64,000 nucleotides of DNA, taken from contig NZ_JAJCVJ010000004.1 in NCBI RefSeq assembly GCF_020567425.1, forward strand, positions 62,001-126,000. The letters run 5' to 3'. Origin of the DNA: Salinirubrum litoreum (GTDB lineage Archaea > Halobacteriota > Halobacteria > Halobacteriales > Haloferacaceae). Numbering within the stretch: the stretch's first letter is position 1; the number at the start of each line of letters is the position of its first letter. The position numbers and the translations under genes are program-made. Shown here one piece after another: positions 1-64,000 of the stretch. The notes under the pieces are model-generated. The model did not search any database. It saw only the letters and a list, made by a program, of their open reading frames with translations, and was not told the DNA's origin.

Positions 1-678
1 CTCGACGCGCCCGAACGACGCGACCTGCGGGAGGTCGTAGCTCACACAGCGCTCGCGTCGCTCCGAGACCGGGAGCGGGCGACCGGTCTCACGGTCCCTG
101 ACGCCGAACACCCTGATCGCGTCCCCACCGACGTCGGCGTAGTCGTGTGTCGTGTAGGGCGTCTCCGGGCCGATCAGTTCCGCACAGAGCATCGCCTCGG
201 GATGGTCGGCGAAGAACGGGTCGAGGTCGAGTGCGTCTCGGACGCGCTCGGTCGTGTACGGACAGACGTGGCCGCTCCGCGTGAGCGCCACCGGTCCCTC
301 GGCGGCGAGTCCGCCGGCATCCGTGCCGGTCGCGGATCGCTCGCCGTGGTCGGTCACATCTCTCTCGGCCACGGCGCGCAGGTCCACGACCCGGACGTTC
401 GCGCCGTTCAGTTTCTCCTCGATCACGACGGACTCGTCGGCGTCGAAGACGGTCGTCAGCCCCGGATCGAGGACGAGGACACGCGGGACGCTCGGGTACC
501 CCCGGACCACGGCGTCGGCGGTCGGGTCGATCACGGTCCCGCCCTCGACGCCGTGGGAGGGTGAGGGCAGGACGTGGTAGACCCGCCCGTCGACGGACCG
601 ACGCTCGAAGTGCTCGAACAGGTCGGGCGGGTCGGCCGCCGTCGAGTCGATCCGGTCGTAGTAGGCTCGCTCGTCCAT
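1..678 (-). CDS. ATP-dependent RNA ligase, Rnl3-like (partial, runs off left edge)
   Basis: The 226 codons present are the N-terminal part of a nucleotidyltransferase-fold ligase. Motif I reads EEKLNGAN, with the AMP-accepting lysine at residue 89; a further ligase-like motif, MLCAELIGPETPY, lies at about residues 163-175. KLNG instead of K-DG, and the short leader before it, fit the archaeal Rnl3-type RNA ligases better than replicative DNA ligases. Family knowledge: these enzymes adenylate and join RNA ends in the cytoplasm. The ATG at 678 is divergent from the regulator starting at 851, with 172 bases between. The C-terminal motifs lie outside the window, so the choice of RNA over DNA substrate is inferred. 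Confidence 0.8.
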   Translation of the reverse strand, partial: MDERAYYDRIDSTAADPPDLFEHFERRSVDGRVYHVLPSPSHGVEGGTVIDPTADAVVRGYPSVPRVLVLDPGLTTVFDADESVVIEEKLNGANVRVVDLRAVAERDVTDHGERSATGTDAGGLAAEGPVALTRSGHVCPYTTERVRDALDLDPFFADHPEAMLCAELIGPETPYTTHDYADVGGDAIRVFGVRDRETGRPLPVSERRERCVSYDLPQVASFGRVE

Positions 679-743
679 GCGTGGACCGACGACGCTTCGC
701 GGCAAAAATCTCCGGTCACCGTCGCTCGGCTCTCGCTCTCGGC

Positions 744-765
744 GGGGGTTCGATACTCAACCCCC
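744..765. promoter_or_regulatory. Inverted repeat GGGGGTT-N8-AACCCCC upstream of the Bat-like gene
   Basis: Perfect 7-base arms (744-750 and 759-765) are separated by 8 bases. The site lies 86 bases before the ATG at 851, inside the divergent spacer. The same arms with the same spacing recur at 3707-3728 over the gene's stop codon. It is a likely operator, perhaps for autoregulation; that is inferred from position and symmetry only. Confidence 0.5.
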
Positions 766-850
766 AGAGTCATCACCACGCCTCCCCCACTCGGAGCGTA
801 CGGACCGCTCACCCGCCACGAGAGGTGACGCGGGTCCGAGACCCCCCGTG

Positions 851-3715
851 ATGACGAGATCAGATTCTGTGGTGGACGACTCCCGAGTCCTGCTGGTCGG
901 ACGGAGCGACTGTCTGGACGCAGTGGCGACGGTCCTGCGGGACAGAGCGACGACGCACACCGTCGAGACGGCCGAGGCGGCACTCGAACAGGTCCGGACG
1001 CGAGCGTTCGACTGTGTCCTCACCGAGTACGAACTCGACGCCCGGACCGGCGTCGAGTTGCTCACCGACCTCAGACACGTCACGTCGACGCTCCCCGTGA
1101 TCCTCTGTACGAACGCCGGCGACGAGGCGGTCGCGAGCGAGGCGATCCGGGCCGGCGTCTCCGACTACCTCTCGCCGACCCTCCCGGTCGAAGACGGGGC
1201 CGCTCTACTCGACCGGATCGAACGAGTCGTTCGCCATGCGCGACGGACCGAGACGAACCGACGGCGCGCACGCCAGTTCGACGCCGTGTTCAACGACGCG
1301 CAGACGGCGACGTGGGTGCTCGACCCGGACGGGTCGCTGGCGCGGGTGAACCGCACCGCGCGGGAGTTGATCGACGAGAGCGTCGAGTCGGTCGTGAGCG
1401 AGTCGTTCTGGACGCTCCCCTGGTGGACGGGCGACACCACGACGCGCCACGACGTGGAACGACTCGTCGAGCGAGCTAGAGACGGCCGCTTCGGCCACGC
1501 GGTGATCACCCGGCCGTCGGACGCGGACACCCCGCAGGTCGTCGACCTCTCCGTCCGACCGGTCGAAGACGAACGCGGTAGACTGGTCTCGATCGTCGTC
1601 GAGGGCGTCGACATCACGGAGCGGGTGGGTCTCGAACGCGACCTCCGGGCCTCCGAGGAACTCCACCGCGTCACGTTGAACAACATGACGGACACCGTCC
1701 TCATCACCGACGAGGACGGTGCGTACACCTACGTCTGTCCGAACGTCCACTTCATCTTCGGCTACACCGCCGAGGAGATCCACGAGATGGGCGGGATCGC
1801 CGAACTCCTTGGCGCGGATCTCTTCGACCGCGCGGACCTCGCCCGCGAGGGCGTCCTCAAGAACATCGAGTGTACCGCGACCGACAAGGCCGGCCGTGAA
1901 CACACACTCCTCGTCAACGTCCGGGAGGTCTCGATCCAGGACGGGACGATCCTCTACAGTTGTCGGGACATCACCAAGCGCAAACAGCGCGAGGACGCAC
2001 TCGCCACGCTCCAGGAGACCGCACGCGACTTCCTCTACGCCGAGACGCACCAGGAGATCGCACACCACGTCGTCGCAGACACGCCCAGCGTCCTCGGTCT
2101 CGACGCGGGTGCGGTCTACCTCTTCGATGCGGACACGACCGATCTGGAACCGGTCGCGTCCACGGCGCGGATGCGTGACCTCGACGGTCCACTGTCGGCG
2201 ATTCACGCCGACCCCGGCCACGTCGTCGGGCGGAGTTTCGTGGAGAACGAGCCACTGGTGTTCGACGACATCCACGAGTCGGGCGGACTCGCCGACCCGA
2301 CCACCGGCCTGCGCAGTCTGATGGCGGTCCCCCTCGGCGAACACGGCGTGTTCGTCGCCGGGTCGTCGGCGGTCGGCGTGTTCGACGAGATCACACGCGA
2401 ACTCGCAGACCTGCTGGCGGCGACCGCCGAGGCCGCACTCGACCGCGTGCGTCGGGAGTCGAAGCTCCGCGAACAGGACCGCACGCTCCAGGCGCAGAAC
2501 GACCGACTCACGGAACTCAACCGCATCAACGAGACCATCCGCGAGATCGACCAGGCGGTCGTGCAGGCACAGACGCGCGCCGAGATTCACCACACCGTCT
2601 GTGAGTTGCTGACCGCCGCCGACCGGTTCCGGTTCGCGTGGATCGGCACCCCCGATCCGGCGATGGACCACCTCGAACCGCAGGCGTGGGCGGGTGCGGA
2701 ACGCGGCTACCTCGACAGTCGACCGTTCACCATCGCGCCGTCCCGGACCGAACCGTCCGGAGAGGCGGCCGCCACCGGCGACGTGACCGCGGTGCCGAAC
2801 GTGGCCGCCGGCCTCCGTGATGCCCCGTGGCGGACGGACGCGCTCTCCCGCGACTACCTCTCGGTACTCGCTCTCCCACTCGTGTACAACGACCTCTCAC
2901 ACGGCGTGTTGACCGTCTACGCCGAGACCAGAGCCGCCTTCGACGGGACGATGCAGGCGGTCCTCGGGGAGCTCGCAGAGACGGTCGCGGCGGCACTGAG
3001 TGCCATCGAACGCAAGAACGCCCTGTTGACGACGTCGGTGACGCGCGTCGAGTTCAGCGTGGACGACCCGACGTTCGTGTTGACGCGACTCGCGCGTGCG
3101 GCCGACTGCACCGTCTCGTATCACGGCGGCGTCCAGCAGACGACCGAGGGGCGACACGTCTTCGTCACGGTCGACAAGGGGGCCGTCGGGGCCGTAGAAC
3201 GGGCCGCCGCCGACCTCGTCGCGGTCAGCGACGTGACGCGGATCAGCACGAACGGCGACGACTGTGTGGTCCAACTCCGGTTGACACAGCCGTTTCTGGC
3301 GCTCGAACTCGCCGATCACGGCGCGGTCTTCAGGAACGCGACCGCCTCGCCCGAGGGGACGACGCTGGTCGTCGACGTGCCCGAGAGTGTCGCGGTCCGG
3401 AACGTCGTGGCGCTGGTCCGCGAGGCGTTCACCGACGTCCGACTCCAGTCCAAACAGACGCTCGATCAGTCCGCCGAACAGGACCTCTTCTCGCAGTTCC
3501 TCGCGTCGTTGACCGACCGGCAGTTGGAGGTCGTCCAGACGGCGTTCTTCAGCGGGTACTTCGAGTCCCCGCGCAGACAGACCGGCGAGGAGATCGCCGA
3601 GACGCTCGGTATCTCACCCACCGCCTTCTACCAGCACACGCGACGGGTCCAGCGAAAGCTCTTCACGACGCTGTTCGGCGACGGGGACGTGTCGATCGTC
3701 GCAGGTGGGGGTTGA
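851..3715 (+). CDS. Bat-like multi-sensor transcription regulator (pseudo-REC, PAS, PAS, GAF, GAF, HTH)
   Basis: 954 residues. Domains in order: receiver-like (about 10-120), PAS (140-255), PAS (270-380), GAF (385-535), GAF (550-720), the region preceding the HTH in bacterio-opsin activators (730-870) and the Bat-type HTH (885-940, core EEIAETLGISPTAFYQHTRR). Haloarchaeal proteins of this build sense redox, light or ligands in the cytoplasm and bind DNA. The receiver is degenerate: the phospho-acceptor aspartate is Glu59 (CVLTEYEL) and the acidic pocket and conserved lysine are missing, so it is probably not phosphorylated. ATG 851 is preferred over the in-frame GTG at 848; earlier in-frame ATGs overlap the divergent ligase gene. 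Target genes are unknown; no opsin gene is nearby. Confidence 0.85.
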   Translation: MTRSDSVVDDSRVLLVGRSDCLDAVATVLRDRATTHTVETAEAALEQVRTRAFDCVLTEYELDARTGVELLTDLRHVTSTLPVILCTNAGDEAVASEAIRAGVSDYLSPTLPVEDGAALLDRIERVVRHARRTETNRRRARQFDAVFNDAQTATWVLDPDGSLARVNRTARELIDESVESVVSESFWTLPWWTGDTTTRHDVERLVERARDGRFGHAVITRPSDADTPQVVDLSVRPVEDERGRLVSIVVEGVDITERVGLERDLRASEELHRVTLNNMTDTVLITDEDGAYTYVCPNVHFIFGYTAEEIHEMGGIAELLGADLFDRADLAREGVLKNIECTATDKAGREHTLLVNVREVSIQDGTILYSCRDITKRKQREDALATLQETARDFLYAETHQEIAHHVVADTPSVLGLDAGAVYLFDADTTDLEPVASTARMRDLDGPLSAIHADPGHVVGRSFVENEPLVFDDIHESGGLADPTTGLRSLMAVPLGEHGVFVAGSSAVGVFDEITRELADLLAATAEAALDRVRRESKLREQDRTLQAQNDRLTELNRINETIREIDQAVVQAQTRAEIHHTVCELLTAADRFRFAWIGTPDPAMDHLEPQAWAGAERGYLDSRPFTIAPSRTEPSGEAAATGDVTAVPNVAAGLRDAPWRTDALSRDYLSVLALPLVYNDLSHGVLTVYAETRAAFDGTMQAVLGELAETVAAALSAIERKNALLTTSVTRVEFSVDDPTFVLTRLARAADCTVSYHGGVQQTTEGRHVFVTVDKGAVGAVERAAADLVAVSDVTRISTNGDDCVVQLRLTQPFLALELADHGAVFRNATASPEGTTLVVDVPESVAVRNVVALVREAFTDVRLQSKQTLDQSAEQDLFSQFLASLTDRQLEVVQTAFFSGYFESPRRQTGEEIAETLGISPTAFYQHTRRVQRKLFTTLFGDGDVSIVAGGG

Positions 3716-3728
3716 GAGTCGAACCCCC
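3707..3728. promoter_or_regulatory. Second GGGGGTT-N8-AACCCCC inverted repeat, over the stop codon
   Basis: The arms at 3707-3713 and 3722-3728 are identical to those at 744-765 and have the same 8-base spacing, with a different spacer. The repeat spans the TGA of the Bat-like gene and precedes the zinc-ribbon/gdhB pair by about 100 bases. It could be an operator for those genes, a terminator hairpin, or both. Confidence 0.45.
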
Positions 3729-3828
3729 TCCCGACCACACGACTTCGGTCTCCAACTGCCGGCTACTCCCGGACGGCCGACCTCACTCGATCCGGGTGCC
3801 ACACCCGGCGTGGCACTCGTGACTCACA

Positions 3829-3972
3829 ATGCGAGACATCGAACACGACACCGACGACGCATCGCCCTACGAGTGTTTCGACTGCGGGACCGTGGTCGTC
3901 AGAACCGATCCCCCGGGTGACTGCCCCGACTGTGCCGGCCGGATGCGCAACCGACGGACACCACTGGAGTGA
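3829..3972 (+). CDS. Small rubrerythrin-like zinc-ribbon protein
   Basis: 47 residues, too short for many gene callers. Two CxxC knuckles (ECFDCG at about 15-20 and DCPDCAG at about 31-37) form a rubredoxin/rubrerythrin-type zinc or iron ribbon; the C-terminus is [10 protein letters not shown]. The stop at 3970-3972 lies two bases before the gdhB ATG at 3975, so the two are probably co-transcribed and translationally coupled. From memory, haloarchaea often carry a ribbon peptide of this kind, annotated rubrerythrin-like, next to a glutamate dehydrogenase gene. Its role is unknown; a metal-site or redox function is inferred. Confidence 0.8.
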
Positions 3973-3974
3973 CC

Positions 3975-5276
3975 ATGCGTTCACACCACCCTTCGTCGTC
4001 CGGCGAGCGGACGGACGACACCGAGTCCACGCGACCCGAGTCGGCACTGGAGACGGCACGCCGGCAACTCCGCCGCGCCGCCGACCAACTCGACATCGAC
4101 GAGAACGTCGTCGAACGACTGACGCACCCCAAACGCGTACAGGAGGTGACCGTCCCGGTCGAACGCGACGACGGCACGGTCGAGGTGTTCACCGGCTACC
4201 GCGCCCAACACGACAGCGTGCGTGGCCCGCACAAGGGCGGGTTGCGCTACCACCCCGAGGTCACCAGAGACGAGTGCGTCGGTCTGGCGATGTGGATGAC
4301 GTGGAAGTGTGCCGTGATGGACCTGCCCTTCGGCGGCGCGAAGGGCGGCGTCGCGGTCGACCCCAAGTCGCTCAGCGACGGTGAGACCGAACGACTCACC
4401 CGTCGGTTCGCCGAGGAGATCCGCGACGTGATCGGACCGACCGTCGACATCCCGGCACCCGACATGGGGACGGACCCGCAGACGATGGCGTGGCTCATGG
4501 ACGCCTACTCGATGCAACGGGGCGAGACGACACCCGGCGTCGTCACCGGCAAACCGCCCGCGATCGGCGGCAGTGAAGGCCGTGGAGAGGCACCCGGCCG
4601 CAGCGTCGCCATCGTCGTCCGGGAGGCGGTCGACTACTACGACGTGGAGTTGTCGGAGACGTCCGTCGCCGTACAGGGGTACGGCAGCGTCGGCGCGAAC
4701 GCCGCCCGACTGCTCGACGACTGGGGGGCGACCGTCGTCGCGGTCAGCGACGTGAACGGCGGCATCTACGACCCCGACGGCCTCGACACGCGGTCGATTC
4801 CGACCCACAGTCAGAAGCCGGAGGCCGTCATGCGACACGACGCCCCCGAGACCGTCTCGAACGACCGACTCCTCGAACTCGACGTCGACGTGGTCGTTCC
4901 GGCCGCAGTCGGCAACGTCCTCACCGAGGAGAACGCCGACCGCGTCCGGGCGGACATCGTCGTCGAGGGGGCGAACGGCCCGACCACGAGTGCGGCGGAT
5001 CGAATCCTCGCAGAGCACGGCGTGGCCGTGATCCCGGACATCCTGGCGAACGCCGGCGGCGTCACCGTGAGCTACTTCGAGTGGCTCCAGGACATCAACC
5101 GGCGAAGCTGGTCGCTCGACCGCGTCCGGGACGAGTTGGAGACCGAGATGTTGCGGGCGTGGAACGAGGTCCGCGAGACGGTCGAGACGCGCGAGGTGAC
5201 GTGGCGGGAGGCGGCCTACATCGTCGCGTTGTCACGGGTCGCCGAGGCTCACGAGGCACGCGGCCTCTGGCCCTGA
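3975..5276 (+). CDS. gdhB: Glutamate dehydrogenase
   Basis: 433 residues, the normal length for the hexameric NAD(P)-dependent Glu/Leu/Phe/Val dehydrogenase family, which interconverts glutamate and 2-oxoglutarate plus ammonia. The substrate site shows [11 protein letters not shown] and [18 protein letters not shown] with the catalytic lysines; the cofactor-binding fold starts at [27 protein letters not shown] is the family's C-terminal signature. ATG 3975 is chosen over an in-frame GTG at 3969 that overlaps the upstream stop. It follows the zinc-ribbon gene by two bases. Cofactor preference and the gdhB (versus gdhA) symbol are not certain from sequence. Confidence 0.93.
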
Positions 5277-5397
5277 CCCCGGCCGGCGACGGTCGGTCGA
5301 CGACTGCCGGTCGAGGCGGTCACAGCCTCGACACGCTGCGGGCCTGCCGTTACACCAAGGCTATTGAGGAACCGGCCCGTGGATACCGTATTCCGAC

Positions 5398-5967
5398 ATG
5401 CAGGAGTTGTTTCAGGAGTTTCTGGGATACGTCGTCTCGCTCGACTACCGGGCGGTCGGGCTGATCCTCGAACTCCGCGGCCCGCTGGTGACGAAGGTGA
5501 TGACCTCGGTGACCGGACTCGGCTCTGCGGCCGCCGCGGCGGTCTTCCTCGGCGTGTTCTACCTCGCCGGGTGGCGCGACGAGTACCTGACTACGGGGGT
5601 CGCCATCCTCGTCGTCGGCGCACTCGTCCCGACGCTGATGGGCGTCTTCCAGCGACCCTTCCCGCCACAGCCGGTCTGTATGACCGGCGGGGCGGAGACG
5701 GTCGCCCACTCGTTCCCCTCGGGCCACGCCGCCGCCGTGACGGTCTTCGCGCTGACCGCGTGGCGCTCGGAGGATCTGCCGTTTCTGCCGATCGCGGGGC
5801 TCGCCGCACTCGTCGCCGTCTCCCGTGTCTACCTCGGGACGCACTTCCTCAGCGACACGGTCGCCGGCGTGTTGCTCGGTCTCGGAGCGACAGTGCTCGC
5901 GTGGCGACTCGTGGAACGGTTCGCACTCGGCGAGCGACTCCCGAGTGCGCTCGTGCCGGCGGAGTAG
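5398..5967 (+). CDS. PAP2-superfamily membrane phosphatase
   Basis: 189 residues with about six hydrophobic segments. The three phosphatase motifs appear in order: an RP-containing first motif near FQRPFPPQP, PSGH (SFPSGHAAA, catalytic histidine) and SRVYLGTHFLSDTVAG with the nucleophilic histidine and its aspartate. Members remove phosphate from lipid phosphates such as phosphatidate or undecaprenyl/dolichyl pyrophosphate at the membrane. The substrate cannot be read from sequence. It stands alone downstream of gdhB with its own short promoter region. Confidence 0.85.
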   Translation: MQELFQEFLGYVVSLDYRAVGLILELRGPLVTKVMTSVTGLGSAAAAAVFLGVFYLAGWRDEYLTTGVAILVVGALVPTLMGVFQRPFPPQPVCMTGGAETVAHSFPSGHAAAVTVFALTAWRSEDLPFLPIAGLAALVAVSRVYLGTHFLSDTVAGVLLGLGATVLAWRLVERFALGERLPSALVPAE

Positions 5968-6037
5968 GTCGGGAACGAACACCGACCACTCACTCGTTCG
6001 GGAGTAAGCTTATGACAATTAGTTGATGAATACAACT

Positions 6038-6250
6038 ATGCTCGGCACACTCCCCGCCAGCACGTTCGATCGCAGAACCCCACTGCTGACCGTGCTGCTC
6101 CTCGCAGGTGTCCTCCTCGTGCAGGTTGCGGTCGGCTACCGGTCGCTGGCTTCCGCCGAAGCGATCGTCGTCCCCGCCTGCATCGCGGTGTTCGGACTCC
6201 TCTGTCTCGACGTGGTCGGCACCGGAGTCCACCGCCGACTCGCCGAGTGA
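6038..6250 (+). CDS. Small two-helix membrane protein
   Basis: 70 residues with two hydrophobic stretches (about 15-33 and 41-58) and a basic C-terminus (GVHRRLAE). I do not recognise the family. ATG 6038 is preferred over in-frame ATG 6026 because a TATA-like TTATGA lies about 26 bases upstream of 6038, as expected for a leaderless haloarchaeal message. It converges on the ABC permease gene, whose stop is 25 bases away. Confidence 0.55.
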   Translation: MLGTLPASTFDRRTPLLTVLLLAGVLLVQVAVGYRSLASAEAIVVPACIAVFGLLCLDVVGTGVHRRLAE

Positions 6251-6275
6251 GCGGCCGATACCGATTCGACACGGC

Positions 6276-7886
6276 TCACGCGACCGTGTACGACTCGAAC
6301 TCCCGGATCGCGTACCACGCGCCGACGCCACCGGCGACCGAGAGGAGGACGGCGGTCGTCACCGCACCGGCGACCGTCACCAGTGCCGACGTCGTCCCGA
6401 GGAGTCCAGCCAGCGTGCCGGCGACGCCGGCGAAACTGCCGAGGAGACCGGGCAGTCCGAGAACGACCAGCGCGAGCGAGTAGCCGCCGAACGCGAGGAG
6501 ACTCGGGACGACCGCCTCGCGGCCCCGACCGATACTGCTCGTCTCGAACTTCGGAAACAGCGTGCCGACGCCGACCGCGAGACCGGTCGCCGCGACCGGC
6601 AACACCACCGCGAGACAGACGACCGCGACCGCTGTCGCCGGCGACAGCCCCGCGAAGACGGCACCGACGACGACCGCGAGCAGTGCGAGTGGGACCCCGA
6701 CCGCGACGCCGGTCAGCGCGTGGCCGGCGACGAACTGCCGGCCGGAGACCGGCGTCGTCAGCGTCACTGGGAGGACGCTCCCCTCGTCGCCGAGTGGGTT
6801 CAGCGTGAACGCCGCACCGACGCCCCACGCGACGTACAGCGCCAGTGTGGTCGGGAGGTACGCCGGCACCGATCCGGTCGAGACCGCCTCCGCGACCGGC
6901 GCGTACAACACGAAGATCGGATAGACGGCGTAGATCAGGGTGATCGGCGCACGCCGGGCGCGGAGCCAACTCTTGTGGGCGATCCGTCGCGTCGGTCGGG
7001 ACACCGGGAGTCGAGCGAGGGGCGACCGGTTCATCGCGGACGCCGACGCGGTCGCCTCCTCGGGACGGGCCGGCGACTCGAACCAGAGCCGACCGGCGAG
7101 ACGGATCGACGCGCCGAGGCTCCCGACGAGCACGACGGCCGACCCGATGGCGGCCCCGGCAGCACGGAGGGAGTCGGCACCCGGTGTCGTCCCGACGAGC
7201 GCGAGGTCGGCGAACCAGCCGATCGGCGAGGCACCGAGGACGACGAAGACCGGCCCGAGCGCGGAGTCGGCCGAGCCACCGAACAGCACGCCGAAGTACG
7301 CGAGCATCGCGAGCACGGCGATCCACGTCTTGAACCGCTGGAGGAACTCCGAGCGGGAGACGACGAGCAGGACCGCCAGCGCGGCGGCGAAGCCGGCGAC
7401 CGTCCCGACGACCGTCGCCGTCAGGAGCGTCGCGGGGACGAGCACCGCACCGACGACCGACCCCGCACCGAGCGCGAAGAGCAGTCCCGCGAGAACGAAC
7501 GGAACCGCGAACAGCCCGGAGCCACTGGCGAACTCGGCCACGAGGAGTCCGGCGACCACGTCGCGGGTCGGTGCAGCGGTGAGGAGCGAGTCGGCCCCGT
7601 CCGGCCGGTGCAGTTTCTGTCCGCCCCGGAACAGCGCGGTGAGCGCCGGGATCCCGACCGCGAAGGCCGCGACGGTCCGGGCCGCACCGCTCGGGATCGC
7701 CCCACGCGCGGCGGCCTGCCCCGCGAAGAAGGCACCCCCGACGACGACGAGTGCGAACAGTCCCAGAAACAGCCCACCGATACCGAGCGCGACGAGTTGG
7801 CGGGGATCGTCCCGTAGCGCACGCACCCGCCGCCGGAGTTCGGTCCGTGCGACGAGGCGCGTCCGTCGGGGCGACGGCAGCGCCAT
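6276..7886 (-). CDS. ABC-2-type transporter permease
   Basis: 536 residues with many hydrophobic segments and a basic cytoplasmic N-terminus (LVARTELRRRVRALRDDPRQ). It starts immediately after the stop of the ATPase gene (adjacent bases 7886/7887), so the pair forms one operon and one transporter: this protein gives the membrane channel and the neighbour gives ATP hydrolysis. No substrate-binding protein is present and the partner ATPase is of the CcmA/NatA export class, so export of a lipid, drug or peptide, or membrane maintenance, is more likely than uptake. The substrate is unknown. Confidence 0.82.
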   Translation of the reverse strand: MALPSPRRTRLVARTELRRRVRALRDDPRQLVALGIGGLFLGLFALVVVGGAFFAGQAAARGAIPSGAARTVAAFAVGIPALTALFRGGQKLHRPDGADSLLTAAPTRDVVAGLLVAEFASGSGLFAVPFVLAGLLFALGAGSVVGAVLVPATLLTATVVGTVAGFAAALAVLLVVSRSEFLQRFKTWIAVLAMLAYFGVLFGGSADSALGPVFVVLGASPIGWFADLALVGTTPGADSLRAAGAAIGSAVVLVGSLGASIRLAGRLWFESPARPEEATASASAMNRSPLARLPVSRPTRRIAHKSWLRARRAPITLIYAVYPIFVLYAPVAEAVSTGSVPAYLPTTLALYVAWGVGAAFTLNPLGDEGSVLPVTLTTPVSGRQFVAGHALTGVAVGVPLALLAVVVGAVFAGLSPATAVAVVCLAVVLPVAATGLAVGVGTLFPKFETSSIGRGREAVVPSLLAFGGYSLALVVLGLPGLLGSFAGVAGTLAGLLGTTSALVTVAGAVTTAVLLSVAGGVGAWYAIREFESYTVA

Positions 7887-8696
7887 TCAGCCGTCCTCCG
7901 ACTGCGCCGCCGCCTCCTCGCTGGTGGACGCCGAGACGCTCCCCACGGCGTCGATGTCGCCCTCGTCGGTGACGGCGAGGAAGGCGTCTTCGAGCGAGCG
8001 TTCCCCCTCGCCCTCGGCGCGTCGTTTCAGGTCGGCCGGCGAGCCCTCGGCGACCAGTCCGCCGTCGTAGAGCACCCCCACCGTGTCCGCCAGTTCGTCG
8101 ACGACCGGCAGGATGTGTGTCGAGAGGAAGACGGTCGTGTCGTCGGCCGCCAGTGCCGCGATTGTCTCGCGGACGGTCCGGGCCGCACGCGGGTCGAGGC
8201 CGCTGGTCGGTTCGTCCAGAAAGACGACCGCCGGGTCGTGGACGATGGCCTGCACGATGCCGGTCTTCTGTTTCATCCCTTTCGAGTAGGTGTCGATGCG
8301 CCTGTCGGCGTCCGCGGTCAGGTCGAACCGGGCGAACAGGTCGTCGATCCTGGCGCTCGCCTCGGCTTCGGGCAGGTCCCGGAGGCCCGCGACGTACTCC
8401 ACCTGCTCGCGGCCGGTGAGTTCGTCGAACAGCGGTGGCTCCTCCGGGAGGTAGCCGAGGGTTGGCGTCACCGCGTCGCGGTCCGCGACGGACGCGCCCG
8501 CGATCCGAGCGGTGCCCGCAGAGGGGCGGAGGAGGGTCGTCAACATCCGGATGGTGGTCGTCTTGCCGGCACCGTTCGGGCCGAGAAAGCCGTAGACGGT
8601 GCCGGACGGGATGGAGAGGTCCAGGTCTGCGACGGCGGCGTCGTCGCCGTAACGTTTCGTCAGACCGTCGGCGTCGATGGCGGGGACTGTGGCCAT
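7887..8696 (-). CDS. ABC transporter ATP-binding protein (export type)
   Basis: 269 residues. Walker A GPNGAGKTT, signature YSKGMKQKTG (a variant of LSGGQ typical of ABC-2 ATPases) and Walker B VVFLDEPTSGLD are all intact, followed by a switch histidine (FLSTHIL). The ATG at 8696 gives the usual N-terminus (PAIDADGLTKRYG); a longer open frame upstream is not needed. It is the first gene of a two-gene operon with the permease that follows without a gap. It should energise export from the cytoplasmic face. Confidence 0.9.
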   Translation of the reverse strand: MATVPAIDADGLTKRYGDDAAVADLDLSIPSGTVYGFLGPNGAGKTTTIRMLTTLLRPSAGTARIAGASVADRDAVTPTLGYLPEEPPLFDELTGREQVEYVAGLRDLPEAEASARIDDLFARFDLTADADRRIDTYSKGMKQKTGIVQAIVHDPAVVFLDEPTSGLDPRAARTVRETIAALAADDTTVFLSTHILPVVDELADTVGVLYDGGLVAEGSPADLKRRAEGEGERSLEDAFLAVTDEGDIDAVGSVSASTSEEAAAQSEDG

Positions 8697-8773
8697 ACGA
8701 CTCCTGTCGACTGACGGAGTGAAAGGTGTGGGGCTTTCGGCGTGTCGGAGCGATCCGGCGACCCCGGGCGGTC

Positions 8774-8840
8774 TCAGATCGCGTCGTCGGCCCCGTGAGG
8801 CGGTCAGATCACGTCGGCGACCACGTGACGTGATCAGATC
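8774..8840. repeat. Degenerate 30-base tandem repeat ending in the DUF4013 gene
   Basis: TCAGATC occurs at 8774, 8804 and 8834, exactly 30 bases apart, with partly conserved sequence between. The last copy is the 3' end and stop codon (TGA on the minus strand) of the DUF4013-like gene, so the two downstream copies look like duplications of the gene's end. Confidence 0.6.
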
Positions 8841-9532
8841 GCTTCCGTGGCGGTCGACTGCTGGCCCGTGTCCATGCCCGTCACCTTCCCGAAGGCGCGC
8901 CCGAACATGTAGAACACCGCCACGTTCACGTAGAACTGGATCGGCGGGACGAGCAGTGCCCCGAGGCCGAACGTCACGAGGACGAGAACGGTCGTGACGG
9001 CCTGTACGACGAACGCGATGACGAACGGGACCAGCCACGCGACGAGGTAGTCGACGCTCAACAGGACGTCCGTGAGGTCGCCGACCGCGAAGGCCGCACC
9101 GACGCTGTCCTCGACGGCCATCTTCGTCAGTGCCGCCGGGACGAGGTAGTACAGGAGGAACAGCGCCACGGAACTGAGCAGTATCCCGAGCAGGCCGATC
9201 CCACCGAGGATGCCCGCCGCCGCGTCGCTCCCACTGCCCGCGCCGCCGAGGCCGATCGCGACGCTGACACCGATCAGGAGGAACGGCACGATGCCGTAGA
9301 CGAGCGTCACGGCGACGCCCTTCAGACCGTCGACGAACATCTCACCCCAGTCGTCGAACGCCGGGGGTTCGGGGTCGCCGTGCGCAGACGACGCGAGGAC
9401 CCTGACGAGGTAGCCGAACAGGAGGATCACCGGGACGACGAGGAAACTCCCGAACAGGAGGAGCGATCCGATCACGATTCTGCCGAGTGCGCTGTCCCCC
9501 GCGAGGGGGTACGAGAGTCCGTCTTCGAGCAT
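8834..9532 (-). CDS. DUF4013-type integral membrane protein
   Basis: 232 residues with about six membrane segments arranged as two long hydrophobic blocks, and the family-like stretch LLYYLVPAALTKMAVEDSVGAAF in the middle. Such proteins are common in haloarchaea and uncharacterised. ATG 9532 is chosen; an in-frame GTG six bases upstream is also possible. It is divergent from the channel gene at 9578 with only 45 bases between, so the promoters overlap. Confidence 0.7.
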   Translation of the reverse strand: MLEDGLSYPLAGDSALGRIVIGSLLLFGSFLVVPVILLFGYLVRVLASSAHGDPEPPAFDDWGEMFVDGLKGVAVTLVYGIVPFLLIGVSVAIGLGGAGSGSDAAAGILGGIGLLGILLSSVALFLLYYLVPAALTKMAVEDSVGAAFAVGDLTDVLLSVDYLVAWLVPFVIAFVVQAVTTVLVLVTFGLGALLVPPIQFYVNVAVFYMFGRAFGKVTGMDTGQQSTATEAI

Positions 9533-9577
9533 CGTCACCAACGACACCAGTTCACCTACATAAACGTTTGGAGGTTG

Positions 9578-10498
9578 ATGTATCACCGAAACGAGAGACA
9601 GTCGGGAGAGTCGCCGACCAGCACGCCTACAACGACCGGACGAGACGTTCCGACAGCGATGCCGCGTGCCTCGCCCCCCGCCGACGCGACCACCCGCGAA
9701 CAGGTCCGCTTCTACCTGATCGACCACGAGACGTGGCTCGGCAAAGGGATCGACGTGGCGCTCCTCGTGCTCAATCTGGTGTTCGTCGGCGTCTTCGTCG
9801 CCGAGACGTACGATCTCCCGGGGCGACTCGACGAGAGTCTGTGGACGGTCGAGGTCGCCATCGCGCTGATCTTCCTCGGGGAGTACGTCCTCCGACTGTA
9901 CGGCGCGGAGAACCGACTCGCCGAGGCGACGAACGCCTACACCGTCGTCGATCTGCTCGCCATCCTGCCGACGCTGTCTGTCTTCCTCGTGCCGGGGGTC
10001 GGCGCGGTCGCACAGATCGGCTTCCTGCGTGCGGTGCGAGTCGTCCGTGTCCTCCGGTTCTACCGGTTCACGCGGGACGCGGAGTTCTTCTTCGGCACCG
10101 TCTCCGACAACACGCTCCGGGCGGTCAAACTCCTCTTGACGGTGCTCGTGCTTTTCTTCGTCTCGGCGGGACTGTTCTACAGCGCGGAGTCGGGTGTGAA
10201 CCCCGGCGTCTCGACGTTCGGCGACGCCTTCTACTACACCGTGGTCACCCTGTCGACGGTCGGCTTCGGCGACATCATCCCGGCGACGCGACTCGGGCGG
10301 TGGGTGACGGTGGCGACGATTCTGGCCGGTGTGATCCTCGTCCCGTGGCAGGCCAGCAAGATCGTCCGCGAGTGGGCCTACGCCGAGAAGGTGAACGTCA
10401 CCTGCGAGAACTGCGGGCTGGCACACCACGACCCGGACGCCTCACACTGCAAGGCCTGCGGCCACGTCATCTACCAGGAGTTCGACTCCCGGCAGTGA
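9578..10498 (+). CDS. Voltage-gated K+-type ion channel with C-terminal zinc ribbon
   Basis: 306 residues. Six membrane segments form the KvAP/Kv plan: S4 carries regularly spaced arginines (AVRVVRVLRFYRFTR), the pore loop holds the K+ selectivity filter TVGFGD at about residues 226-231, and S6 follows. The C-terminus has a four-cysteine zinc ribbon (CENCG and CKACG), a feature I recall from haloarchaeal relatives. It should conduct K+ across the cytoplasmic membrane and open with voltage. ATG 9578 follows GGAGG by three bases; ATG 9659 would remove a low-complexity 27-residue leader and is the alternative start. Confidence 0.85.
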   Translation: MYHRNERQSGESPTSTPTTTGRDVPTAMPRASPPADATTREQVRFYLIDHETWLGKGIDVALLVLNLVFVGVFVAETYDLPGRLDESLWTVEVAIALIFLGEYVLRLYGAENRLAEATNAYTVVDLLAILPTLSVFLVPGVGAVAQIGFLRAVRVVRVLRFYRFTRDAEFFFGTVSDNTLRAVKLLLTVLVLFFVSAGLFYSAESGVNPGVSTFGDAFYYTVVTLSTVGFGDIIPATRLGRWVTVATILAGVILVPWQASKIVREWAYAEKVNVTCENCGLAHHDPDASHCKACGHVIYQEFDSRQ

Positions 10499-10542
10499 CA
10501 CCGACCGCGTCGGTCGGGTGGGTCCGAGGCCGACGCGTCCGG

Positions 10543-11880
10543 TCACTCGTCTCGCGGCGACGACCGCTCGCCGCGGAGTGCCGAGCCCTCGTCTCGTGCC
10601 TGTGCGAGCAGTCGCCCCACGTGTGCCGAGAGGAGCGCGACGAACTGGCGTTCCGCCTCGGTGAACGCCGCCCGTGGACTCCGATCCGCGAAGCAGAGCG
10701 TCCCGTACAGCGTGCCGTCGCGGTAGACCGGTTCGCTGAGGTAACAGCCCATCCCGTGGCGGTCGTGTGCCGGATCGTCGGCGAGGTCAACCGCCTCGGG
10801 GTCGTGGAAGGCGAACGCGTTCGCACCGTCGAGACTGTGCCGGCAGTACGACTCCGAGAGCGAAGTCGTCTCCCCCCGCTCGAACGTCTCGGCACCGTCG
10901 GCGCGGACGATCTCGTGGTGGTCTCGCTCCCTGTCGACGAAGACCAGGTGCGCGTTCTCCACGTCGAGGGCCGCCCGGCCCAGCGCGAGTATCGACTCGA
11001 TGCGGGCGACGGGCGACTCGCTCGCGTCGTGTGCGACCGTCCGCGCCTCGCGGCGTGTCTCACGGAGTCGGGTCTCGGTCTCGGTCTGCCGGTGTCTCTC
11101 GGTCACGTCGCGCTGAAGACCGAGGAACTTGTCCACCTCGCCGTCGACGGTGACGGGGATGATCTGGAGTTCGTTCCGGAAGGGGGTGCCGTCCCGCCGG
11201 TAGTTCTGCAGTTCGACGAACGCCGGCCGGCCGGTGTCGACTGCCTGTCGAATCTCCGCGAGTGCCTCCGGTTCGGTGTCCGGACCCTGCAGGAACCGGC
11301 AGTTGCGACCGAGGGTCTCGTGTTCCGGGTAGCCGGTGAGGCGGGTGAACTGCTCGTTGGCGTAGACGATGGGGTTGTCCGGCTTCGAGGGGTCGGTGAT
11401 CGTCACGCCGACCGACACCGCGTCGAGGGCGATGTCGCGGAGTCGGACGTCGTCGGGCATCCGGTAGTCCGACATCGCCGAGACGAGTCGGGCGACCGGC
11501 GAGTCGGCGGGAGCGACCGCCTCGCCCTCCGCCGCGTCGCCGGTCGTGTCGAGTGCGGTGACTACTTCTGATCGCGTCAGGACGCCGGTCACCTCGGGGT
11601 CGTCCAGCGTGGCCCCCGCCCCGTCGTCCCGGTAGACGAACACCGGCAGGTCCGCGTCGTACGACCTGACGCGCGACAACCGAGTCGGGAGTCGGTCGTC
11701 GTCGACGACGACCACACAGTCGGGATCGACCGACGCGAGTGTGTCTCCGGCCACGTCTCCGCCGAGCGACACCACACCGACTCGCTCGTCGAGCGTATCG
11801 AGTTCGGTGAGCGGGGCTGGCACTGGCTCGGAGACGAGGAGGGCGACGACGACTGGGTGGTTCGACGGGGGTCCGGTCAT
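10543..11880 (-). CDS. LOV (blue-light) PAS plus GAF sensor protein
   Basis: 445 residues: an N-terminal receiver-like domain (about 10-110), a PAS domain of the LOV type (about 145-260) and a GAF domain (about 285-430). The LOV signature GRNCRFLQG has its photo-adduct cysteine at residue 194, and the flavin-contacting NYRRDGTPFRNEL follows, so flavin binding and blue-light chemistry are expected. There is no kinase or HTH output; the GAF end (YRDGTLYGTLCFADR) may act through partners. The receiver-like region lacks a convincing phospho-acceptor. ATG 11880 is the first sensible start. It is a single gene that converges on the channel gene. Confidence 0.82.
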   Translation of the reverse strand: MTGPPSNHPVVVALLVSEPVPAPLTELDTLDERVGVVSLGGDVAGDTLASVDPDCVVVVDDDRLPTRLSRVRSYDADLPVFVYRDDGAGATLDDPEVTGVLTRSEVVTALDTTGDAAEGEAVAPADSPVARLVSAMSDYRMPDDVRLRDIALDAVSVGVTITDPSKPDNPIVYANEQFTRLTGYPEHETLGRNCRFLQGPDTEPEALAEIRQAVDTGRPAFVELQNYRRDGTPFRNELQIIPVTVDGEVDKFLGLQRDVTERHRQTETETRLRETRREARTVAHDASESPVARIESILALGRAALDVENAHLVFVDRERDHHEIVRADGAETFERGETTSLSESYCRHSLDGANAFAFHDPEAVDLADDPAHDRHGMGCYLSEPVYRDGTLYGTLCFADRSPRAAFTEAERQFVALLSAHVGRLLAQARDEGSALRGERSSPRDE

Positions 11881-11956
11881 AGAATCGACGTATCTGTAGA
11901 CTGGTAGTCCCACCGACAGAAAAGGCTGGCGGCAGTTCTGCCCGATATCGGTACGC

Positions 11957-12874
11957 TCAGTCGGATTTGCGGCCCGCGACGAGCGGTTCGTCGATGTCCA
12001 ACAACTCGGCGCTCCGGACCCACAACCGGCGGGCGTTCTCCGGATCGCGCGCCTCGCGTGACGGTTCGGTCGGTCGCTGGTTCGAGAAGTACCGCCCGGA
12101 CAGGTCGCCCGCGCGAGGCGAGACGGCGAGATAGAGCAGTTCTGCTGCGCCGTCCGCGACCGACGTGATACCCGGGAGTCGATCGAGCGCCTGCACGAGT
12201 CGCGGCAGTGGCCCGGGGAGAAAGCGCATAAAGCCACTGCCGGGGATCGCGCCGGGGTGGACGCTGTTCGCGGTCACGTCTCTCCCCGTCGCGTCGAGTC
12301 GGCGCGCGAGTTCCGCCGAGAAGAGGACGTTCGCCAGTTTCGAGTGGCTGTACGCGCCGAACGTCGAGAACCCGTCGGGACGTGACACCGCGTCGAGGTC
12401 GAGGGTCGCGCCCTGGTGGGCGGCCGACGCCGTGGTGACGACTCGCGCGCCCGGAGCGAGGTGATCGAGGAGTTCGGTCGTCAACAGGTACGGCGACAGG
12501 TGGTTGACGTGGAAGGTGCGCTCGACGCCGAGGTCGGTCAGTCCGCCGTCGCGGAAGACGCCGCCGGCGTTGTTCACCAGCAGGTCGAGTCCGTCGGTCT
12601 CGCTCCGGACCGTCTCCGCGAGGGTCCGGACAGAGGAGACGCTGGTGAAGTCCGCCGCGACGAACTGTGCAGTCGCGCCGCGTGACTCGATGTCGGCGAC
12701 CACGTTCCGCCCGGCCGACTCGTCGCGGCCGTGGACGATCACGCTCGCGCCGAGGTCGCCGAGTGCCACTGCGGCGAGTCGGCCGATGCCACTCGTCGAC
12801 CCCGTGACGAGGGCCGTCGTCCCGGACAGGTCGACGTCGCGGACGCCCGCGAGGTCGAGGGGTGAAGTGCTCAC
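11957..12874 (-). CDS. Short-chain dehydrogenase/reductase (retinol-dehydrogenase-like)
   Basis: 305 residues. The dinucleotide motif TGSTSGIG (24-31), NNAGG (101-105), Ser150 and YSHSK (Tyr175, Lys179) give a complete SDR catalytic set. The length and the long C-terminal part place it near the RDH/WW-oxidoreductase-like group of SDRs. It should oxidise or reduce an alcohol/ketone with NAD(P)(H) in the cytosol; the substrate is unknown. GTG 12874 is preferred; a TTG at 12901 would add nine residues. Confidence 0.85.
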   Translation of the reverse strand: MSTSPLDLAGVRDVDLSGTTALVTGSTSGIGRLAAVALGDLGASVIVHGRDESAGRNVVADIESRGATAQFVAADFTSVSSVRTLAETVRSETDGLDLLVNNAGGVFRDGGLTDLGVERTFHVNHLSPYLLTTELLDHLAPGARVVTTASAAHQGATLDLDAVSRPDGFSTFGAYSHSKLANVLFSAELARRLDATGRDVTANSVHPGAIPGSGFMRFLPGPLPRLVQALDRLPGITSVADGAAELLYLAVSPRAGDLSGRYFSNQRPTEPSREARDPENARRLWVRSAELLDIDEPLVAGRKSD

Positions 12875-12952
12875 GAGCGTCGGTAGGGACGCCGGGGGCA
12901 AAACGTTCGCTCCGGTTCGTCGGTCGACGCCGGCGACGCGTCCCGTGATCGG

Positions 12953-13114
12953 TCAGCGTCGACTGAACCGGAGGTCGTGGCTCGGGTCTTCGGCGACGAC
13001 CCACCAGTGAACGTCGTCTTTCGGGTGCCGGCGGTCGACGTGACTCTCTAACTCCTGGCCGGTTTCGAAGTCACGGCCACAGAGATTACAGCGGTGGTGA
13101 CGCTTCGAGGGCAT
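12953..13114 (-). CDS. Small C2H2 zinc-finger protein
   Basis: 53 residues. One classical finger is present: CNLCGRDF then LESHVDRRH, i.e. C-x2-C and H-x4-H with the usual phenylalanine and leucine. The N-terminus is basic (MPSKRHHR) and the tail ends with DLRFSRR. Haloarchaea encode many such mini-fingers; DNA, RNA or protein binding is possible and no target is known. It lies upstream of the SDR gene on the same strand, 78 bases from its start. Confidence 0.8.
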   Translation of the reverse strand: MPSKRHHRCNLCGRDFETGQELESHVDRRHPKDDVHWWVVAEDPSHDLRFSRR

Positions 13115-13314
13115 ACCTCTCGGTTCGCGCCGGAGCGGCCTAAGGACTCGCCCGGACACGCACGGGCGGAGTGCTCTCGTTCGGGGGCACACTGGCCTGC
13201 TCTCTCGTCGAGTCGTCGACGACTGAGGCGTACGTCGACCGTAGCCGGCTATCGACTGGTACGTACACTGACGCTCGGCGACGTGATACCTCCCGGACGC
13301 TACAGGTGACAGTC

Positions 13315-13743
13315 ATGGACTTCGACGAATTCACCGGCACGATCCAGCACCGCCTCGAACTGCCCGGCACCGGCGAGACGGTCCGGGCGATACGCGCGAC
13401 GCTCTCGACACTCGGTCAGCGTATCCCGGCCGGGGCCGCCGAGGACTTCGCGGCCTCCCTCCCGATGGAGATCGGCTGGTACATGACCGGTGCGGTGTCG
13501 GAACACGGCCAGCGGTTCGACTGGCGGGAGTTCCTCGACCGGGTGAGCGAGATCGAAGGGGCGGAGCCAGCAGACGCGGCCCACCACGCCCGCGTGATCG
13601 TCGATCTCTCGGCGAGTATCGTCCCCGAGTCGGACCTCCAGCAACTCCGCGACCAACTGCCGGAGTCGGACGCCGACGAGAACTGGGGCCAACTGTTCGA
13701 ACTCGTCGACGCGGGCGGGTGGGAGGCGACACGCGGCGAGTGA
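13315..13743 (+). CDS. DUF2267 family protein
   Basis: 142 acidic residues, start ATG 13315. It shows the DUF2267 pattern: an opening helical pair (FTGTIQHRLELPGTGETVRAIRATLSTLGQRI), then AEDFAASLPMEIGWYM, and a second copy of the helical unit ending QLRDQLPES. This domain is a soluble helical fold found in bacteria and archaea whose function is not known. It stands alone with an upstream promoter region and precedes the CHAT module by 94 bases. Confidence 0.75.
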   Translation: MDFDEFTGTIQHRLELPGTGETVRAIRATLSTLGQRIPAGAAEDFAASLPMEIGWYMTGAVSEHGQRFDWREFLDRVSEIEGAEPADAAHHARVIVDLSASIVPESDLQQLRDQLPESDADENWGQLFELVDAGGWEATRGE

Positions 13744-13804
13744 ACGCCGCGAGCGCACATTCGACGACGGCGAGAACGGTAATACTCTCGACACAGCCCG
13801 CAAA

Positions 13805-13813
13805 TTTTATTTA
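13805..13813 (+). promoter_or_regulatory. TATA box of CHAT module 1
   Basis: TTTTATTTA is centred 29 bases upstream of the ATG at 13838 in an AT-rich patch that stands out from the local GC content. This fits a leaderless or near-leaderless message for the two-gene CHAT operon. Confidence 0.6.
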
Positions 13814-13837
13814 GCGACTCACACTATCTGTGGGACG

Positions 13838-14488
13838 ATGAGTCTCGGGGGGTCACCACGCGGGCCGAAGTCGGAGTTCGACGAGGCGCTCGACGACCTG
13901 CGGGACGGGGCGACCATCCTCGTCGACTGTGGCCTCCCGGACCGGGAACTCCGCGAGGCCGCCCGGAAGTTCTTCGGCCGGGCGGGCGTCTCCCGACCGC
14001 GTGTCCTCCTGCTGTCGGAACCGACTGTCGGCGAGACGGACGACTGGTTCCCCACGGATCGGTCGGACTCGGCACGCCACGTCGTCGACGTTCGTCCGCC
14101 CGCCCGGTCGGCGAGTGTCGTCGACGACGTGTCGTGGGACGGCGGGAACCGGGACCTCGAAGACGTGACGAGCGATCTCCTCCAGACGGTCGTCACCGCG
14201 ACGATGTGTCGAGACTACCCCGGCGACCTGCGGGTCGTCACAGACCTGCGTGGACTGGTCCGCCGGCACGCCACAGACAGCGTCGAGCAGTTCGGCCGGT
14301 CGGTCGCCGGGACGGTCACGGGGTCGGGTGGGCGACTCCACCTGCTCGTGAACCGGTCTGCCGGGCCGGTGTACGGCCGACTGCGGGACTTCGCCGACGC
14401 CGAAGTCGAACTGGAGGTGCGCGACACACAACTCGCGCAACGGTGGACCCTCCCCGACTACGGGACGACGCCGTGGATGCGATTTTGA
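13838..14488 (+). CDS. DUF7504-like protein, first gene of CHAT module 1
   Basis: 216 residues, soluble and acidic. The build resembles a degenerate KaiC/RecA-type fold: alternating strands and helices (ATILVDCGLPDRELREAA, PRVLLLSEP, DLRVVTDLRGLV, GRLHLLVNRS) without a Walker A loop, ending in WTLPDYGTTPWMRF. I think it belongs to the haloarchaeal family called DUF7504, but I cannot verify that here. Its stop overlaps the start of the CHAT gene by 16 bases, so the two are translated together and probably act together, perhaps as sensor or adaptor and protease. That function is inferred from context only. Confidence 0.7.
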   Translation: MSLGGSPRGPKSEFDEALDDLRDGATILVDCGLPDRELREAARKFFGRAGVSRPRVLLLSEPTVGETDDWFPTDRSDSARHVVDVRPPARSASVVDDVSWDGGNRDLEDVTSDLLQTVVTATMCRDYPGDLRVVTDLRGLVRRHATDSVEQFGRSVAGTVTGSGGRLHLLVNRSAGPVYGRLRDFADAEVELEVRDTQLAQRWTLPDYGTTPWMRF

Positions 14489-16497
14489 TCGACATCGAGG
14501 AGACCGAGCACGGTGTCGAGATATTCGATCAGATCCAGCGGACGCGCTTCGAGTTACACTTCGACGGTGCGGTCGGTCCGGCGGAGACGGACGTATTCGA
14601 GTTTCCAGCCAAGGAGGCCGTTCGCCTCGAGACAGGGCGGGTGACGGTCCCCACGTCGGCGACGGTGTGGGCACGCTCCGACGGGGAACACTGTGCAACG
14701 ACGACGGTCGACGATCCGGAAGTAGAGATCCCACTCGAGTCCGGACTGCTCCAGTTGAACGTCATCAGTGCCCCGATGAAGGTGTATCTGGTCGCGACTG
14801 GGCCCGTCTCCGTGCAGACCGGGTCTTCGAAGACAGTCATCGCTACCGAGGGAGACGGGTTCACACTGGGAGTCCGGTCGCCACACGACTTGCCTGCCGC
14901 CACAGTGACCACGACCGACGATCCGGTCGACTTCATGCGTGCAGTCTCCACGTTCGGCTCCGGATTACAGACGACGAGCCCAGAGCGCTCGTGGCAGACG
15001 CTCCGCGGCCATCCGCCGGAACTACAGCTCGGCGACGAACTCGACATCCCGACCCACCTGGACCGGCCACAGACGGACATTCAGATCGAGGTGCCACCAG
15101 CACTCGAATCCGTCTTCGCTGTCAGTACGTTGGCCTACTACCTCGGCGCAGAGGTCGTCCCGGCCAGCGAGGAGTCGACACTGATCGTCGGCGACTCCCG
15201 CTATCGACTGGGGGCGGAAGTCCCACTCCATCGGGAGGCGTCAGAGCTGCTCAGACATCTGTTTCTCATGGATACGATCGTCCGAACCGAGGGAATCTAC
15301 CGGATCGATCTCCACGAACGCAGCGAACTGACGAAGGAAGTGGAACTGGACGTCCCCGAGTTGTACTCGCTCCCCATCGCGGCCCGAACCAACGAGTATC
15401 TCGACGTCGACCGACGTGTCAGTGCGAACTGTCTCTCGGGGTGGCCAGTGACGACGACCGTGACGCCGACCGCCGAGAACGGAACGTTACTCCCCTACCT
15501 GGTCGACGAACTCTCTCTCGTCCACCCGCCAGAGACGAAAGAAGTCGTCGAGGCCACGCCGACGCTGGAGGGGTTTCTCCGGAGCGACAACGACGCCCCG
15601 GCACGGCAACTTCTGTCCGCGTCCGACGTGGAGACCCCCCGGCACCAGTGGGTCGGGAGGGACCTCCCGCTCCACGCCAGTCGTCCGACGAAGGAGTCGT
15701 TCAGACGCCGGTTGCAGCGGACGCCGAAAGAAGAGGCCGAGATATCGATCACGGTCGTCTGTAACGACGATCAGATGCTCGACGAACTCTCGGCGGACCT
15801 GTATCCGGACCCCGAGTTGATCTCGTTCGACCTCTCGACCAGAACTCAGCTCACGAGAGACGAACTCACACAGGTCTTTCGCGGGACGGACGACTTCGTC
15901 CACTACATCGGCCACGGACGGGAAGACGGCGTTCAGTGTTCCGACGGGTGGCTCGACCTCCGGGAGATAGCGGAAACGGGGGTGGAAGCGTTTCTGCTCA
16001 ACGGCTGTCAGTCACTCCGGCAAGGCGAAGCACTCGTGGAGGCTGGTGCCATCGGTGGCGTAGTGAGTCTGAGCGACGTCGGGAACACCCGTGCTTCGAG
16101 GCTGGGTCGGGAACTGAGCAAACTCCTGGCGTACGGTCACTCTCTGGGTATCTCGCTCCACGTTCTCCGGCAGGTCGACCTGGCACAGCAGTTCGCAGTC
16201 GTCGGACTCGATGGGTTCTCGCTGTGTCAATGCCCGGACGGTGCACCGAAACTACTCCACGTACGGGATCTATCAGCCCCCGTCGTCGCGTCCATGTACG
16301 CGTATCAGACCGAGTTGTTCAAGCTGGGGTCGGTCACTCGACCACACCTGGACGGAACAGACTGGTATCTGAACACGGGGTACATAGACGAGTACGAGAT
16401 ATCGAGTGAGGAGAGTCACGACTTCTTCACCGCGTCCAACTTCCCAGTGATCGTCGACGGAACGCTACGGTGGTCCCAACAGTTGTTCACCGACTGA
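14473..16497 (+). CDS. CHAT-domain (caspase-like) protease 1
   Basis: 674 residues. The C-terminal quarter is a CHAT/caspase-like peptidase: TVVCND strand, then HYIGHG with catalytic His481, then AFLLNGCQS with catalytic Cys512, then the GAIGGVVSLSDV strand. The first 430 residues are a sensor-like region of unknown fold that aligns end to end with the paralogue at 35464. The GTG start at 14473 is chosen because it gives the same N-terminal length as that paralogue; TTG 14485 is possible. It is coupled to the DUF7504-like gene upstream and stops one base from a convergent membrane-peptide gene. Base composition looks a little less GC-rich than its neighbours, hinting at transfer. The substrate is unknown; the peptide or a host protein is possible. 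Confidence 0.78.
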   Translation: MDAILIDIEETEHGVEIFDQIQRTRFELHFDGAVGPAETDVFEFPAKEAVRLETGRVTVPTSATVWARSDGEHCATTTVDDPEVEIPLESGLLQLNVISAPMKVYLVATGPVSVQTGSSKTVIATEGDGFTLGVRSPHDLPAATVTTTDDPVDFMRAVSTFGSGLQTTSPERSWQTLRGHPPELQLGDELDIPTHLDRPQTDIQIEVPPALESVFAVSTLAYYLGAEVVPASEESTLIVGDSRYRLGAEVPLHREASELLRHLFLMDTIVRTEGIYRIDLHERSELTKEVELDVPELYSLPIAARTNEYLDVDRRVSANCLSGWPVTTTVTPTAENGTLLPYLVDELSLVHPPETKEVVEATPTLEGFLRSDNDAPARQLLSASDVETPRHQWVGRDLPLHASRPTKESFRRRLQRTPKEEAEISITVVCNDDQMLDELSADLYPDPELISFDLSTRTQLTRDELTQVFRGTDDFVHYIGHGREDGVQCSDGWLDLREIAETGVEAFLLNGCQSLRQGEALVEAGAIGGVVSLSDVGNTRASRLGRELSKLLAYGHSLGISLHVLRQVDLAQQFAVVGLDGFSLCQCPDGAPKLLHVRDLSAPVVASMYAYQTELFKLGSVTRPHLDGTDWYLNTGYIDEYEISSEESHDFFTASNFPVIVDGTLRWSQQLFTD

Positions 16498-16498
16498 G

Positions 16499-16627
16499 TT
16501 ACGGTCCGTTCCCGGAGTGGCTCCCGGCGACGACCGGCATCGCCAGCAACGCCAAGGTCGTGAGCGTCACGAGAGCCTGCAGTAGTCGTGGGTGATTCTT
16601 CAGCGTGGTTTTGGCAGTCGTCTTCAT
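16499..16627 (-). CDS. 42-residue membrane peptide paired with CHAT protease 1
   Basis: The peptide has a basic N-terminus with KNHPRLLQAL, one membrane helix (about residues 15-35, rich in Leu/Thr/Ala) and a short tail ending SGNGP. It is too short for standard gene calling. Its stop lies one base from the stop of the CHAT gene on the other strand. A second copy of this arrangement, with a peptide built the same way and also ending in GP, follows CHAT protease 2, and the two genes share promoter layout. It is a candidate substrate, effector or inhibitor of the protease; this is inference. Confidence 0.72.
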   Translation of the reverse strand: MKTTAKTTLKNHPRLLQALVTLTTLALLAMPVVAGSHSGNGP

Positions 16628-16657
16628 GCCCACTTCTTTCTGTACCGCAAATGACAG

Positions 16658-16665
16658 TAAATTTA
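16658..16665 (-). promoter_or_regulatory. Promoter of membrane peptide 1
   Basis: TAAATTTA sits 31 bases from the peptide ATG, followed downstream by TGTCATTTGCGG. The peptide 2 promoter at 37794 has AAATTTA at 30 bases followed by TGATATTTCGG, so the layout is shared. Confidence 0.6.
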
Positions 16666-16714
16666 TCTAAAAGATTAGCACAGGACGAGTATTAATGCAT
16701 TGAAAAGTTCGAGT

Positions 16715-17026
16715 TCACTGCCAGAACTGACGCGCTGAATCTTCTAGTTGCTCGGCGGAAACACGCTCCCAGCAGGCGGTCTCGATCCCGACGAACGCGT
16801 CGGCGAGTTCGGTGTCCCCGAATCGGTAGCCACGGTCGGTCTCTGCGAGGAGGCCGACCGACTCCAGATGGTCGACGTGGTTCCGTACCGTCCGCGTCGA
16901 GACGCCCGATAGCTCCGCGATCTCCCGCAACGACCGCGCCCGGTCGTCGTCCGCCCGCGCGAGTGACCCGACGATCTGCACCACCGCTCTGGACGTGAGC
17001 ACCGCCGCCAGTCCTGACTCTGTCAC
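16715..17026 (-). CDS. Winged-helix (ArsR-like) transcription regulator
   Basis: 103 residues. A single wHTH domain fills most of the protein: LREIAELSGVSTRTVRNHVDHLESVGLL (helix-turn-helix, about residues 34-61) and a wing (AETDRGYRFGD). The GTG at 17026 gives a compact N-terminus; a longer open frame upstream is less plausible. An AT-rich palindromic operator lies 72-100 bases upstream (17098-17126), so autoregulation is likely. It sits between CHAT module 1 and the iron-type FAD gene, and could control either; ligand and targets are unknown. Confidence 0.78.
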   Translation of the reverse strand: MTESGLAAVLTSRAVVQIVGSLARADDDRARSLREIAELSGVSTRTVRNHVDHLESVGLLAETDRGYRFGDTELADAFVGIETACWERVSAEQLEDSARQFWQ

Positions 17027-17097
17027 GTTCGGTCGTTCGAACCACTCCGGGATAACTGTCGGGGCGGGGCAGAATATTCCTGGTGCGAGAGCGTTAA

Positions 17098-17126
17098 TCT
17101 CGAAAGTAATTTCGAGAATCTCGAAA
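17098..17126. promoter_or_regulatory. Triple palindromic operator (TCTCGAAA half-sites)
   Basis: Three 8-base half-sites alternate in orientation: TCTCGAAA (17098-17105), TTTCGAGA (17110-17117) and TCTCGAAA (17119-17126). The last two form a 17-base palindrome with a one-base centre. They lie in the 356-base spacer between the divergent winged-helix and FAD-oxidoreductase genes. Apart from this and the iron-type operator at 17363, I see nothing gene-like in that spacer. Confidence 0.65.
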
Positions 17127-17362
17127 CAGAATTCGCGCGTCACAGGGCTTCTATCCCCTGAAAACCGCAAAAGAACCAGTAAGTATATCTTGGTCCGCAC
17201 TGTATCTCTCTGTGCAGTCGTTGCCCACGGATGCAATCGGGGTGCTATCGTGCCCACGGTTCCCCCGATTTCTCCTCAGGTGATCCGATCCTCCGACGTC
17301 GCACGTGTCTACCGGTCGGTCTCCCCACCGAGTCCGTCGCGGGACCGAACCTGCTTTATCTG

Positions 17363-17378
17363 TTTAGGCCCGCCTAAA
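17363..17378. promoter_or_regulatory. Iron-type operator TTTAGG-N4-CCTAAA
   Basis: A 16-base dyad lies between a TATA-like CTTTATCT (about 26 bases before the ATG) and the start at 17383, where a bound repressor would block transcription. The same dyad precedes the iron ABC operon (57013) and the GT75-like gene (58309). Half-sites of the TTAGG kind are typical of DtxR/Idr-type iron regulators. Confidence 0.7.
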
Positions 17379-17382
17379 ACAC

Positions 17383-18150
17383 ATGGAGACCGATCAGACG
17401 ACGGCCGACGTGGTAGTAGTCGGTGGCGGCGTCGCCGGGTTGTCGGCGGCGACGTTCACCGCGCGGGCCGACCTCGACACCCTCGTCCTCGACGCCGGCG
17501 GGTCGATCCTCCGCCGGAACGCTCACCTGGAGAACGTCCCCGGCTTCCCCGCCGGGATCGACGCGCGCCTGTTTCTCGACTTACTCTCCGAGCAAGCCGA
17601 GCGTGCCGGGTGTCGGCGCGTCGAGGCGACAGTCACCCGCCTGCGCCAGCGGGACCACGAACCGGACCGCCCCCGTTTCACCGTCGAGACCGCAGACGGC
17701 GACCGGTACGAGTCGCGGTACGTCGTCGCCGCGACGAAGAACACGGTCGAGTACCTCACGGGGGTCGACGGCGTCGAACTCGTGGATCGCGGCAAGACGT
17801 TCGTCGCCACCGACGAACGCGGTCGGACCGGCGTGCCGGGACTGTACGCCGCCGGACGACTCGCCGGCAAGCCGCACCAGGCGGCCGTGAGCGCCGGCCA
17901 CGGCGCGGAGGTCGCGGTGACGCTACTGGAAGACGACGAGCGACCCTTCTACCACGACTGGGTCGCCCCTGACGGCTACTTCACGGACCGCGGCCGGGAC
18001 GTGCCGCCGGGTTGTGAGGAGATCGACGCGACCGAACGCGAGGCGCGAGACGCCGAGTCGCGCACGCTACTGCGGGACCGACTCGCCGAACCACATCCGT
18101 CGGACCAGCCGACACACCCCAGTCTCGTGGACGACGAGCCTTCGGACTAG
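17383..18150 (+). CDS. NAD(P)/FAD-dependent oxidoreductase, thioredoxin-reductase-like
   Basis: 255 residues. FAD binding is shown by VVVVGGGVAGLSAATFTAR near the N-terminus and the C-terminal GLYAAGRLAGKPHQAAVSAGHGAEVA. The protein resembles the FAD half of thioredoxin reductases but lacks the CxxC redox pair (the region reads VAATKNTVEYL) and has little of a separate NADPH domain, so it is not a thioredoxin reductase. The start at 17383 directly follows an iron-type operator. Given that operator, a role in iron release or siderophore/ferric reduction is plausible but unproven. The 3' end contains tandem 26-base repeats that carry its stop codon. Confidence 0.78.
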   Translation: METDQTTADVVVVGGGVAGLSAATFTARADLDTLVLDAGGSILRRNAHLENVPGFPAGIDARLFLDLLSEQAERAGCRRVEATVTRLRQRDHEPDRPRFTVETADGDRYESRYVVAATKNTVEYLTGVDGVELVDRGKTFVATDERGRTGVPGLYAAGRLAGKPHQAAVSAGHGAEVAVTLLEDDERPFYHDWVAPDGYFTDRGRDVPPGCEEIDATEREARDAESRTLLRDRLAEPHPSDQPTHPSLVDDEPSD

Positions 18151-18203
18151 TTCGGGACGACGAGCACTCGAACTCGTTCGGGACGACGAGCCTTCGGACT
18201 AGT
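18125..18203. repeat. 26-base imperfect tandem repeat across a convergent gene junction
   Basis: Three units of about 26 bases begin at roughly 18125, 18151 and 18177; GGACGACGAGCCTTCGGACT recurs at 18129 and 18181. The first unit contains the stop of the FAD gene and the last overlaps the stop of the MATE gene. The units can form small stem-loops and may serve both genes as a terminator. Confidence 0.65.
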
Positions 18204-19638
18204 CCGTCTCGGTCGCGCCCGCGTCCGGGCGGAACGCCCTGCTCCTCGCCTGCCACGCGCCGCTCCGGAAGCGCGCGAGCGTCACGAGTGCCGGGACGGT
18301 CGTCTCCGCGAGCAGTGCGAGTTGGAGGCCGACGACGCCGAGTGCGGTCACGGTCCCGGCCCACGCGACCGGGAGCGCGACGAGATACAGCCCCGCGAGG
18401 GTGGCGAGAAACGGGATCGTCGTGTCGCCCGCCCCGCGTAAGGTGCCCGTCACGGAACCGTCGATGCCCAGCGGGATCACGCTGAGCGCGGCGACCGCGA
18501 CGAACGCGGCGGTCAGTGGGACGTCGGCCGGATCGACGAAGACGCCGGCGACCGGTTCTGCGACCGCCACGACCGCGACGCCGGCGAGGACGTAGACGAC
18601 CGCAGAGAGTTTCGTGATCTCCCAGCCGTAGGTCGCGGCGTCGGTCTCCGCCCCGTCGCCGAGTGCCTGCCCGACGAGCGTCGAGGACGCGATGGAGAAC
18701 CCCCAGCCGAAACTGTCCAGCAGGCCACGCACCTGTCTGGCGACCCCCACGGCGGCGACCGCGACCGGACCGAAGACGGCCGCGATGGCGAGCAGTGGGA
18801 AGACGACACCCGCCTGTGCGACCCGGCGCGCGACGAGTGGCCCGCCGATCCGGACGAGTTGCCGGACGAGTGCGAGATCCGGCAGGCCAGCGAAGCGGAG
18901 CGGGAGCGGACTCGCGCCCCGGCCGAGATACGAACGCCCGGTCATCCCCCACGCGAAGACGCAGGCGACGATCACCGTGGAGACGGTGGTGCCGACCGCC
19001 GCGCCGGCCACGCCGTAGCCGAGACCGAGGACTAGGACGCCAGAGAGGAGAATGTTCAGGAGGGCCCCGGAGACGCGCATCGCCATCGGGGTGCGGGTGT
19101 CGCCGACCCCGGCGTACGTCCTGGAGGCGACGAGGTTCAGCGCCTCGAAGACGAGACCGGGGGCGATCACTGCGAGGTAGACCGCCCCGTAGCCGAGCGT
19201 CTCGCCGCCGAGAGAGTCGCGGCCGAGACCGAACAGCGAGACGAGCGTGTCGGCTTCGAGTGCGTAGAGGAGCGCGACCGGCACCGCGAGCAGGAGGGTG
19301 ACGAGGATACTGGCTTCGACGGCCTGTCGTGCCCGGTCGTCGTCGCCGCCGCCGTAGTTCTGCGAGACGAGCGAGATGGTCCCGCCCGCCAGGCCGATGA
19401 AGGCGAACTTCCCGACCGCCCAGTAGGCGTTGGCGAGGGTGACGCCGGCGACTGCGGTGGGACCGACCGCGATGCCGACGACCGCGAGGTCGACGGTGCG
19501 CTTCGACATGATGGCGAAGCCGGTGACCACGCGGGGCCACGCGAGCGCGGTGGTCTCTCTGAGTCGGGACTCCTCGATGATGCCAGCGCGTGCGAGGAGG
19601 CCGGCGAGAAACGCGACGAGTGGGTGGCGGCTGTCCAC
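18199..19638 (-). CDS. MATE-family efflux transporter
   Basis: 479 residues with about twelve membrane helices in two homologous halves, each beginning with the typical LARAGIIEESR... / VRQLVRIGGPLVARR segment and showing the family's QNYGGGDDDRARQ and GQALGDGAETDA loops after helices 2 and 8. It should export organic cations or drugs in exchange for Na+ or H+. The start is a GTG at 19638. A hexanucleotide microsatellite lies 52 bases upstream in the promoter region, and the 3' end overlaps a tandem repeat shared with the convergent FAD gene. Confidence 0.88.
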   Translation of the reverse strand: MDSRHPLVAFLAGLLARAGIIEESRLRETTALAWPRVVTGFAIMSKRTVDLAVVGIAVGPTAVAGVTLANAYWAVGKFAFIGLAGGTISLVSQNYGGGDDDRARQAVEASILVTLLLAVPVALLYALEADTLVSLFGLGRDSLGGETLGYGAVYLAVIAPGLVFEALNLVASRTYAGVGDTRTPMAMRVSGALLNILLSGVLVLGLGYGVAGAAVGTTVSTVIVACVFAWGMTGRSYLGRGASPLPLRFAGLPDLALVRQLVRIGGPLVARRVAQAGVVFPLLAIAAVFGPVAVAAVGVARQVRGLLDSFGWGFSIASSTLVGQALGDGAETDAATYGWEITKLSAVVYVLAGVAVVAVAEPVAGVFVDPADVPLTAAFVAVAALSVIPLGIDGSVTGTLRGAGDTTIPFLATLAGLYLVALPVAWAGTVTALGVVGLQLALLAETTVPALVTLARFRSGAWQARSRAFRPDAGATETD

Positions 19639-19689
19639 AGCGTGTGGTGGGTCGGGAGTGACAAACCGATTCCGACCTGCACTGAGGTC

Positions 19690-19731
19690 GTGGTCTTGGT
19701 CTTGGTCTTGGTCTTGGTCTTGGTCTTGGTG
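19690..19731. repeat. TTGGTC hexanucleotide microsatellite upstream of the MATE gene
   Basis: Roughly seven perfect tandem copies of the hexamer lie about 52 bases upstream of the GTG at 19638. Such tracts change length by slippage; here that would alter promoter spacing of the exporter gene. Confidence 0.75.
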
Positions 19732-19799
19732 GGTGGCTGTGTGTTCGCTGTTACTGTGGTGGTCCTAGGCTCGCAGACCACGCTCACGACCGACACTGC

Positions 19800-20112
19800 A
19801 CCGTAGACCGCATCCGCGACCACACCACAGACCGCAACCACGACAGCACCGGCACCGCAGACCGCGACCGCGACAGCAACAGTGACCGCGACTGCACCGC
19901 TACTCGATCCGGTGCAACCGGAATACTCGACCGCATCCGCGACAGCACAGCACCGCGACCGCAACTGCGACAGCACCGCGACCGCAACTGCGACAGCACC
20001 GCCACCGCACCGCCACCGCAGACAGCACCGCACCTCGTCCTCCCCAGCCTCGGCGGGGGTTCTCCGCACCGCCCACCCCCGCCTCCCTCGCGCGCGAGGA
20101 ACCGCGCGCGCC
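19800..20112 (-). ncRNA. Structured repeat element family 1, copy 1 (candidate non-coding RNA)
   Basis: Read on the minus strand: hairpin 1 (8 bp of CGCGCGCG, six-base loop; 20089-20110), linker AGGGA, hairpin 2 (9-bp stem at 20052-20060 and 20075-20083 with loop GGGCGGTGCGGAGA), then GAGGCTGGGGAGGA, then a tail of degenerate TGTCGCGGT-like repeats running to about 19800. Three other copies share loop, linker and flanks but have different, fully paired hairpin-2 stems. It lies in an 863-base gap between the MATE and lipoprotein genes; open frames here are low-complexity and not convincing. Confidence 0.6.
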
Positions 20113-20178
20113 GAAACTTGGCGAAACGCTCACGCCACGCTCGTCACCCAACCACTCGCCGACGACCGGGAATCCGGG

Positions 20179-20295
20179 CGGACGCGATCTGGTGACGACC
20201 GAGACCGGGCAGTGTCCGAGCGACAGCGAGTGACCTGCCCGCAGTTCGGTCGTCAGCAGTCGGGGAGGTGTGGGGAGCTACTGCGAGTGCCGGAT
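20179..20295 (+). ncRNA. Conserved element family 2, copy A (candidate non-coding RNA)
   Basis: About 115 bases align with the minus strand at 58453-58562. Shared blocks include CGGACGCGATCTG, GCAGTGTCCGAGCGAC, CAGCAGTCGGGGAGG and CTACTGCGAG. CGCAGT and ACTGCG in both copies can pair to close a stem, and GCAG/CTGC closes a second. It is divergent from family 1 copy 1, with about 65 bases between. After it, to 20501, I see only short AT-richer direct repeats (CACGACGTATTCGAC twice) and no gene. Confidence 0.5.
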
Positions 20296-20501
20296 TCCGA
20301 CCCGCGAGCGTCACGCTGGGTGACCACCAGTAGCGACACGATCGGTCGCACATCCGGGTGGGACTTTCACCTCTCGTTTCGCACGACGTATTCGACCAAG
20401 TTCTCCACGACAAATTAGACGACGCTCTCCACGACGTATTCGACAGAGTCGTCGCCAGCTCACCTCCCTGAAGCATCCCCGCAAGATCCGACGCAAAAGA
20501 C

Positions 20502-21314
20502 CTAGTACCCGACTGCTGTCTCGGAGCGACTCTCCGCCTCCTCGAGCCAGTCCGGGTCGGGGACCGTCGTCGAGCCGACGTCGGTCAACTCGAAGCGCCA
20601 CTCGGCGCGCACTTCCTCACCCGACTCGGTCTCGCCGACCAGCGTCCACCCGGTCGAGCGTGCCAGTCCGTCCTCGTCCACGAGGCTCATCAGCACGAAG
20701 TCGGTGACGGTCACGTTCTCCTCGCCGCCGAACGCCGAGGTGCCGTACTGCCGCCAGAGCAGCGGATCGCGGTACTCGTAGCGCGTGACGGAGACGCCGT
20801 CGAAGGTCTCGGTGCCGACCATCTCGGCGTCCGAGAGGTCGTCGTAGGCGAAGGCCGCACCGCGCGAGAGGGCGACGTCGATCGGATCACCCGCGAAGGG
20901 CGTCACCTGGTAGAAGACCTCCTCGTCCTCGCCGAACCGGGTGTAGCTCGTCCCGTCCGCGACGAAGCGCTCGTAGCTCGTCGCCGACGCACCCTCCACC
21001 GAGAGGACCTCGCTGGTTCGGTTGCCCGCGACGTCCACCCGGTAGCTGTTCGACATCGTGGTGGTCTCACCGTCTACCTCCGTCACGGTGAAGGTCCACG
21101 TGCTCGTGAAACTGCCCGCCTCACGCAGGATGGTCTCGGGGTCCGCCACGTCGAACTCGTCGTCCGCACCGGAGTCGCCGGCCCCGCCGGAGCCGCCACC
21201 GCCGCCGGATCCACCCCCAGTGGGTGTCGCGTCGGTCGGTACGTCCGCGCCGGTACAGCCCGCGAGCACGAGCAGTAGCGCCAGTGCTATCGAGAGTATC
21301 TGTGTTCGTGTCAT
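20502..21314 (-). CDS. Secreted haloarchaeal lipoprotein of unknown function
   Basis: 270 residues. A hydrophobic signal ending LLLVLAGC gives a lipobox with the lipidated cysteine at about residue 20; a Gly/Ser-rich linker follows and then an acidic beta-rich domain with repeated threonine/tyrosine pattern (TSYERFVADGTSYTRFGED, FDGVSVTRYEY). Such proteins are anchored to the outer face of the cytoplasmic membrane. The overall plan is like the DUF7537-type haloarchaeal lipoproteins, but I am not certain of that family. ATG 21314 is chosen over the adjacent GTG at 21317. Confidence 0.75.
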   Translation of the reverse strand: MTRTQILSIALALLLVLAGCTGADVPTDATPTGGGSGGGGGSGGAGDSGADDEFDVADPETILREAGSFTSTWTFTVTEVDGETTTMSNSYRVDVAGNRTSEVLSVEGASATSYERFVADGTSYTRFGEDEEVFYQVTPFAGDPIDVALSRGAAFAYDDLSDAEMVGTETFDGVSVTRYEYRDPLLWRQYGTSAFGGEENVTVTDFVLMSLVDEDGLARSTGWTLVGETESGEEVRAEWRFELTDVGSTTVPDPDWLEEAESRSETAVGY

Positions 21315-21397
21315 CACGTCCGAGACGACGCGAGAGAGCTTAACGTAGTATCCTCGACAGATACTGGTGGGCGGGGGACATCGCGGCGACTCCCTCC

Positions 21398-22120
21398 TCA
21401 GTCCGTGGGTGACGCCTGTCCGAACCGCCCGGTCGGGAGTCGGAGTTCGTCCAGGTCGGGCAGGTGTTTCACGTTGAAGACGACCCGGAGGTCGTCGGAG
21501 ACCGGCCCGTCGAGACAGGAGAGCCGGAAGCCGCGATCCAGCATCTCCCGTGGGAGGATGTGCCCGCGCTGGTCGGGCATCTCCCCCTCGACGACCGCGA
21601 CCGCGCAGTTCGAGCAGGCTCCGCCCCGGCAGGCGTAGGGCCAGGCGAAGCCCCGCGCCTCGGCGGCCTCCAGCAGTGTCTCACCCTCCTCGACGACGAA
21701 CCGACCGTAATCGACCGGGTCCAGGTCGGTCTCGCTCGCCTTCTCGAAGAGGTCCTCGTCGTCCAGACTCCACCCCAGGTCGACGATCGCCTGATAGTCG
21801 AGATACTCGACGCGTGCGCCGGTCTGCTCGGCGTCCGCGTCCTCCGGGTCGGACTCGCTCCCGTCGGCGCTGTCACTGCCGTCGCTCTCGGCGCTTTCGC
21901 CCGACCCGTCACTCCTGTCGCCCGCCGCTTCGGCGACTTCGAGTTCGTCGTCCACGTCGCCGGCTTGAATCCGGGCGTAGGCGTCCTGGACGCGCTGGAA
22001 CTCCTCGGCGGAGCCGCCGTGATCGGGGTGTGACTCCTTCACACGCTGGCGGTACGCGTCCACGATCTCACCGTCGTCGGCGTCCGGGTCGACACCGAGT
22101 ACCTCGAACGGGGTTGCCAC
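21398..22120 (-). CDS. J-domain and [2Fe-2S] ferredoxin fusion
   Basis: 240 residues. The first 60 form a J domain with the HPD motif at 31-33 (KESHPDHGGSAEEFQRVQDAYARI); a Ser/Asp/Glu-rich linker of about 40 residues follows; the C-terminal half is a plant-type ferredoxin with CRGGACSNC and a fourth cysteine in RLSCLDGP. The ferredoxin part includes the haloarchaeal acidic insertion (LGWSLDDEDLFEKA...). It carries electrons for 2-oxoacid oxidoreductases or similar; the J domain suggests contact with DnaK, perhaps for cluster assembly. The operon state is single. Confidence 0.88.
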   Translation of the reverse strand: MATPFEVLGVDPDADDGEIVDAYRQRVKESHPDHGGSAEEFQRVQDAYARIQAGDVDDELEVAEAAGDRSDGSGESAESDGSDSADGSESDPEDADAEQTGARVEYLDYQAIVDLGWSLDDEDLFEKASETDLDPVDYGRFVVEEGETLLEAAEARGFAWPYACRGGACSNCAVAVVEGEMPDQRGHILPREMLDRGFRLSCLDGPVSDDLRVVFNVKHLPDLDELRLPTGRFGQASPTD

Positions 22121-22239
22121 GAACCGTGGTTAGGCCGGCACCGGTATAGGTGCCACGGCACCGGCACGGCCCCGCCCGGTGAACGGGAGCGTGGTTCGGA
22201 CGGACAAGACACTTACCGGCGACGGGCGAGCGTCGAACT

Positions 22240-22902
22240 ATGCGCCCTCCACACACGCGCAGATCCGTCCTCTCGGCGGTCGGTGCGGCCCTCCCGGTCG
22301 CACTCGCCGGTTGTCTCGCGGGGACGCCGGGCGACGATCCGGCGACCGGTGACGACTCGCCTGCCGACGACGGGTCGCCCGAGGAGTCACAGACCGACGA
22401 ACAGCCCACGGGGTCGACGCCGCGCGGCCGGCCCGAGGTGGACTGCGCGACGGCGTCCCGGCCGCCGGTGTCGCCGATCGGCGACGCGGAGACGCCGACC
22501 GACGCCTCGCGCTACCCGGAACGACCGGACTCGGTGGCCGACGAATCCGCAGTCGAGACCTACCTGACCGAGTACGAACGCGCCTACCGTCGGAACAGCC
22601 TCGCCGAGGGGTACGGCGAGGAGTTGACGACCGCCGGTGTCCCACTCGGCAGCACGCGTGTCTTCGACTCGCGGGAGGGGTCGGCGGTCGTCCGCGTGCG
22701 CTACCAGTACTACTACGAGTACTCGGACGACGACCCGGATACGACAGCAGTGATCCACGCCGACTCCGCGACGACCTACGCGACCTACTACCTCGACGAC
22801 CGAGTGCTGGTCCGTGCCGAGGAGACCGGGCGACTGGCCGACGAGTCCGTCCTCCGGCCCGACCCGTGGTCGAGCGGCACGGTGGTCGAGTGCTGGGAGT
22901 GA
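22240..22902 (+). CDS. Tat-exported lipoprotein, function unknown
   Basis: 220 residues. The N-terminus has a twin-arginine signal (TRRSVLSAVGAALPVALAGC) ending in a lipobox, followed by a low-complexity acidic linker and a domain with many aromatic residues (YLTEYERAYRRN, VRVRYQYYYEYSDD, TTYATYYLDD). This is a common haloarchaeal surface-lipoprotein layout and I do not recognise a catalytic motif. It is divergent from the ferredoxin gene. Just after the stop, 22903-22960 holds an imperfect tandem repeat of a 27-base unit (CGGCTACTGCGACGCCGAC twice). Confidence 0.72.
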   Translation: MRPPHTRRSVLSAVGAALPVALAGCLAGTPGDDPATGDDSPADDGSPEESQTDEQPTGSTPRGRPEVDCATASRPPVSPIGDAETPTDASRYPERPDSVADESAVETYLTEYERAYRRNSLAEGYGEELTTAGVPLGSTRVFDSREGSAVVRVRYQYYYEYSDDDPDTTAVIHADSATTYATYYLDDRVLVRAEETGRLADESVLRPDPWSSGTVVECWE

Positions 22903-22990
22903 CCGACAGAGCGGCTACTGCGACGCCGACCGACCGGCTACTGCGACGCCGACAGAGCGGCGTCCGTCGGCGGGACGGCGGCCGAACGTC

Positions 22991-23158
22991 TCACTCTTCG
23001 GCGGGTGCGACGTCCTGCCAGGAGGACTCACCGAAGAACGACTGGAGTGCCATGAGCGCGCCCACGTACGTTCCGAGGACGACGACGACGAACGGGACCA
23101 CGAGTGCCAGCACGAGACTACCCAGCGGGTTGGCTCCGAGCAACTGGAGGAGGAGCAT
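22991..23158 (-). CDS. Small single-helix membrane protein
   Basis: 55 residues: MLLLQLLGANPLGSLVLALV... with one long hydrophobic stretch (about 10-42) and a short acidic tail (SSWQDVAPAEE). ATG 23158 fits a leaderless message, with a TATA-like AATACTATT about 28 bases upstream; an upstream ATG at 23212 would add a hydrophilic leader and is less likely. The family is not recognised by me. Confidence 0.55.
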   Translation of the reverse strand: MLLLQLLGANPLGSLVLALVVPFVVVVLGTYVGALMALQSFFGESSWQDVAPAEE

Positions 23159-23383
23159 ACCAGAGGATCGACTCCACTGACGAATAGTATTGTCGAATTC
23201 GGGCACAACCATCTCGTGTCCGTGAAGACGACCCCTGTCTCAGACGACTCTGGACTCGGCACGTCCCGAGCGACACGCACACGAGTCGGTGCCGTCGCGG
23301 ACTGTCCCGTGGGTCCCGCGTCGGGTCGCAGTAGACGACGGCACGGGCCCCGCGAGCCACGGCACCGTCCGCGGTGAGTGGGG

Positions 23384-24289
23384 TTACTCGGGGTCCGGTG
23401 GCGTCAGATCGCGCTGGAACTCGTCGAACTGGTCGAAGTCGTCGGGCAACTCGTACTCCACCACGCGCTCTGCGCTCCGGTTCTCGCCGCCGGCCTCCAG
23501 CGGTTCGGCCACCGACTCCCACCCCGGCTTGACCTTGATACTCTTGGCCGGCGACCCGACCGCGATGTGGTGGTCCGGGACGTCGCCCTGTACGGACGCC
23601 TTCGCGCCGACGACGGCGTTCTTGCCGACCCGGCAGCCAGCCCGGATCATCGTGTCGAAGGTGACCCGCGCGTCGTCGTCGATGATCGTGTGGTAGTTCG
23701 TCACCTGCGTCTGGTCCACGATGTCGTGGTCGTGTGAGTAGACGTGCGCGCTGTCGGAGATGGACACCCGGTCGCCGATGGTCAGTTTCCCCCGGTCGTC
23801 GAGGTGCACGTCGTCGTGGACGACAACGTTGTCGCCCAGCGAGATGTTGTGGCCGTAGGTGAAGCTGATCCCCTTGAAGAAGCGACAGTTGTCCCCGCAC
23901 TCCTTGAACAGGTGGTTGGCGAGCATCTGGCGGAAGCGAAGCGCGAACTCGATGTTGTCGGCCATCGGCGTGGCGTCGAACTGCCGCCAGAGCCACTGGA
24001 GGTACTTCGACTGCTTGAACCGGAGTTCGTCCTTCTCGGCGTAGTACTCCGACTCCAGCGTGGCGTTGCAGGGGTCGTACCCCTGCAGTCGGACGCGCGT
24101 CGCGGCCGAGACGGGTTTCCCCTTCTGCCAGCGCTCGTACGCCTCCCGGTCCCCGTAGAGATCGACGAGAACGTCCTGCACCACGTCGCAGGTGTCCTCC
24201 TCCGAGGAGAGTCGTTCGTCCACCTCGTCGATGAACGCCTGTACTCCTTCCTCCGCCTCGGCGGGGAGAGAGACGTGTCGCTTGGTCAT
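23384..24289 (-). CDS. Left-handed beta-helix acyltransferase-like protein
   Basis: 301 residues. The first 120 are helical and charged; from about 125 on hexapeptide-like turns appear (GISFTYGHNISLGDNVVVHDDVHLDDRGKLTIGDRVSISDSAHVYSHDHDI, ...AGCRVGKNAVVGAKASVQGDVPDHHIAVGSPAKSIKVKPGW), with the AVGSPAK signature of the maltose/galactoside O-acetyltransferase group. It should transfer an acyl group from acetyl-CoA or a relative; the acceptor is unknown. The long N-terminal region is unusual for that group and may give substrate choice. ATG 24289. Confidence 0.8.
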   Translation of the reverse strand: MTKRHVSLPAEAEEGVQAFIDEVDERLSSEEDTCDVVQDVLVDLYGDREAYERWQKGKPVSAATRVRLQGYDPCNATLESEYYAEKDELRFKQSKYLQWLWRQFDATPMADNIEFALRFRQMLANHLFKECGDNCRFFKGISFTYGHNISLGDNVVVHDDVHLDDRGKLTIGDRVSISDSAHVYSHDHDIVDQTQVTNYHTIIDDDARVTFDTMIRAGCRVGKNAVVGAKASVQGDVPDHHIAVGSPAKSIKVKPGWESVAEPLEAGGENRSAERVVEYELPDDFDQFDEFQRDLTPPDPE

Positions 24290-24485
24290 TGTCCTTCCTT
24301 GGCTGGCGTCGTTGAAATGAATTCTGTTGTGCGAACCCGACGCCGGACCGTACGACTCGACCACCCGAGCGGACTCGCGGTCCGTGCGCCCTCCGACGCG
24401 GTCGTCGGTCCACCGCCGGCCTGTCTGTCAGTCGATCCCGCCGGCGAAACGTGAGGTCTTTGCCTTCGACCGACAGTCGTGGGGT

Positions 24486-25823
24486 ATGCACCGACGACAC
24501 CGACGGCGACTCGACAGCGTCGCCCCAGACGGTGGCGATCCACACGAGACGCCGCGCTGGACGCGCGAGCAAGCGGGCCTGATCGAGCGCACCGACGAGA
24601 CGACCGCGCCGATCGTCTACCCGCCGGCGGAGAACCTCGACCCCGATCACCACATCTGGGACACGTGGCTCGTCCGCGAACGTGACGGCTCCATCGCCGA
24701 CGTCGACGGGTACCGTGTCGTCGTCGCACTGACGGCCGACTCCGACCTCCTCCCCGGCAAGCGCCACGACACCGCCACTCTCCGGTTCTACTACTCCCGC
24801 GACGGTCGCGACTGGCACCTCGGCGGGCGCGTCTTCCCCGAATCGACCGCGCTCGGGTCCCGGCAGTGGGCCGGCAGTGCGCTGTACGACGACGGCGACC
24901 TCTACTGCTACTACACCGCCGCCGGCGAACGCGACGAGACCGACCTCTCGTACACCCAGCACATCGTCCTCGCCGAGGGTGGCCGTCTCCACGCGGACGA
25001 CGACGGCGTCCGCGTCGAGGGCACCTTCGACCACCGGTCGCTGCTCCGACCGGACGGCGAGTGGTACGAACGCGAGGGGCAGTCCCGCGGGATGATCTAC
25101 ACCTTCCGGGACCCGTGGTTCTTCGAGGACCCCGCGACCGGCGAGACGTACCTGCTGTTCGAGGCGAACACGCCGGTTCCAGAGGGGTCGTCGCTCTGTG
25201 GCGGCGACGCGGCCCAGCAGGAGTTCAACGGCTCGGTCGGTATCGCCCACTCCCCGACCGGCGACCCGACCGACTTCGAACTCCGCCCACCGTTGCTCGA
25301 CGGCGTCTGCGTCAACCAGGAACTCGAACGCCCGCACGTCGTCGTCCGCGACGGCCGCTACTACCTGTTCGTCTCCAGCCACATGCACACCTTCGCGCCG
25401 GGTCTGGAGGGGTTCGACGCGCTGTACGGCTTCGTCGCCGACTCCCTGCGGGGCGACTACCGACCGCTGAACGACTCGGGACTGGTCGCCACGAACCCAG
25501 CGAACGCGCCGTTTCAGGCCTACTCGTGGCTCGCCTACGGCCACCGCGAGGAGGTGCTCGTCACCTCCTTTGTCAACTACACCGAGTTCGACCGCCCCTC
25601 CCTGGACGACGTGGCGTACCTCCCGGAGTCCGAACAGCGCCGGCGCTTCGGCGGGACGCTCGCACCGACTCTCAGACTGCGACTCGACGGCGACCGGACT
25701 CGCATCGTCGGCACCCTCGACCACGGCCACCTGCCGACCGCCGACGAAGCCCTGCCGGAGACCGACGACGAACGCATCGAGCGTCTGCGGCGCGAGCAGG
25801 ACGGCACGGGTCGCGGCTACTGA
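24486..25823 (+). CDS. Glycoside hydrolase family 68 fructosyltransferase (levansucrase/inulosucrase-like)
   Basis: 445 residues. The GH68 catalytic triad is present: nucleophile Asp59 in IWDTW, transition-state stabiliser Asp209 in FRDPW, and acid/base Glu281 in ELERPH; WAGSA is also typical. The enzyme cleaves sucrose and builds fructan, or transfers fructose. No signal peptide is visible, so export, if any, is not by a classical leader. It converges on a GH32 beta-fructosidase gene whose stop is 45 bases away, so the locus can both make and degrade fructans. A short CACGCT-type tandem lies between the two stops. Confidence 0.85.
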   Translation: MHRRHRRRLDSVAPDGGDPHETPRWTREQAGLIERTDETTAPIVYPPAENLDPDHHIWDTWLVRERDGSIADVDGYRVVVALTADSDLLPGKRHDTATLRFYYSRDGRDWHLGGRVFPESTALGSRQWAGSALYDDGDLYCYYTAAGERDETDLSYTQHIVLAEGGRLHADDDGVRVEGTFDHRSLLRPDGEWYEREGQSRGMIYTFRDPWFFEDPATGETYLLFEANTPVPEGSSLCGGDAAQQEFNGSVGIAHSPTGDPTDFELRPPLLDGVCVNQELERPHVVVRDGRYYLFVSSHMHTFAPGLEGFDALYGFVADSLRGDYRPLNDSGLVATNPANAPFQAYSWLAYGHREEVLVTSFVNYTEFDRPSLDDVAYLPESEQRRRFGGTLAPTLRLRLDGDRTRIVGTLDHGHLPTADEALPETDDERIERLRREQDGTGRGY

Positions 25824-25868
25824 GTCACGCTCACGCTCACGGTCACGCTCACGGAGCGCCTGCTCGCC

Positions 25869-28103
25869 TCACTCTCCGGCCGGGACCGTCCCGTCGAGGT
25901 GCCACGCCCGCAGATCACTGATCGTCACGTCCCCGCCGGTCGCGCGGAGACTGACACCCTCGGCGTCCTCGCGGGTCGGGTAGACGCGACTCGTGAGACA
26001 CCGCGCTTCGTCGGCGAACAGTTCGACGATCGAACCGTCGGCGAACAGCCGAAGCGACAGCGTCCCGTCGCCGACCGGGAGTCGCTGTTCGTCGGTCGTC
26101 GCGCCCGCGGCTCTCGCGTCGCCATCTCGCCCGAGGCCGTTCGTCGAGTCGGTTCTGTCGACGACCACCGCCTCGCCGTCGTACCGAAGCCGGGTGTGCT
26201 CGGTGCCGGCGGGGGACTCGAACAGTGAGAGCGTCAGTGTCGCCCCGGGTTCGAGGTCGAACTCCCCGGCGAGTTCGTAGCGGTTCCCCGCGAGTGGGAG
26301 TCGGCGGTGCTCGCCGGCCGAGAGTGTCAGCGTCTCGCCGGCCGAGTCGTCGTCGCCGACGACCTGGTCGCCGCGAAGCGCGGTTAGCTCTCGGGCCGGT
26401 CGCTGGCGGAGTCGGCCCTCGTCGGTCACGTCCAGTTCGCGCGGCAGGGAGAGACAGCCGGACCAGCCGGCCTCCCACTGCGCTTTCGTGGACCGGGCTT
26501 CAGGGAGCCAGCCGAACAGCAGGGTCCGGCCGTCGTCGGTCTCTAGCGACTGTGGGGCGTAGAAGTCGCCGTAGTCCAGCTTGTCGTGTGACTCGACCCG
26601 GAAGCCCGGCGAGACGAGGTCGGCGGATCCGACGAAGTACACCACGTCCTCGTAGTTCGAGACGTGGAGCAGGTCGTAGTCGCCGAACCGGAGGAGTTCG
26701 GGACACTCCCAGACCGCGCCGCTCCCCTCCCAGTCGCCGGTCAGCAGGGGGCCGACGTACTCCCACTCGTCGAGCGTCTCGCCCCGGTAGAGCAGGGCCG
26801 TGCCACCCACGTCGGTCACGCCGGAGCCGATGACGTGGTACCAGGTGTCCCGGTCGCGCCAGACGCAGTGGTCGCGGAACTCCGCCGACCAGTCCTCGGT
26901 CGAGAGCACGTCGAGGTCGGTCGGGGCCGACTCGATGACCGGGTTCGCGGGGTCCTTCTGCCAGCGGTCCAGCGTCTCGTCGGGCGAGACGGCGAGACAG
27001 GGCAACTGTGCTCGCTCTCTGCCGCCGGTGTAGAGAATCGTCGGCGTCCCGTCGTCGTCCACGGCACACCCGGACCAACAGCCGTCCCGGTCCGGACCAT
27101 CTGGATCGGGTGCGAGCGCGACGGGTCGATCTTCCCAGTGGACCAGGTCGTCGGAGACGGCGTGGCCCCAGTGGATCGTCCCGTGGAACGGGCCGGCCGG
27201 GTTGTACTGGTAGAAGACGTGGTAGCGCCCGTTCCACTGGATCAGCCCGTTCGGGTCGTTGAGCCACCCGGCCGGGCCGGCGAGGTGGTAGCCGGGTCGG
27301 TGGTGGTCGTCGGCGAGTCGCTCGCGCATCGCGGTGAACCCCGTCGTCGCCCCGCCAGCATCGTCGTCAGCAGGCGGCCCGGCGACACCGGGGCGATCCG
27401 AGAACGCCGGGTAGCGGTCGCCGGCGAGCAGGGTCAGGGCGTTGCGGACGAACCGCTCCTGTGTCGTCGCCACCTCGTAGTCCGGCGCGAACTCGTCGTG
27501 AAAGCGGAGTTCGGAGCCGGCACCGAGGACGTGGCCCGCGCCGTGGTGCCACTCGATCAGCGACTTCCGGGCGACCTCGTAGTCGGCCCCGCGCACCGCC
27601 GACGCGAGCACCTGCCCCTCGCTCGGCAGGACGTGCTCGTACCGGGCGTAGGCCTGCTGGCTCCCCGAGGGCCGGGTGTACACCGGCAGGTCCGGGAACG
27701 ACTCGAAGACCGGGTGATCGGCGTGGAGTCGCTTGGCGAGGAAGCCGCCGCCGTTCGGCAGTTCGTCGGTGCCGGTCGCGTCCGGCGGGACCGTGTCGAT
27801 ACCGAGTCTGTCCACCGCCGACAGCGCGTGCCCCGACAGCAGGAGGCCGCCGCCGTCGGCGACGAACGTGTCGAGCGTGTCGGCGGCGCCCGCCGGGAGC
27901 ACGTCGGCGTCGTCCGTACCCAGCGGTCGGTCACGGTGCCACCAGCAGGCGTCGAACGCGGCGAGTCGACTCGCGTCGGCGACGTCACCGAGTCGGAGCG
28001 AGTCGGCGTCGAACGCCGAGGTACACCAGTCGCGGGCCGCCTGTTCGTCGGCAGAGAGATCGTCGCCACAGAGAAACGCGACGCGAACCGAACCTTCGTC
28101 CAT
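25869..28103 (-). CDS. GH32 beta-fructosidase with N-terminal GATase1/ThuA-like domain
   Basis: 744 residues in three parts: residues 1-235 resemble a GATase1/ThuA-like flavodoxin fold ([24 protein letters not shown]), 255-560 are a five-bladed GH32 domain and 565-744 a GH32 C-terminal beta sandwich. Catalytic residues are Asp283 (WLNDPNG) and Glu466 (WECPE). The middle motif, usually RDP, reads FRDH at 409-412, keeping the aspartate but replacing the proline. It should release fructose from sucrose, inulin or levan. ATG 28103. Convergent with the GH68 gene; the fused N-terminal domain may be a carbohydrate-linked accessory unit. Confidence 0.87.
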
Positions 28104-28237
28104 CGTTCCCACGAGACGCAGGGCGGACTAAGAGTTGTCGGACGCGGCGCGCGAGTCGGCGCTCGCGTCGCCACCTCGCACGACCCGCCCACCGAGCAAC
28201 CGTACCCGATAAGTGCGCGCCACCCTAAGACGGGCAC

Positions 28238-29299
28238 ATGAACTACCGAGAACTCGGGTCGTCCGGTGTCGAGGTGTCCGAAGTCGGCTTCGGTGCGTGG
28301 GTCGTCGGCACCGACTGGTGGGGCGACCGCACAGAGGAGCAGGCCGTCGAGATGGTCCAGCACGCGCTGGATCGCGGTGTCAGCTACATCGACACCGGCG
28401 ACGTGTACGGCCACGGCGACAGCGAGGAACTGATCGGGCGGGCCATCGCCGACCGGCGCGAGGAGGTCACGCTGGCGACGAAGATCGGCTACGACTTCTA
28501 CAACAACCCGCAGGCCGGCCACGGCGAACTCCCGAAGCGCGTCGACCCGGAGTGGATCGACACCGCCGTCGAGCGCAGTCTGGACCGACTCGACACGGAT
28601 CACGTCGAGTTCCTGCAACTCCACAACGCGAACGTCGACGAGGTGACGCCCGACGTGGTCGAGAAGCTGGAGGAACTGAAGGAAGCTGGCACGGTCGAGG
28701 CGATCGGCTGGGCGCTCGGTCCCTCCATCGGGTGGCTCGCTGAGGGCGACCGTGCGGTCGAACTGGAGGTTTTCGACGCGGTCCAGACCGTCTTCAACGT
28801 CTTCGAGCAGACCCCCGGTCGGCACTTCCTGGAGACCATCGAGGCGACCGACTCGGACACGTCGGTCATCGCCCGCGTGCCGCACTCCTCGGGCCTGCTG
28901 AACGAGCAGGTGACCCCCGACACCGAACTCGGCAAGGGCGACCACCGTGCCCACCGACCGACCGCGTGGTACGAGGCCGGCTGGGAGAAACTGGAGGCGC
29001 TGCGCTTCCTCGAACGCGACGGCGAGCGCACGATGGGGCAGGCGTCGATCCAGTGGCTCCTGAGCCACGACGCGGTCGCCTCCGTGACGCCGACGTTCCG
29101 GACCACCGACGACATCGACGAGTGGGCCGCCGCGCCGGACACGCCCGCACTCTCCGAGGAGGAGGTCGCCCGTGTCGAAGAACTGTACCAGCAGAACTTC
29201 GGCGTCGAACGCGACGACGGGATGGACGCGCTTCGCTCGTCGGTGGGCGGCGAGGACATCGAAGCCGCCGGGGTCGACAAGCAGGCCGCAGGCGACTGA
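28238..29299 (+). CDS. Aldo/keto reductase
   Basis: 353 residues. The AKR tetrad is present: Asp in DTGDVYG (about residue 49), the Tyr of VYG, Lys in LATKIGYD, and His in LQLHNAN. The C-terminal NADPH segment and VASVTPTFRTTDDIDEW follow the family. It should reduce aldehydes or ketones, or oxidise sugars, with NADP(H). Its stop overlaps the start of the small membrane gene (TGATG), so they form an operon. Position near the fructan genes suggests sugar metabolism, but that is only context. Confidence 0.9.
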   Translation: MNYRELGSSGVEVSEVGFGAWVVGTDWWGDRTEEQAVEMVQHALDRGVSYIDTGDVYGHGDSEELIGRAIADRREEVTLATKIGYDFYNNPQAGHGELPKRVDPEWIDTAVERSLDRLDTDHVEFLQLHNANVDEVTPDVVEKLEELKEAGTVEAIGWALGPSIGWLAEGDRAVELEVFDAVQTVFNVFEQTPGRHFLETIEATDSDTSVIARVPHSSGLLNEQVTPDTELGKGDHRAHRPTAWYEAGWEKLEALRFLERDGERTMGQASIQWLLSHDAVASVTPTFRTTDDIDEWAAAPDTPALSEEEVARVEELYQQNFGVERDDGMDALRSSVGGEDIEAAGVDKQAAGD

Positions 29300-29490
29300 T
29301 GACCTCGCCGCTCGTCTCGACCACGACGCTCGCGTTCGCCGCGATCACGGCGGTCGCACACGCGGTCCTCGCCGGGTGGGTGTACCGCGACGCCGAGTCG
29401 CGCGAAGTGGACGCGACGCCGTGGGTCGTCGCCACCCTGCTGACCGGCGTGCTCGGTGCCGGCGGCTACCTGCTCGTCGGTCGGGACTGA
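29299..29490 (+). CDS. Small two-helix membrane protein
   Basis: 63 residues. Two hydrophobic helices (about 8-28 and 42-60) are separated by a charged loop, WVYRDAESREVDAT, which looks like the PLDc_N/SHOCT-neighbour type of small membrane proteins (aromatic, then YRDA, then a glycine-rich second helix LTGVLGAGGYLLVGRD). Its ATG overlaps the aldo/keto reductase stop by one base. Function unknown. Confidence 0.68.
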   Translation: MTSPLVSTTTLAFAAITAVAHAVLAGWVYRDAESREVDATPWVVATLLTGVLGAGGYLLVGRD

Positions 29491-29589
29491 GCGCGTCTGC
29501 GCGGAGGGCCCGCCCGTCGTCCCTCTCCGCTCGTGACGAAGTCTCACACCAGAGGAACGCTTTTCAGTCGGTCGCTCGATACCCGGTCC

Positions 29590-30261
29590 GTGACAGACAG
29601 CAGTGACGACGACGCGGACGGTGGGCCGCCGCCACAGGAACCGGTGACTGGCGAGTCGGTGACCCTGACGGTCGGCGACAGCGAGTACCGCGGCCGACTG
29701 AACACGCCCGACGGCGGGTCGGACCGCGGCATCCTCGTGGTGCCGGGCGCCGGCCACGGTCCCTTCGGGACGGTGTTCGCCACCTTCGCCGACGCGGCCG
29801 CGGAGCGTGGCTTCACCGTTGCGCGCTTCGAGACGTGGGCCGATCACGAGGAGGTGGAGGCGAAGACACCCGAACAGCATCGTGCGGACATCGCGGCGGG
29901 CATCGACTTGCTGCGCTCGCAGGGCTGTGAGTCCGTCGTACTCGTCGCCAAGAGTTTCGGAGGGGGACTGGCGCTCCGCTGTGGCCCACTGCCGGTCGAG
30001 CGCATGGTGCTGTGGGCACCGGCGGTGTCGTTCGAGGACGGCGAGAGCTTCCCGTCGCTCGGGGCCGACGAGTTGGCCGGCATCGACGTACCGGTTCGTA
30101 TCCTGCAGGGCGAGGACGATCAGGTGGTGTCGGTCGAGACTGCCCGGCAGGTGACCGAGCACCTGCCGAGGGGTGAACTGCTCGTGTTCGAAGGCGAGGA
30201 CCACTCGTTCATGCACGACGAGGCGCGCGTGATCGAGCGGACGCTCGACTTCTGCGAGTAG
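29590..30261 (+). CDS. Alpha/beta hydrolase, dienelactone-hydrolase-like
   Basis: 223 residues. After an acidic, proline-containing leader, the fold shows GILVVPGAGHGPFG (oxyanion region), VAKSFGGGLAL with the nucleophilic serine, GEDDQVV with the acid and EDHSF with the histidine, in the correct order. This is the short alpha/beta-hydrolase (KANL3/Tex30, dienelactone hydrolase-like) type; substrate unknown. The GTG at 29590 is chosen because the acidic leader begins there; the open frame extends upstream without features. Confidence 0.78.
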   Translation: MTDSSDDDADGGPPPQEPVTGESVTLTVGDSEYRGRLNTPDGGSDRGILVVPGAGHGPFGTVFATFADAAAERGFTVARFETWADHEEVEAKTPEQHRADIAAGIDLLRSQGCESVVLVAKSFGGGLALRCGPLPVERMVLWAPAVSFEDGESFPSLGADELAGIDVPVRILQGEDDQVVSVETARQVTEHLPRGELLVFEGEDHSFMHDEARVIERTLDFCE

Positions 30262-30297
30262 GCCGAGTCGGTCGACCTCTGCGAGTGGTCGGCGTTC

Positions 30298-30960
30298 TCA
30301 GACCTGCTGGATCTCCTCGAAGGGCTGGACGACGACGAAGCCGCCCTCGTCGAAGGCCATCTGGTAGCGTTCGTCCGAGGACTGGCCGACGAGGTCGCTC
30401 AGGCTCCGGTTGCGCTCGATGCTCGGCGAGCAGTCGGCGCTCCACGCGACGGTCGCGTTGGGGTCGGTGCGGACCGGCGGCTTCAGGACCAGTGGTTCGC
30501 CGTGGGTGGTGATCGCCACGGTGCCCGGCCCCGAGAGGAAGACGTTCGTCAGGCCGGCCGCGGAGGCACCGCCGAGGCTTCCGATCGTACCGATCTCGTA
30601 GTCGACCTGCTCCTCGAAGGCCAGCACGTCGTTACCGTTGACCGAGATGGACTCGTCGGCGTCGAGCGAGAGCAGTTGGATCTCCTTGCCCTGGTCGGCG
30701 AGGTAGACGCTCCCCTGTCCACTCACCTCCATGACCGGGGTCCCTTCGCTGGTGGCCTTCGACTTGATGTAGCCCGTCAGACCGCCCTCGGCGTTGCTCT
30801 TGCCGGCGAAGGAGAGGTCGCCGTCGAAGGCGACCATCGACCCGGCCTTGGCGAGCACGGTCCCGTCGACGTTCACGTCGAGGAGTTTGCCGTTCTCTAA
30901 CTGGAAGCTGTCCTGGTCGTCTTTCGGTGCGTTCGTCTCGACGAATTCGTCTACGTCCAT
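30298..30960 (-). CDS. AIM24 (DUF124) family protein
   Basis: 220 residues. The AIM24 beta-barrel pattern is clear: ENGKLLDVNVDGTVLAKAGSMVAFDGDLSF, GSVYLADQGKEIQLLSLDADESISVNGNDVLAFEEQVDYEIG, and SGPGTVAITTHGEPLVL. The family is found in bacteria, archaea and mitochondria; the mitochondrial member affects cristae, and no clear function is known in archaea. ATG 30960; a TATA-like CTATATC lies near 31005-31012. It is convergent with the hydrolase gene. Confidence 0.85.
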   Translation of the reverse strand: MDVDEFVETNAPKDDQDSFQLENGKLLDVNVDGTVLAKAGSMVAFDGDLSFAGKSNAEGGLTGYIKSKATSEGTPVMEVSGQGSVYLADQGKEIQLLSLDADESISVNGNDVLAFEEQVDYEIGTIGSLGGASAAGLTNVFLSGPGTVAITTHGEPLVLKPPVRTDPNATVAWSADCSPSIERNRSLSDLVGQSSDERYQMAFDEGGFVVVQPFEEIQQV

Positions 30961-31274
30961 TGTGTCACGAGTCGCGGGGACTCGGGCGTGGGTTCTGCCC
31001 GATCGGTGATATAGTTGCGGGCCGGACCGGCCGACGTCTCGTCGCGTTCCCCGTGGTTGTGTCTCTCGTACCCGGCGTGGCCGTGACGAGAGCGTGCTCG
31101 GTGCCAGTACCCTTCCGACGAGCACACCGGTCGGCCGGACTGGTCTCGCTCCCGACAGTGGCCGCGATGGAGACAGCACCTCGGCGACCGAAGCGACCTG
31201 ACGGCTACGAGTGGACAGAAAACCGGGGCTGGAGCGTCTGCGTCGCAGGGCCCGCGAGTGGGCGAGTGGGCGGT
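30961..31274. other. Intergenic stretch without a convincing gene
   Basis: 314 bases between the AIM24 gene and a small membrane-protein gene. It holds the AIM24 promoter on the left. An open frame on the plus strand from ATG 31168 (with KRPDGYEWTENRGW) has no partner signal I can recognise and is not called. Confidence 0.5.
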
Positions 31275-31502
31275 TCAGCGATTTCGGGGGGTGTTGAACT
31301 CGCTCCCGAGGCGGGTGAGGTAGACGAGGAGGACGGCCCCCAGAATCGCCGCGCCGACGGTGGCGACGGCGATCTGGAGCAGGCTCCCGCCGACGAAGAA
31401 GGCGACGAAGGTGCCCGAGAGCGCGACCGTGACGACGAACCCGGCCTTCAGTTGGTTGCTCGCGGTCGCACGCTCGGCGTCGTTCATGCTCGGGCCGACC
31501 AT
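31275..31502 (-). CDS. Small two-helix membrane protein
   Basis: 75 residues. A hydrophilic N-terminus (MNDAERATASNQLKAG from residue 6) is followed by two hydrophobic helices (about 22-42 and 46-65) and a short tail, SEFNTPRNR. The ATG at 31502 overlaps the stop of the upstream NTF2-like gene by one base (TGATG), implying coupled translation; ATG 31487 is also possible. The N-terminal pattern is shared by a haloarchaeal small membrane family I cannot name. Confidence 0.65.
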   Translation of the reverse strand: MVGPSMNDAERATASNQLKAGFVVTVALSGTFVAFFVGGSLLQIAVATVGAAILGAVLLVYLTRLGSEFNTPRNR

Positions 31503-31882
31503 CAGTCGTCGCCTCCGGTCTCGACCGGGGCGCTGACGTGCATCCCGACGAACAGCCACTCGTCGCTCCTGCGTTCGAGGGTGCCGGACCAGCGCGTCTC
31601 GAAGTCGTAGTCGGTGCCGCGCTGGGTCCACGACATCCGGACTTCGTCCGAGAACCAGCCCCAGTCGTCGCGCTCGGTGACCCTGAGGTCGTGGCTCTCG
31701 ACGGTCCAGTCGTCGGTGACCCGACTCTGTTCCCGCAGGCCTTCGGCGATCTCGTCGTAGCCGTCGAGTCGTTCGCCGACGCCGAACTTCACCACGTCCG
31801 GGCGCTCGGCGAAGTACGGGGCGAGTGGTTCGCCGCGCCTGAGAGCCTCGTAGTAGTCTCTGACCATCGCCTCTGCGCTCAT
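31502..31882 (-). CDS. NTF2-like (SnoaL-type) protein
   Basis: 126 residues of the cone-shaped NTF2 fold: VRDYYEALRRGEPLAPYFAERPDVVKFG, then the curved sheet with SHDLRVTERDDWGWFSDEVRMSW, FETRWSGTLERRSDEWLFVGMHVS. Members are small enzymes or ligand binders (SnoaL, ketosteroid isomerase); this one reads like the calcium/calmodulin-kinase association or DUF4440-type stress proteins. The reaction is unknown. It heads an operon with the small membrane protein. Its ATG lies about 100 bases from family 1 copy 2. Confidence 0.78.
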   Translation of the reverse strand: MSAEAMVRDYYEALRRGEPLAPYFAERPDVVKFGVGERLDGYDEIAEGLREQSRVTDDWTVESHDLRVTERDDWGWFSDEVRMSWTQRGTDYDFETRWSGTLERRSDEWLFVGMHVSAPVETGGDD

Positions 31883-31982
31883 ACATGATTCGAGGGGCTG
31901 GAGGGATTTGAACGTACCCGAACGCGTCGGCTGGTGTGACCGGAGCGACCGAAGCGATCGGCGAGGGCACAGACGGTTCCGG

Positions 31983-32230
31983 CGCGCGCGACTTCGACGC
32001 GCGCGAGGGAGGGTTCCGGGCGGTGCCGAGCGGAACCCGAGGTTGGGGAGGAGCGCGGTGCTGTCGTGGTTGCGGTCGCTGTGCAGTGCTGTCGCGGTCG
32101 CTGTGCAGTGCTGTCGCGGTCTGCGGTTCCGTGCGTACTCCCAGGTGCGGTCGCGGTGTGGTCGGTGTCGCGGTCTGCGGTCGCGGTGCCGTATCTGTCG
32201 CGGCCGCAGTCCTCGGTGTAGTAGCCATCA
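31983..32230 (+). ncRNA. Structured repeat element family 1, copy 2 (candidate non-coding RNA)
   Basis: Hairpin 1 pairs CGCGCGCG at 31983-31990 with 31998-32005; linker AGGGA; hairpin 2 pairs GGGTTCC (32011-32017) with GGAACCC (32032-32038) around the loop GGGCGGTGCCGAGC; GAGGTTGGGGAGGA follows, then a degenerate TGTCGCGGT-type tail to about 32230. It lies in the 473-base gap between the divergent NTF2-like and DUF5779-like genes. No other gene is seen in the gap. Confidence 0.6.
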
Positions 32231-32355
32231 CAGTCGGAGACACACCGGGAGTAGTTCACCGCGATTCACACGAAGACGGTATCACGCGTACGTATCGTCA
32301 GCCGTGCGTCTGCCGATGGCAGAGGCTTTTTGCTGTCGCCACGTGAGCCACGAGT

Positions 32356-32646
32356 ATGAGCGACTTCAACCTCGACCTGCGGAACGCCGAGGCCCACCTC
32401 GACGAGGAGGAGGGCCTGTCGGCGGACGTGGTCCTCGGGGTCCTCGACGGGACCGACGATCCAGAGGAGTGGATCGACGAAGTGAAATCGGGCAACGTGC
32501 TCGTGTTGTCGGTGCAGGGCGACCTCAACAAACTCGCCGCCGGGTTCGCCCGCGACATCAAAGACATGGGCGGCGAACTGATGCACTTCCGTCAGTTCCT
32601 CGTCGTCTCGCCGCCGGGTATCGACATCGACACCGACCGCCTGTAG
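32356..32646 (+). CDS. DUF5779-like small acidic protein
   Basis: 96 residues, acidic and soluble. It is a compact alpha/beta fold: LDLRNAEAHLDEEEGLSADVVLGVLDGTDDPEEWIDEVKSGNVLVLSVQGDLNKLAAGFARDIKDMGGELMHFRQFLVVSPPG. I believe this is the haloarchaeal/archaeal family DUF5779, function unknown; the ordered strands suggest a nucleotide or protein binding role. The stop overlaps the GTG start of the next gene (TAGTG), so the two are coupled. Confidence 0.68.
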   Translation: MSDFNLDLRNAEAHLDEEEGLSADVVLGVLDGTDDPEEWIDEVKSGNVLVLSVQGDLNKLAAGFARDIKDMGGELMHFRQFLVVSPPGIDIDTDRL

Positions 32647-33767
32647 TGGACCGGAGTCACTCGTCCGACGACGACAGTCCCACCGACTCGTCGACTTCCG
32701 GTTCGTCCGCCTCGGAGAACACCGACACGTCGACCGATTCCACCGCGTCCGATACCGATCAGTCACCCGTCATCAGCCACGGCCGACGCACCCTGGTCGC
32801 TCGCGTCCGGCGGTGGTTCCTGCTGACCGGCGACCGGTGGTACGTCACCGCCGTGATTCTCCTCGCCATCTTCGTCGGACTCGGACCGGTCGGCCACGCC
32901 CTCGTGCCGGTCGGTCCCGACACCTTCGGCCCGAACGCGGTCCGGCCGCTGTTGACGACACTGCTCAGTGGCTCGTTTCTGCTCGTCTCTATCGTCGTCT
33001 CGATCAACTCGCTGTTCGTCTCACAGGAGCAGACGCCACTGGGCCGGCAGTTCGACCGCATCCGGGACGTGGGTGAGTTCCGCCGGGACATCGAGTCACT
33101 GATCGACACGCCGATCAGTCCCGCCGAACCTGCTCGCTTCCTCCGCCTGCTGACCGGGAGTATCCTCGCCCGCGCGCAGTTGATCGACGAGGACATCGAC
33201 GAGTCGGTCGCGCTCGGCGACGCCGCCGCCCGAACCGCGCTCCGGTCGGGCGTCGACTCGTACGTCACCCACCTCGCCGAGGAGACACGCGTCGTCAGTA
33301 GCGCACTGGACGACGCCGACAGCACCTTCGAGTTGGTCGTGGCGACGATGGACTATGACTACAGCCGACAGGCGAACGACCTCCGGCGACTGCGCTCGGG
33401 GCACGACCTGCCCGAGGAGGCGGAGGCGCGCATCCAGTCGATTCTCGATCTGCTCCAGTACTTCGCCACCGCCCGCGAGTACTTCAAGACGCTCTACTTC
33501 GGCCGGGAGTTCGCCGACCTCTCGAACGGCTTGCTCCTCGTCTCGTTGCCGACCATCGCGCTGGTCGCGTTCGTCCTCCTGCATCTGAACAGTTTCGGCG
33601 ACCTCCACGCGGTGGCGACGCTGGTGACGACCGTCGCGCTGGCTCCCTTCGCGCTCCTCGCGGCGTACGTCGTCCGGGTCGGCACCATCGCCAGACGGAC
33701 CCGCGCCTCGGGGCAGTTCGTCGTCGAAGAACGGTCGATGGCCGGGCGCACGCCGACCGACGACTGA
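32646..33767 (+). CDS. Four-helix membrane protein with Ser/Thr/Asp-rich N-terminus
   Basis: 373 residues. Residues 1-50 are a disordered Ser/Thr/Asp tract; two membrane helices follow (about 68-88 and 100-120), then a long soluble helical region (about 125-290, coiled-coil-like) and two more membrane helices near 300-340. I do not recognise a catalytic motif. A GTG start at 32646 overlaps the stop of the DUF5779-like gene, so both form an operon. The pattern is like haloarchaeal stress-sensing or channel-like membrane proteins, but that is a guess. Confidence 0.68.
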   Translation: MDRSHSSDDDSPTDSSTSGSSASENTDTSTDSTASDTDQSPVISHGRRTLVARVRRWFLLTGDRWYVTAVILLAIFVGLGPVGHALVPVGPDTFGPNAVRPLLTTLLSGSFLLVSIVVSINSLFVSQEQTPLGRQFDRIRDVGEFRRDIESLIDTPISPAEPARFLRLLTGSILARAQLIDEDIDESVALGDAAARTALRSGVDSYVTHLAEETRVVSSALDDADSTFELVVATMDYDYSRQANDLRRLRSGHDLPEEAEARIQSILDLLQYFATAREYFKTLYFGREFADLSNGLLLVSLPTIALVAFVLLHLNSFGDLHAVATLVTTVALAPFALLAAYVVRVGTIARRTRASGQFVVEERSMAGRTPTDD

Positions 33768-33811
33768 GCTGTCGGCACGCGCAGAGAGACGAACCTGCCC
33801 GACTCCGACGC

Positions 33812-34555
33812 TCAGTCCGCGAGGAACGTCAGCCAGTGGCCGTCCGTCTCTCGTACTCGAACCCCGCCGTCGACCGACTCCCGCGCCACCACGCTGTCTC
33901 CGAGTGCCGACACCGCCGACTCGGGGTCGTCGGTTCGCAGGCCGAGGTCGACGTGGACACCGCCACGCGCGTCGGCGAGACCGAGTTGCGGTTCCCACAA
34001 CTCCAGGTCGAACGGTCCCCGGAGTCGCACCCGCCTGCGATCCTCGCCCCGATCCACGACCTCGAACCCGAGTGCGGTGTAGCGTGACTCGGCGGCGGCC
34101 AGGTCGGCGACCTCCAGGACGATCTCGAAGATGCCGGTCAGCGGTGGAGTGTCGTCGGACGGTGTGTCGGTGACGTCCGCGTCGGCGGGTGCAACCGACG
34201 CCTCGTCGTCGCCGACGCCACCGATCCCGCCGATCTCGACGCAGTGGTCGTCCGGATCGTCCACGTACAGCGACCGGTAGCTGCCGAACTGGTGTTCTTC
34301 GGGCGCGAGATCGGCGAGACGCGCAAGCCAGTCGTCGTACGCCGACTCGGGCGTCGTGAAGGCGTAGTGGACGTGGAGACCGCCACGCGGAACGGCGGTC
34401 GGTCGCCGGAGTCGGAGGGTCGTCTCGCCGACGCGAACCCCGATCTCGGACGCGGACTCGTGGGTCGGGGAGAGTCCGAGTCGGTCGGCGTAGAACTCCC
34501 GTGCCCGGTTGAGGTGTTTGACTTCGAGCGCGAGGTGTGAGAGACCGGTGAGCAT
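33812..34555 (-). CDS. VOC-superfamily (glyoxalase/dioxygenase) protein
   Basis: 247 residues in two vicinal-oxygen-chelate halves: GLSHLALEVKHLNRAREFYADRLGLSP near the N-terminus and GIFEIVLEVADLAAAESRYTALGFEVVD near 150. Metal ligands are suggested by His7, the histidines of GGLHVHYAF, and by DDHCVEIGG. The half resembling a catechol 2,3-dioxygenase-like fold could open rings, act on methylglyoxal or bind drugs; the substrate is unknown. ATG 34555, divergent from the MBL-like gene. Confidence 0.8.
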   Translation of the reverse strand: MLTGLSHLALEVKHLNRAREFYADRLGLSPTHESASEIGVRVGETTLRLRRPTAVPRGGLHVHYAFTTPESAYDDWLARLADLAPEEHQFGSYRSLYVDDPDDHCVEIGGIGGVGDDEASVAPADADVTDTPSDDTPPLTGIFEIVLEVADLAAAESRYTALGFEVVDRGEDRRRVRLRGPFDLELWEPQLGLADARGGVHVDLGLRTDDPESAVSALGDSVVARESVDGGVRVRETDGHWLTFLAD

Positions 34556-34634
34556 GGCGGCGGTTCGTGCCCGAGACCCAAAACTGTCGATGGAAACGAG
34601 ACTACTTATGGACACTGCGTCCCACCCTCTCTGT

Positions 34635-35321
34635 ATGCCGATGAAAGGCGGCGACGAGGCCGAACTGCGCGTGATCGACCGGTTCGAGGGGGGCGTCGGT
34701 TGGCTCGCGTACCCCGACGAGACGATGCAACGCGCCAGCCACGCACTCGCCGTCGACGGCGAGGTCTGGGTCGTCGATCCGGTCGACGCCCCCGGTGTCG
34801 ACGACCTGCTGGCCGAGTACGGCGAGGTCGCGGGCGTCGTCGTCGGTCTCGACCGTCACCTCCGTGACTGCGCCGAGGTCGCGACCCGCCACGACGTGCC
34901 GGTGTACGTCCCGAACTGGATGTCGGGGGTCGCCGAGGACCTTGACGCGCCCGTCGAACGGTTCGGCCGGGAACTCGCCGACACCGGCTACCGGGCGATC
35001 CGGGTCCGCGACACCTCGATCCCGCCGTGGCAGGAGGTCGCCCTCTACAGCGAGGAGACCGGGACGCTCCTCGTCCCCGAGTCGGTCGGCACCTGCGACT
35101 ACTTCCTGACGGGCGAGGAGCGACTGGGCGTCCACCCGATGTTGCGACTGTTCCCGCCGACGAAGGCCCTCGGCGGACTCGACCCCGACCGCATCCTCGT
35201 CGGGCACGGTGCGGGCGTCTTCGAGGACGCCGGCGACGCCCTGCGGGATGCGCTCCGGAACTCCCGGAAGCGAACACCTGCGCTGTACGGAAAGACGCTG
35301 AAGATGGCGCTGACGGGCTGA
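34635..35321 (+). CDS. Metallo-beta-lactamase-fold-like protein with incomplete metal site
   Basis: 228 residues. The chain follows the MBL fold (ALAVDGEVWVVDPVDAPGVDDLLAEYGEVAGVVVGLDRHLRDCAEVATRHDVPVYVP ... LLVPESVGTCDYFLTGEERLGVHPM ... DRILVGHGAGVFED), but the HxHxDH site is reduced to DRHLRDC, so metal binding may be partial. ATG 34635 is chosen because a TATA-like CTTATGG lies about 28 bases upstream; ATG 34608 would overlap that box. Its 3' end is followed by a hairpin with a T-run before CHAT module 2. Confidence 0.68.
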   Translation: MPMKGGDEAELRVIDRFEGGVGWLAYPDETMQRASHALAVDGEVWVVDPVDAPGVDDLLAEYGEVAGVVVGLDRHLRDCAEVATRHDVPVYVPNWMSGVAEDLDAPVERFGRELADTGYRAIRVRDTSIPPWQEVALYSEETGTLLVPESVGTCDYFLTGEERLGVHPMLRLFPPTKALGGLDPDRILVGHGAGVFEDAGDALRDALRNSRKRTPALYGKTLKMALTG

Positions 35322-35365
35322 CAGAGGTCGTGTCAACGCGGACGAACGGAGACTGTCTCGACAAC

Positions 35366-35387
35366 CGTACCGTGGCGGTACGTTTTT
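35366..35387. terminator. Palindrome CGTACCG-N3-CGGTACG followed by five T
   Basis: Perfect 7-base arms (35366-35372 and 35376-35382) are followed by TTTTT at 35383-35387. Read as RNA it is a terminator-like hairpin for the MBL-like gene; read as DNA it is an operator ending about 32 bases before the leader ATG at 35414, next to the expected TATA position of CHAT module 2. Either role is possible. Confidence 0.5.
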
Positions 35388-35413
35388 GCTGACACGGTGA
35401 AAAGCAGTAAGAT

Positions 35414-35467
35414 ATGTTGACGGGTCTCGGCCGGCAGACAGTCGACGCACGTGGGGGTGTCCGGTGA
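35414..35467 (+). CDS. 17-residue leader ORF coupled to CHAT protease 2
   Basis: ATG at 35414, stop TGA at 35465-35467, which overlaps the GTG start of CHAT protease 2 (35464) in a GTGA junction. The peptide (MLTGLGRQTVDARGGVR) is basic and has no clear fold. The overlap suggests translational coupling or regulation; it may also be only a remnant of a lost upstream gene, since CHAT module 1 has a full DUF7504-like gene in this position. Confidence 0.4.
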   Translation: MLTGLGRQTVDARGGVR

Positions 35468-37518
35468 CGATCTCCTTCGAGCGGCTGGACGGCGGCCCCG
35501 GCGTGACGGTCGTCGACAGCGTCGAACGCCGGCAGTTCAGCGTCGAGACGCCGAGCGACGTCTCGCCGAGTTCCGTACCGACCGACGAGTTCTACTTTCC
35601 GGTCGACGAGGCGGTTCGCCTCGACACGGACCGACTCCGCGTGCCGACCGTCGTCGGGACGTACGTCCGCGGTGCCGACGGCGAGATGCTCGCCGAGATC
35701 GACTTCTGCTCGGAGATCGAACTGCCGGCCGGGCGGTACACGATAGAGCTCTGCCCGCCGATCAAGTGCTACCTGCGCGTCGAGGGAACGCTGTCGGTGA
35801 CGGCCGGGGCCGACGGGATCGAGATCGAGACCGGCAGTGAGCGGATCGACTTCGGAGCGCGTTCCCGCCACGAACGGCCCGAGGCGACCGTCACCGTCAC
35901 CGAGGACCCCCGCGACGTGATGGCCGCGCTCTCGACGTTCGGGTCGGCGCTGAAGACGACGAGCGTCGAGCGGTCGTACCCGACGCTCCGGGGCCACCCG
36001 CCGGCGATCGAAGTCGGCGAGGAACTGTCGATTCCGGAGACGCTCGACTCGCCCGACACGGGTGTCACCATCGAGGTGCCGCCGAACCTGCGGTACGTCT
36101 ACCCGGTCGCCTCGCTGGCGTACTACCTCGGCGCGTCGGTCGAACCGGGACCGACGCCGCGACTCGTCACCGACCACGGATTCACACACGCGCTGTCGGG
36201 CACGTACGGGTTCGAGGAGACCGTCGCGCGGACGCTGAAACAGCTGTTTCTCCTGGACTGCTGTACCCGAACCGAGGGCTACTACACGGTCGACCTCCAC
36301 GAGCGACGGGCGATCGCCGAGGCGGTCGATCTGGACTTCGCGGCGCTGTACGACGCGCCGCTGGCCGAGCAGATCGAGGCGTATCTGGACGTGCCGTACG
36401 GGGTCGTCGCCGAACAGGTGCCCGAGTGGAAGCTGACGACCCACGTCGCACCGACCCCGGACAACGCCGAACTGCTCCCCTTCCTCGTGACCGACCTCGC
36501 CGTGATCCGACTGCCCTCCGAGCGGTCGACCGCCGAGTCGACCGCGCAGTTGGAGGCGCTGTCGGCGTTCACGCGCGACGGCTTCACCCGGAGTGCGAGC
36601 GAGGAGTCGCTGGGGTCGCCGCCGCTGGTCCAGCCGGAACAGACCGACTCGATCGAGCAGTCGTGGGCCGGCGAGAACGCGCCCTTCGGCGCGAGCAAGT
36701 CGTCGATACAGGCGTTCCAGAACCGGCTGGACCGCGAGCCCTCCGGCGGTGACATCGACATCACGGTCGTCTGCAACGACGCGGCGATGGACGAGGAGGG
36801 CGACCTCGCAGAGCAGGTGTACGGATCGCGGGACAACCTCCCGTTCGACGTGCAGACCTACCGCAACCTCTCGGTCGACGCACTTCGCGCGGTGATCGAG
36901 ACCGACGGCGACTTCCTCCACTACATCGGTCACATCGACGAGGCCGGCTTCCAGTGTGCCGACGGGCGACTCGACGCCCGCGAGATCGAGACGGTCGGCG
37001 TGGACGCGTTCATGCTGAACGCCTGTCGCTCCTACGAGCAGGGGATGGCGCTGCTCGACGGCGGCGCGGTCGGCGGCGTCGTCACCCTCGCCGAGGTGAT
37101 CAACAGCGGCGCGGTCCGGGTGGGCCGGACGATGGTCCGCCTGCTGAACCAGGGGTTCCCGCTCCGGGCGGCGCTGACCATCGCCAAGGGCGAGTCGATC
37201 GTCGGCGGCCAGTACATCGTCGTCGGCGACGGGAACGTCGACGTGGTGCAACCGGAGGGTGGACTCCCGATTCTCGTTCGGATCGACGGCGACGGTCCCG
37301 AGTACGACGTCGAGATCACGTCCTTCCCCAACGGTGACAAGGGAATCGGGAGTCTGATCCAGCCGAGTCTGCGGAGTGAGGCGCAGCACTACCTCGGACT
37401 GGGGACACAGGGACCGTTCACCGTCACGCGGTCGGAACTCCGGGAGACGCTCTCGTTGGAGGAACTCCCGATCAAACTCGACGGTCGGCTCACGTGGAGC
37501 AGTGAGGTCGACCTCTGA
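35464..37518 (+). CDS. CHAT-domain (caspase-like) protease 2
   Basis: 684 residues. The CHAT peptidase at the C-terminus has HYIGHI with catalytic His490 and AFMLNACRS with catalytic Cys521, preceded by the TVVCND strand and followed by GAVGGVVTLAEV. The whole chain aligns with CHAT protease 1 (shared TVTTTDDPVDFM/TVTVTEDPRDVM, STFGS-L-TTS-ERS, LRGHPP, SLAYYLGA, RTEG-Y-DLHER). The start is a GTG overlapping a leader ORF. Unlike CHAT 1, no DUF7504-like gene precedes it. A convergent 44-residue membrane peptide lies 111 bases beyond its stop. The substrate is unknown. Confidence 0.8.
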   Translation: MTISFERLDGGPGVTVVDSVERRQFSVETPSDVSPSSVPTDEFYFPVDEAVRLDTDRLRVPTVVGTYVRGADGEMLAEIDFCSEIELPAGRYTIELCPPIKCYLRVEGTLSVTAGADGIEIETGSERIDFGARSRHERPEATVTVTEDPRDVMAALSTFGSALKTTSVERSYPTLRGHPPAIEVGEELSIPETLDSPDTGVTIEVPPNLRYVYPVASLAYYLGASVEPGPTPRLVTDHGFTHALSGTYGFEETVARTLKQLFLLDCCTRTEGYYTVDLHERRAIAEAVDLDFAALYDAPLAEQIEAYLDVPYGVVAEQVPEWKLTTHVAPTPDNAELLPFLVTDLAVIRLPSERSTAESTAQLEALSAFTRDGFTRSASEESLGSPPLVQPEQTDSIEQSWAGENAPFGASKSSIQAFQNRLDREPSGGDIDITVVCNDAAMDEEGDLAEQVYGSRDNLPFDVQTYRNLSVDALRAVIETDGDFLHYIGHIDEAGFQCADGRLDAREIETVGVDAFMLNACRSYEQGMALLDGGAVGGVVTLAEVINSGAVRVGRTMVRLLNQGFPLRAALTIAKGESIVGGQYIVVGDGNVDVVQPEGGLPILVRIDGDGPEYDVEITSFPNGDKGIGSLIQPSLRSEAQHYLGLGTQGPFTVTRSELRETLSLEELPIKLDGRLTWSSEVDL

Positions 37519-37629
37519 CCGATCGGGCGTGACCGACAGACAGTGGTAGTCGTGGTCGATACGCTCCGGGCGACGACCTCGTTCCGACTCGACTCTCGCT
37601 GGCGACGTGACGGACCGACGACGGCCGAG

Positions 37630-37764
37630 TTAGGGGCCACCGACAGCGGTGACGAATCCTGCCGACGCGTTACTCGCCTGCGTCAGCAGCAACAGGATGG
37701 TGAACAGGACACCGGCTTTCTTCGGGTTCTCAGCGATGTACGCCGCGATTGCGCTCTCTGACAT
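37630..37764 (-). CDS. 44-residue membrane peptide paired with CHAT protease 2
   Basis: Polar N-terminus ending YIAENPKKAG, one membrane helix (about residues 18-32, VLFTILLLL) and a small-residue tail ending TAVGGP. It mirrors peptide 1 (16499-16627): similar length, an N-H-P-R or N-P-K-K motif before the helix, and a terminal GP. It converges on CHAT protease 2. It is short but has a strong AT-rich promoter. Proposed partner, substrate or membrane effector of the protease; inferred from the repeated pairing. Confidence 0.72.
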   Translation of the reverse strand: MSESAIAAYIAENPKKAGVLFTILLLLTQASNASAGFVTAVGGP

Positions 37765-37793
37765 GACGTGCTGTACTCTCTGCCGAAATATCA

Positions 37794-37800
37794 TAAATTT
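37794..37800 (-). promoter_or_regulatory. Promoter of membrane peptide 2
   Basis: AAATTTA (minus strand) lies 30 bases before the ATG at 37764, followed by TGATATTTCGGCAGAGAG. The peptide 1 promoter has AAATTTA at 31 bases followed by CTGTCATTTGCGG. The surrounding 37780-37840 is very AT-rich for this genome. Confidence 0.6.
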
Positions 37801-37938
37801 TTTGATACTTTATCTAACATGTTGGTACGAATTCTCAACCATGCTGATCGTTGTCGGATATCGTCGAGAGACAAGTGGTAACAATCGTCCCACACCGTCG
37901 TCACGGCAGCGACGCTAGCGCGGGGGAGCAACGCCGTT

Positions 37939-38379
37939 ATGCGTCCGGCACCCGTAGCAGGCGTCGTGGTGTACGTCACGCGCGGACTGGTCGATGCGCT
38001 CCTCGACATGGCCGAGTCGGCGGAACCCGAGCAGACCAACGTCGTTCTCGCGTCGACGCCGGCCGGCGAGTTCGAGACCGACCTCGGTCTCGACCCGGAG
38101 ACGCCGATACTGACACACTTCTATCTCCCGGACGCGGGCAAGTCCGTCCGGGCGGTGTTCGGGATGGACCTCGGCACGCCCGCCGGTCGCGGTCGCGCCC
38201 GGTTCATCTCCCACCCGCAAGGAAAACTCGAGGTCACCGAACGTGACGACCTCGCTGGCGTCGTCCTCGTGGCGGTGCCGCCGTGGGAACTCGACTCGCT
38301 GGCCGTCTTCGACCGGGCGGGCACGAAACTCGATCTCTCGGTGCTCGACGCCGAACCGCCACAGGAGTCGCTGGCGTAG
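37939..38379 (+). CDS. Divergent MPN/JAB-like protein
   Basis: 146 residues. The layout recalls JAMM/MPN proteases: an N-terminal helix (VYVTRGLVDALLDMAESAEP), a strand set (ILTHFYLP) and ARFISHPQGKLEVTERDDLAGVVLVAVPPWE, where the usual HxHP...S/T-x-x-D pattern is present except that the first histidine is replaced (I90-S91-H92-P93, T100, D103). Metal binding is therefore uncertain and catalysis doubtful. It lies beside CHAT module 2 but is read away from the membrane peptide, so any link is open. I am only moderately sure of the family. Confidence 0.6.
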   Translation: MRPAPVAGVVVYVTRGLVDALLDMAESAEPEQTNVVLASTPAGEFETDLGLDPETPILTHFYLPDAGKSVRAVFGMDLGTPAGRGRARFISHPQGKLEVTERDDLAGVVLVAVPPWELDSLAVFDRAGTKLDLSVLDAEPPQESLA

Positions 38380-38411
38380 GTCGGCGACGGGAGTCTCGGG
38401 CGTTCGTCGCC

Positions 38412-39548
38412 TCAGACGCCGAAGGTCGCCCGCAGCATGTCGCGAGTGCCGGGTCCGAGACCGACCGCCAGTACCGCGATCAGCAGGAGAATCGTGTACC
38501 GGGGACTCTCCTCGAAGATCTGTTCGTCGAACACCCAGACGACCAGCGTCGCGGCGACGAGTTTCACGAGCAGGAACGGCCACGCGTCGCCGGTCACCGC
38601 CAGTATCGACGCCGGGAGCACCGACCCCGTGAGGTCGACGATGGCCTGGTTCACCGGGTGCTTGGGGACGAGGTTCGGCCCGGCACCGAGTGCGGGCATC
38701 CAGTCGAGACCGACGACGTTCGCCGCGCCGTCGACCGCGTGCCCCCAGATGATGACCGCGCCGACCGTGCCCGTCCCACGGTTGATCTCCGGCTTGTAGC
38801 GCCGGATCAGCCACCACGTCACGCCGGCGGTCCCGGTCGCCAGCACCAGCGTCACGACGAGGACGATCGGTCGGAAGACGACGTCGTTGGTGCCGGAGAT
38901 CGCCAGCGACCCGAGGTAGCCGAGCGTGACCATCAGGACGAACACTCCCGACCCGAGTAGCGGGACCTCGAAGCGGTCGACCGCGCCCCGGCGTTCGAGC
39001 AGGACACTGCCGACGACCGCGAGGAGGGTGATCCCGAAGACGGTGAAGTAGATGACGGGGCTGATGATGAGCGTGTTCCACGGGTACGACAGCAGGGCGT
39101 CGGCCCCGCCGGTGTCGTTGGCGTCCTCGACGACCCGGAGCGCGCCGCCGAAGAACATGAACGGGAACAGCGCGTAGAAGAAGTCCTTCGACTCGCCGAT
39201 GTCCAGTCTCCGGAGGAGGAAGACGACGCCGGTCAGTGCGATCAGGAGGATCACGACGTAGCCGACCTCGGAGACGAGCGTGTAGCCCGGATACGCGACG
39301 ACTCCCTGTGCGGACGCACAGGCGCTACTGCTCGTCAGGTACTCCGTCACGCCGCCACCGCGGACTGCACAGACGGCGGAGTTCGCGTCTGCCTCGACGG
39401 GCCCCCAGAAGTACTGCCAGACGAAGCGGTCGTAGACGAGTCGGGGGAGCGCGAGCGACCCGACGACGAGGAGGGTCAGCAGGGTGGCGACGGTGCCCCC
39501 CCAGAGTCGTTCGGGCGGGATGCCGACGCGGTCTGCCACGGTTGCCAT
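38412..39548 (-). CDS. DUF63 family membrane protein
   Basis: 378 residues with about eight to ten membrane helices. The family pattern is present: [20 protein letters not shown] near the N-terminus, [23 protein letters not shown], and [32 protein letters not shown]63 is an archaeal integral membrane family of unknown function, conserved across haloarchaea. ATG 39548. It is transcribed in the same direction as the Lrp, ribL and JAMM genes further right but with its own spacing. Confidence 0.87.
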
Positions 39549-39654
39549 ACCTTCACGACCGCCCGCGTCGGGTTTCAGGGTTCCGGTCTCGTGTGTCTCG
39601 GCCTGTCGGTTCGGTCGCGTGTCTCTCGCCGTGCGACAACAGCGGCGGTGGCTC

Positions 39655-40122
39655 TCACTCCGCGTCGTCGTCCAAAATCGGCAACCCCTCCGCCTCGTAC
39701 TCGGTGCCGAGGATCACCATCGTCTGCGACCGGGCGAACCCGTCGAGTTGGGCGATGTGGTCGAACATCAACTCCCGGAGGCCGTCGGTGTCCTCGGCGA
39801 ACACCCGGAGCATCACGTCCCACTCGCCGGTCGTCAGGTGGACCTCGTGGACGCCCTCGAACTCCCGGAGGGCGTCGAGCGCCTCCCGCTCCTGCCCCTG
39901 TTCGATCCGGAGTCCGACGATGGCCGACGCGCCGAGTCCGACCGCACCGGGGTCGACGTCGGCGTGGTAGCCCCGGATGACGCCCGCGTCTTCCAGCCGA
40001 CCGACGCGGTCGTGGACCGTCGCGCTCGACATGTCGATCCGTCGAGCGATCTCCGAGAAGGGTGTCCGCGCGTTCGACTGGAGGATGTCGAGGATGGCCC
40101 GGTCGGTGTCGTCGAGTTCCAT
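39655..40122 (-). CDS. Lrp/AsnC-family transcription regulator
   Basis: 155 residues: an N-terminal winged HTH ([48 protein letters not shown]) and a C-terminal RAM ligand-binding domain ([54 protein letters not shown]). It forms dimers or octamers and usually responds to amino acids. ATG 40122. It is 42 bases downstream of ribL on the same strand; the targets are unknown, and gdh or ribL are only possibilities. Confidence 0.9.
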
Positions 40123-40164
40123 ATCGGGTGGTCTCGGGCGTGGAACTTCGGCGTTGTGTTGGCG

Positions 40165-40674
40165 TCAACCGCGTTCGTCGAGAATCCGGTCGACGATCCG
40201 GCCGGTCGAGAGCAGTTCGCCCTCGTAGCGGGGCTCACGCGCCGAGGCTCGGCGGACCGCACAGTCGATGCCTCGGTCGGCGAGTGCCCCTCGGATGGCG
40301 TCGTCGTCGTGGTGCTGGTCGAACCCGAGGACGATCAGGTCCGGTTGGATGCGCTCGATGGGGACGAAGATGTCCTCGGGGTGGCCGAGGTGGGCCTCGT
40401 CCACCGGATCGAGTGCGGCGACCATGTCCCGCCGCTGGCGGTCGGGGAGGATCGGCGGGGCCTTGTGGGTGACGTTCGACCGCCGAGCGACGATGACGTG
40501 GAGTTCGTCACCCATCGACGCGGCGTCGGTCAGGTAGTGGAGGTGTCCGGGGTGGAGGATGTCGAAGGTGCCCTGCGCGATGACGGTCGTCGTGTCGTCG
40601 CCGGACGACGCCACCGATTCCACGCCACTCGCCTCCGCCGTCTCGTCTGTGTCCCTGCTGTCGTCGCGTCTCAT
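40165..40674 (-). CDS. ribL: Archaeal FAD synthase (FMN adenylyltransferase)
   Basis: 169 residues. The nucleotidyltransferase HxGH motif is in [16 protein letters not shown] (about residues 34-49), with the [22 protein letters not shown] region and a C-terminal STGRIVDRI matching the ISTT/S-type loop. This is the archaeal cytidylyltransferase-like FAD synthase, RibL, which joins FMN and ATP. The first 30 residues are an acidic low-complexity extension. Its ATG overlaps the stop of the JAMM gene (ATGA), so they are co-translated. Confidence 0.88.
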
Positions 40675-41159
40675 TCGTCTCGGAGCTCCTTGTCGATGTC
40701 CGCCTGCGTGAAGTCGAAGAACGTGTCCGCGTCCGGGAGGTCGGCGTCCAACACGTCCAGTTCGCGTTCCTCGCCGTCACGGTCGAACGCCTGCCAGTCC
40801 GACCGGCGGTAGGGGTAGCCGATGATGATGTGGACCTCGCCGGAGCCGAACGTGGCGAGGTCGGCGTCGGAGGGCTTCAGGACGCCGTTCGGGTGCGAGT
40901 GGACCGAGCCGACCGCCTTCATGTCGTTCGGGATCATGTTGGACTTGACCGTCGCCGACATCGGGTTCGACTCGGTGCCCGGAATCACGAGGATGTCGGT
41001 GACGACCAGTCCGTCGCGGTCGATACCGACTCTGCGTGCGCGCTCGCCCCGGAGAAAGCCCATGTACTCGTTGGGGTGGGTGTCCTCGGAGGCGTCGAGC
41101 GCGAAGTCGAGGGTGTCGGCCGCGATGCCGATCACCCGGTTCGACCGGAACAGACCCAT
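40671..41159 (-). CDS. JAMM/MPN+ metalloprotease (Mov34/PAD-1 family)
   Basis: 162 residues. The complete JAMM motif is present: Glu31 in [10 protein letters not shown], then [17 protein letters not shown] with His87, His89, Ser97 and Asp100. Haloarchaeal relatives (HvJAMM) remove ubiquitin-like SAMP modifiers from proteins and from molybdopterin synthase conjugates; this protein fits that activity. ATG 41159. It heads an operon with ribL (four-base overlap). A degenerate MPN-like protein is found three kilobases away at 37939. Confidence 0.9.
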
Positions 41160-41310
41160 GTGAAAACGTGAGTCGCGTCGCCTTCTAAGGGTTCCGGAAC
41201 CCCAACGAGCGAGTCGGCGACACGTCGTGGCGTGCCACTGGTCGGGGCCCCTGCGTCCTGCTCGCAGGCGTATTGCAAGACTTAACACCGGCGACCGACT
41301 CGTGACAGAC

Positions 41311-43209
41311 ATGACCGATACGGAAGCCGGAGATTCCGGCGCGGGGGATTCCCGTCCTGTCGTCTACGATCTCGCACCGGACTGTACGCTGGAGGACGCG
41401 TCCGTCGGCGAGCAGTACCACGCCGTCGTCAACGGCGTCGTGGAGTACGGCGTCTTCGTCGACATCTCCGATCACGTCTCGGGGCTGGTCCACGAGTCGA
41501 ACCTCGACCGCTCGTACGACGTGGGTGATCGCCTGATCGTCGAACTGGTCGAAGTGAAAGACAACGGCGACATCGCGTTCGGCGTCGTCGACTCCGACGA
41601 CTACCGGACCGAGGTCGTCGACCACGAGATCGCGCTGACGCCGGTCGAGACGCTCGGCACCGGCGACACCGCGACGATCGAGGGGCGCGTCGTCCAGATC
41701 AAACAGACCGGCGGGCCGACCATCTTCCACGTCGCCGACGAGACGGGCATCGTCGCCTGTGCCGCCTTCGAGGAGGCCGGTGTCCGCGCGTATCCCGACG
41801 TCGAACTCGACGACCTCGTCCGCGTCGCGGGCGACGCCGAGGAGCACGAGGGAGCACTCCAGATCGAAGTCGACGATCTGACGCTCCTGACCGACGAGAC
41901 AGCCGAGGAAGCCGAGGAACGACTGGACGCCGCCCTCGCAGAGCGCGCCGAACCGGCGACGCCCGAACCGCTCGTCGAGTGGGACGCCTTCGCCAAACTC
42001 CACGACGACTTACAGGAGGTCGCCCGGCTACTCCGCCGGACCGTGCTGGAGGGTCGCCCGCTCCGCGTCCGGCACCACGCCGACGGCGACGGCATGTGTG
42101 CGTCGGTCCCGGTACAGATGGCGCTGGAGAACTTCATCGCCGAGGTCCACGAGGACCCGGACGCGCCCCGACACCTGTTCAAGCGACTGCCGAGCAAGGC
42201 CCCGTTCTACGAGATGGAGGACGTGACCCGCGACCTGAACTTCGCGCTCGGCGGACAGGCGCGGCACGGGCAGAAGCTCCCGTTCCTGCTGATGGTGGAC
42301 AACGGCTCGACCGAGGAGGACGTGCCGGCCTACCAGAACCTCGCGCACTACGACATCCCCATCGCGGTCGTCGACCACCACCACCCCGACCCGGACGCGG
42401 TGAACGACCTGCTGGACGCCCACGTCAACCCGTACCTCTACGACGAGGACTACCGGATCACGACCGGGATGATGTGTGTCGAACTCGCCCGGATGATCGA
42501 CCCCGAGATCACGGACGATCTGCGGCACGTCCCGGCGGTCGCCGGCCTCTCGGACCGCTCGAAGGCCGAGGCGATGCACGACTACGTCGCACTCGCCGAG
42601 GCCGAGGGGTACGACCGCGCAGACCTCGAAGACATCGGCGAGGCGCTGGACTACGCGGCCCACTGGCTCCGCTACGACGACGGCAAGTCGATGGTCAACG
42701 ACGTGTTGAACGTCGGCTGTGACGACGAGGCCCGCCACGAGGAACTCGTGGAGTTCCTCTCGACGCGCGCCCAGCGCGACGTGGACCGGCAACTCGACGC
42801 CGTCGAACCGCACGTCGAACACGAGATGCTGGCCTCCGGTGCGCACCTCTACCGGATCGACGTGGACGAGTTCGCCCACCGGTTCACCTACCCCGCGCCG
42901 GGGAAGACGACCGGACAGCTCCACGACCGGAAGGTGCAGGAGACCGGCGAACCGGTCATCACCATCGGCTACGGGCCGGACTTCGCGGTCCTCAGATCCG
43001 ACGGCGTTCGGCTCGACATCCCGAACATGGTGACGGAACTGAACGACGAGATTCCGGGCGGCGGCGTCTCCGGCGGCGGTCACCTCGTCGTCGGTTCGAT
43101 CAAGTTCGTCAAGGGTCGGCGGGGTGACGTGATCGACGCCCTCGTGGAGAAGATGGCCGACGCGGACCTCGACGAGGAACTGTCGAGTACCGCGACACTC
43201 GACGACTGA
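41311..43209 (+). CDS. DHH-family phosphoesterase (RecJ-like) with S1 and OB domains
   Basis: 632 residues. Order: S1 RNA-binding-like domain (about 25-95, GEQYHAVVNGVVEYGVFVDISDHVSGLVHESNL), an OB fold (about 110-185), a linker, then DHH (RHHADGDGMCASV; DNGSTEEDVP; AVVDHHHPDPDA) and DHHA1 with the glycine-rich GGGVSGGGHLVVGS. Family knowledge: archaeal RecJ-like proteins (GAN or others) act on single-stranded DNA or RNA at forks and in repair. ATG 41311 is preferred to GTG 41302. It is divergent from the JAMM-ribL operon. Confidence 0.9.
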   Translation: MTDTEAGDSGAGDSRPVVYDLAPDCTLEDASVGEQYHAVVNGVVEYGVFVDISDHVSGLVHESNLDRSYDVGDRLIVELVEVKDNGDIAFGVVDSDDYRTEVVDHEIALTPVETLGTGDTATIEGRVVQIKQTGGPTIFHVADETGIVACAAFEEAGVRAYPDVELDDLVRVAGDAEEHEGALQIEVDDLTLLTDETAEEAEERLDAALAERAEPATPEPLVEWDAFAKLHDDLQEVARLLRRTVLEGRPLRVRHHADGDGMCASVPVQMALENFIAEVHEDPDAPRHLFKRLPSKAPFYEMEDVTRDLNFALGGQARHGQKLPFLLMVDNGSTEEDVPAYQNLAHYDIPIAVVDHHHPDPDAVNDLLDAHVNPYLYDEDYRITTGMMCVELARMIDPEITDDLRHVPAVAGLSDRSKAEAMHDYVALAEAEGYDRADLEDIGEALDYAAHWLRYDDGKSMVNDVLNVGCDDEARHEELVEFLSTRAQRDVDRQLDAVEPHVEHEMLASGAHLYRIDVDEFAHRFTYPAPGKTTGQLHDRKVQETGEPVITIGYGPDFAVLRSDGVRLDIPNMVTELNDEIPGGGVSGGGHLVVGSIKFVKGRRGDVIDALVEKMADADLDEELSSTATLDD

Positions 43210-43245
43210 GTCAGCGGATCTGACAGCCGAGGACACGGTCCCGAC

Positions 43246-45000
43246 TCACGGCCACTCGATCTCGCGGTCGTCCTCGATACCGCTGTCACTCTCGTCCTCG
43301 AACTCGACTTCCCGTCGAGCGACCAGCAAGGCGATCACGACCGCCAGCGCCACGGCCGCAACCAGTCCGACCGGCAGGCGGTCGGAGCCGCCACCCTGCC
43401 AGTCGGCGTCGAAGGTCCGACGGTAGTACCGCGCCGTCTCGGGATCGTCCAGTGCGACCGCCACCTCGCGGTTCTCGCGCGCGGAGTTGTTGTTCCAGTT
43501 GAGACTGCCGACGACGACCGTCTCGTCGTCCACGATCAATCCCTTCGTGTGAATCTTCTCGTAGCGGCCACCGGGGTCGGCGAGCCTCGCGGTCAACGAC
43601 AACCCGCGCTCCTCGGCGATGCGGTTCAGCCACGACACCAACCGCTCGTTCTCCTCCTCGCTGTACCACACACTCGACAGCAGGATGCGAACCTCGACGC
43701 CGCGCCCGGCCGCCCGGACGGTCGCCCGGAGAAACGGCTGGTGGCGACCGCCGATTGCGGGCTGGATGACCTCGACCGACTCCTCGGCCGAGTCCACGAT
43801 GCCGACGACCGCCGACTCCGCGTTGCCCGGCGCGGTGAGGACGCGAACCCGTTCGACGCGGTACCCGGTCGGTTGGAAGCGTGTCGGGTACTCGCCGGTC
43901 GTCGCGTTCTCCGACTCGTAGACCTCGCCCGCCCGTTCGGTCTGCCAGTCAGTCGTGTCACGACCGGCGCTGTCGTTCCGGAACAACCCGGCGAGGTCGG
44001 CCGCGACTGCGGAGGAGTCGACGCGGACCCCCCAGCCACGACTGCCGTTGCCGCCGGTGCCGGCCGGCTTCCAGTTCTCGCTGGTGACGAGTGCCGCGTC
44101 GTCGACGACCGCGTACTTCGGGTGGTGGAAGTCGAACCGCGCCGGGTCGGTGCCGATCACCTCGACCGAGATGCCTGCCGACGACAGCCTGTCGAGGACT
44201 GCCGCCTCCCGACCACCGATACCGCCGACCGGCGCGTCGTCCACCAGGACCTCGACCTCGACGCCTCGGTCGTGGGCGGCGAGGAGTGCGTCGGCGACGC
44301 GCTCCGAGGAGAGCGTGTAGCCCGCGAGGAGGATTCGATCCTCGGCACCTCGCAGGGTCTCGACCGGGACGCCGGCCGCGTCGGGAAGCACGAAGGCCGT
44401 CGCGTTCGTCTCGCCGTAGGTGTGGACACCTCGTGGCTCGTAGCCGAACGGTCGCCAGTGACCGGGTTCGGTCTGCTGGCGATCGGACTCGCCGCTGGCG
44501 GCGCTCGTCAGCCAGCGTTCTCCCTCAGGCGCGTCGGGGTAGCTGATCGTGTCGAGTGTGACGTTTCCGTGACTCAGCGTCAACGTCTCCCCGGCGTTCG
44601 ACAGTGCGAGGCCGCCGGCGACGACGGGATACTCGGTCCGGTTTCGGGCGACTTCGGGGTCGGAACTGACCGCGACGAGCGTCGTGTTGCTCGGCGTCGA
44701 AACGCTCGCCGTCGCCGACCGGTTCGGCGCGGAGACCGACACCGACGACTCCCCGTCCGACAGCGTGAGGTTCGCAGCGCCGGCGGTGTCCACGACGACG
44801 AACTCGCCGCGATCCTCGTCGGTCACGGGGTTCGGGTAGACGGCGACGATCCGAGGGCTGGCGGTGTCGCGGGTCGCGTCGGCGGAGACGGCGAGGGCAG
44901 GACCGAGGGCGACGCCACTGCTAATCGCAGTCACCAGCAGACAGCCGACGAGGAGACAGGTGACGAGACTGCTCCTCGGTCGGTCGCGCCTGTCGGACAC
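43246..45000 (-). CDS. Exported phospholipase D-like protein with lamin-tail domain
   Basis: 584 residues. An N-terminal signal helix (about 12-38), a lamin-tail-like beta domain (about 48-160), two PLD modules with HKD motifs, HHPKYAVVDDAALVTSENW (near 290) and IHTKGLIVDDETVVVGSLNW (near 500), and a C-terminal membrane helix followed by an acidic cytoplasmic tail. It is anchored to the membrane with the catalytic part outside. Substrate: phospholipid or nucleic acid; the lamin-tail domain is common in secreted nucleases, and one is also found in the nuclease at 62581. GTG start at 45000. Confidence 0.85.
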   Translation of the reverse strand: MSDRRDRPRSSLVTCLLVGCLLVTAISSGVALGPALAVSADATRDTASPRIVAVYPNPVTDEDRGEFVVVDTAGAANLTLSDGESSVSVSAPNRSATASVSTPSNTTLVAVSSDPEVARNRTEYPVVAGGLALSNAGETLTLSHGNVTLDTISYPDAPEGERWLTSAASGESDRQQTEPGHWRPFGYEPRGVHTYGETNATAFVLPDAAGVPVETLRGAEDRILLAGYTLSSERVADALLAAHDRGVEVEVLVDDAPVGGIGGREAAVLDRLSSAGISVEVIGTDPARFDFHHPKYAVVDDAALVTSENWKPAGTGGNGSRGWGVRVDSSAVAADLAGLFRNDSAGRDTTDWQTERAGEVYESENATTGEYPTRFQPTGYRVERVRVLTAPGNAESAVVGIVDSAEESVEVIQPAIGGRHQPFLRATVRAAGRGVEVRILLSSVWYSEEENERLVSWLNRIAEERGLSLTARLADPGGRYEKIHTKGLIVDDETVVVGSLNWNNNSARENREVAVALDDPETARYYRRTFDADWQGGGSDRLPVGLVAAVALAVVIALLVARREVEFEDESDSGIEDDREIEWP

Positions 45001-45083
45001 GGGACGGGGTGGTCCCGGCCTCCCTCAAAAAGACTCGTGTCGGGTCGGTCGTCCGACGGCGGACGTCGAGAACCCGTGCGGAC

Positions 45084-46376
45084 CTACGCAGTTGGGGTAC
45101 CGGCGTCCAGCGCCTCGCTGGCCGACTCGGCTTCCATCTGGACGTTGTACGCGCGGTCGCCGGTGTACTCGGCGGCCGCTTCCAGTGCGGTCTCGGTGCC
45201 GATCTGGCGGAGCGCCCACGCCGCGCTGGTGCGGACGGTGTCCTCCTCGTCGTCCGCGAGGACGTCCGAGAGGGGATCGACGGCCCGCGTGTCGCCCAGC
45301 AGACCGAGCGCGCGGGCGGCCTGACTCCGGATGATCGGGTTGTCGCTGTCGAGTTTGTCGGCGATGGGCTGGGTCGCGGCCTCGTCGCCGATCTCGCCGA
45401 GCGCCTTGAACGTGACCTTCTGGAGCTGTGGGTCCTTGTCGGCGTCCACGTACTCCACGAGGGTCTCGACGGCCTCCTCGGCGGCCATCTTCCCGAGGAT
45501 GCGGATCGCCGGCTTGTCTCGCTTGCCGGCACGCTGGAGCATCTGGTCGACGACCGCCTCGGTCTTGGCGGCCTGGCCCATCCGCTGGAACGTCTCCAGA
45601 CAGTGCCGCTCCATGAAGTCCGACTGGAGGCTGTTCAGCGCGAGCAGCACCATGTCGGGGCGGGAACGCTGTTCCCACTCCTTCAGCGCAGACCACTCGA
45701 CCGGGAAGTCCTTGAAGTGGCCCAGCACGTCGTAGAACCCCTCGGCCATCAACTGCTCGTTGGTCTCCAGGTCGTCCCACTCTTGGGCGTCTTCCAGCCC
45801 GGTGGAGAGCGCGTCGGTCGCCTCCAGCAGGGCGGCGATGGTCTCGTCGTCCTCGTCGGGGTCGAGACCGGCCGCCTCGACCGTCGTGGCGACCGAATCG
45901 AGCGCGGCGACCAGGGACTCTTCGTCGTGGCCCTGTGGGGCGAAGTCGCCGTCGAGAATCTCGCCGGCGGCCTCGGCGAACTCGGCCACGGCGTCGGCGA
46001 TCTCGTCTGCGCCCTGCTCGGTCCAGCGGGTGTCCTCGATCTTCGAGACCGACGACTCGATGTCGTCGATCACGTCCTCGGCGTACGGCCCGCGCTGGGC
46101 TTCGAGGTCGTCGCGCAGTCCCGACAGGCGGTCGGTCAACGACTCCGCCGGGGCCTCCTCGTCCTCGTCGTCCGGTTCGGGTAGCTCGGCCGACTCGATG
46201 TCGCTCTCGATGTCGTCGAGGACACCCTCGACGGTGTCGAGGTCGCTCTCTGTCTCGGCGTCGGCGAGCGCGCTCTCGGCTGATTCGAGGCGCTCGTCGA
46301 GGCTGTCGACGGTGATCTCCGTCGTCTCGGACGCCTCCCCGTCGTCGGCAGGCGTCTCGTCGTCCCCGTCACTCAT
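45084..46376 (-). CDS. HEAT-repeat protein
   Basis: 430 residues, very acidic. The N-terminal 150 residues are helical and Asp/Glu-rich, and the C-terminal 200 form about five HEAT units (VLLALNSLQSDFMERHCLETFQRMG; KPAIRILGKMAAEEAVETLVEYVDAD; QKVTFKALGEIGDEAATQPIADKLDS; IIRSQAARALGLLGDTRAVDPLSDVL; VRTSAAWALRQIGTETALEAAAEYT). HEAT arrays bind proteins. No partner is evident. ATG 46376. Haloarchaea have several such proteins, some linked to phycobilin-lyase-like HEAT folds. Confidence 0.88.
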   Translation of the reverse strand: MSDGDDETPADDGEASETTEITVDSLDERLESAESALADAETESDLDTVEGVLDDIESDIESAELPEPDDEDEEAPAESLTDRLSGLRDDLEAQRGPYAEDVIDDIESSVSKIEDTRWTEQGADEIADAVAEFAEAAGEILDGDFAPQGHDEESLVAALDSVATTVEAAGLDPDEDDETIAALLEATDALSTGLEDAQEWDDLETNEQLMAEGFYDVLGHFKDFPVEWSALKEWEQRSRPDMVLLALNSLQSDFMERHCLETFQRMGQAAKTEAVVDQMLQRAGKRDKPAIRILGKMAAEEAVETLVEYVDADKDPQLQKVTFKALGEIGDEAATQPIADKLDSDNPIIRSQAARALGLLGDTRAVDPLSDVLADDEEDTVRTSAAWALRQIGTETALEAAAEYTGDRAYNVQMEAESASEALDAGTPTA

Positions 46377-46456
46377 ATGCCCGTCAGTCGGTCTGTCTGG
46401 CGAAAAAGCGTTTCCCTTTGGCGGGCGGACCGAGCGGTCCCACGTCGGTCACCGGA

Positions 46457-47470
46457 TCAGCGGATCACGCGCTGTACGTCGGCCTGCCCGGCCCGGCGGA
46501 CGACCGCCCGAACGAGGTCCTGTGCGCCCGCGAGGTTGTCGGAGTCGCCGTCGAGAACGAGCAACTTCGCGTCGTACCCCTCTGCGAGCAGCCCGCAGTT
46601 CACCCCGGCCAGTTCTGCGCCGTTGATCGTCGCCATCCGGAGGACGTCGCGGGCGCTCACGTCACACAACTTGGCGGTGAACTCCATCTCGCGGAACAGC
46701 GAGGGGCTGTTGAGCATCACGTTGTCCGTGCCGAGCGCGACGGTCGTCCGCTCCGCGAGGTCGGCGACCGGCGGCAGGCCGACGTCCGTCACGAGGTTCG
46801 AGCGCGGGCAGACGACGACCGGCGTCTCGGTGTCGGCCAGTCGCTGGAGGTGGAGTGGTTCGGGGTGGACCATGTGGACGAGAAAGTCGGGATCGAGGTC
46901 CATCGCGGGGTTGATGTCCGACGAGTCGCGCTCCCCGGCGTGGATGCCGAACAGTTTCCCGGCCTCGCGCGTCGCGTTGCGCTCCCGGCCGAACTCGTCG
47001 TCGCGCGCGCCGCTGGCACCGAACCCGTCGCTGGCTTCCATCGCCCCGACGGTCTCTCTGCCGAGGATCACTGGCTCGATCTCACGGCCGGACAGGGCGG
47101 ATCGGAGGGCTTCGACGCCCTCGACGCCGCCCTCGCGGAACTCGACGAACGCGGCGGTGCCGGTCGACTCCATGTAGGCGAGCGACCGCGCCATCGCCCG
47201 CACCTTCGAGTCGGTGTCGGCCGCCCCGAGCAGGCGGTGTTTCAACCCGTCCGGCGGCGCGACGAGGTCGTCCAGCGAGAGGTCGCCGCCCGCCTCTTTC
47301 GCGATCGAGTCGCCGATGTGGGTGTGTGCGTTGACGAACGCCGGGAGCACGATCCGGTCGCTGTCGGTCGGTCGTTCCTCGACCGCGACGATCTCGCCGT
47401 CGTCGACGGTCACGCGCCCCTCGACCGCCTCGAACGAGCGCCCCCGGAGTAGCGTCCCCTCGATCTGCAT
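46457..47470 (-). CDS. Amidohydrolase-family protein (nucleobase/metal-dependent hydrolase-like)
   Basis: 337 residues. The metal-dependent hydrolase fold: a beta sandwich (GRVTVDDGEIVAVEER), HxH (AFVNAHTHIGD), a later histidine (FGIHAGE), VHMVHPEPLHL, and the catalytic Asp in ALGTDNVM. The sequence resembles the chlorohydrolase/cytosine-deaminase or aryl hydrolase group. Substrate unknown. ATG 47470. It lies between the HEAT gene and the family 1 element, in the same direction as both HD genes. Confidence 0.85.
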   Translation of the reverse strand: MQIEGTLLRGRSFEAVEGRVTVDDGEIVAVEERPTDSDRIVLPAFVNAHTHIGDSIAKEAGGDLSLDDLVAPPDGLKHRLLGAADTDSKVRAMARSLAYMESTGTAAFVEFREGGVEGVEALRSALSGREIEPVILGRETVGAMEASDGFGASGARDDEFGRERNATREAGKLFGIHAGERDSSDINPAMDLDPDFLVHMVHPEPLHLQRLADTETPVVVCPRSNLVTDVGLPPVADLAERTTVALGTDNVMLNSPSLFREMEFTAKLCDVSARDVLRMATINGAELAGVNCGLLAEGYDAKLLVLDGDSDNLAGAQDLVRAVVRRAGQADVQRVIR

Positions 47471-47605
47471 CGTCCGACTGTGGACGACCGCCGGTCTTGA
47501 AACCCCCGACACTCGGTCACGAACTCCCGACAGGCAGTCGAACGCTCCGGCTCCATCGGGGTCGAAGACCCGGTGTCGTCGCCGTCCCGGTGTCGTCGCG
47601 GTCGG

Positions 47606-47900
47606 CGCGCGCGAGCAACGTGCGCGAGGGAGGGCTTCGGGCGGTGTGGAGAGAAGCCCGAGGCTGGGGAGGACCGAGGTGTGGTGCCGTCTGCTGTTGC
47701 TGTCGCGGTGCGGTTGTGGTGGCGGATGTGGTCGCTGTCGCGGTGCGGTTGTGGTGGCGGATGTGGTCGCTGTCGCGGTGCGGTTGTGGTGGCGGATGTG
47801 GTCGCTGTCGCGGTGCCGTGCTGGTGCGGTCGTGGCAGAGGTGCGCTCGCAACAGTAGCTGTCGCAGTGTTGTCGTGGTCGCAGTATCTGTCGCAGTCAG
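47606..47900 (+). ncRNA. Structured repeat element family 1, copy 3 (candidate non-coding RNA)
   Basis: Hairpin 1 pairs CGCGCGCG (47606-47613) with CGTGCGCG (47619-47626, one G-T pair); linker AGGGA; hairpin 2 pairs GGGCTTC (47632-47638) with GAAGCCC (47653-47659) around GGGCGGTGTGGAGA; then GAGGCTGGGGAGGA and a GTCGCGGTG-rich tail containing a 35-base tandem repeat. It lies in the 480-base gap between the amidohydrolase start and the HD gene stop; I see no gene in the gap. Confidence 0.6.
47699..47820. repeat. 35-base tandem repeat in the tail of family 1 copy 3
   Basis: Units starting at 47699, 47734 and 47769 are identical over 35 bases (beginning GCTGTCGCGGTGCGG); a fourth, at 47804, is truncated. 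They grow out of the family's TGTCGCGGT-type tail, which suggests recent slippage expansion. Confidence 0.8.
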
Positions 47901-47950
47901 CCTTTCAGTGCTATCGCAGGTTCACCGATGCCAGCGAGAACGTATCCCTC

Positions 47951-49174
47951 TCAGTTGAACTCGTCCAAGGTCGCGTGGACGCTGTGGCTGACGGTGCTGA
48001 CGAGTGCGCCGTCCACGTCCAGGCCGAGGGCGTCTGCGGCGACGTCGCCCACCCGGTCGGTCTCCTCCGGCGGGCAGTAGACGCCGAGTCGCCACTGGTT
48101 CTGCTGGGCGGTCCTGAGCGCACCGACGAGTGGCGACTGGTCTTCGAGTCGGCGGATCTCGCCGTTCACCATCACCCGCGAGGAGGACTCCGTCATCGAC
48201 GGCTTCGGCGGGACGTCCACGATCACGTCGTCCACGGCGAGACCGAGGTCGTCGGCGACGTCCTGTTCGACTGCCCTGATCTCGTCGTGGCTCATCTCGA
48301 AGACCTCGCTCGGCACGTCGCGTATCTCGGCCCAGACCGCGCGCTTGTAGAGGCTCCGGGTGCGCAGGCGATCGGCGAAGTCGCCGGTCGTCTCGGTCCG
48401 ACGGAGCGCGACGAGCAGTTCGTGGTCGTCCATCCGACGGAGTTGCTCTGCGCTGATGTCCGGGGCGTCGAGCAGTCGCTCGCTCGCCCGGCGGAGCATC
48501 GCCTTCGAGATGCGGGCGACGTGGTGCTGGTAGACGGTCGGGTTCATCAGCGCGCGAGCCAAGAGGAGGCTCTCGGCGGTCTGGACGTTCCCCTCGTCCA
48601 GGACGAGTTCGCCGTCCACGAAGACCAACTCGCGGACGAGGCGGCCGTGGTCGATAGTGCCGTAGGGGACGCCGGTGTGGTGGGCGTCCCGGACGAGGTA
48701 GTCCATCCGGTCCACGTCCAACTCGCCCGAGACGAGTTGGCCGTACTGGCCCTCGCCGGCCACGAGTCCGGCGACTCGCCTCGGATCGAGCCCGTGGTCG
48801 CGGAGCACGTCCCCGACCTCGCCCTGAGTGAGCAGTCCGCCCACGTCGTCGTGGTACTTGCCGGTGTGGCGGTGGGTGAGCGACTCGATGTTGTGGCTGT
48901 AGGGACCGTGGCCCACGTCGTGGAGGAGTGCGGCGGCCCGGACGCGTTCGGCCTCGGTCCCCTCGACGCCGAGGTGGCCGAGCGCCCGGTCCGCGAGGTG
49001 GTAGACGCCGAGTGAGTGCTCGAACCGAGTGTGGTTCGCAGAGGGGTAGACGAGTTGGACGGTCCCCAACTGCTTGACGTGGCGGAGGCGCTGGACGGCC
49101 GAGGTGTCGAGGAGTGCCTCGGCCACGCCCGCGACCTCGATGTGGTCGTGGACGCTGTCCTTGATCGTCGTCAT
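47951..49174 (-). CDS. HD-domain phosphohydrolase 1
   Basis: 407 residues. The HD motif is complete: VYPSANHTRFEHSLGVYHLADRAL (first His), AAALLHDVGHGPYSHN (HD), and DVDRMDYLVRDAHHTG (third Asp). The family includes dGTPase/SAMHD1-like dNTP triphosphohydrolases and other nucleotide phosphohydrolases. The C-terminus (VYCPPEETDRVGDVAADAL) is an accessory domain shared with its neighbour. ATG 49174. It is a tandem paralogue of the gene at 49278; both are on the minus strand and separated by 103 bases. Confidence 0.87.
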   Translation of the reverse strand: MTTIKDSVHDHIEVAGVAEALLDTSAVQRLRHVKQLGTVQLVYPSANHTRFEHSLGVYHLADRALGHLGVEGTEAERVRAAALLHDVGHGPYSHNIESLTHRHTGKYHDDVGGLLTQGEVGDVLRDHGLDPRRVAGLVAGEGQYGQLVSGELDVDRMDYLVRDAHHTGVPYGTIDHGRLVRELVFVDGELVLDEGNVQTAESLLLARALMNPTVYQHHVARISKAMLRRASERLLDAPDISAEQLRRMDDHELLVALRRTETTGDFADRLRTRSLYKRAVWAEIRDVPSEVFEMSHDEIRAVEQDVADDLGLAVDDVIVDVPPKPSMTESSSRVMVNGEIRRLEDQSPLVGALRTAQQNQWRLGVYCPPEETDRVGDVAADALGLDVDGALVSTVSHSVHATLDEFN

Positions 49175-49277
49175 ACGCCGACTTGCGCCTTCTGGGATAA
49201 AAACCGTCGCACACGCGCACCGGACGCCGTCGGCGGCCCACCGGGCGAGAGCCGCTCCGGCGGCGCGATCTGCTGGC

Positions 49278-50462
49278 TCACCCGGTCGGCCTCACGCGCT
49301 CGCCGGGCAGTTCCAGCAGGTCACAGGCCGCCTCGTGGACCGCTCCGGTCGCCTCGGCGGGACAGTAGACGCCGAGTCGCCACTGGGCACGCTCGCCGGC
49401 GCGCAGGGCGGAAACGAGTTCCGAGGCCGAGTCGAGGCGCACGACCTCGCCGCCGACCACGACGCGGGTGTTCGACTCCTTGATCCCCGGTCGGGTCGGG
49501 GCGTCCACGATGACCTCGTGTGACTGGAGGCCGGCGGCGTCGGCGATCTCGCGTTCGGCCTGCCGGGCGTCCTCGTGGCCGAGGTCGACGACCGCCGGTG
49601 GGACCGAATCGAGACCGGCCCACACCGCCCGCTTGTAGAGGTCCCTGCGTTCGATACGGGCACCGAGATCCGGGACGTACTCGCGCAGGGCGACCAGCAG
49701 GTCGTGGTCGGCCATCCGACGGAACTGTTGGATGTCGGTTTCGGCCGACTCGCTAGCCAGGAGTCGCTCGGCCGCGCGTTTGAGCATCGCGCCCGCGATG
49801 CGGGAGACGTGGTGGCGGTAGACGGTCGCGTTCATCAGTGCCCGCGCGAGGAGGAGGCTCTCGGCGGTCTGAACGTTCCCCTCCTCCAAGACGAGTGTCC
49901 CGTCGCGGTAGCGCAGTTCGCGGACGAGGCGGCCGTGGTCGATAGTGCCGTAGGGGACGCCGGTGTGGTGGGCGTCTCGGACGAGGTAGTCCATCCGGTC
50001 CACGTCCAGTTCCCCCGAGACGAGTTGCCCCAGTTCCCCCTCGCCGCGCACGATGCGGGCGACGCGGTCGGGGTCGAGGCCGTGGGCTTCGAGCACTGTC
50101 CCGGTCTCTGTCGCGTGGAGGAGGTCGCCGATCTCGTCGTGGTGGGTCCCGGTGTGGCGCATGATGACCTCCTCGGTCTGGTGGCCGTAGGGACCGTGCC
50201 CGATGTCGTGGAGGAGGGCGGCGGCCCGGACGTGTTCGGCCCGGTCGCCCGCGATGTCCATGTGATCGAGTGCTCGGCAGGCGAGGTGGTAGACGCCCAG
50301 CGAGTGCTCGAACCGAGTGTGGTTCGCGGAGGGGTAGACGAGGCGGACGGTCGAGAGCTGTTTGACGTGCCGGAGTCGCTGGACGGCGTGGGTGTCCAGC
50401 AGGTCCTGCGCGACCGGCCCGAGAGTCACGTAGTCGTGGACACTGTCCTTGATCGCGTTCAT
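49278..50462 (-). CDS. HD-domain phosphohydrolase 2 (tandem paralogue)
   Basis: 394 residues, colinear with the downstream HD gene over its full length (VQRLRHVKQLSTVRLVYPSANHTRFEHSLGVYHLACRAL, AALLHDIGHGPYGHQ, DVDRMDYLVRDAHHTG, WRLGVYCPAEATG). All HD residues are intact, so both copies may be active; the differences lie mainly in the middle helices and the C-terminal tail. A dNTPase-type activity is possible and unproven. ATG 50462. The 229-base spacer up to the GT-C gene is GC-rich and shows nothing gene-like. Confidence 0.87.
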   Translation of the reverse strand: MNAIKDSVHDYVTLGPVAQDLLDTHAVQRLRHVKQLSTVRLVYPSANHTRFEHSLGVYHLACRALDHMDIAGDRAEHVRAAALLHDIGHGPYGHQTEEVIMRHTGTHHDEIGDLLHATETGTVLEAHGLDPDRVARIVRGEGELGQLVSGELDVDRMDYLVRDAHHTGVPYGTIDHGRLVRELRYRDGTLVLEEGNVQTAESLLLARALMNATVYRHHVSRIAGAMLKRAAERLLASESAETDIQQFRRMADHDLLVALREYVPDLGARIERRDLYKRAVWAGLDSVPPAVVDLGHEDARQAEREIADAAGLQSHEVIVDAPTRPGIKESNTRVVVGGEVVRLDSASELVSALRAGERAQWRLGVYCPAEATGAVHEAACDLLELPGERVRPTG

Positions 50463-50691
50463 GACGGGTCCTGTCGATGTTCTCGCGGTCGGGGCTTAGA
50501 CGTGGTGAAAGTCTGTCGGGATCGAGGTGGTGAGACGACAACTGCTTCGCGTGGTGCTGTGTGGGTGCGGTCGTCCGGGGGAAGGCGCGACGAGTAACGA
50601 TCCCGTCGCGGTCTGCGGTGTGGTGATCGTCGCGGGCCGTCCCGAAGTTGTCGCGATCACCGGCACGACGTGCTGCCCGCGACCGCACCTC

Positions 50692-52998
50692 CTACGCTGT
50701 CGCAGTCGCGTTCGTCGCCACTCCGACACCGTCTGGATAGTCACCCTCGGGACCAACCCACCGCTCCTCGGAGCCACAGTCGGTCGTCAACTCACAGACG
50801 ACCGTCTCCGGCGGCCAGACGACCTGGACCGACCGCTCGGTCTCACCGTCTGTAGCCGCCTGCGTGCCGACCGTCACCGTCTGGCGGTAGGTGACGCTCC
50901 CGCCAGCGCCGTCCACGAAGGTCACGATCAGGTCGACCTCGCTCGCACCCGCCGGCGTCGGGACACCCACCGACCCCGGATCGGTCGCCGGCGGGACGTT
51001 CGTCACCCGCACCGACTCGGGCGTCACCTGCCACCGGACCGTGATCGCGTTCGTGTCGCCGACACTCCCGGTCCCGTTCGAGCCGTCACCCACGCGCAGG
51101 GTCTCGTAGCGAGCACTCCCGTCGTCGCTCGCCAGTCGGATCGAGACTGCCCGCATCCCGTCGGGCACACCCAGCGTCGTCTCGGCCGAGACGGACTCCC
51201 CCGAGACGACCCGCAGTCGCTGGAGTGTCGACTCGACTGGCGTCGTCGCGCCGGTCCAGTCGCCTTGATACGTGAACCGGTAGGGCGTCCGGTTCGTCGC
51301 GGTCAACACGCGCAGATCACGCTCGGGGTCGTCCTCGGTGGCGTAGACGACCGGCCCGTCGAAACCGGGGTCGTTCCGGAGATACTGGAAGGGGTGCTGT
51401 TGCCAGTCGCCGTAGGGGTCGGCCGTCAGCACGACCGCGCGGTCGAAGTCCGTCTCGCGGATCGGTTCGTAGGTCGTCGCCAGGTTCTCGGTTCGCAGGC
51501 GGTTCTCCGCGACCGGGTCGCCGACCGCCCGCGACTCGGCGACCGCCAGCACCGGCGCAGAGACGAGCAGGACCGCGAGCAGACCGGCGGTGGCAGTCCG
51601 GCGGTCGTATCGCGTGTAGAGCGCGCTCCGCAGTCCGCGCCACCCCCGGACGAGTGCGACGGCTCCGAACGCCGACAGCGGCAGCAGCAGGTCGAAGTGG
51701 TAGTACGGCCCCAGCAGGTCGATCAGTCCGTTCGTCAGGCCGTTCAGCGTCCCCCAGAAGTAGGCGTTCCCGAGGACGACCGTCGGCACCAGTCCGAGGA
51801 GCAGCAGGCCGAGCGTCTCTGCGGGCAGGTGGTCGCCGACCGTTTCGTCGCCGCCGACAGACTCCCCGAGACGGCCGGGGCCACGACGTGCTCGGACCAC
51901 GTCCCGCAGGAGGAACCACCCGGCACCGACCAGCGCGAGACCGGTGCCCAGTGGCGCGGCCACGGTCCACTCGCCCCCGAGTTCCGCGAGTGCGGCGAGT
52001 GTCGCCGAGGCCGCCAGTGCGGGGGTGTAGTTCCGATCGTAGCCGAGCAGTTCACGCTCGCCGAAGCCGATCCCGTCCTCCGGCCCGAAGGCTTTGTAGG
52101 GGAACGTCAGCGCGTCGCCCGTCACGACCGCGTTGTAGCCCAGGGTAAGTGCGACGAACGCCAGTCCGGGCACCGCGATAGCGAGCGAGAGGACGAGCGT
52201 CTCGCGGAACCGGTCGTTCCCCGCTCCGCCGCCGGCGTCGGCACTGGAGCGCCCACCACGCCGCACGCGCCACGCACGCCACAGCGCCCAACACCGGTGG
52301 CTCACGAACGGAAGCGCGAACAGGACGGCGGTGTACTGTCGCGTGAAGAACGCCAGGCCGACGGCGACCCCGGCCGCCAGCGCCCAGCCGCGATGTCTGT
52401 GCCGCACTGCCCGGACGTAACAGACCGCGAAGGCGAGGTTCAGGACCGTCGCCGGCGCGTACGACAGGAACACCGACGAGGTGAGGAGGAACAGCGGCGT
52501 CCCGACCAACAGGAGGCCCGCGACGAGTCCCGTCACTCGGTCGGTGAAGTCGGCGGTCAGACGGTACGTGAAGTAGGTCGTCCCGCACGCGACGCCCGCC
52601 AGTGCGAGGTGTGCGTCGCCGACCAGTTTCCCGAGTGCGAACATCGCGGGTGCGCCCGGCGAGTACTTCGAGTACAGTCGGAGGTCGGCACTGCCCGGAC
52701 CGCCGACGGCACCGGCGTCCGCGACCGCCGCCGTCTCGTCGACGACGAAGAACCACGGGCGGACCGCGAGTCCGAACTCGCCGGGTCGGAGAAACAGGTG
52801 CCCGTCGAGGAGCATCGCGGCCTGCAGGAGGTAGACGCCCTCGTCGTCGTTCACCGAGTGGTAGGCGAACAGGTCGCTGGCGAAGACGAAGACGACGAGG
52901 CCCCCGAGGAGCGCGACCACCAGCGGGAGCGTCCGCGTCAGGCGGTCCGAACGCGGCGAAGCGATCCGATCACCGAGAGCATCGAGCGGGTGAACCAC
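50692..52998 (-). CDS. GT-C-type membrane glycosyltransferase
   Basis: 768 residues with about ten membrane helices in the first 540 residues and a C-terminal extracellular beta domain. The first loop carries the acidic motif of GT-C/GT39 enzymes (AYHSVNDDEGVYLLQAAMLLDG), followed by YSKYSPGAPAMFALGK, as in ArnT/PMT-like enzymes using a polyprenyl-phosphate sugar. It probably transfers a sugar to a lipid or protein at the cell surface; acceptor unknown. The start is a GTG at 52998 (the next codon is GTT). It lies downstream of the iron ABC operon on the same strand, 94 bases away. Confidence 0.75.
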   Translation of the reverse strand: MVHPLDALGDRIASPRSDRLTRTLPLVVALLGGLVVFVFASDLFAYHSVNDDEGVYLLQAAMLLDGHLFLRPGEFGLAVRPWFFVVDETAAVADAGAVGGPGSADLRLYSKYSPGAPAMFALGKLVGDAHLALAGVACGTTYFTYRLTADFTDRVTGLVAGLLLVGTPLFLLTSSVFLSYAPATVLNLAFAVCYVRAVRHRHRGWALAAGVAVGLAFFTRQYTAVLFALPFVSHRCWALWRAWRVRRGGRSSADAGGGAGNDRFRETLVLSLAIAVPGLAFVALTLGYNAVVTGDALTFPYKAFGPEDGIGFGERELLGYDRNYTPALAASATLAALAELGGEWTVAAPLGTGLALVGAGWFLLRDVVRARRGPGRLGESVGGDETVGDHLPAETLGLLLLGLVPTVVLGNAYFWGTLNGLTNGLIDLLGPYYHFDLLLPLSAFGAVALVRGWRGLRSALYTRYDRRTATAGLLAVLLVSAPVLAVAESRAVGDPVAENRLRTENLATTYEPIRETDFDRAVVLTADPYGDWQQHPFQYLRNDPGFDGPVVYATEDDPERDLRVLTATNRTPYRFTYQGDWTGATTPVESTLQRLRVVSGESVSAETTLGVPDGMRAVSIRLASDDGSARYETLRVGDGSNGTGSVGDTNAITVRWQVTPESVRVTNVPPATDPGSVGVPTPAGASEVDLIVTFVDGAGGSVTYRQTVTVGTQAATDGETERSVQVVWPPETVVCELTTDCGSEERWVGPEGDYPDGVGVATNATATA

Positions 52999-53092
52999 GG
53001 ATCAGTCGTCTGCCGGCGTGGCCTCTCGCTGTTCCCGAGGGAACTCGCTCACGGCGAAGCCGTGATCTGCTCCCGCGCGAACAACGGACGCG

Positions 53093-54253
53093 TCAGTCAC
53101 TCCGGTCCCCTCCGTTCTCTCCCGTCCGTTGCTCGCGCGGGAACCACGCGAGGTCGTGGTCGGCCTCCAGCGACACCCGGACCGGTTCGTCCAGGTCGAC
53201 CTGTTCGTCGTGGTTGTGCATACACTGGACGCGGTCGCCGTTGTCGAGTTCGACCTCGTAGAGGATCGTCGGCCCGAGATAGCGGCGCGTGACGATGTGG
53301 CCGTTCGCAGTCGTCCCGCTCTCGGCGTCGGCGGTCGGGACCGCGCTCACGTCGTCCGGGCGCACCAGCACGTCGATGCGAGTCATGTCGTACTCCGTGG
53401 CGAGTCCGTGAATCTGGTCGCGGGGGACGATGCCCACCCCGGTCTCGACCTCCGCGCCTCTGACGTAGCCCGAGAGGAAGGAGGCGTGCCCGAGGAAGCC
53501 GGCGACGAACCGCGACTCGGGGTGCTGGAACACCTGTTCGGGCGTGCCGATCTGCTCGATCTGTCCGTCGTTGACGACCGCGACCCGGTCCGAGATGGAC
53601 ATCGCCTCCTCCTGGTCGTGAGTCACGGAGACGGCGGTCACGCCTGCCTCCTTCAGGATGCGGCGGACCTCCTCGCGCATCTCGACGCGGAGGTCCACGT
53701 CGAGGTTCGAGAACGGTTCGTCGAGGAGGAGCATCGCCGGTTCCGGGGCCAGCGACCGGGCCAGCGCGACACGCTGTTGTTGCCCACCGGACAACTCGTC
53801 AGGGTAGCTGTCGCCCTGCGTGTCGAGGCCCACGAGGTCCAGCATCTCGTCCACCCGGCTCTCGCGGGCGGACTCGTCCCACTCGTGGAGGCCGAACGCG
53901 ATGTTCTCGCGGGCCGTGAGATGCGGAAACAGCGCGAACTCCTGGAAGACGACGCCGATGCCGCGCTGTTCCGGCGCGGTGAACTGCGTCGGTCCCGAGA
54001 CCACCTGTCCGTTCAGGCGGACCTCGCCGCCGTCCGGTCGGTCGAGACCGGCGACCAGTCGCAGGGTCGTGGTCTTCCCACACCCCGAGGGACCGAGCAA
54101 GGTGAGAATCTCACCCTCCCGGACCGACAGCGAGAGGTCCTCGATGACCGCCTCGCTCCCGAAGTGTTTGGCGACACCGTCCAGTTCGAGGACCGCGTCA
54201 CCGGTTGGTCTGTCCGCCAGCACGTCCGTCTGATGGTGGATTTCACTTGACAT
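53093..54253 (-). CDS. Iron(III) ABC transporter ATP-binding protein
   Basis: 386 residues. Walker A GPSGCGKTT, the LSGGQQQRVALARS signature, Walker B MLLLDEPFSNLD and the switch His in SVTHDQEEA are intact; the C-terminal 130 residues are a TOBE/regulatory domain (FVAGFLGHASFLSGYVRGAE). It energises uptake through the permease encoded just upstream, which it overlaps by 11 bases. With the Fbp-like binding protein and the operator at 57013, iron uptake is the best call; the FbpC/SfuC and thiamine/spermidine types are close relatives. Confidence 0.87.
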   Translation of the reverse strand: MSSEIHHQTDVLADRPTGDAVLELDGVAKHFGSEAVIEDLSLSVREGEILTLLGPSGCGKTTTLRLVAGLDRPDGGEVRLNGQVVSGPTQFTAPEQRGIGVVFQEFALFPHLTARENIAFGLHEWDESARESRVDEMLDLVGLDTQGDSYPDELSGGQQQRVALARSLAPEPAMLLLDEPFSNLDVDLRVEMREEVRRILKEAGVTAVSVTHDQEEAMSISDRVAVVNDGQIEQIGTPEQVFQHPESRFVAGFLGHASFLSGYVRGAEVETGVGIVPRDQIHGLATEYDMTRIDVLVRPDDVSAVPTADAESGTTANGHIVTRRYLGPTILYEVELDNGDRVQCMHNHDEQVDLDEPVRVSLEADHDLAWFPREQRTGENGGDRSD

Positions 54254-55856
54254 TGTAGCCCTCCCGTGAGAGGATGACGAGCATCGACAGCGCCGACACG
54301 CCGAGCAGGATCAGCGCCGGGACCGCCGCCGCGCCGAAGTATCCCGCGTTGAACGCGGTCCAGACCCGCGTGACGAGCGTGTCGAACCCCGTCGGCGCGA
54401 GCAGCAGCGTCGCCGGCAGTTCCTTCATCGTCGTCAGAAAGACGAGCGCCGCCCCGCCGAACAGCCCCGGCGCGATCAGCGGGAGCGTCACCGCGCGGAA
54501 CGCCCCGACCGAACTGCGCCCGAGCGTCCGGGCCGCCTCGGGCAGCGCCGGGTTGACGCGCAGGAACGACGCCCGCATCGACCCGACCGCCTGCGGCAGG
54601 AAGCGGACGACGTACGCGAAGATGAGCAGGTAGATCGTCTGGTAGATGGGCGTGGCGAACTGCGTCCCGAGGTAGACGAGCGCCAGTCCCAGCACGACGC
54701 CCGGCACCGCGTACCCCACGTACGAGGCGCGCTCGAACGACTCGGTCAGCCGCGACCGGTAGCGTGCAGAGAGATACGCGATGGGAAGCCCGGCCAGTAC
54801 CGCCGCGAGGGCCGCCGCGCCGGCCACGCCGACCGAGTTCAGGATCGTCGAGAGCTCCAGTGCGGTCGCCGCCCCGGTCTCGGCCGGGCCACGGATGAAC
54901 CACAGCAGGAGGATACCGAGCGGCACGACCAGCGCGAGGCCGGCGACGGCAGCGGGGAGGAGCATCGCGGGGTAGCGCCAGACGCCGAGGCGAATCCGGT
55001 CGGCACGCCCGCCCTGTCGGCCGGCGTAGATCGGTTCGTCGCCCCGGACCGCCGACTCCAGTGCGAGGACGAGCAGCGTCACGCCGACGAGTTGGAGCGA
55101 CAGCAGGGCCGCCACGTCGCGGCCGAACGAGTTGAATTCCACGAAGATGACCCGCGTGAACGCGTCGTACCGCATGATCGCCGGGGTCCCGAAGTCCGCC
55201 AGCGCGTACAGCGCGACCAGTAGCGCACCGGCCGCGATCGCCGGCTGGATCTGCGGGAACGTCACACGGCGGAACGCGGACCACCGACCGTGCCGGAGGG
55301 TTCTGGCGGCGTCGACCAGCGTCGTGTCCAGCGACTTCAGCGCGGCCCGCGTGGTGATGAAGACGTAGGGGTAGGTGTACAGTGTCAACACGAGGACGGC
55401 CCCCTGGAAGCCGTAGATCTCCGGCAGCGACTCGACGCCGAACGGTGCCAGCGCGCGCTGGAACGTCCCGCGCGGGCCGAGTGCGGAGACGAACGCGAAC
55501 GCTCCGATGTAACTCGGGATCACCAGCGGGAGCGAGACCAGAATGGTCCACACGCGCGGGAACGGCACGTCGGTCCTCACGGTGAGGTACGCGAGTGGGA
55601 CGCCTATGAGGATCGAGACCCCGGTCACCGCGACCACGAGGAGCGCGCTGTTGACGAAGACCTCGAGCGTCTGCGGGCGGGCGACGATGGCGAGTGCTTC
55701 GGTCAGTCCGACGTCGAGTGCAGCTTTGACCAGCCAGACGATCGGCAGGAGGACGGCGACGGCGACGGCGGCACCGGCGACGGTCGTCGCCAGTGGGAGG
55801 TCGGTTCCGTCGCTGTCGCCGTCGTACTCCGGCCGTGCCGACTGGTCTGTCGCCAT
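54243..55856 (-). CDS. Iron(III) ABC transporter permease (fused two-domain)
   Basis: 537 residues with about twelve membrane helices, two tandem permease domains each with a cytoplasmic EAA-type loop (LVDAARTLRHGRWSAFRRVTFPQIQPAI; LPEAARTLGRSSVGAFRAVTLPLIAPGL). This is the FbpB/SfuB/ThiP layout. It starts three bases after the binding-protein stop, and its stop overlaps the ATPase start, so the three genes form one operon. Iron is inferred from the operator and the binding protein. Confidence 0.88.
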   Translation of the reverse strand: MATDQSARPEYDGDSDGTDLPLATTVAGAAVAVAVLLPIVWLVKAALDVGLTEALAIVARPQTLEVFVNSALLVVAVTGVSILIGVPLAYLTVRTDVPFPRVWTILVSLPLVIPSYIGAFAFVSALGPRGTFQRALAPFGVESLPEIYGFQGAVLVLTLYTYPYVFITTRAALKSLDTTLVDAARTLRHGRWSAFRRVTFPQIQPAIAAGALLVALYALADFGTPAIMRYDAFTRVIFVEFNSFGRDVAALLSLQLVGVTLLVLALESAVRGDEPIYAGRQGGRADRIRLGVWRYPAMLLPAAVAGLALVVPLGILLLWFIRGPAETGAATALELSTILNSVGVAGAAALAAVLAGLPIAYLSARYRSRLTESFERASYVGYAVPGVVLGLALVYLGTQFATPIYQTIYLLIFAYVVRFLPQAVGSMRASFLRVNPALPEAARTLGRSSVGAFRAVTLPLIAPGLFGGAALVFLTTMKELPATLLLAPTGFDTLVTRVWTAFNAGYFGAAAVPALILLGVSALSMLVILSREGYNVK

Positions 55857-55859
55857 GTC

Positions 55860-57005
55860 TTAGAGGACGCCCACCTCGCGCAGCAGGTCGATCGTACCTT
55901 CGAGGTCGGACAGTTCGGTCAGGTCTACCCCCTCCGGCGGGTTCAATTCATCGATACTCGGGAGCCGACCGACCGGTTCCACGCCGGAGACCAGCGGGTA
56001 CTCGAACGTCTCGCGCGCGAAGTAGTCCTGCGCCTCGGCCGACAGCAGGTGGCGGACGAAGTTGCCGGCCAGTGTCGTGTCCTCGGCGGTGTCGAGCATG
56101 GCCGCGCCCGCGACGTTGAAGATGGCACCGGCGTCGTTCTGCGTGAACGCGGTGGCGATGGGTGCCTCGGGACGCCCGGCGAGGACGCGCTGGATGTAGT
56201 AGTGGTTGGCGAAGCCGGCCGAGATCTCGCCGTCGGCGACGGCTTGGGAGACGAGGAACTCGTCGGAGTACTCCTCGACGCCCAGATCGAGCATCCCCTG
56301 CAACCACTGCCGGGTCGCGTCGTCGCCCTCCAGGACGCGCATCGCGGTGACGAACGCCTGGAAGGAGGAGTAGGTCGGTGCCCAGCCGATGTCGTTCTCG
56401 AAGGCGGCCGTCTCCGGGAACGTCATCACGTCGTCCGGGACGCCCGACTCGTCTAAGCTGTCCGTGTTGTACGGGACGGTCCGGGCGCGTCCGGAGGTGC
56501 CGACCCACTGGCCGTCGGGGTCCTCGAACTCGTCGCGCACCAGATCGAGGACACCACTCGGCAGTTGCTGGGTGCGGTTGTTGTTCTTCAGTTGGCCGAG
56601 CGACCCGGCGTTGACCGAGTAGAACACGTCGGCGGGACTCTCCTGTCCCTCCGTCTGGATCAGGTTGACGAGTTCGGCGGCCGAGGAGTAGCGCGTCCGG
56701 ATCGTCAGATCGTCGTAGAGTTCCTCGATGAACTCGATCAGCGTGCCGACCAACTGCTCGCCACGGCCTGAGTACACTGTCAGTTCGCCCGAGAGGTCCG
56801 GCATCTCGGCCATCGAGACGCCACCCGAGATGTCCCGGTCCCCGAACGGTGAGCGCCCGGACCCGATCTGTCCGACCGTGTCGCCGCCCCCTTCGGAGAG
56901 CGGCGGCAGTCCGTTACAGCCTGCGAGTCCGGCGATACCGAGCGCCGCGCCAGTCTGGAGGACGCGCCGGCGGGTCCGGCGGTGTCCCTGCGCGTCGTCT
57001 GTCAT
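55860..57005 (-). CDS. Iron(III) ABC transporter substrate-binding lipoprotein
   Basis: 381 residues. A twin-arginine signal with lipobox (RRTRRRVLQTGAALGIAGLAGC) exports and anchors it on the outer face. The mature part is an Fbp/IdiA-type periplasmic protein: LTVYSGRGEQLVGTLIEFIEELYDDLTIRTRYSSAAEL, ADVFYSVNAGSLGQLKNN, FVRHLLSAEAQDYFARETFEYPLVSG, the last with the usual C-terminal tyrosines. It is the first gene of the operon. The operator TTTAGG-N4-CCTAAA lies between its TATA box and ATG 57005. Confidence 0.88.
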   Translation of the reverse strand: MTDDAQGHRRTRRRVLQTGAALGIAGLAGCNGLPPLSEGGGDTVGQIGSGRSPFGDRDISGGVSMAEMPDLSGELTVYSGRGEQLVGTLIEFIEELYDDLTIRTRYSSAAELVNLIQTEGQESPADVFYSVNAGSLGQLKNNNRTQQLPSGVLDLVRDEFEDPDGQWVGTSGRARTVPYNTDSLDESGVPDDVMTFPETAAFENDIGWAPTYSSFQAFVTAMRVLEGDDATRQWLQGMLDLGVEEYSDEFLVSQAVADGEISAGFANHYYIQRVLAGRPEAPIATAFTQNDAGAIFNVAGAAMLDTAEDTTLAGNFVRHLLSAEAQDYFARETFEYPLVSGVEPVGRLPSIDELNPPEGVDLTELSDLEGTIDLLREVGVL

Positions 57006-57012
57006 ACGTAAG

Positions 57013-57028
57013 TTTAGGCCGCCCTAAA
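57013..57028. promoter_or_regulatory. Iron-type operator of the ABC operon
   Basis: TTTAGG-N4-CCTAAA begins eight bases upstream of the ATG at 57005, just inside a TATA-like TATAAGT (57033-57039 region on the minus strand). A bound repressor would block transcription of the three transporter genes. The same dyad precedes the genes at 17383 and 58299. Confidence 0.72.
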
Positions 57029-57126
57029 ACACTTATACCTGCCGGTTCGGTCGGGGTGTGTGAGTGGACGGCGAAGGGGGGTCGGAGAGAGATCGGCGGA
57101 GGAACCCGGAGCGAGGCGGACGCAGT

Positions 57127-58299
57127 TCAGTCGTCTGCGGCCGCGGCGGGTGCTTCGACCTCGCGGTCGGCGTCGATGGCGTCGAGACAGTCGAGCCAGT
57201 CGTGCATCGTCTCGCCGACGAGGTGGAAGAACTCGCCGTTCGCGTACTCGTCCCACGACTCACCGCGGAGCGCGTCGGCCATCGCGTCGAACGCCTCGGC
57301 GTAGGAGTCGGCGTCTTGGGCCGTGTCGTCGACGATCTCCCAGAGGTGTTCGTTCAACTGGAGGCCCGGCACCTCGTTGTTCAGGTCGTCGAAGGTCGGC
57401 CGGGGCGCTTTGTTGTGCTCACAGAGCGGGTAGCCGTTCACGAGGTCGTGATCCAGCAGGTCGGCCGCGCGCTTCAGGAAGACGCCCGACCAGATGTCGT
57501 CGAACCGGCCCACGTCCCACTGGTTGTCGTCCATCGGCAACTGGTAGAACGCCGGGATCACCTCCCGGCGGAAGGCGAGGTTCATCGAGCAGACCGTGAG
57601 ATACTGGCCCTGTTCGGCCACGAAGTCGCCGGTGAAGTCCGACTTCTCGGTGCGGGTCTGCGCCTGCCCCTGCAGGTCGCCGTCCATCAGGATGCGCACC
57701 GCGTCGAGGTCCGGGACGTTCGTCCACAGGCCCTGCGAGGCGACGACGTGGTTCAGGTCGCGCGCGTCGGTCTCGACCGTCTCGTGCATCGCGCCGTAGG
57801 GGTAACCGCGCGGGTAGAGCCCGTGGTCGTCGGCGTTCTGGTAGAGGACGTTCACCCACTGCTCGTCGGACTGGACGCTCTCGATCGCCTCGCCCTCGCG
57901 GTGGAGGTTCTCCATGTGCCGACCGAAGAAGTCCCACTCGTCGTGGGGCAGGGTGTCGTCGTCGATGAAGACGCCGAACTCGAAGTCGTTGGCCCACAGG
58001 TAGAGCAGTCCGAAACTGGTCTGGGCGTGGCTCGCCTCGGGGATGAGGTGGCTGTACTCGTCGAGATCCTGGTCGGCGAACCACTGCTCGCGGGCGCTCC
58101 CGTCGAACACGGCCCCGTCGACGCCCTCCTCCGCGAGCATCTCGCGCATCGCGTCGCTGTCACAGAAGTCCTCGGTGACGAGGACGAAGAAGAGCCGGTC
58201 GGTGTCGAAGTCGTGCTTCCGCGCGTTGGCGACGTACGAGCGAATGCACTCGTACTCCCGGATCGTCGGAACGATCACACAGACGTTCTGCTTCATCAT
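57127..58299 (-). CDS. GT75 (reversibly glycosylated polypeptide)-like protein
   Basis: 390 residues, acidic and soluble. The N-terminus CVIVPTIREYECIRSYVANA and the acidic FIDDDTLPHDEWDFFG match the DxD region of GT75/RGP proteins, which include plant UDP-arabinopyranose mutases and proteins annotated alpha-1,4-glucan-protein synthase in haloarchaea. Later motifs (YPYGAMHETVETD, GQYLTVCSMNLAFRREVIPAFYQLP) also fit. The reaction is uncertain: UDP-sugar ring contraction or self-glycosylation. ATG 58299 or 58296 (adjacent). It lies just upstream of the iron operon and has its own iron-type operator. Confidence 0.78.
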   Translation of the reverse strand: MMKQNVCVIVPTIREYECIRSYVANARKHDFDTDRLFFVLVTEDFCDSDAMREMLAEEGVDGAVFDGSAREQWFADQDLDEYSHLIPEASHAQTSFGLLYLWANDFEFGVFIDDDTLPHDEWDFFGRHMENLHREGEAIESVQSDEQWVNVLYQNADDHGLYPRGYPYGAMHETVETDARDLNHVVASQGLWTNVPDLDAVRILMDGDLQGQAQTRTEKSDFTGDFVAEQGQYLTVCSMNLAFRREVIPAFYQLPMDDNQWDVGRFDDIWSGVFLKRAADLLDHDLVNGYPLCEHNKAPRPTFDDLNNEVPGLQLNEHLWEIVDDTAQDADSYAEAFDAMADALRGESWDEYANGEFFHLVGETMHDWLDCLDAIDADREVEAPAAAADD

Positions 58300-58307
58300 G
58301 TGGTAGG

Positions 58308-58325
58308 TTTTAGGCCGCCCTAAAA
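58308..58325. promoter_or_regulatory. Iron-type operator of the GT75-like gene
   Basis: TTTTAGG-N4-CCTAAAA has 7-base arms (58308-58314 and 58319-58325), beginning nine bases upstream of the ATG at 58299. Its core, TTTAGGCCGCCCTAAA, is identical to that of the ABC operon operator. Confidence 0.72.
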
Positions 58326-58452
58326 TGTCTGTCGTTCTCCGGTCGGTGTGGTCGGTTCGGCCGTGGGGTGGTCGATCGGTCCCGCTCTGTGGTCTCGCTG
58401 GCCCGCACGCCGTGATCGACACCCGGCGAGTCGGCGGGCGGCGCAGACCCCG

Positions 58453-58562
58453 CCTCTCGCAGTAGTCCCCACCCTCCCCGACTGCTGGCGACGCGGACTG
58501 CGCGCAGGTCCTCGCAGTCGCTCGGACACTGCTCGGTCGGGTCGCCAGCAGATCGCGTCCGC
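58453..58562 (-). ncRNA. Conserved element family 2, copy B (candidate non-coding RNA)
   Basis: Read on the minus strand, it matches 20179-20295: CGGACGCGATCTG, GCAGTGTCCGAGCGAC, CAGCAGTCGGGGAGG and CTACTGCGAG occur in the same order. CGCAGT and ACTGCG again close a stem. It is divergent from family 1 copy 4, as copy A is from family 1 copy 1. The 574-base gap 58300-58873 contains this element, a 24-base tandem repeat and family 1 copy 4, but no gene I can support. Confidence 0.5.
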
Positions 58563-58601
58563 TCGAGGTCTCGGTCGTCGTCCCGTGTTCGGATGGCAGG
58601 T

Positions 58602-58659
58602 GTGGCGTGCGAGTTCACCGGAAGCGTGGCGTGCGAGTTCACCGGAAGCGTGGCGTGCG
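58602..58659. repeat. 24-base tandem repeat
   Basis: Units at 58602 and 58626 are identical over 24 bases (beginning GTGGCGTGCGAGTTCACC), and a partial third starts at 58650. The tract lies between the divergent family 2 copy B and family 1 copy 4. Confidence 0.8.
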
Positions 58660-58667
58660 TAACCCCG

Positions 58668-58790
58668 ACTCGCACGCGAGTGAACCGGATGCAGGTTGTG
58701 CGGAGTGCATCCGGCGAGGCGGCGGAGGGGCAGGTGCGGGTGCGGTCGCGATGCGAGTGCTGTCGCGGTCGCGAGCCGAGTTCCGGCGGA
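58668..58790 (+). ncRNA. Structured repeat element family 1, copy 4 (divergent)
   Basis: Hairpin 1 is ACTCGC-AC-GCGAGT (58668-58681); hairpin 2 pairs CCGGATGC (58685-58692) with GCATCCGG (58707-58714) around a 14-base loop AGGTTGTGCGGAGT, which matches the family loop at nine positions; CGAGGCGGCGGAGG follows, then TGTCGCGGT-type sequence. The stem sequence is unlike the other three copies but fully paired. Confidence 0.5.
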
Positions 58791-58873
58791 GAGCGGGGCC
58801 ACGGTCCGATCGCAGACAGGGTGTGACAGACCCTATCGCACCATTCAAGAGCCGGCAGTGACAGAGTCGTGAT

Positions 58874-60580
58874 ATGGTCGCCGTGCCCGGCGTCGAACTG
58901 CTGCAGTCGTACGCCGAACTACTCCAACGTCTCGCCGTCCTCGTCGCCCTCGTGCTCGGCCTCGGGGTCGCACTCGCACTCGACGACCGGGCGTGGCTCG
59001 CCCGCTTCCGGGGACGCCTCCTCCTCGGGGTCCCGTGGGGCACGCTCGTCGTGGCCGGGTTCGTCCTCGCGGTCTACCTGTTCTTGCAGGGTGGTCTCGA
59101 CAACTGGTATCGCCCGGTCACCATCCCCTTCCGGGCGTGGTCGTACTTCTACCCGCTCGGCATCCTCACCGGCGCGTTCTCCCACTCCGGCGCGGGCCAC
59201 CTGCTCGGCAACCTCGTCGGGACGCTCACCCTCGCCCCACTCGTCGAGTACGCGTGGGGCCACTTCCCGCGCGAACGGGGCAGTTCTTCCTTCGGGTCCC
59301 TCGGCGAGAACCCCTACGTCCGCGCGTTCGTCGTCTTCCCGGCGGTCACGCTCGTCGTCGGCCTCCTGACTGCCGTGTTCGCCATCGGACCGATCATCGG
59401 CTTCTCGGGAGTCGTCTTCGCGTTCGCCGGCTTCGCGCTGGTGTACTACCCCATCGGCACCGTCGTCGCCCTCTCGGTCGGCGACGTGGTCAGCCTGCTG
59501 TACAGCACGCTGTCGAACCCCGAACTCGTCGCTCGCGCCCGGCCGGTGTTCGTCACACCGTGGTGGGCGCAGATCGCCATCCAGGGCCACGCCATCGGCC
59601 TGCTGTTCGGCGTGCTGCTCGGCATCCTCGTCGTCCGCCGACGCGACGACCCCCGGCCCGGCGCGTTCCGACTCTGGGCCGGCGTCCTCCTCTTCGCGGT
59701 CGTGCAGTCACTGTGGGCCGTCTACTGGTTCCGGGGCGCGAGCCAGTTCGTCCTGTTCCGGTGGCTCGGCCTGATCCTCGTCGTCGGTCTCGCGGTGGTC
59801 GTCACGGTCGCGCTCCGCGCCTCCGACCGACCGCTGTTCGGCCGCTTCGCCGAGGGCTTCGACCCCGAGACGGTCAGGGGATTCGTCCCGACACTCCCGC
59901 GCTGGGAGGTGGCGGTCGCCGTCCTCGTCTTCTCGGCGGCCGCACTCTCCGGGCCGGCAGTGCCGGTGAACCTCACGACCGCCAGCGACGACCCACTGCC
60001 GAACGACCCGATCACGGTCCGGGACTACGAGGTGACCTACGCCGAGGACGTGCCGGACGGGATGGTCTCGGCGGTAGACGCGGAGGCGTTCGGCGAGACG
60101 ACGCAGGTGAACACCTCGGGAGTGCTCGTCAGGAGCGAGTCGCGCGGTATCTGGACCACAGCAGTATCCAAGTCTAGACTCGCCTTCGAGGGGGAGACAC
60201 GAGTCCGGGTCGGCGGTGTCGGCTGGCGAGAATCTGTCGTCGTCAACCGTACCGGCTGGACCGCCGTCGGCGGCGGCACGGCCTACCAGATTCGCCTGAC
60301 GCCCCCCGACGGCGAGCGACGACTGGTCTACCGGTCGCCGGCACGGCAGGTCGAAGGCCGGATCGGTGGGACGAACGTCTCGGTCGTCCCGGCCGAGGAG
60401 GGGTTCCGGCTGAACGTCACACGCGGGAACACGACCCGGTCGGTACCGCTGCCGGCGAACAACGAGACGACCGCGACGACCGATCTGGTGTTCACTCGGC
60501 AGGGCTCGAAGCTGTTCGCCGTCTCGGACGACACCCGCGTCCGGATCGCCACGCGAGAGACGTATCGCGGCCAGCAGTGA
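58874..60580 (+). CDS. Rhomboid-family intramembrane serine protease
   Basis: 568 residues. Six to eight membrane helices in the first 300 residues include the rhomboid motif set: SHSGAGHLLGNL (Asn113), IGFSGVVFAF with catalytic Ser178, and QGHAIGLLFGVLLG with catalytic His239. The C-terminal 230 residues are an extracellular beta domain with threonine-rich repeats. It cleaves membrane proteins within or near the bilayer; the substrate is unknown. ATG 58874. It is preceded by the candidate non-coding RNA cluster. Confidence 0.87.
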   Translation: MVAVPGVELLQSYAELLQRLAVLVALVLGLGVALALDDRAWLARFRGRLLLGVPWGTLVVAGFVLAVYLFLQGGLDNWYRPVTIPFRAWSYFYPLGILTGAFSHSGAGHLLGNLVGTLTLAPLVEYAWGHFPRERGSSSFGSLGENPYVRAFVVFPAVTLVVGLLTAVFAIGPIIGFSGVVFAFAGFALVYYPIGTVVALSVGDVVSLLYSTLSNPELVARARPVFVTPWWAQIAIQGHAIGLLFGVLLGILVVRRRDDPRPGAFRLWAGVLLFAVVQSLWAVYWFRGASQFVLFRWLGLILVVGLAVVVTVALRASDRPLFGRFAEGFDPETVRGFVPTLPRWEVAVAVLVFSAAALSGPAVPVNLTTASDDPLPNDPITVRDYEVTYAEDVPDGMVSAVDAEAFGETTQVNTSGVLVRSESRGIWTTAVSKSRLAFEGETRVRVGGVGWRESVVVNRTGWTAVGGGTAYQIRLTPPDGERRLVYRSPARQVEGRIGGTNVSVVPAEEGFRLNVTRGNTTRSVPLPANNETTATTDLVFTRQGSKLFAVSDDTRVRIATRETYRGQQ

Positions 60581-60730
60581 CACTCGATTGTCCTGTCGAA
60601 ACCTGCGACGCGTCAAATCGGTGCATCGAATACAGCCAGCGGTTCCGACAGGGGCTCGTCCATCCCAGCGTCCTCGGCCGAGTCGCGTACTGGACCAAAA
60701 GATTATACCTCTTCTCACCGTCGTCGATGC

Positions 60731-61243
60731 ATGAAAAATAGAAGAGAGGAAACGTTCGTAGAAAGCTACGGTGTCGGGCCGATACTCCTCTCGGTAGCTG
60801 GCTTGGTGGCCGTGATCGTCGGGGTTCAACAGGGCGTTCTGCACGTTGCACCGGGGTACCAGGGAACCATCAACGCCAGCGCGGAAGCCTTCGATCGGCG
60901 GAAGTGGTTGCTCGCGGGAGTCGGGATCGCCGGAGTCGCCGGGGCGGTCGCCTCACTCCGCAGGAAGCGTCTCTCCGTCGTGCCGGTTGCGGCAGGTGCG
61001 GTCGTCGTGTTCGAGGCGGTCCGGACGATCGTTCTCGCGGCGACTGGGCTCCCCTATCCACTGTTCACGGAGACGACGTACCGGCGTTCCGGCGACCCCG
61101 TCATGTTCGTCCTCGGTGCCGAGCCGTTTCTGCTCGTCGCCGGCGGATGTCTCTTCGTCGCCGCCGGAGTCGCCGGATTACGGAGACGGCGGGGCCGGGA
61201 GACGGGTGACGAACTGTCGTCGCCGCCGTCGACCTCACTGTAG
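60731..61243 (+). CDS. Four-helix membrane protein, function unknown
   Basis: 170 residues with hydrophobic segments near 17-38, 60-78, 83-102 and 128-148, and a basic N-terminus. I do not recognise the family. The beginning is AT-rich (MKNRREETFVESY), unlike the local codon use, and a TATA-like TTATAC sits 28 bases upstream of ATG 60731, so the message is leaderless. Unusual composition at the 5' end suggests later arrival than its neighbours. It stands alone between the rhomboid and METTL5 genes. Confidence 0.6.
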   Translation: MKNRREETFVESYGVGPILLSVAGLVAVIVGVQQGVLHVAPGYQGTINASAEAFDRRKWLLAGVGIAGVAGAVASLRRKRLSVVPVAAGAVVVFEAVRTIVLAATGLPYPLFTETTYRRSGDPVMFVLGAEPFLLVAGGCLFVAAGVAGLRRRRGRETGDELSSPPSTSL

Positions 61244-61308
61244 TCTCTCCCCGTCTGTCGGTCCGGGAGAACTGTCATCGGTCGGCAGGCTCGACAGAAC
61301 AGAGTCAC

Positions 61309-61932
61309 TCAATCCCAGACGATCCGGAAGACCTCGGTCGTGATCTCCCGGCGGTCGGCCTCGTGGAAGTCGAACTGTCTGTCGAGTTCGAAGGTCGCCT
61401 CGAAGGCGTGTGTCACCTCGCCACCCTCGTCTCCCGCGAAGGCTTCGACGAACTCCCGACTGCCGGCGTTGTGGACCATGTAGGACACGTCGGCGATCTC
61501 GGCAGTCGTCTCCAGAAACGCCCGATCCGCGTGTTCCTTGCCGTCCTGTGCCCCGAAGGGCGGGTTGGCGACGACTGTGGTGGGCGTGTCGATACACAGC
61601 GGCGCACGAGTCGCGTCGGCCTGCACCCAGTGGATCGGCGTCGTCGTCCCGACACGCTTCCGGTTCTGCCGAGCGGTCCCGAGTGCGTCCCGGTCGAGTT
61701 CGACGCCGACGACGCGCGCCGGCCCGCGCAGGGCGGCCCCGAGCGCGAGCATCCCGGTGCCGGTGCCGAGATCGACGACCGTCTTGCCCTCGATGTCACC
61801 GTTGAGGTCGGCGACGTGGATCACGTGAGCGGCGATCTCGGGCGGCGTCGGATACTGTTCGAGCGCGACACGCGGGTTCTCGAAGCCGGCGACGACGGCC
61901 AACTGGCCGGCGAGCGCGCGTTTCGAGGCCAT
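61309..61932 (-). CDS. METTL5-like adenine methyltransferase (rRNA)
   Basis: 207 residues. The AdoMet fold has VVDLGTGTGMLALGAAL, the acidic loop VGVELDRDAL, and NPPFGAQ, the catalytic NPPF motif for N6-adenine methylation. Length and the QYPTPPEIAAHVI leader match the archaeal METTL5 family, whose eukaryotic member modifies 18S rRNA A1832. Its ATG overlaps the stop of the upstream gene by one base (TGATG), so both form an operon. Confidence 0.88.
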   Translation of the reverse strand: MASKRALAGQLAVVAGFENPRVALEQYPTPPEIAAHVIHVADLNGDIEGKTVVDLGTGTGMLALGAALRGPARVVGVELDRDALGTARQNRKRVGTTTPIHWVQADATRAPLCIDTPTTVVANPPFGAQDGKEHADRAFLETTAEIADVSYMVHNAGSREFVEAFAGDEGGEVTHAFEATFELDRQFDFHEADRREITTEVFRIVWD

Positions 61933-62321
61933 CAGGCGGCGTGTGTCACGTCGAGCGTCACACCTTCACGGCGGGCGCGTTCCGCGAGGGCGTCGAGTGC
62001 CGGATCGACCTTCTCGCGGTCGGCGACCGACTCGACCGTGACGGCGAGTCGACCGGCACCGAGAAACGCGGCGGTCCGGACGAACTCCCGGAGGCGGTCG
62101 GCCTCCGACTGCGTGGCCAGCGAGCAGTCCTCGTCGAAGCAGGCCTCGACGCCGACGACCGCCGGCTGGTAGCCCGCCTCCGCGAGTTCGGTCTTCAGGT
62201 CGCGCAGGTACTCGGGCGCCGTCGAGTCGAGGTCGGTCGCGTCGATCCGAACCGGGGTGACGCTCTCGGGGCGACACGAGGAGACGGCCGTCGACACGTC
62301 CGCAGACTGGGTCGTGCTCAT
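61932..62321 (-). CDS. Small conserved-looking protein upstream of METTL5-like gene
   Basis: 129 residues, soluble and acidic. It reads as a compact alpha/beta protein (VTPVRIDATDLDSTAPEYLRDLKTELAEAGYQPAVVGVEACF, GRLAVTVESVADREKVDPALDALAERARREGVTLDV) with no motif I can name. The ATG at 62321 fits a leaderless promoter with TGTATAACC about 27 bases upstream. The one-base overlap with the METTL5-like gene suggests it works with it, perhaps as a partner subunit. The gap up to 62580 is AT-rich (notably 62335-62450) without a gene. Confidence 0.65.
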   Translation of the reverse strand: MSTTQSADVSTAVSSCRPESVTPVRIDATDLDSTAPEYLRDLKTELAEAGYQPAVVGVEACFDEDCSLATQSEADRLREFVRTAAFLGAGRLAVTVESVADREKVDPALDALAERARREGVTLDVTHAA

Positions 62322-62580
62322 CGTACACACACATATTTCCGGGTTATACAAAAGTCTTTGCGAATTACCTGAAGTAATATTAGGTGGGTCCTATAGCGCG
62401 AGCTACATTTTAATCCGGGTGTCAGAACCTCAATACTAAATACGCTGGAGCCTCTACGTGTTCCCGGGGGTCACACGCTCCACGCCCCCATTCCCCCGAA
62501 CGCGTGTCTGCTGTGTTCTCCCGACAACGTGTCTCCCGGTAGATAGTACCCGGTTCAGTAGACGAGACTGACGACTCGGC

Positions 62581-63591
62581 TCAGTAGGTGAGGCTGACGA
62601 CGAGTTCCCCGTCGGCGTCGGAGAGCCGAACGGTGTCGCCGCCGTTGTTCCAGACCGCGCCGGATCGGTTCCAGTAGTAGTCGGTGCCGTCGTCGGCCCC
62701 GCTCCCACTGTGGACGCGGAGCGTCGCACCACCCGCGAGGGTCGTCCCGTCGGGGAAGGTGTACGTCTTGCCGGCCTCGTCGGTGATCTGCCAGCCGGAG
62801 AGGTCGAGGCTGTCGTCCCCGCGATTCCGGAGCGTGACGTACTCACCGTTGAGGTTCTCGTTGTCGTTGCCCTCGGCGTCGGCGACGACCGAGACGGCCA
62901 GTCGGTCGGTGGTCGTGCTGGCAGTCGCGTCGCTCCCACTGGTTCCATCGGTGTCGTCGGTATCGTCGGTGGCCCCGGTGCTGGCGGTCGGATCGGCGGT
63001 CGCACACTCGCCCCAGACGCCCCGACCGTCGCTCTGGGCCTCGGTCTCGGCCGCCGAGAAACGGGGACGGTCCACGAAGTCGCTGTCGTACATCCGGGCG
63101 TAGCCCTGGCGGATCAGTCCGTAGTTGAAGCTCTCGCCGTCGACGTAGACGTACGCGAGCAGACGACCGTAGTAGCCGCGCTTCCCCTCGTTCGGATCGA
63201 AGCCGAGTTGCACGGTCTCGCCCGCGAGGGTGTCTTTCGCGTGCTGGCTGGCGCGCTCACCCCACGTGCGCAGGCAGTCCCGCCCGGCGTCGGTGTCCGG
63301 GACGCCGAACTCGTCGGGGCTGACCTCGGTGTGGACCTCGGGCGTGTCGACGCCGAGCAGTCGCACCGTATCGCGGCTCCCGTTCTCGTATCGGATCTTG
63401 ATCGTGTCACCGTCGACGACCTCCACGACCTCGGCGGTGACCTGCGGACTGGTCGCGGGGTGTGGTGTCGGACTCGGGCCGAGCGAGCTGTCGGGTGTGG
63501 TGGTGTCGGCCGAAGACTCGGCGGGCGGGGGTGCTGCGGTACAGCCGGCGAGAAGCAGGAGGGCGACGACGAGGAGCGTCGAGACGCGCAT
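62581..63591 (-). CDS. Secreted thermonuclease-like lipoprotein with lamin-tail domain
   Basis: 336 residues. A lipobox signal (LLVVALLLLAGC), a Ser/Thr/Pro linker, a staphylococcal-nuclease domain (about 50-205; VVDGDTIKIRYENGSRDTVRLLGVDTPE, GERASQHAKDTL, GYYGRLLAYVYV) with the catalytic Asp, Glu and Arg residues present, a Thr/Asp linker, and a lamin-tail domain (about 235-335; LNGEYVTLRNRGDDSLDLSGWQITDEAGKTYTFP). It should cleave DNA or RNA outside the cell, perhaps for nutrient phosphate or defence. ATG 63591. Confidence 0.87.
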   Translation of the reverse strand: MRVSTLLVVALLLLAGCTAAPPPAESSADTTTPDSSLGPSPTPHPATSPQVTAEVVEVVDGDTIKIRYENGSRDTVRLLGVDTPEVHTEVSPDEFGVPDTDAGRDCLRTWGERASQHAKDTLAGETVQLGFDPNEGKRGYYGRLLAYVYVDGESFNYGLIRQGYARMYDSDFVDRPRFSAAETEAQSDGRGVWGECATADPTASTGATDDTDDTDGTSGSDATASTTTDRLAVSVVADAEGNDNENLNGEYVTLRNRGDDSLDLSGWQITDEAGKTYTFPDGTTLAGGATLRVHSGSGADDGTDYYWNRSGAVWNNGGDTVRLSDADGELVVSLTY

Positions 63592-63900
63592 ATCGAGGCT
63601 GTCGGGCTACTCCGGCTTGAACCCCGGTGACGTGTGCGGAATCTGGAGTGAGCAGTACGAACTGTCGCCGACTGTCTCGCCGGGAGTCGGACGCGTCGGC
63701 CTGCCTGTCACGTCCACACGGGACCCGCGTTCGCCACTCCGATTCGGATCGACGGTTCGCCACCCACCTGGGCGTCGCGACGCTGACGAGAGCCCGGCAG
63801 TGTGGCTCACATCTGCCAGTCGGTCGCACACCTCAAACAGCGTTATCACCTCGGCAGGAGTTCCGTGAAACACGTCGCACCAGTCGACGCAGTGATCCAG
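63592..63900. other. Intergenic stretch without a convincing gene
   Basis: 309 bases upstream of the nuclease gene on one side and a possible partial gene on the other. Open frames on both strands here lack recognisable motifs and look like ordinary GC-rich read-through. Confidence 0.5.
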
Positions 63901-64000
63901 ATGACGGCCACCACCCACCCCACGACGCTCGTCCTCCACGGACGCCCCAGCGTCGAGGTGGTCGTCCGCGACGCCACCGCCCGGCGTCCGGCCCGCCGTC
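63901..64000 (+). CDS. Possible partial gene at the right edge
   Basis: An ATG at 63901 opens a frame of 33 codons to the window end (MTATTHPTTLVLHGRPSVEVVVRD...). It reads like the first strand pair of a soluble protein, but too little is present to name it. A GTG twelve bases before could also start it. Confidence 0.3.
   Translation, partial: MTATTHPTTLVLHGRPSVEVVVRDATARRPARR

Follow-up and report, generated by a model that had tools for sequence, protein, structure and literature searches.

Introduction

Inactivated KaiC proteins are, to our knowledge, abundant in haloarchaea and have hardly any known targets; a survey of the archaeal KaiC proteins was reportedly published by Makarova et al. 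in mBio in 2017. The clan-CD proteases separase and gingipain R cleave after arginine, and the neighbours of CHAT genes often encode the substrates of the CHAT proteins. Separase is paired with a dedicated inhibitor and substrate, securin, and in the Type III-E Craspase the control of a CHAT protease falls to a separate protein, the product of a neighbouring gene. Inactivated KaiC domains have already been described as haloarchaeal signalling modules (PMC5847659), and strong caspase-like activity has been reported from extracts of Haloferax volcanii, at a time when no archaeal gene was known that could explain it (PMC3615174).

Here we analyse a locus of Salinirubrum litoreum at which a protein of the KaiC kind and a CHAT protease are encoded side by side. 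The window (the whole 64,000-nucleotide stretch of DNA that was analysed) contains two CHAT genes. A sequence-only reading of it had proposed that the first is translationally coupled, by an overlap of 16 bases, to a DUF7504 gene for a KaiC/RecA fold without an ATP-binding loop, and that this was a new regulatory layout which the second lacks.

Results

The DUF7504 gene (13838-14488, forward strand; ATG at 13838, TGA at 14486-14488) encodes P0001, a protein of 216 residues. An AT-rich, TATA-like box (TTTTATTTA, 13805-13813, forward strand), as read from the sequence, is centred about 29 nt before the ATG; this spacing, set against the known spacing of haloarchaeal promoters, suggests a leaderless transcript beginning at the DUF7504 start codon. 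Both the DUF7504 and the CHAT reading frames have the haloarchaeal coding signature (GC3 of 0.85 and 0.72, respectively). P0001 matches the DUF7504 family (PF24336) with 62.8 bits against a Pfam gathering cut-off of 27, covering the whole profile (1-179 of 179), and is the most divergent DUF7504 protein of the set examined. The fold prediction which the sequence-only reading had suggested as a check gave an AlphaFold2 model with a pLDDT of 86.3, for which the best Foldseek match was ArlH/FlaH (9.9e-8), then KaiC (1.7e-7), with a TM of about 0.5; KaiC was also reached by sequence, with a profile of DUF7504 proteins, at 5.7e-6. By the structure search and the profile match, then, P0001 has a RecA-type alpha/beta core. 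At the Walker A position (residues 31-38; 13928-13951, forward strand) our alignment (A1) gives the degenerate CGLPDREL, without GK[ST], and the G-x4-GK[ST] motif expected of a KaiC-type ATPase, lacking from P0001, is found in none of the 66 distinct CHAT-adjacent DUF7504 proteins (0/66), among which the loop in the P-loop position is variable. The core strands persist, as does a Walker-B-like aspartate, D136, in 50/66, and some DUF7504 paralogues keep GPPxTGKR (L113, L117, L118, L122 and L123). The model, the Foldseek matches, the profile match and the Walker A count all agree with the earlier proposal, and the DUF7504 protein, as modelled, is a KaiC/RecA fold without the ATP-binding loop.

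To this fold is added a C-terminal beta-hairpin tail (residues 196-216, ending in AQRWTLPDYGTTPWMRF; 14423-14485, forward strand), which is diagnostic for the CHAT-associated clade of DUF7504 and is a candidate docking element. The hairpin, QRWHhP...T-W..L, is common to the CHAT-associated DUF7504 proteins and is modelled at high confidence (blocks of about 96 pLDDT). Among 66 pairs, W203 is invariant (66/66), W213 and Q201 nearly so (65/66 and 63/66), and the tail motif as a whole is found in 65/66. Over ten genomes, proteins of the tail clade score 118 bits or more and every other DUF7504 protein at most 70, and because of this gap we treat the tail-bearing proteins as a distinct clade.

CHAT gene 1 (14473-16497, forward strand) encodes P0002, 674 residues long if counted from the GTG, whose AlphaFold2 model (pLDDT 87.5) matched separase best in Foldseek (2e-6), followed by SAVED-CHAT (1.2e-5) and the Craspase TPR-CHAT protein (6e-5), with gingipain also matched. 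Neither single-sequence nor profile queries with the CHAT protein found a meaningful sequence relative of solved structure. The catalytic residues are His481 (HYIGHG; 15913-15915, forward strand) and Cys512 (LNGCQS; 16006-16008, forward strand), kept together in 79/81 homologues and intact in all 66 distinct pairs. From the structural matches and the homologue alignment, P0002 is a predicted protease with the clan-CD CHAT/separase fold and an intact His481/Cys512 dyad. The Pfam CHAT profile (PF12770) gave P0002 only 14.4 bits, under its cut-off of 24, did not match P0003 (the product of CHAT gene 2) at E 0.01, and found nothing in a search of the whole genome, because haloarchaeal CHATs score under the cut-off; we used profiles of our own for the CHAT searches instead. 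There are seven such CHAT genes in the 4.06-Mb genome containing the window. Gene 2, the second module of the window (35464-37518, forward strand; 684 residues), has its His and Cys intact (L031), and P0003 is 37% identical to P0002 over their alignment. Two CHAT homologues, L094 and L102, have lost the catalytic His, and L102 the Cys as well; these may be inactive paralogues. A helix-turn-helix protein is encoded convergently with CHAT gene 1 (16715-17257, reverse strand) and has weak matches to regulators of the CasR/Csa3 type. A known defence system was considered as the identity of the locus and set aside, PADLOC giving no match for P0001-P0003.

That the two genes overlap is robust; the length of the overlap is either 4 or 16 nt. 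The 16 bases proposed earlier, from GTG 14473 to TGA 14488 (forward strand), are exact as a reading of the ORFs, but doubtful as a measure of the real overlap. What makes up the GTG at -16 is the end of a G-ending codon and the TGG of W213 (conserved in 65/66 pairs), and so this GTG would arise by itself, given the high GC3 and the invariant Trp codon; a start at -16 is required in 0/67 DUF7504-CHAT pairs. Relatives with close junctions start at -4 (with ATG or GTG; 12/67 pairs in all have a start at -4) or shortly past the stop. On this comparison the probable true overlap is TTGA (14485-14488, forward strand), with TTG as the CHAT start, and 4 nt is more likely than 16. The range for reinitiation, -8 to +6 nt (PMC10666635), would include a start at TTG 14485 and exclude one at GTG 14473. 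A scan for bacterial-type promoters and terminators around the pair was uninformative, which is no surprise in an archaeon.

The proposed translational coupling could apply to part of the family at most. Junctions are close or overlapping (-16 to +12 nt) in 30/67 DUF7504-CHAT pairs, but the other 37/67 have gaps of more than 12 nt, and in the spaced pairs which we inspected by eye a TATA-like box precedes the ATG of CHAT. Moreover, coupling does not require DUF7504. The second module does lack that gene, as the sequence-only reading had it, though it is preceded by a 17-codon leaderless mini-ORF (35414-35467, forward strand; box ACGTTTTT at 35380-35387) which overlaps the start of CHAT gene 2 through GTGA. 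In 29 of the 81 CHAT genes unlinked to DUF7504, module 2 among them, an ATG ORF of 8-25 codons runs exactly to the CHAT start, and most of these ORFs are preceded by an AT-rich box at a distance of about 25 nt; a crude control found such an ORF at about 8% of other genes, a figure which still includes CHAT genes. The leaderless mini-ORF may be a widely used means of keeping CHAT translation low and coupled. Because a mini-ORF can stand in for DUF7504 at the coupled junction, coupling alone cannot mean the stoichiometry of a complex. Coupling in Haloferax volcanii needs no more than the final 15 nt of the preceding gene, and subunits of heteromeric complexes are enriched at short overlaps (45% vs 5.6%) (PMC10666635).

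The mini-ORF loci of the NTGA type, with ORFs of 14-25 codons, are the one in the window and L031, L045, L048, L062, L065, L067, L069-L073, L076, L079, L096, L098, L151, L166, L167, L172, L180, L198 and L204; GGAGG often lies inside mini-ORFs which overlap CHAT starts. The neighbourhood of module-2-type CHAT genes is itself conserved, the same gene being repeatedly found upstream (34509-35321 of the window, forward strand; L062, L069, L070, L072, L076, L096); its product ends in MLRLFPP..LVGHG.GV...ALYGK, and the ORF tested had no Pfam match.

The link between DUF7504 and CHAT is strong, recurrent and widespread in haloarchaea. The gene-neighbourhood statistics suggested with the sequence-only reading, which would have lost its case had DUF7504 genes been scattered without relation to CHAT, show the reverse: in ten genomes, 15/36 CHAT genes have a DUF7504 gene within 600 nt (0.3 expected), always on the same strand, upstream in 13 cases and downstream in 2. 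The best 80 loci from 84,980 scanned genomes were all haloarchaeal, and DUF7504 was directly upstream in 43/80. Among 294 related genomes, the tail clade is present in 176/276 with CHAT and 0/18 without (P = 3e-8, the genomes not being independent); at the level of genera the counts are 58/72 and 0/7 (P about 4e-5), and in the window's own family 87/145 and 1/26, the one exception being a genome in 790 contigs. One search behind the counts for the 294 genomes scored only three candidates per genome and so reports presence, not copy number. Distances between DUF7504 proteins correlate with those between their CHAT partners (r = 0.86; best of 1000 permutations, 0.16), to which shared species history contributes. 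The genus matching Haloferax is represented by 15 genomes, each of which carries exactly one DUF7504-CHAT pair. The layout is recurrent and not peculiar to the window.

The association is also one-sided. The tail clade is absent from 100/276 genomes with CHAT, for example from all of genus g22, and many CHATs must therefore work without a tail-clade DUF7504 protein; tail-bearing DUF7504 genes distant from any CHAT also occur (L111, L114, L116 and L216). Long open frames were checked for a DUF7504-CHAT fusion, as direct evidence of interaction, and none was a real fusion. At G073:C1:182595-183692 the CHAT frame is open, but the DUF7504 gene ahead of it seems to be disrupted, lying in two pieces with internal stops. 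A second, tail-less type of DUF7504 lies downstream of CHAT at L075, L083, L084, L085, L140, L168, L195 and L205, four of these proteins having a long C-terminal extension; this appears to be a different class of partner for the same proteases.

Discussion

The predicted fold, the loss of Walker A, the intact catalytic dyad, the gene overlap, the adjacency and the absence of the tail clade from genomes without CHAT, all computed here, lead us to propose that DUF7504 is, on balance probably, a dedicated non-catalytic regulatory subunit of the CHAT protease. The CHAT protein would be a cysteine protease of clan CD whose N-terminal region is rich in beta structure, and its partner an inactivated KaiC-fold subunit that would retain the RecA-type core but not the P-loop, and would have acquired the C-terminal QRW...W hairpin. 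DUF7504 would dock on the protease, probably by this hairpin, and might either keep the protease inactive or deliver signals or substrates to it. In the window, DUF7504 and CHAT gene 1 would share a single leaderless mRNA, with CHAT translated by termination-reinitiation at the TTGA, such that the protease would be made only where its partner is made.

Alternatively, CHAT could cleave DUF7504, either as its substrate or to remove it as a zymogen-like inhibitor; Csx30 with Csx29, and gasdermins with their neighbouring proteases, are the precedents. The protease would then cut after R90 (14105-14107, forward strand), a speculative candidate site, giving two halves of which one would end in the hairpin. 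R90 is invariant (66/66 pairs) despite beginning a loop that varies in length and is disordered in the AlphaFold2 model of P0001 (pLDDT below 50 at residues 90-96 and 98-102); the residue after it is S, G or A in 60/66, and the R-S-small motif is also present in the tail-less DUF7504 proteins downstream of CHAT listed above. Such a site would suit a relative of the arginine-cleaving separase and gingipain R, both of them matches to P0002, and a CHAT protein whose substrate is encoded by its neighbour. An arginine is, however, found nearby (VTRQQG) in many DUF7504 proteins without CHAT, and the full ARSSAS occurs in L229, from a CHAT-less genome, so that the R90-type residue may be ancestral; with L229 and the arginines in unrelated DUF7504 loops, the RSA motif becomes less convincing as a CHAT-only cleavage site. 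We regard cleavage of DUF7504 as unlikely.

It is somewhat less likely again that the two proteins are merely co-expressed, serving a shared pathway or stress response without contact, with the overlap an instance of ordinary haloarchaeal economy. In Haloferax volcanii, -4 is the commonest distance between genes, and the range for coupling takes in about 30% of unidirectional pairs (PMC10666635); over half of the DUF7504-CHAT pairs are uncoupled, and orphan tail-bearing genes exist. Co-expression alone nevertheless fits less well, because the one-sided co-occurrence, with no tail DUF7504 in the 18 CHAT-less genomes, and a conserved tail confined to the CHAT-associated clade exceed what sharing a promoter would need. 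The persistence of the core strands and of D136, and of GPPxTGKR in some paralogues, could further mean that DUF7504 binds a nucleotide or other ligand in a remodelled KaiC site, making it a true ligand sensor for the protease; this we think improbable, since no CHAT-adjacent member has GK[ST] and what replaces the P-loop is variable.

In the literature searched, the scope of which did not take in the 2017 mBio KaiC survey, DUF7504 is mentioned in no paper, and no paper links CHAT to haloarchaea or Halobacteria. Although inactivated KaiC modules have been described, as have CHAT proteases, we found no description of the two as a pair, with prior mention in that survey possible. The tail motif predicts which DUF7504 proteins, among the many paralogues, go with a CHAT protease, and a pseudo-KaiC clade confined to the company of CHAT offers a concrete target for studies both of inactivated KaiC function and of the Haloferax caspase-like activity. 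More speculatively, and with little expectation that it holds in full, haloarchaea could have a caspase-like protease family, frequently with several members in one genome, and many of these proteases could be under the command of a dedicated pseudo-KaiC that docks via the QRW...W hairpin (or is cleaved at R90); this family could account for the Haloferax activity.

Known systems resemble the DUF7504-CHAT pair in part. The inactivated KaiC modules of haloarchaeal signal transduction share with it the KaiC fold, the loss of the ATPase motifs, the many paralogues and the signalling context, but those described are fused to HalOD1, REC or PAS domains, whereas DUF7504 has a separate CHAT gene as partner and a special C-terminal hairpin (PMC5847659). 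In Craspase (Cas7-11 with the TPR-CHAT protein Csx29; Foldseek matches 7y84 and 8eey) the likeness lies in the control of the CHAT protease by its separately encoded neighbour; PADLOC gives no match to the combination of Cas7-11 and TPR-CHAT here, and the pair differs in having no TPR repeats and no cas genes, and a pseudo-KaiC as the partner. Separase, the top Foldseek match, is likewise a clan-CD protease with an N-terminal region and a dedicated partner, but securin is unstructured and DUF7504 is a folded RecA-like domain. ArlH, the best fold match to DUF7504, is likewise KaiC-like and archaeal, but it serves as a regulatory subunit in a different machine, the archaellum motor, and keeps a nucleotide site.

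What the first reader, a model, noticed from the sequence alone, without database searches (positions are those of the whole stretch)
20050..20300. Families 1 and 2 lie divergently side by side at two loci
At both 20.1 kb and 58.6 kb a family 1 copy and a family 2 copy point away from each other with a short spacer. The repeated pairing suggests a functional unit, e.g. two RNAs from one divergent promoter, or parts of one mobile non-coding unit.
Basis: partly seen in the sequence, partly recalled or inferred. Interest (0 to 1): 0.55.

Follow-up and report, generated by a model that had tools for sequence, protein, structure and literature searches.

The report
Haloarchaeal head-to-head hairpin repeat unit
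Two hairpin-forming non-coding sequences that sit back to back at many places in this salt-loving archaeon's genome belong to one copied unit, related to hairpin elements scattered through many haloarchaea, whose job is still unknown.

Summary
At 20.1 kb and 58.6 kb of the window a family 1 (F1) and a family 2 (F2) copy point away from each other. In the whole genome, 102 F1 and 66 F2 matches (E<0.01) give 43 neighbour pairs, all 43 divergent (random placement: about 2.6 pairs). 34 of 43 gaps lie at 82-90 or 130-136 nt. Behind F2, usually 65-71 nt further out, stands a third hairpin domain (P3); P3 and F1 are divergent in 56 of 56 cases. So the unit is P3 <- F2 <- spacer -> F1 -> GC-rich tail.

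F1, F2 and P3 are hairpins with covarying stems. F2 had no strong match in any other genome searched. F1-like and P3 hairpins occur in many haloarchaea: the P3 motif is in 151 of 293 genomes. No Rfam family matched.

Best reading: an interspersed, non-coding repeat copied as one piece. The 'mobile unit' half fits the copying, but I saw no clean ends and did not test for target duplications or a transposase. The function is unknown; transcription could not be tested.

The parts
20023..20091 (-). F1 core: GAGGGAG + variable stem + loop GGGCGGTGCGGAGA (20061-20074) + stem' + CGAGGCTGGGGAGGACGAGGTGCGG
   Evidence: R1 match 90.7 bits; loop
20090..20111 (-). GC-rich hairpin just upstream of the F1 core
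   Evidence: read; a GC-rich hairpin stands there in most copies
19806..20022 (-). F1 tail: GC-rich degenerate hexamer repeats with small hairpins; not coding
   Evidence: period-6 array 19806-20031; three frames about equally open in 34 tails
20092..20177 (.). 86-nt spacer between the two cores, short class, no TATA-like box
   Evidence: row L001
20178..20292 (+). F2 core: long two-helix hairpin followed by GTCGGGGAGGTGTGGGGA
   Evidence: R2 match 121 bits; fold z -4.0
20356..20371 (+). remnant of the third domain P3 (GGGTGGGACTTTCACC): both outer edges kept, hairpin gone
   Evidence: read, compared with intact P3
58451..58562 (-). F2 core, second copy
   Evidence: R2 match 112.7 bits at C4:120451-120562; fold z -2.2
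58563..58675 (.). 113-nt spacer with a 24-nt tandem duplication (58602-58659), no TATA-like box
   Evidence: row L015
58676..58744 (+). F1 core, degenerate copy; 9-bp stem CCGGATGCA/TGCATCCGG kept
   Evidence: 52.6 bits; stem read
32003..32068 (+). F1 core without F2 or P3 nearby
   Evidence: 56.3 bits; listed as orphan
47624..47689 (+). F1 core without F2 or P3 nearby; its tail runs into a 35-nt tandem array (47699-47816)
   Evidence: 70.7 bits

Best explanation
The F1/F2 pair is the middle of one composite, non-coding interspersed unit, P3 <- F2 <- spacer -> F1 -> tail, some 500-700 nt long (estimate). It is a lineage-specific, head-to-head form of hairpin elements found across many haloarchaea (shown: related modules elsewhere). 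It was copied as one piece to dozens of intergenic sites (inferred from the fixed order, orientation and spacing, with F2 found only in this lineage) and now persists as old copies under constraint to keep the hairpins (inferred from covariation). Copying probably needed a factor supplied in trans, with the hairpins as its recognition sites in single-stranded DNA or RNA (inferred, not shown). Long-spacer copies keep TATA-like boxes that could start two outward structured RNAs; most copies lack them and are probably silent or read through (inferred).
For: 43 of 43 F1/F2 pairs divergent. 56 of 56 P3/F1 neighbours divergent and 33 of 33 F2/P3 in tandem, 31 of the 33 at 65-71 nt (P3 motif with 0 or 1 mismatch). 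F2 strong matches only in the own genome, among 148 family genomes and 195 order genomes. The 45 best pairwise alignments of own loci span 331-722 nt at 71-87% identity. F1 stem, in a sample reached through F2 neighbours and the window: 97.7% of cells paired, 46 cells with a change on both sides against 9.6 in shuffles. F2, in a sample reached through F1: 93.1% paired, 17 such cells against 5.1. P3 in other genera: 71 of 88 motifs have a 3' partner, 49 of 71 form all 8 outer pairs, 41 distinct arms (best of three registers taken). TATA-like boxes in 7 of 8 long spacers against 0 of 19 others. Downstream of ilvA in genus g14 the element is present in 24 of 30 species by rule, but directly downstream in only 1 of 26 ilvA loci from 26 genera, the g14 one (exact motifs), so a site was gained and then kept.
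Against: No sharp shared ends were seen, and the F1 tail grades into low-complexity sequence. Target-site duplications and a transposase or other trans factor were not searched for. The genus has one genome, so no empty-site comparison was possible for the window copies. 23 of 66 F2 have no F1 within 600 nt, 33 of 102 F1 have neither F2 nor P3 near, 24 of 83 P3 have neither F1 nor F2 near. Long retention at the ilvA site also fits a useful RNA gene. In other genera the modules also occur in tandem order or converging, so the divergent order is a feature of this genome rather than of the family.
Confidence: 0.58

Rival explanations
1. A multicopy family of functional structured non-coding RNAs. 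F1 and F2-P3 are two RNAs made from one bidirectional promoter and bind a common protein or act in trans through their G-rich single-stranded boxes (GGGGAGG).
For: Covarying helices in all three domains. The box GGGGAGG follows the hairpin in F1, F2 and F1-like elements of other genera. TATA-like boxes in 7 of 8 long spacers. At the ilvA site of genus g14 a TATA-like box precedes the element in 20 of 24 species, and the element is kept in 24 of 30.
Against: 0 of 19 spacers shorter than 129 nt have a TATA-like box, and only 3 of 10 g14 loci outside or including that site, taken, have one just upstream. The F1 stem changes in blocks: no one-sided (G-U) change against 46 two-sided ones, unlike F2 with 12 against 17, which suggests cassette exchange or hairpin-templated copying rather than stepwise RNA evolution. 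No RNA data.
Confidence: 0.27
2. DNA-level sites: hairpins and G-rich boxes act as genome-organising or recombination sites between genes, comparable to REP/BIME repeats.
For: Intergenic, paired head to head, with block exchange of hairpins. The side upstream of F1 (the F2/P3 side where present) faces a gene's 3' end in 32 of 44 scored cases (p 0.004); the F1 side shows no preference, 21 of 41 (simple ORF caller, 55 own loci). At the ilvA site the gene beyond the element differs between species (read by eye).
Against: F2 and P3 show some G-U changes, as expected of RNA. The gene-side bias is modest and rests on crude gene calls.
Confidence: 0.12
3. Chance neighbours or a low-complexity artefact of a GC-rich genome.
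For: The F1 tail is low-complexity, and single F1 sequences fold no better than shuffles (z -0.1 to -0.75).
Against: 43 of 43 orientation, clustered gaps, random placement mean 2.6 and maximum 10, reversed-pattern control 0.
Confidence: 0.01

Closest known systems
BIME / REP repeats of enterobacteria and pseudomonads (recalled; of PMC3686654 only the listing and the start of its abstract were seen)
   Same: Dispersed intergenic hairpins, often as inverted pairs with a linker, mosaic internal exchange, many copies.
   Different: Modules here are larger (70-115 nt, plus a P3 hairpin of about 130-300 nt). Loop and G-rich box are more constant than the F1 stem. In this genome the order is divergent in every pair. 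A link to a RAYT transposase was not tested.
BOX, RUP and related modular repeats of Streptococcus pneumoniae (of PMC3049150 only the listing and the start of its abstract were seen; the rest recalled)
   Same: Modular non-coding intergenic repeats made of fixed sub-units.
   Different: Different sequence, host domain and architecture; no bidirectional TATA core or P3 is known to me in BOX.
MITEs and palindrome-associated elements of haloarchaea (PATEs; recalled)
   Same: Short, non-coding, multicopy, lineage-amplified.
   Different: No terminal inverted repeats or clean ends were seen here; copies are old and structured throughout.
Multicopy structured non-coding RNAs such as HEARO/omega RNAs (recalled; of PMC12558985 only listings and the start of its abstract were seen)
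   Same: Large structured elements in many copies per genome.
   Different: No Rfam match; association with tnpB or iscB was not tested; in this genome the basic form is a divergent pair.

Membership tests
MITE (non-autonomous DNA transposon) | short, non-coding, many dispersed copies | tested here: met
MITE (non-autonomous DNA transposon) | sharp ends with terminal inverted repeats | tested here: inconclusive
   pairwise alignments end at varying points; no shared termini seen by eye; no dedicated end search was made
MITE (non-autonomous DNA transposon) | target-site duplication | not tested
   no close relative with an empty site for the own copies; not searched at the g14 site
MITE (non-autonomous DNA transposon) | related autonomous transposase | not tested
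BIME / REP | hairpins in inverted pairs in intergenic DNA | tested here: met
BIME / REP | short hairpin with conserved stem and 5' GTAG-type tetranucleotide, linked to a RAYT transposase (recalled definition) | not tested
   the F1 stem is variable; the tetranucleotide and RAYT were not looked for
Rfam RNA families | match at or above the family's gathering score | tested here: not met
   0 matches in the window; in 5 loci the only match above a gathering score is a tRNA in L059 outside the unit
Divergent RNA gene pair | promoter elements facing both ways in the spacer | tested here: inconclusive
   TATA-like box in 7 of 8 long spacers (two boxes in 4 of these 7), 0 of 19 shorter
Divergent RNA gene pair | transcripts from both arms | not testable with these tools
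   no RNA data

The most novel reading that the evidence does not exclude
F1, F2 and P3 are domains of an undescribed class of large structured haloarchaeal RNA, made as divergent twins from a two-TATA core in full-length copies of this lineage, with a recurring loop (GGGCGGTGCGGAGA) and a shared G-rich box as protein- or ribosome-binding sites; P3 at least is present in about half of the haloarchaeal genomes sampled, and the hairpins are exchanged as cassettes between copies.
Probability: 0.25. Interest if true: 0.82.

Novelty: new variant of a known kind. Interest (0 to 1): 0.58.

Why it matters
It describes a hairpin element family spread over many haloarchaea that I found neither in Rfam nor in the papers searched, and gives a precise architecture to test. 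The exceptionless divergent order in this genome, the two spacer classes with and without TATA-like boxes, and the block-wise change of the F1 stem make two questions testable: whether archaea have a REP/BIME-like system with its own trans factor, and whether the long-spacer copies make paired structured RNAs.

Tried and rejected
Coding tail: the F1 tail is open in long frames only because of its composition; the three frames are about equally open (medians 59, 62 and 42 codons in 34 tails).

Rfam: nothing above gathering scores apart from a tRNA; two sub-threshold CRISPR-DR20 matches in L024 (31.4 and 22.8 bits, gathering 42) were taken as chance.

F2 elsewhere: four weak family matches (E 1e-4 to 9e-4). 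I read two of them (L062 beside tRNA-like sequence, L063 in a repeat-rich stretch); both share little beyond the word CCGAGCGACAGCGAGG. The other two were not read. Multi-genome searches scored only 19-34 candidates per genome with strict filters, so weak copies may be missed.

Viral carriage: the P3 motif is in only 5 stretches of the viral contig collection, not followed. Plasmids: 15 records with partial matches to the g14 element, none covering 80%.

Positional conservation of the element beside ilvA across genera: not found. Of 26 ilvA loci only the g14 one has it directly downstream; own genome has P3 and F1 about 1.0 and 1.2 kb downstream and a P3 0.5 kb upstream, and L230 has a P3 0.8 kb upstream (exact motifs only, so diverged copies would be missed).

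Literature: nine searches listed no paper whose title or shown abstract describes the element; passages of PMC10927574 and PMC7002113 were read. Most subscription papers are not in that library, so this is weak evidence of novelty.

Biases. A1 and A3 were drawn by a pattern that fixes the F1 loop and 3' box (30 of 32 rows of A1, all of A3), so their conservation there is by construction. The samples were reached through the other family, but the alignments are fitted to the models, and some rows were also in the training sets (at least 4 of 22 distinct rows for F1, 5 of 14 for F2). Of the 22 distinct F1 rows, 7 carry the 14-nt loop or a one-base variant in a stem of 7-9 bp and two more have it with the stem broken by a mismatch; the others have other loops (TCTCGT, TTTA, TTCA, GTTCAG and so on), enlarged loops or were not parsed. 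Only 27 of 43 spacers were read, and P3 places with 2 mismatches were dropped before the counts.

Full report
WHAT WAS REPORTED AND WHETHER IT IS THERE. Both are there. The F2 core word has 2 matches in the window against 0.01 expected. With covariance models R1 (F1) and R2 (F2), the window holds four F1 copies and two F2 copies. The two F2 copies each have a divergent F1 neighbour, with gaps of 86 and 113 nt.

GENOME-WIDE TEST. The window lies in a 4.06-Mb genome of five contigs. R1 gives 102 matches with E<0.01 of 107 listed, and R2 gives 66 of 71 (only 150 first-look candidates were scored in each, so these may be lower bounds). An F1 lies within 600 nt of 43 of 66 F2; all 43 pairs are divergent, none convergent or tandem. 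Random placement of F1 on the same contigs gave a mean of 2.6 and at most 10 in 2000 trials. Of the 43 gaps, 23 lie at 82-90 and 11 at 130-136 nt; the other nine range from 61 to 234.

THE THIRD DOMAIN. Behind F2, and behind many F1 without F2, stands GTGGGACTGAAAGGGGC, the start of a long hairpin (P3) that closes with GGGGCTTTC (26 of 31 own P3 scanned had such a 3' partner within 330 nt, some of them collapsed to 28-42 nt). Of 83 P3 places with 0 or 1 mismatch, 33 follow an F2 in the same direction, 31 of these at 65-71 nt (the others 36 and 120), and 56 have an F1 within 900 nt, all 56 divergent; 24 have neither. Thus 69 of 102 F1 are in a divergent pair with F2 and/or P3, and 33 are alone by these cut-offs. 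At 20.1 kb P3 is reduced to its edges (GGGTGGGACTTTCACC, read); at 58.5 kb I saw none.

STRUCTURE. F1, in a sample reached through F2 neighbours and the window: 97.7% of stem cells pair, 46 cells changed on both sides against 9.6 in shuffles, covariation 0.585 against at most 0.072 when slid. No cell there changed on one side only, that is, no G-U pair. F2, in a sample reached through F1: 93.1% paired, 17 two-sided and 12 one-sided changes. The difference (Fisher p 2e-6, counting cells as independent, which they are not) suggests that the F1 hairpin is swapped as a block. Both alignments are fitted to the models, and some rows were in the training sets. In one search, 31 exact-pattern copies share 20 distinct 3' arms, 8 of them used two or three times. 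P3 in other genera: 71 of 88 motifs have a 3' partner, 49 of 71 form all eight outer pairs, 41 distinct arms, 16 G-U and 31 mismatched of 568 cells (best of three registers). Single-sequence folding alone is weak evidence: F1 copies fold no better than shuffles, F2 copies do (z -4.0 and -2.2). On the pattern-drawn alignment A1 the automatic consensus fold recovers the F1 stem only in part.

SHARED WORDS. The loop GGGCGGTGCGGAGA of many F1 copies also caps the P3 hairpin, exactly or with small changes, in several other haloarchaea (for example L177, L153, L171). It is not universal: in the F2-reached sample 9 of 22 F1 rows show it or a one-base variant. The box GGGGAGG follows the hairpin in F1, F2 and F1-like elements of other genera (there it was part of the search word). 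This hints that F2 is a diverged F1-type module, but the shared stretch is too short to prove descent.

PROMOTERS. Of 43 spacers, 27 were read. Seven of eight spacers of 129-135 nt have TATA-like boxes, two boxes in four of the seven: TTTTTATA towards F2 and TTATAA towards F1. None of 19 shorter ones has any (Fisher p 9e-6). By eye the short class looks like the long class with the box stretch missing. So a bidirectional promoter is plausible for the long class only.

DISTRIBUTION. F2: strong matches in the own genome only, of 148 family genomes (four weak matches set aside) and of 195 order genomes (partly the same genomes). The own genus has no other genome. F1: 78 of 148 family genomes at E<=0.01, but many of these are single weak matches; the strong, many-copy ones are in the own genome, genus g14 and a few others (at most 34 candidates scored per genome). 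Genus g14 is probably Halorubrum; this is inferred from its size and from a partial match on a Halorubrum salinarum plasmid, not named by any search. An exact F1 pattern hit one record of the named genome collection, a Haloferacaceae MAG (L110). The P3 motif: 151 of 293 order genomes, up to 98 copies, 61 in the own genome, reversed control 0. In g14, F1 and P3 lie in one direction, unlike the own genome. In other genera, of 88 P3 motifs in 80 loci, 20 have the F1 box upstream on the same strand, 2 on the opposite strand (L117, L119), 6 belong to P3 pairs pointing apart (L143, L146, L189), and 60 have none of these. P3 motifs within 1 kb of each other: 5 pairs divergent (two of them, L114 and L136, whole units head to head), 1 convergent (L128), 1 tandem (L154). 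The loci were not drawn at random.

GAIN AND KEEPING OF A SITE. Downstream of ilvA (PALP and ACT domains; named on plasmid records), 24 of 30 g14 species carry the element by rule, 20 of the 24 with a TATA-like box in front. Of the other six, L209 is cut by a contig end and L214 looks like a remnant by eye. The 30 were the best-scoring of 52 genomes searched. Directly downstream of ilvA in 26 genera it is present in 1 of 26, the g14 one (exact motifs). So the site was probably gained in that lineage and kept.

NEIGHBOURHOOD. In 55 own loci, the side upstream of F1 (F2/P3 side where present) faces a gene's 3' end in 32 of 44 scored and the F1 side in 21 of 41 (p 0.004 and 1.0; crude ORF calls). 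In the window the 20.1-kb unit lies between a MatE gene start and the end of a DUF7537 gene, the 58.6-kb pair between an RGP-domain gene and a rhomboid-domain gene.

VERDICT. Shown: a composite unit with fixed order and orientation and clustered spacing, base-pairing kept by covariation, F2 confined to this genome among those searched, related modules across many haloarchaea. Inferred: spread as one piece, a trans factor, transcription of long-spacer copies. Not tested: RNA, target duplications, transposase link.

Noticed in passing
L177, L158, L171, L172, L174, L019 downstream of P3: Tandem repeats of about 53-57 nt made of the P3 3' arm plus about 30 nt follow the P3 hairpin in several genomes, including the own one (L019).
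   Followed up: partly
L177, L171, L172, L174, L160 upstream of P3: Iteron-like direct repeats of about 26-27 nt (around CGGTGACACAGTCCACCG) stand just upstream of P3 in genomes G214 and G185 (read by eye).
   Followed up: no
window 48471-50417: Two neighbouring 300-nt stretches (48471-48770, 48830-49129) are each repeated 1288 nt further on at 83% and 77% identity: probably a tandem duplication of the HD-domain gene at 47951-49174.
   Followed up: no
window 19686-19730: GGTCTT hexamer repeated 7.5 times at 97% near the start of the MatE gene.
   Followed up: no
C1:1296144-1296260, C1:1402218-1402336, C2:1334116-1334231, C2:1298170-1298281, C2:595380-595492: F1 copies about 40-55 nt longer than usual, as if an extra hairpin had been inserted in the hairpin slot (L010 and L030).
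   Followed up: partly
L191-L220 downstream of ilvA: The gene beyond the element differs between g14 species while ilvA stays, as if the element marked a rearrangement point (read by eye).
   Followed up: no
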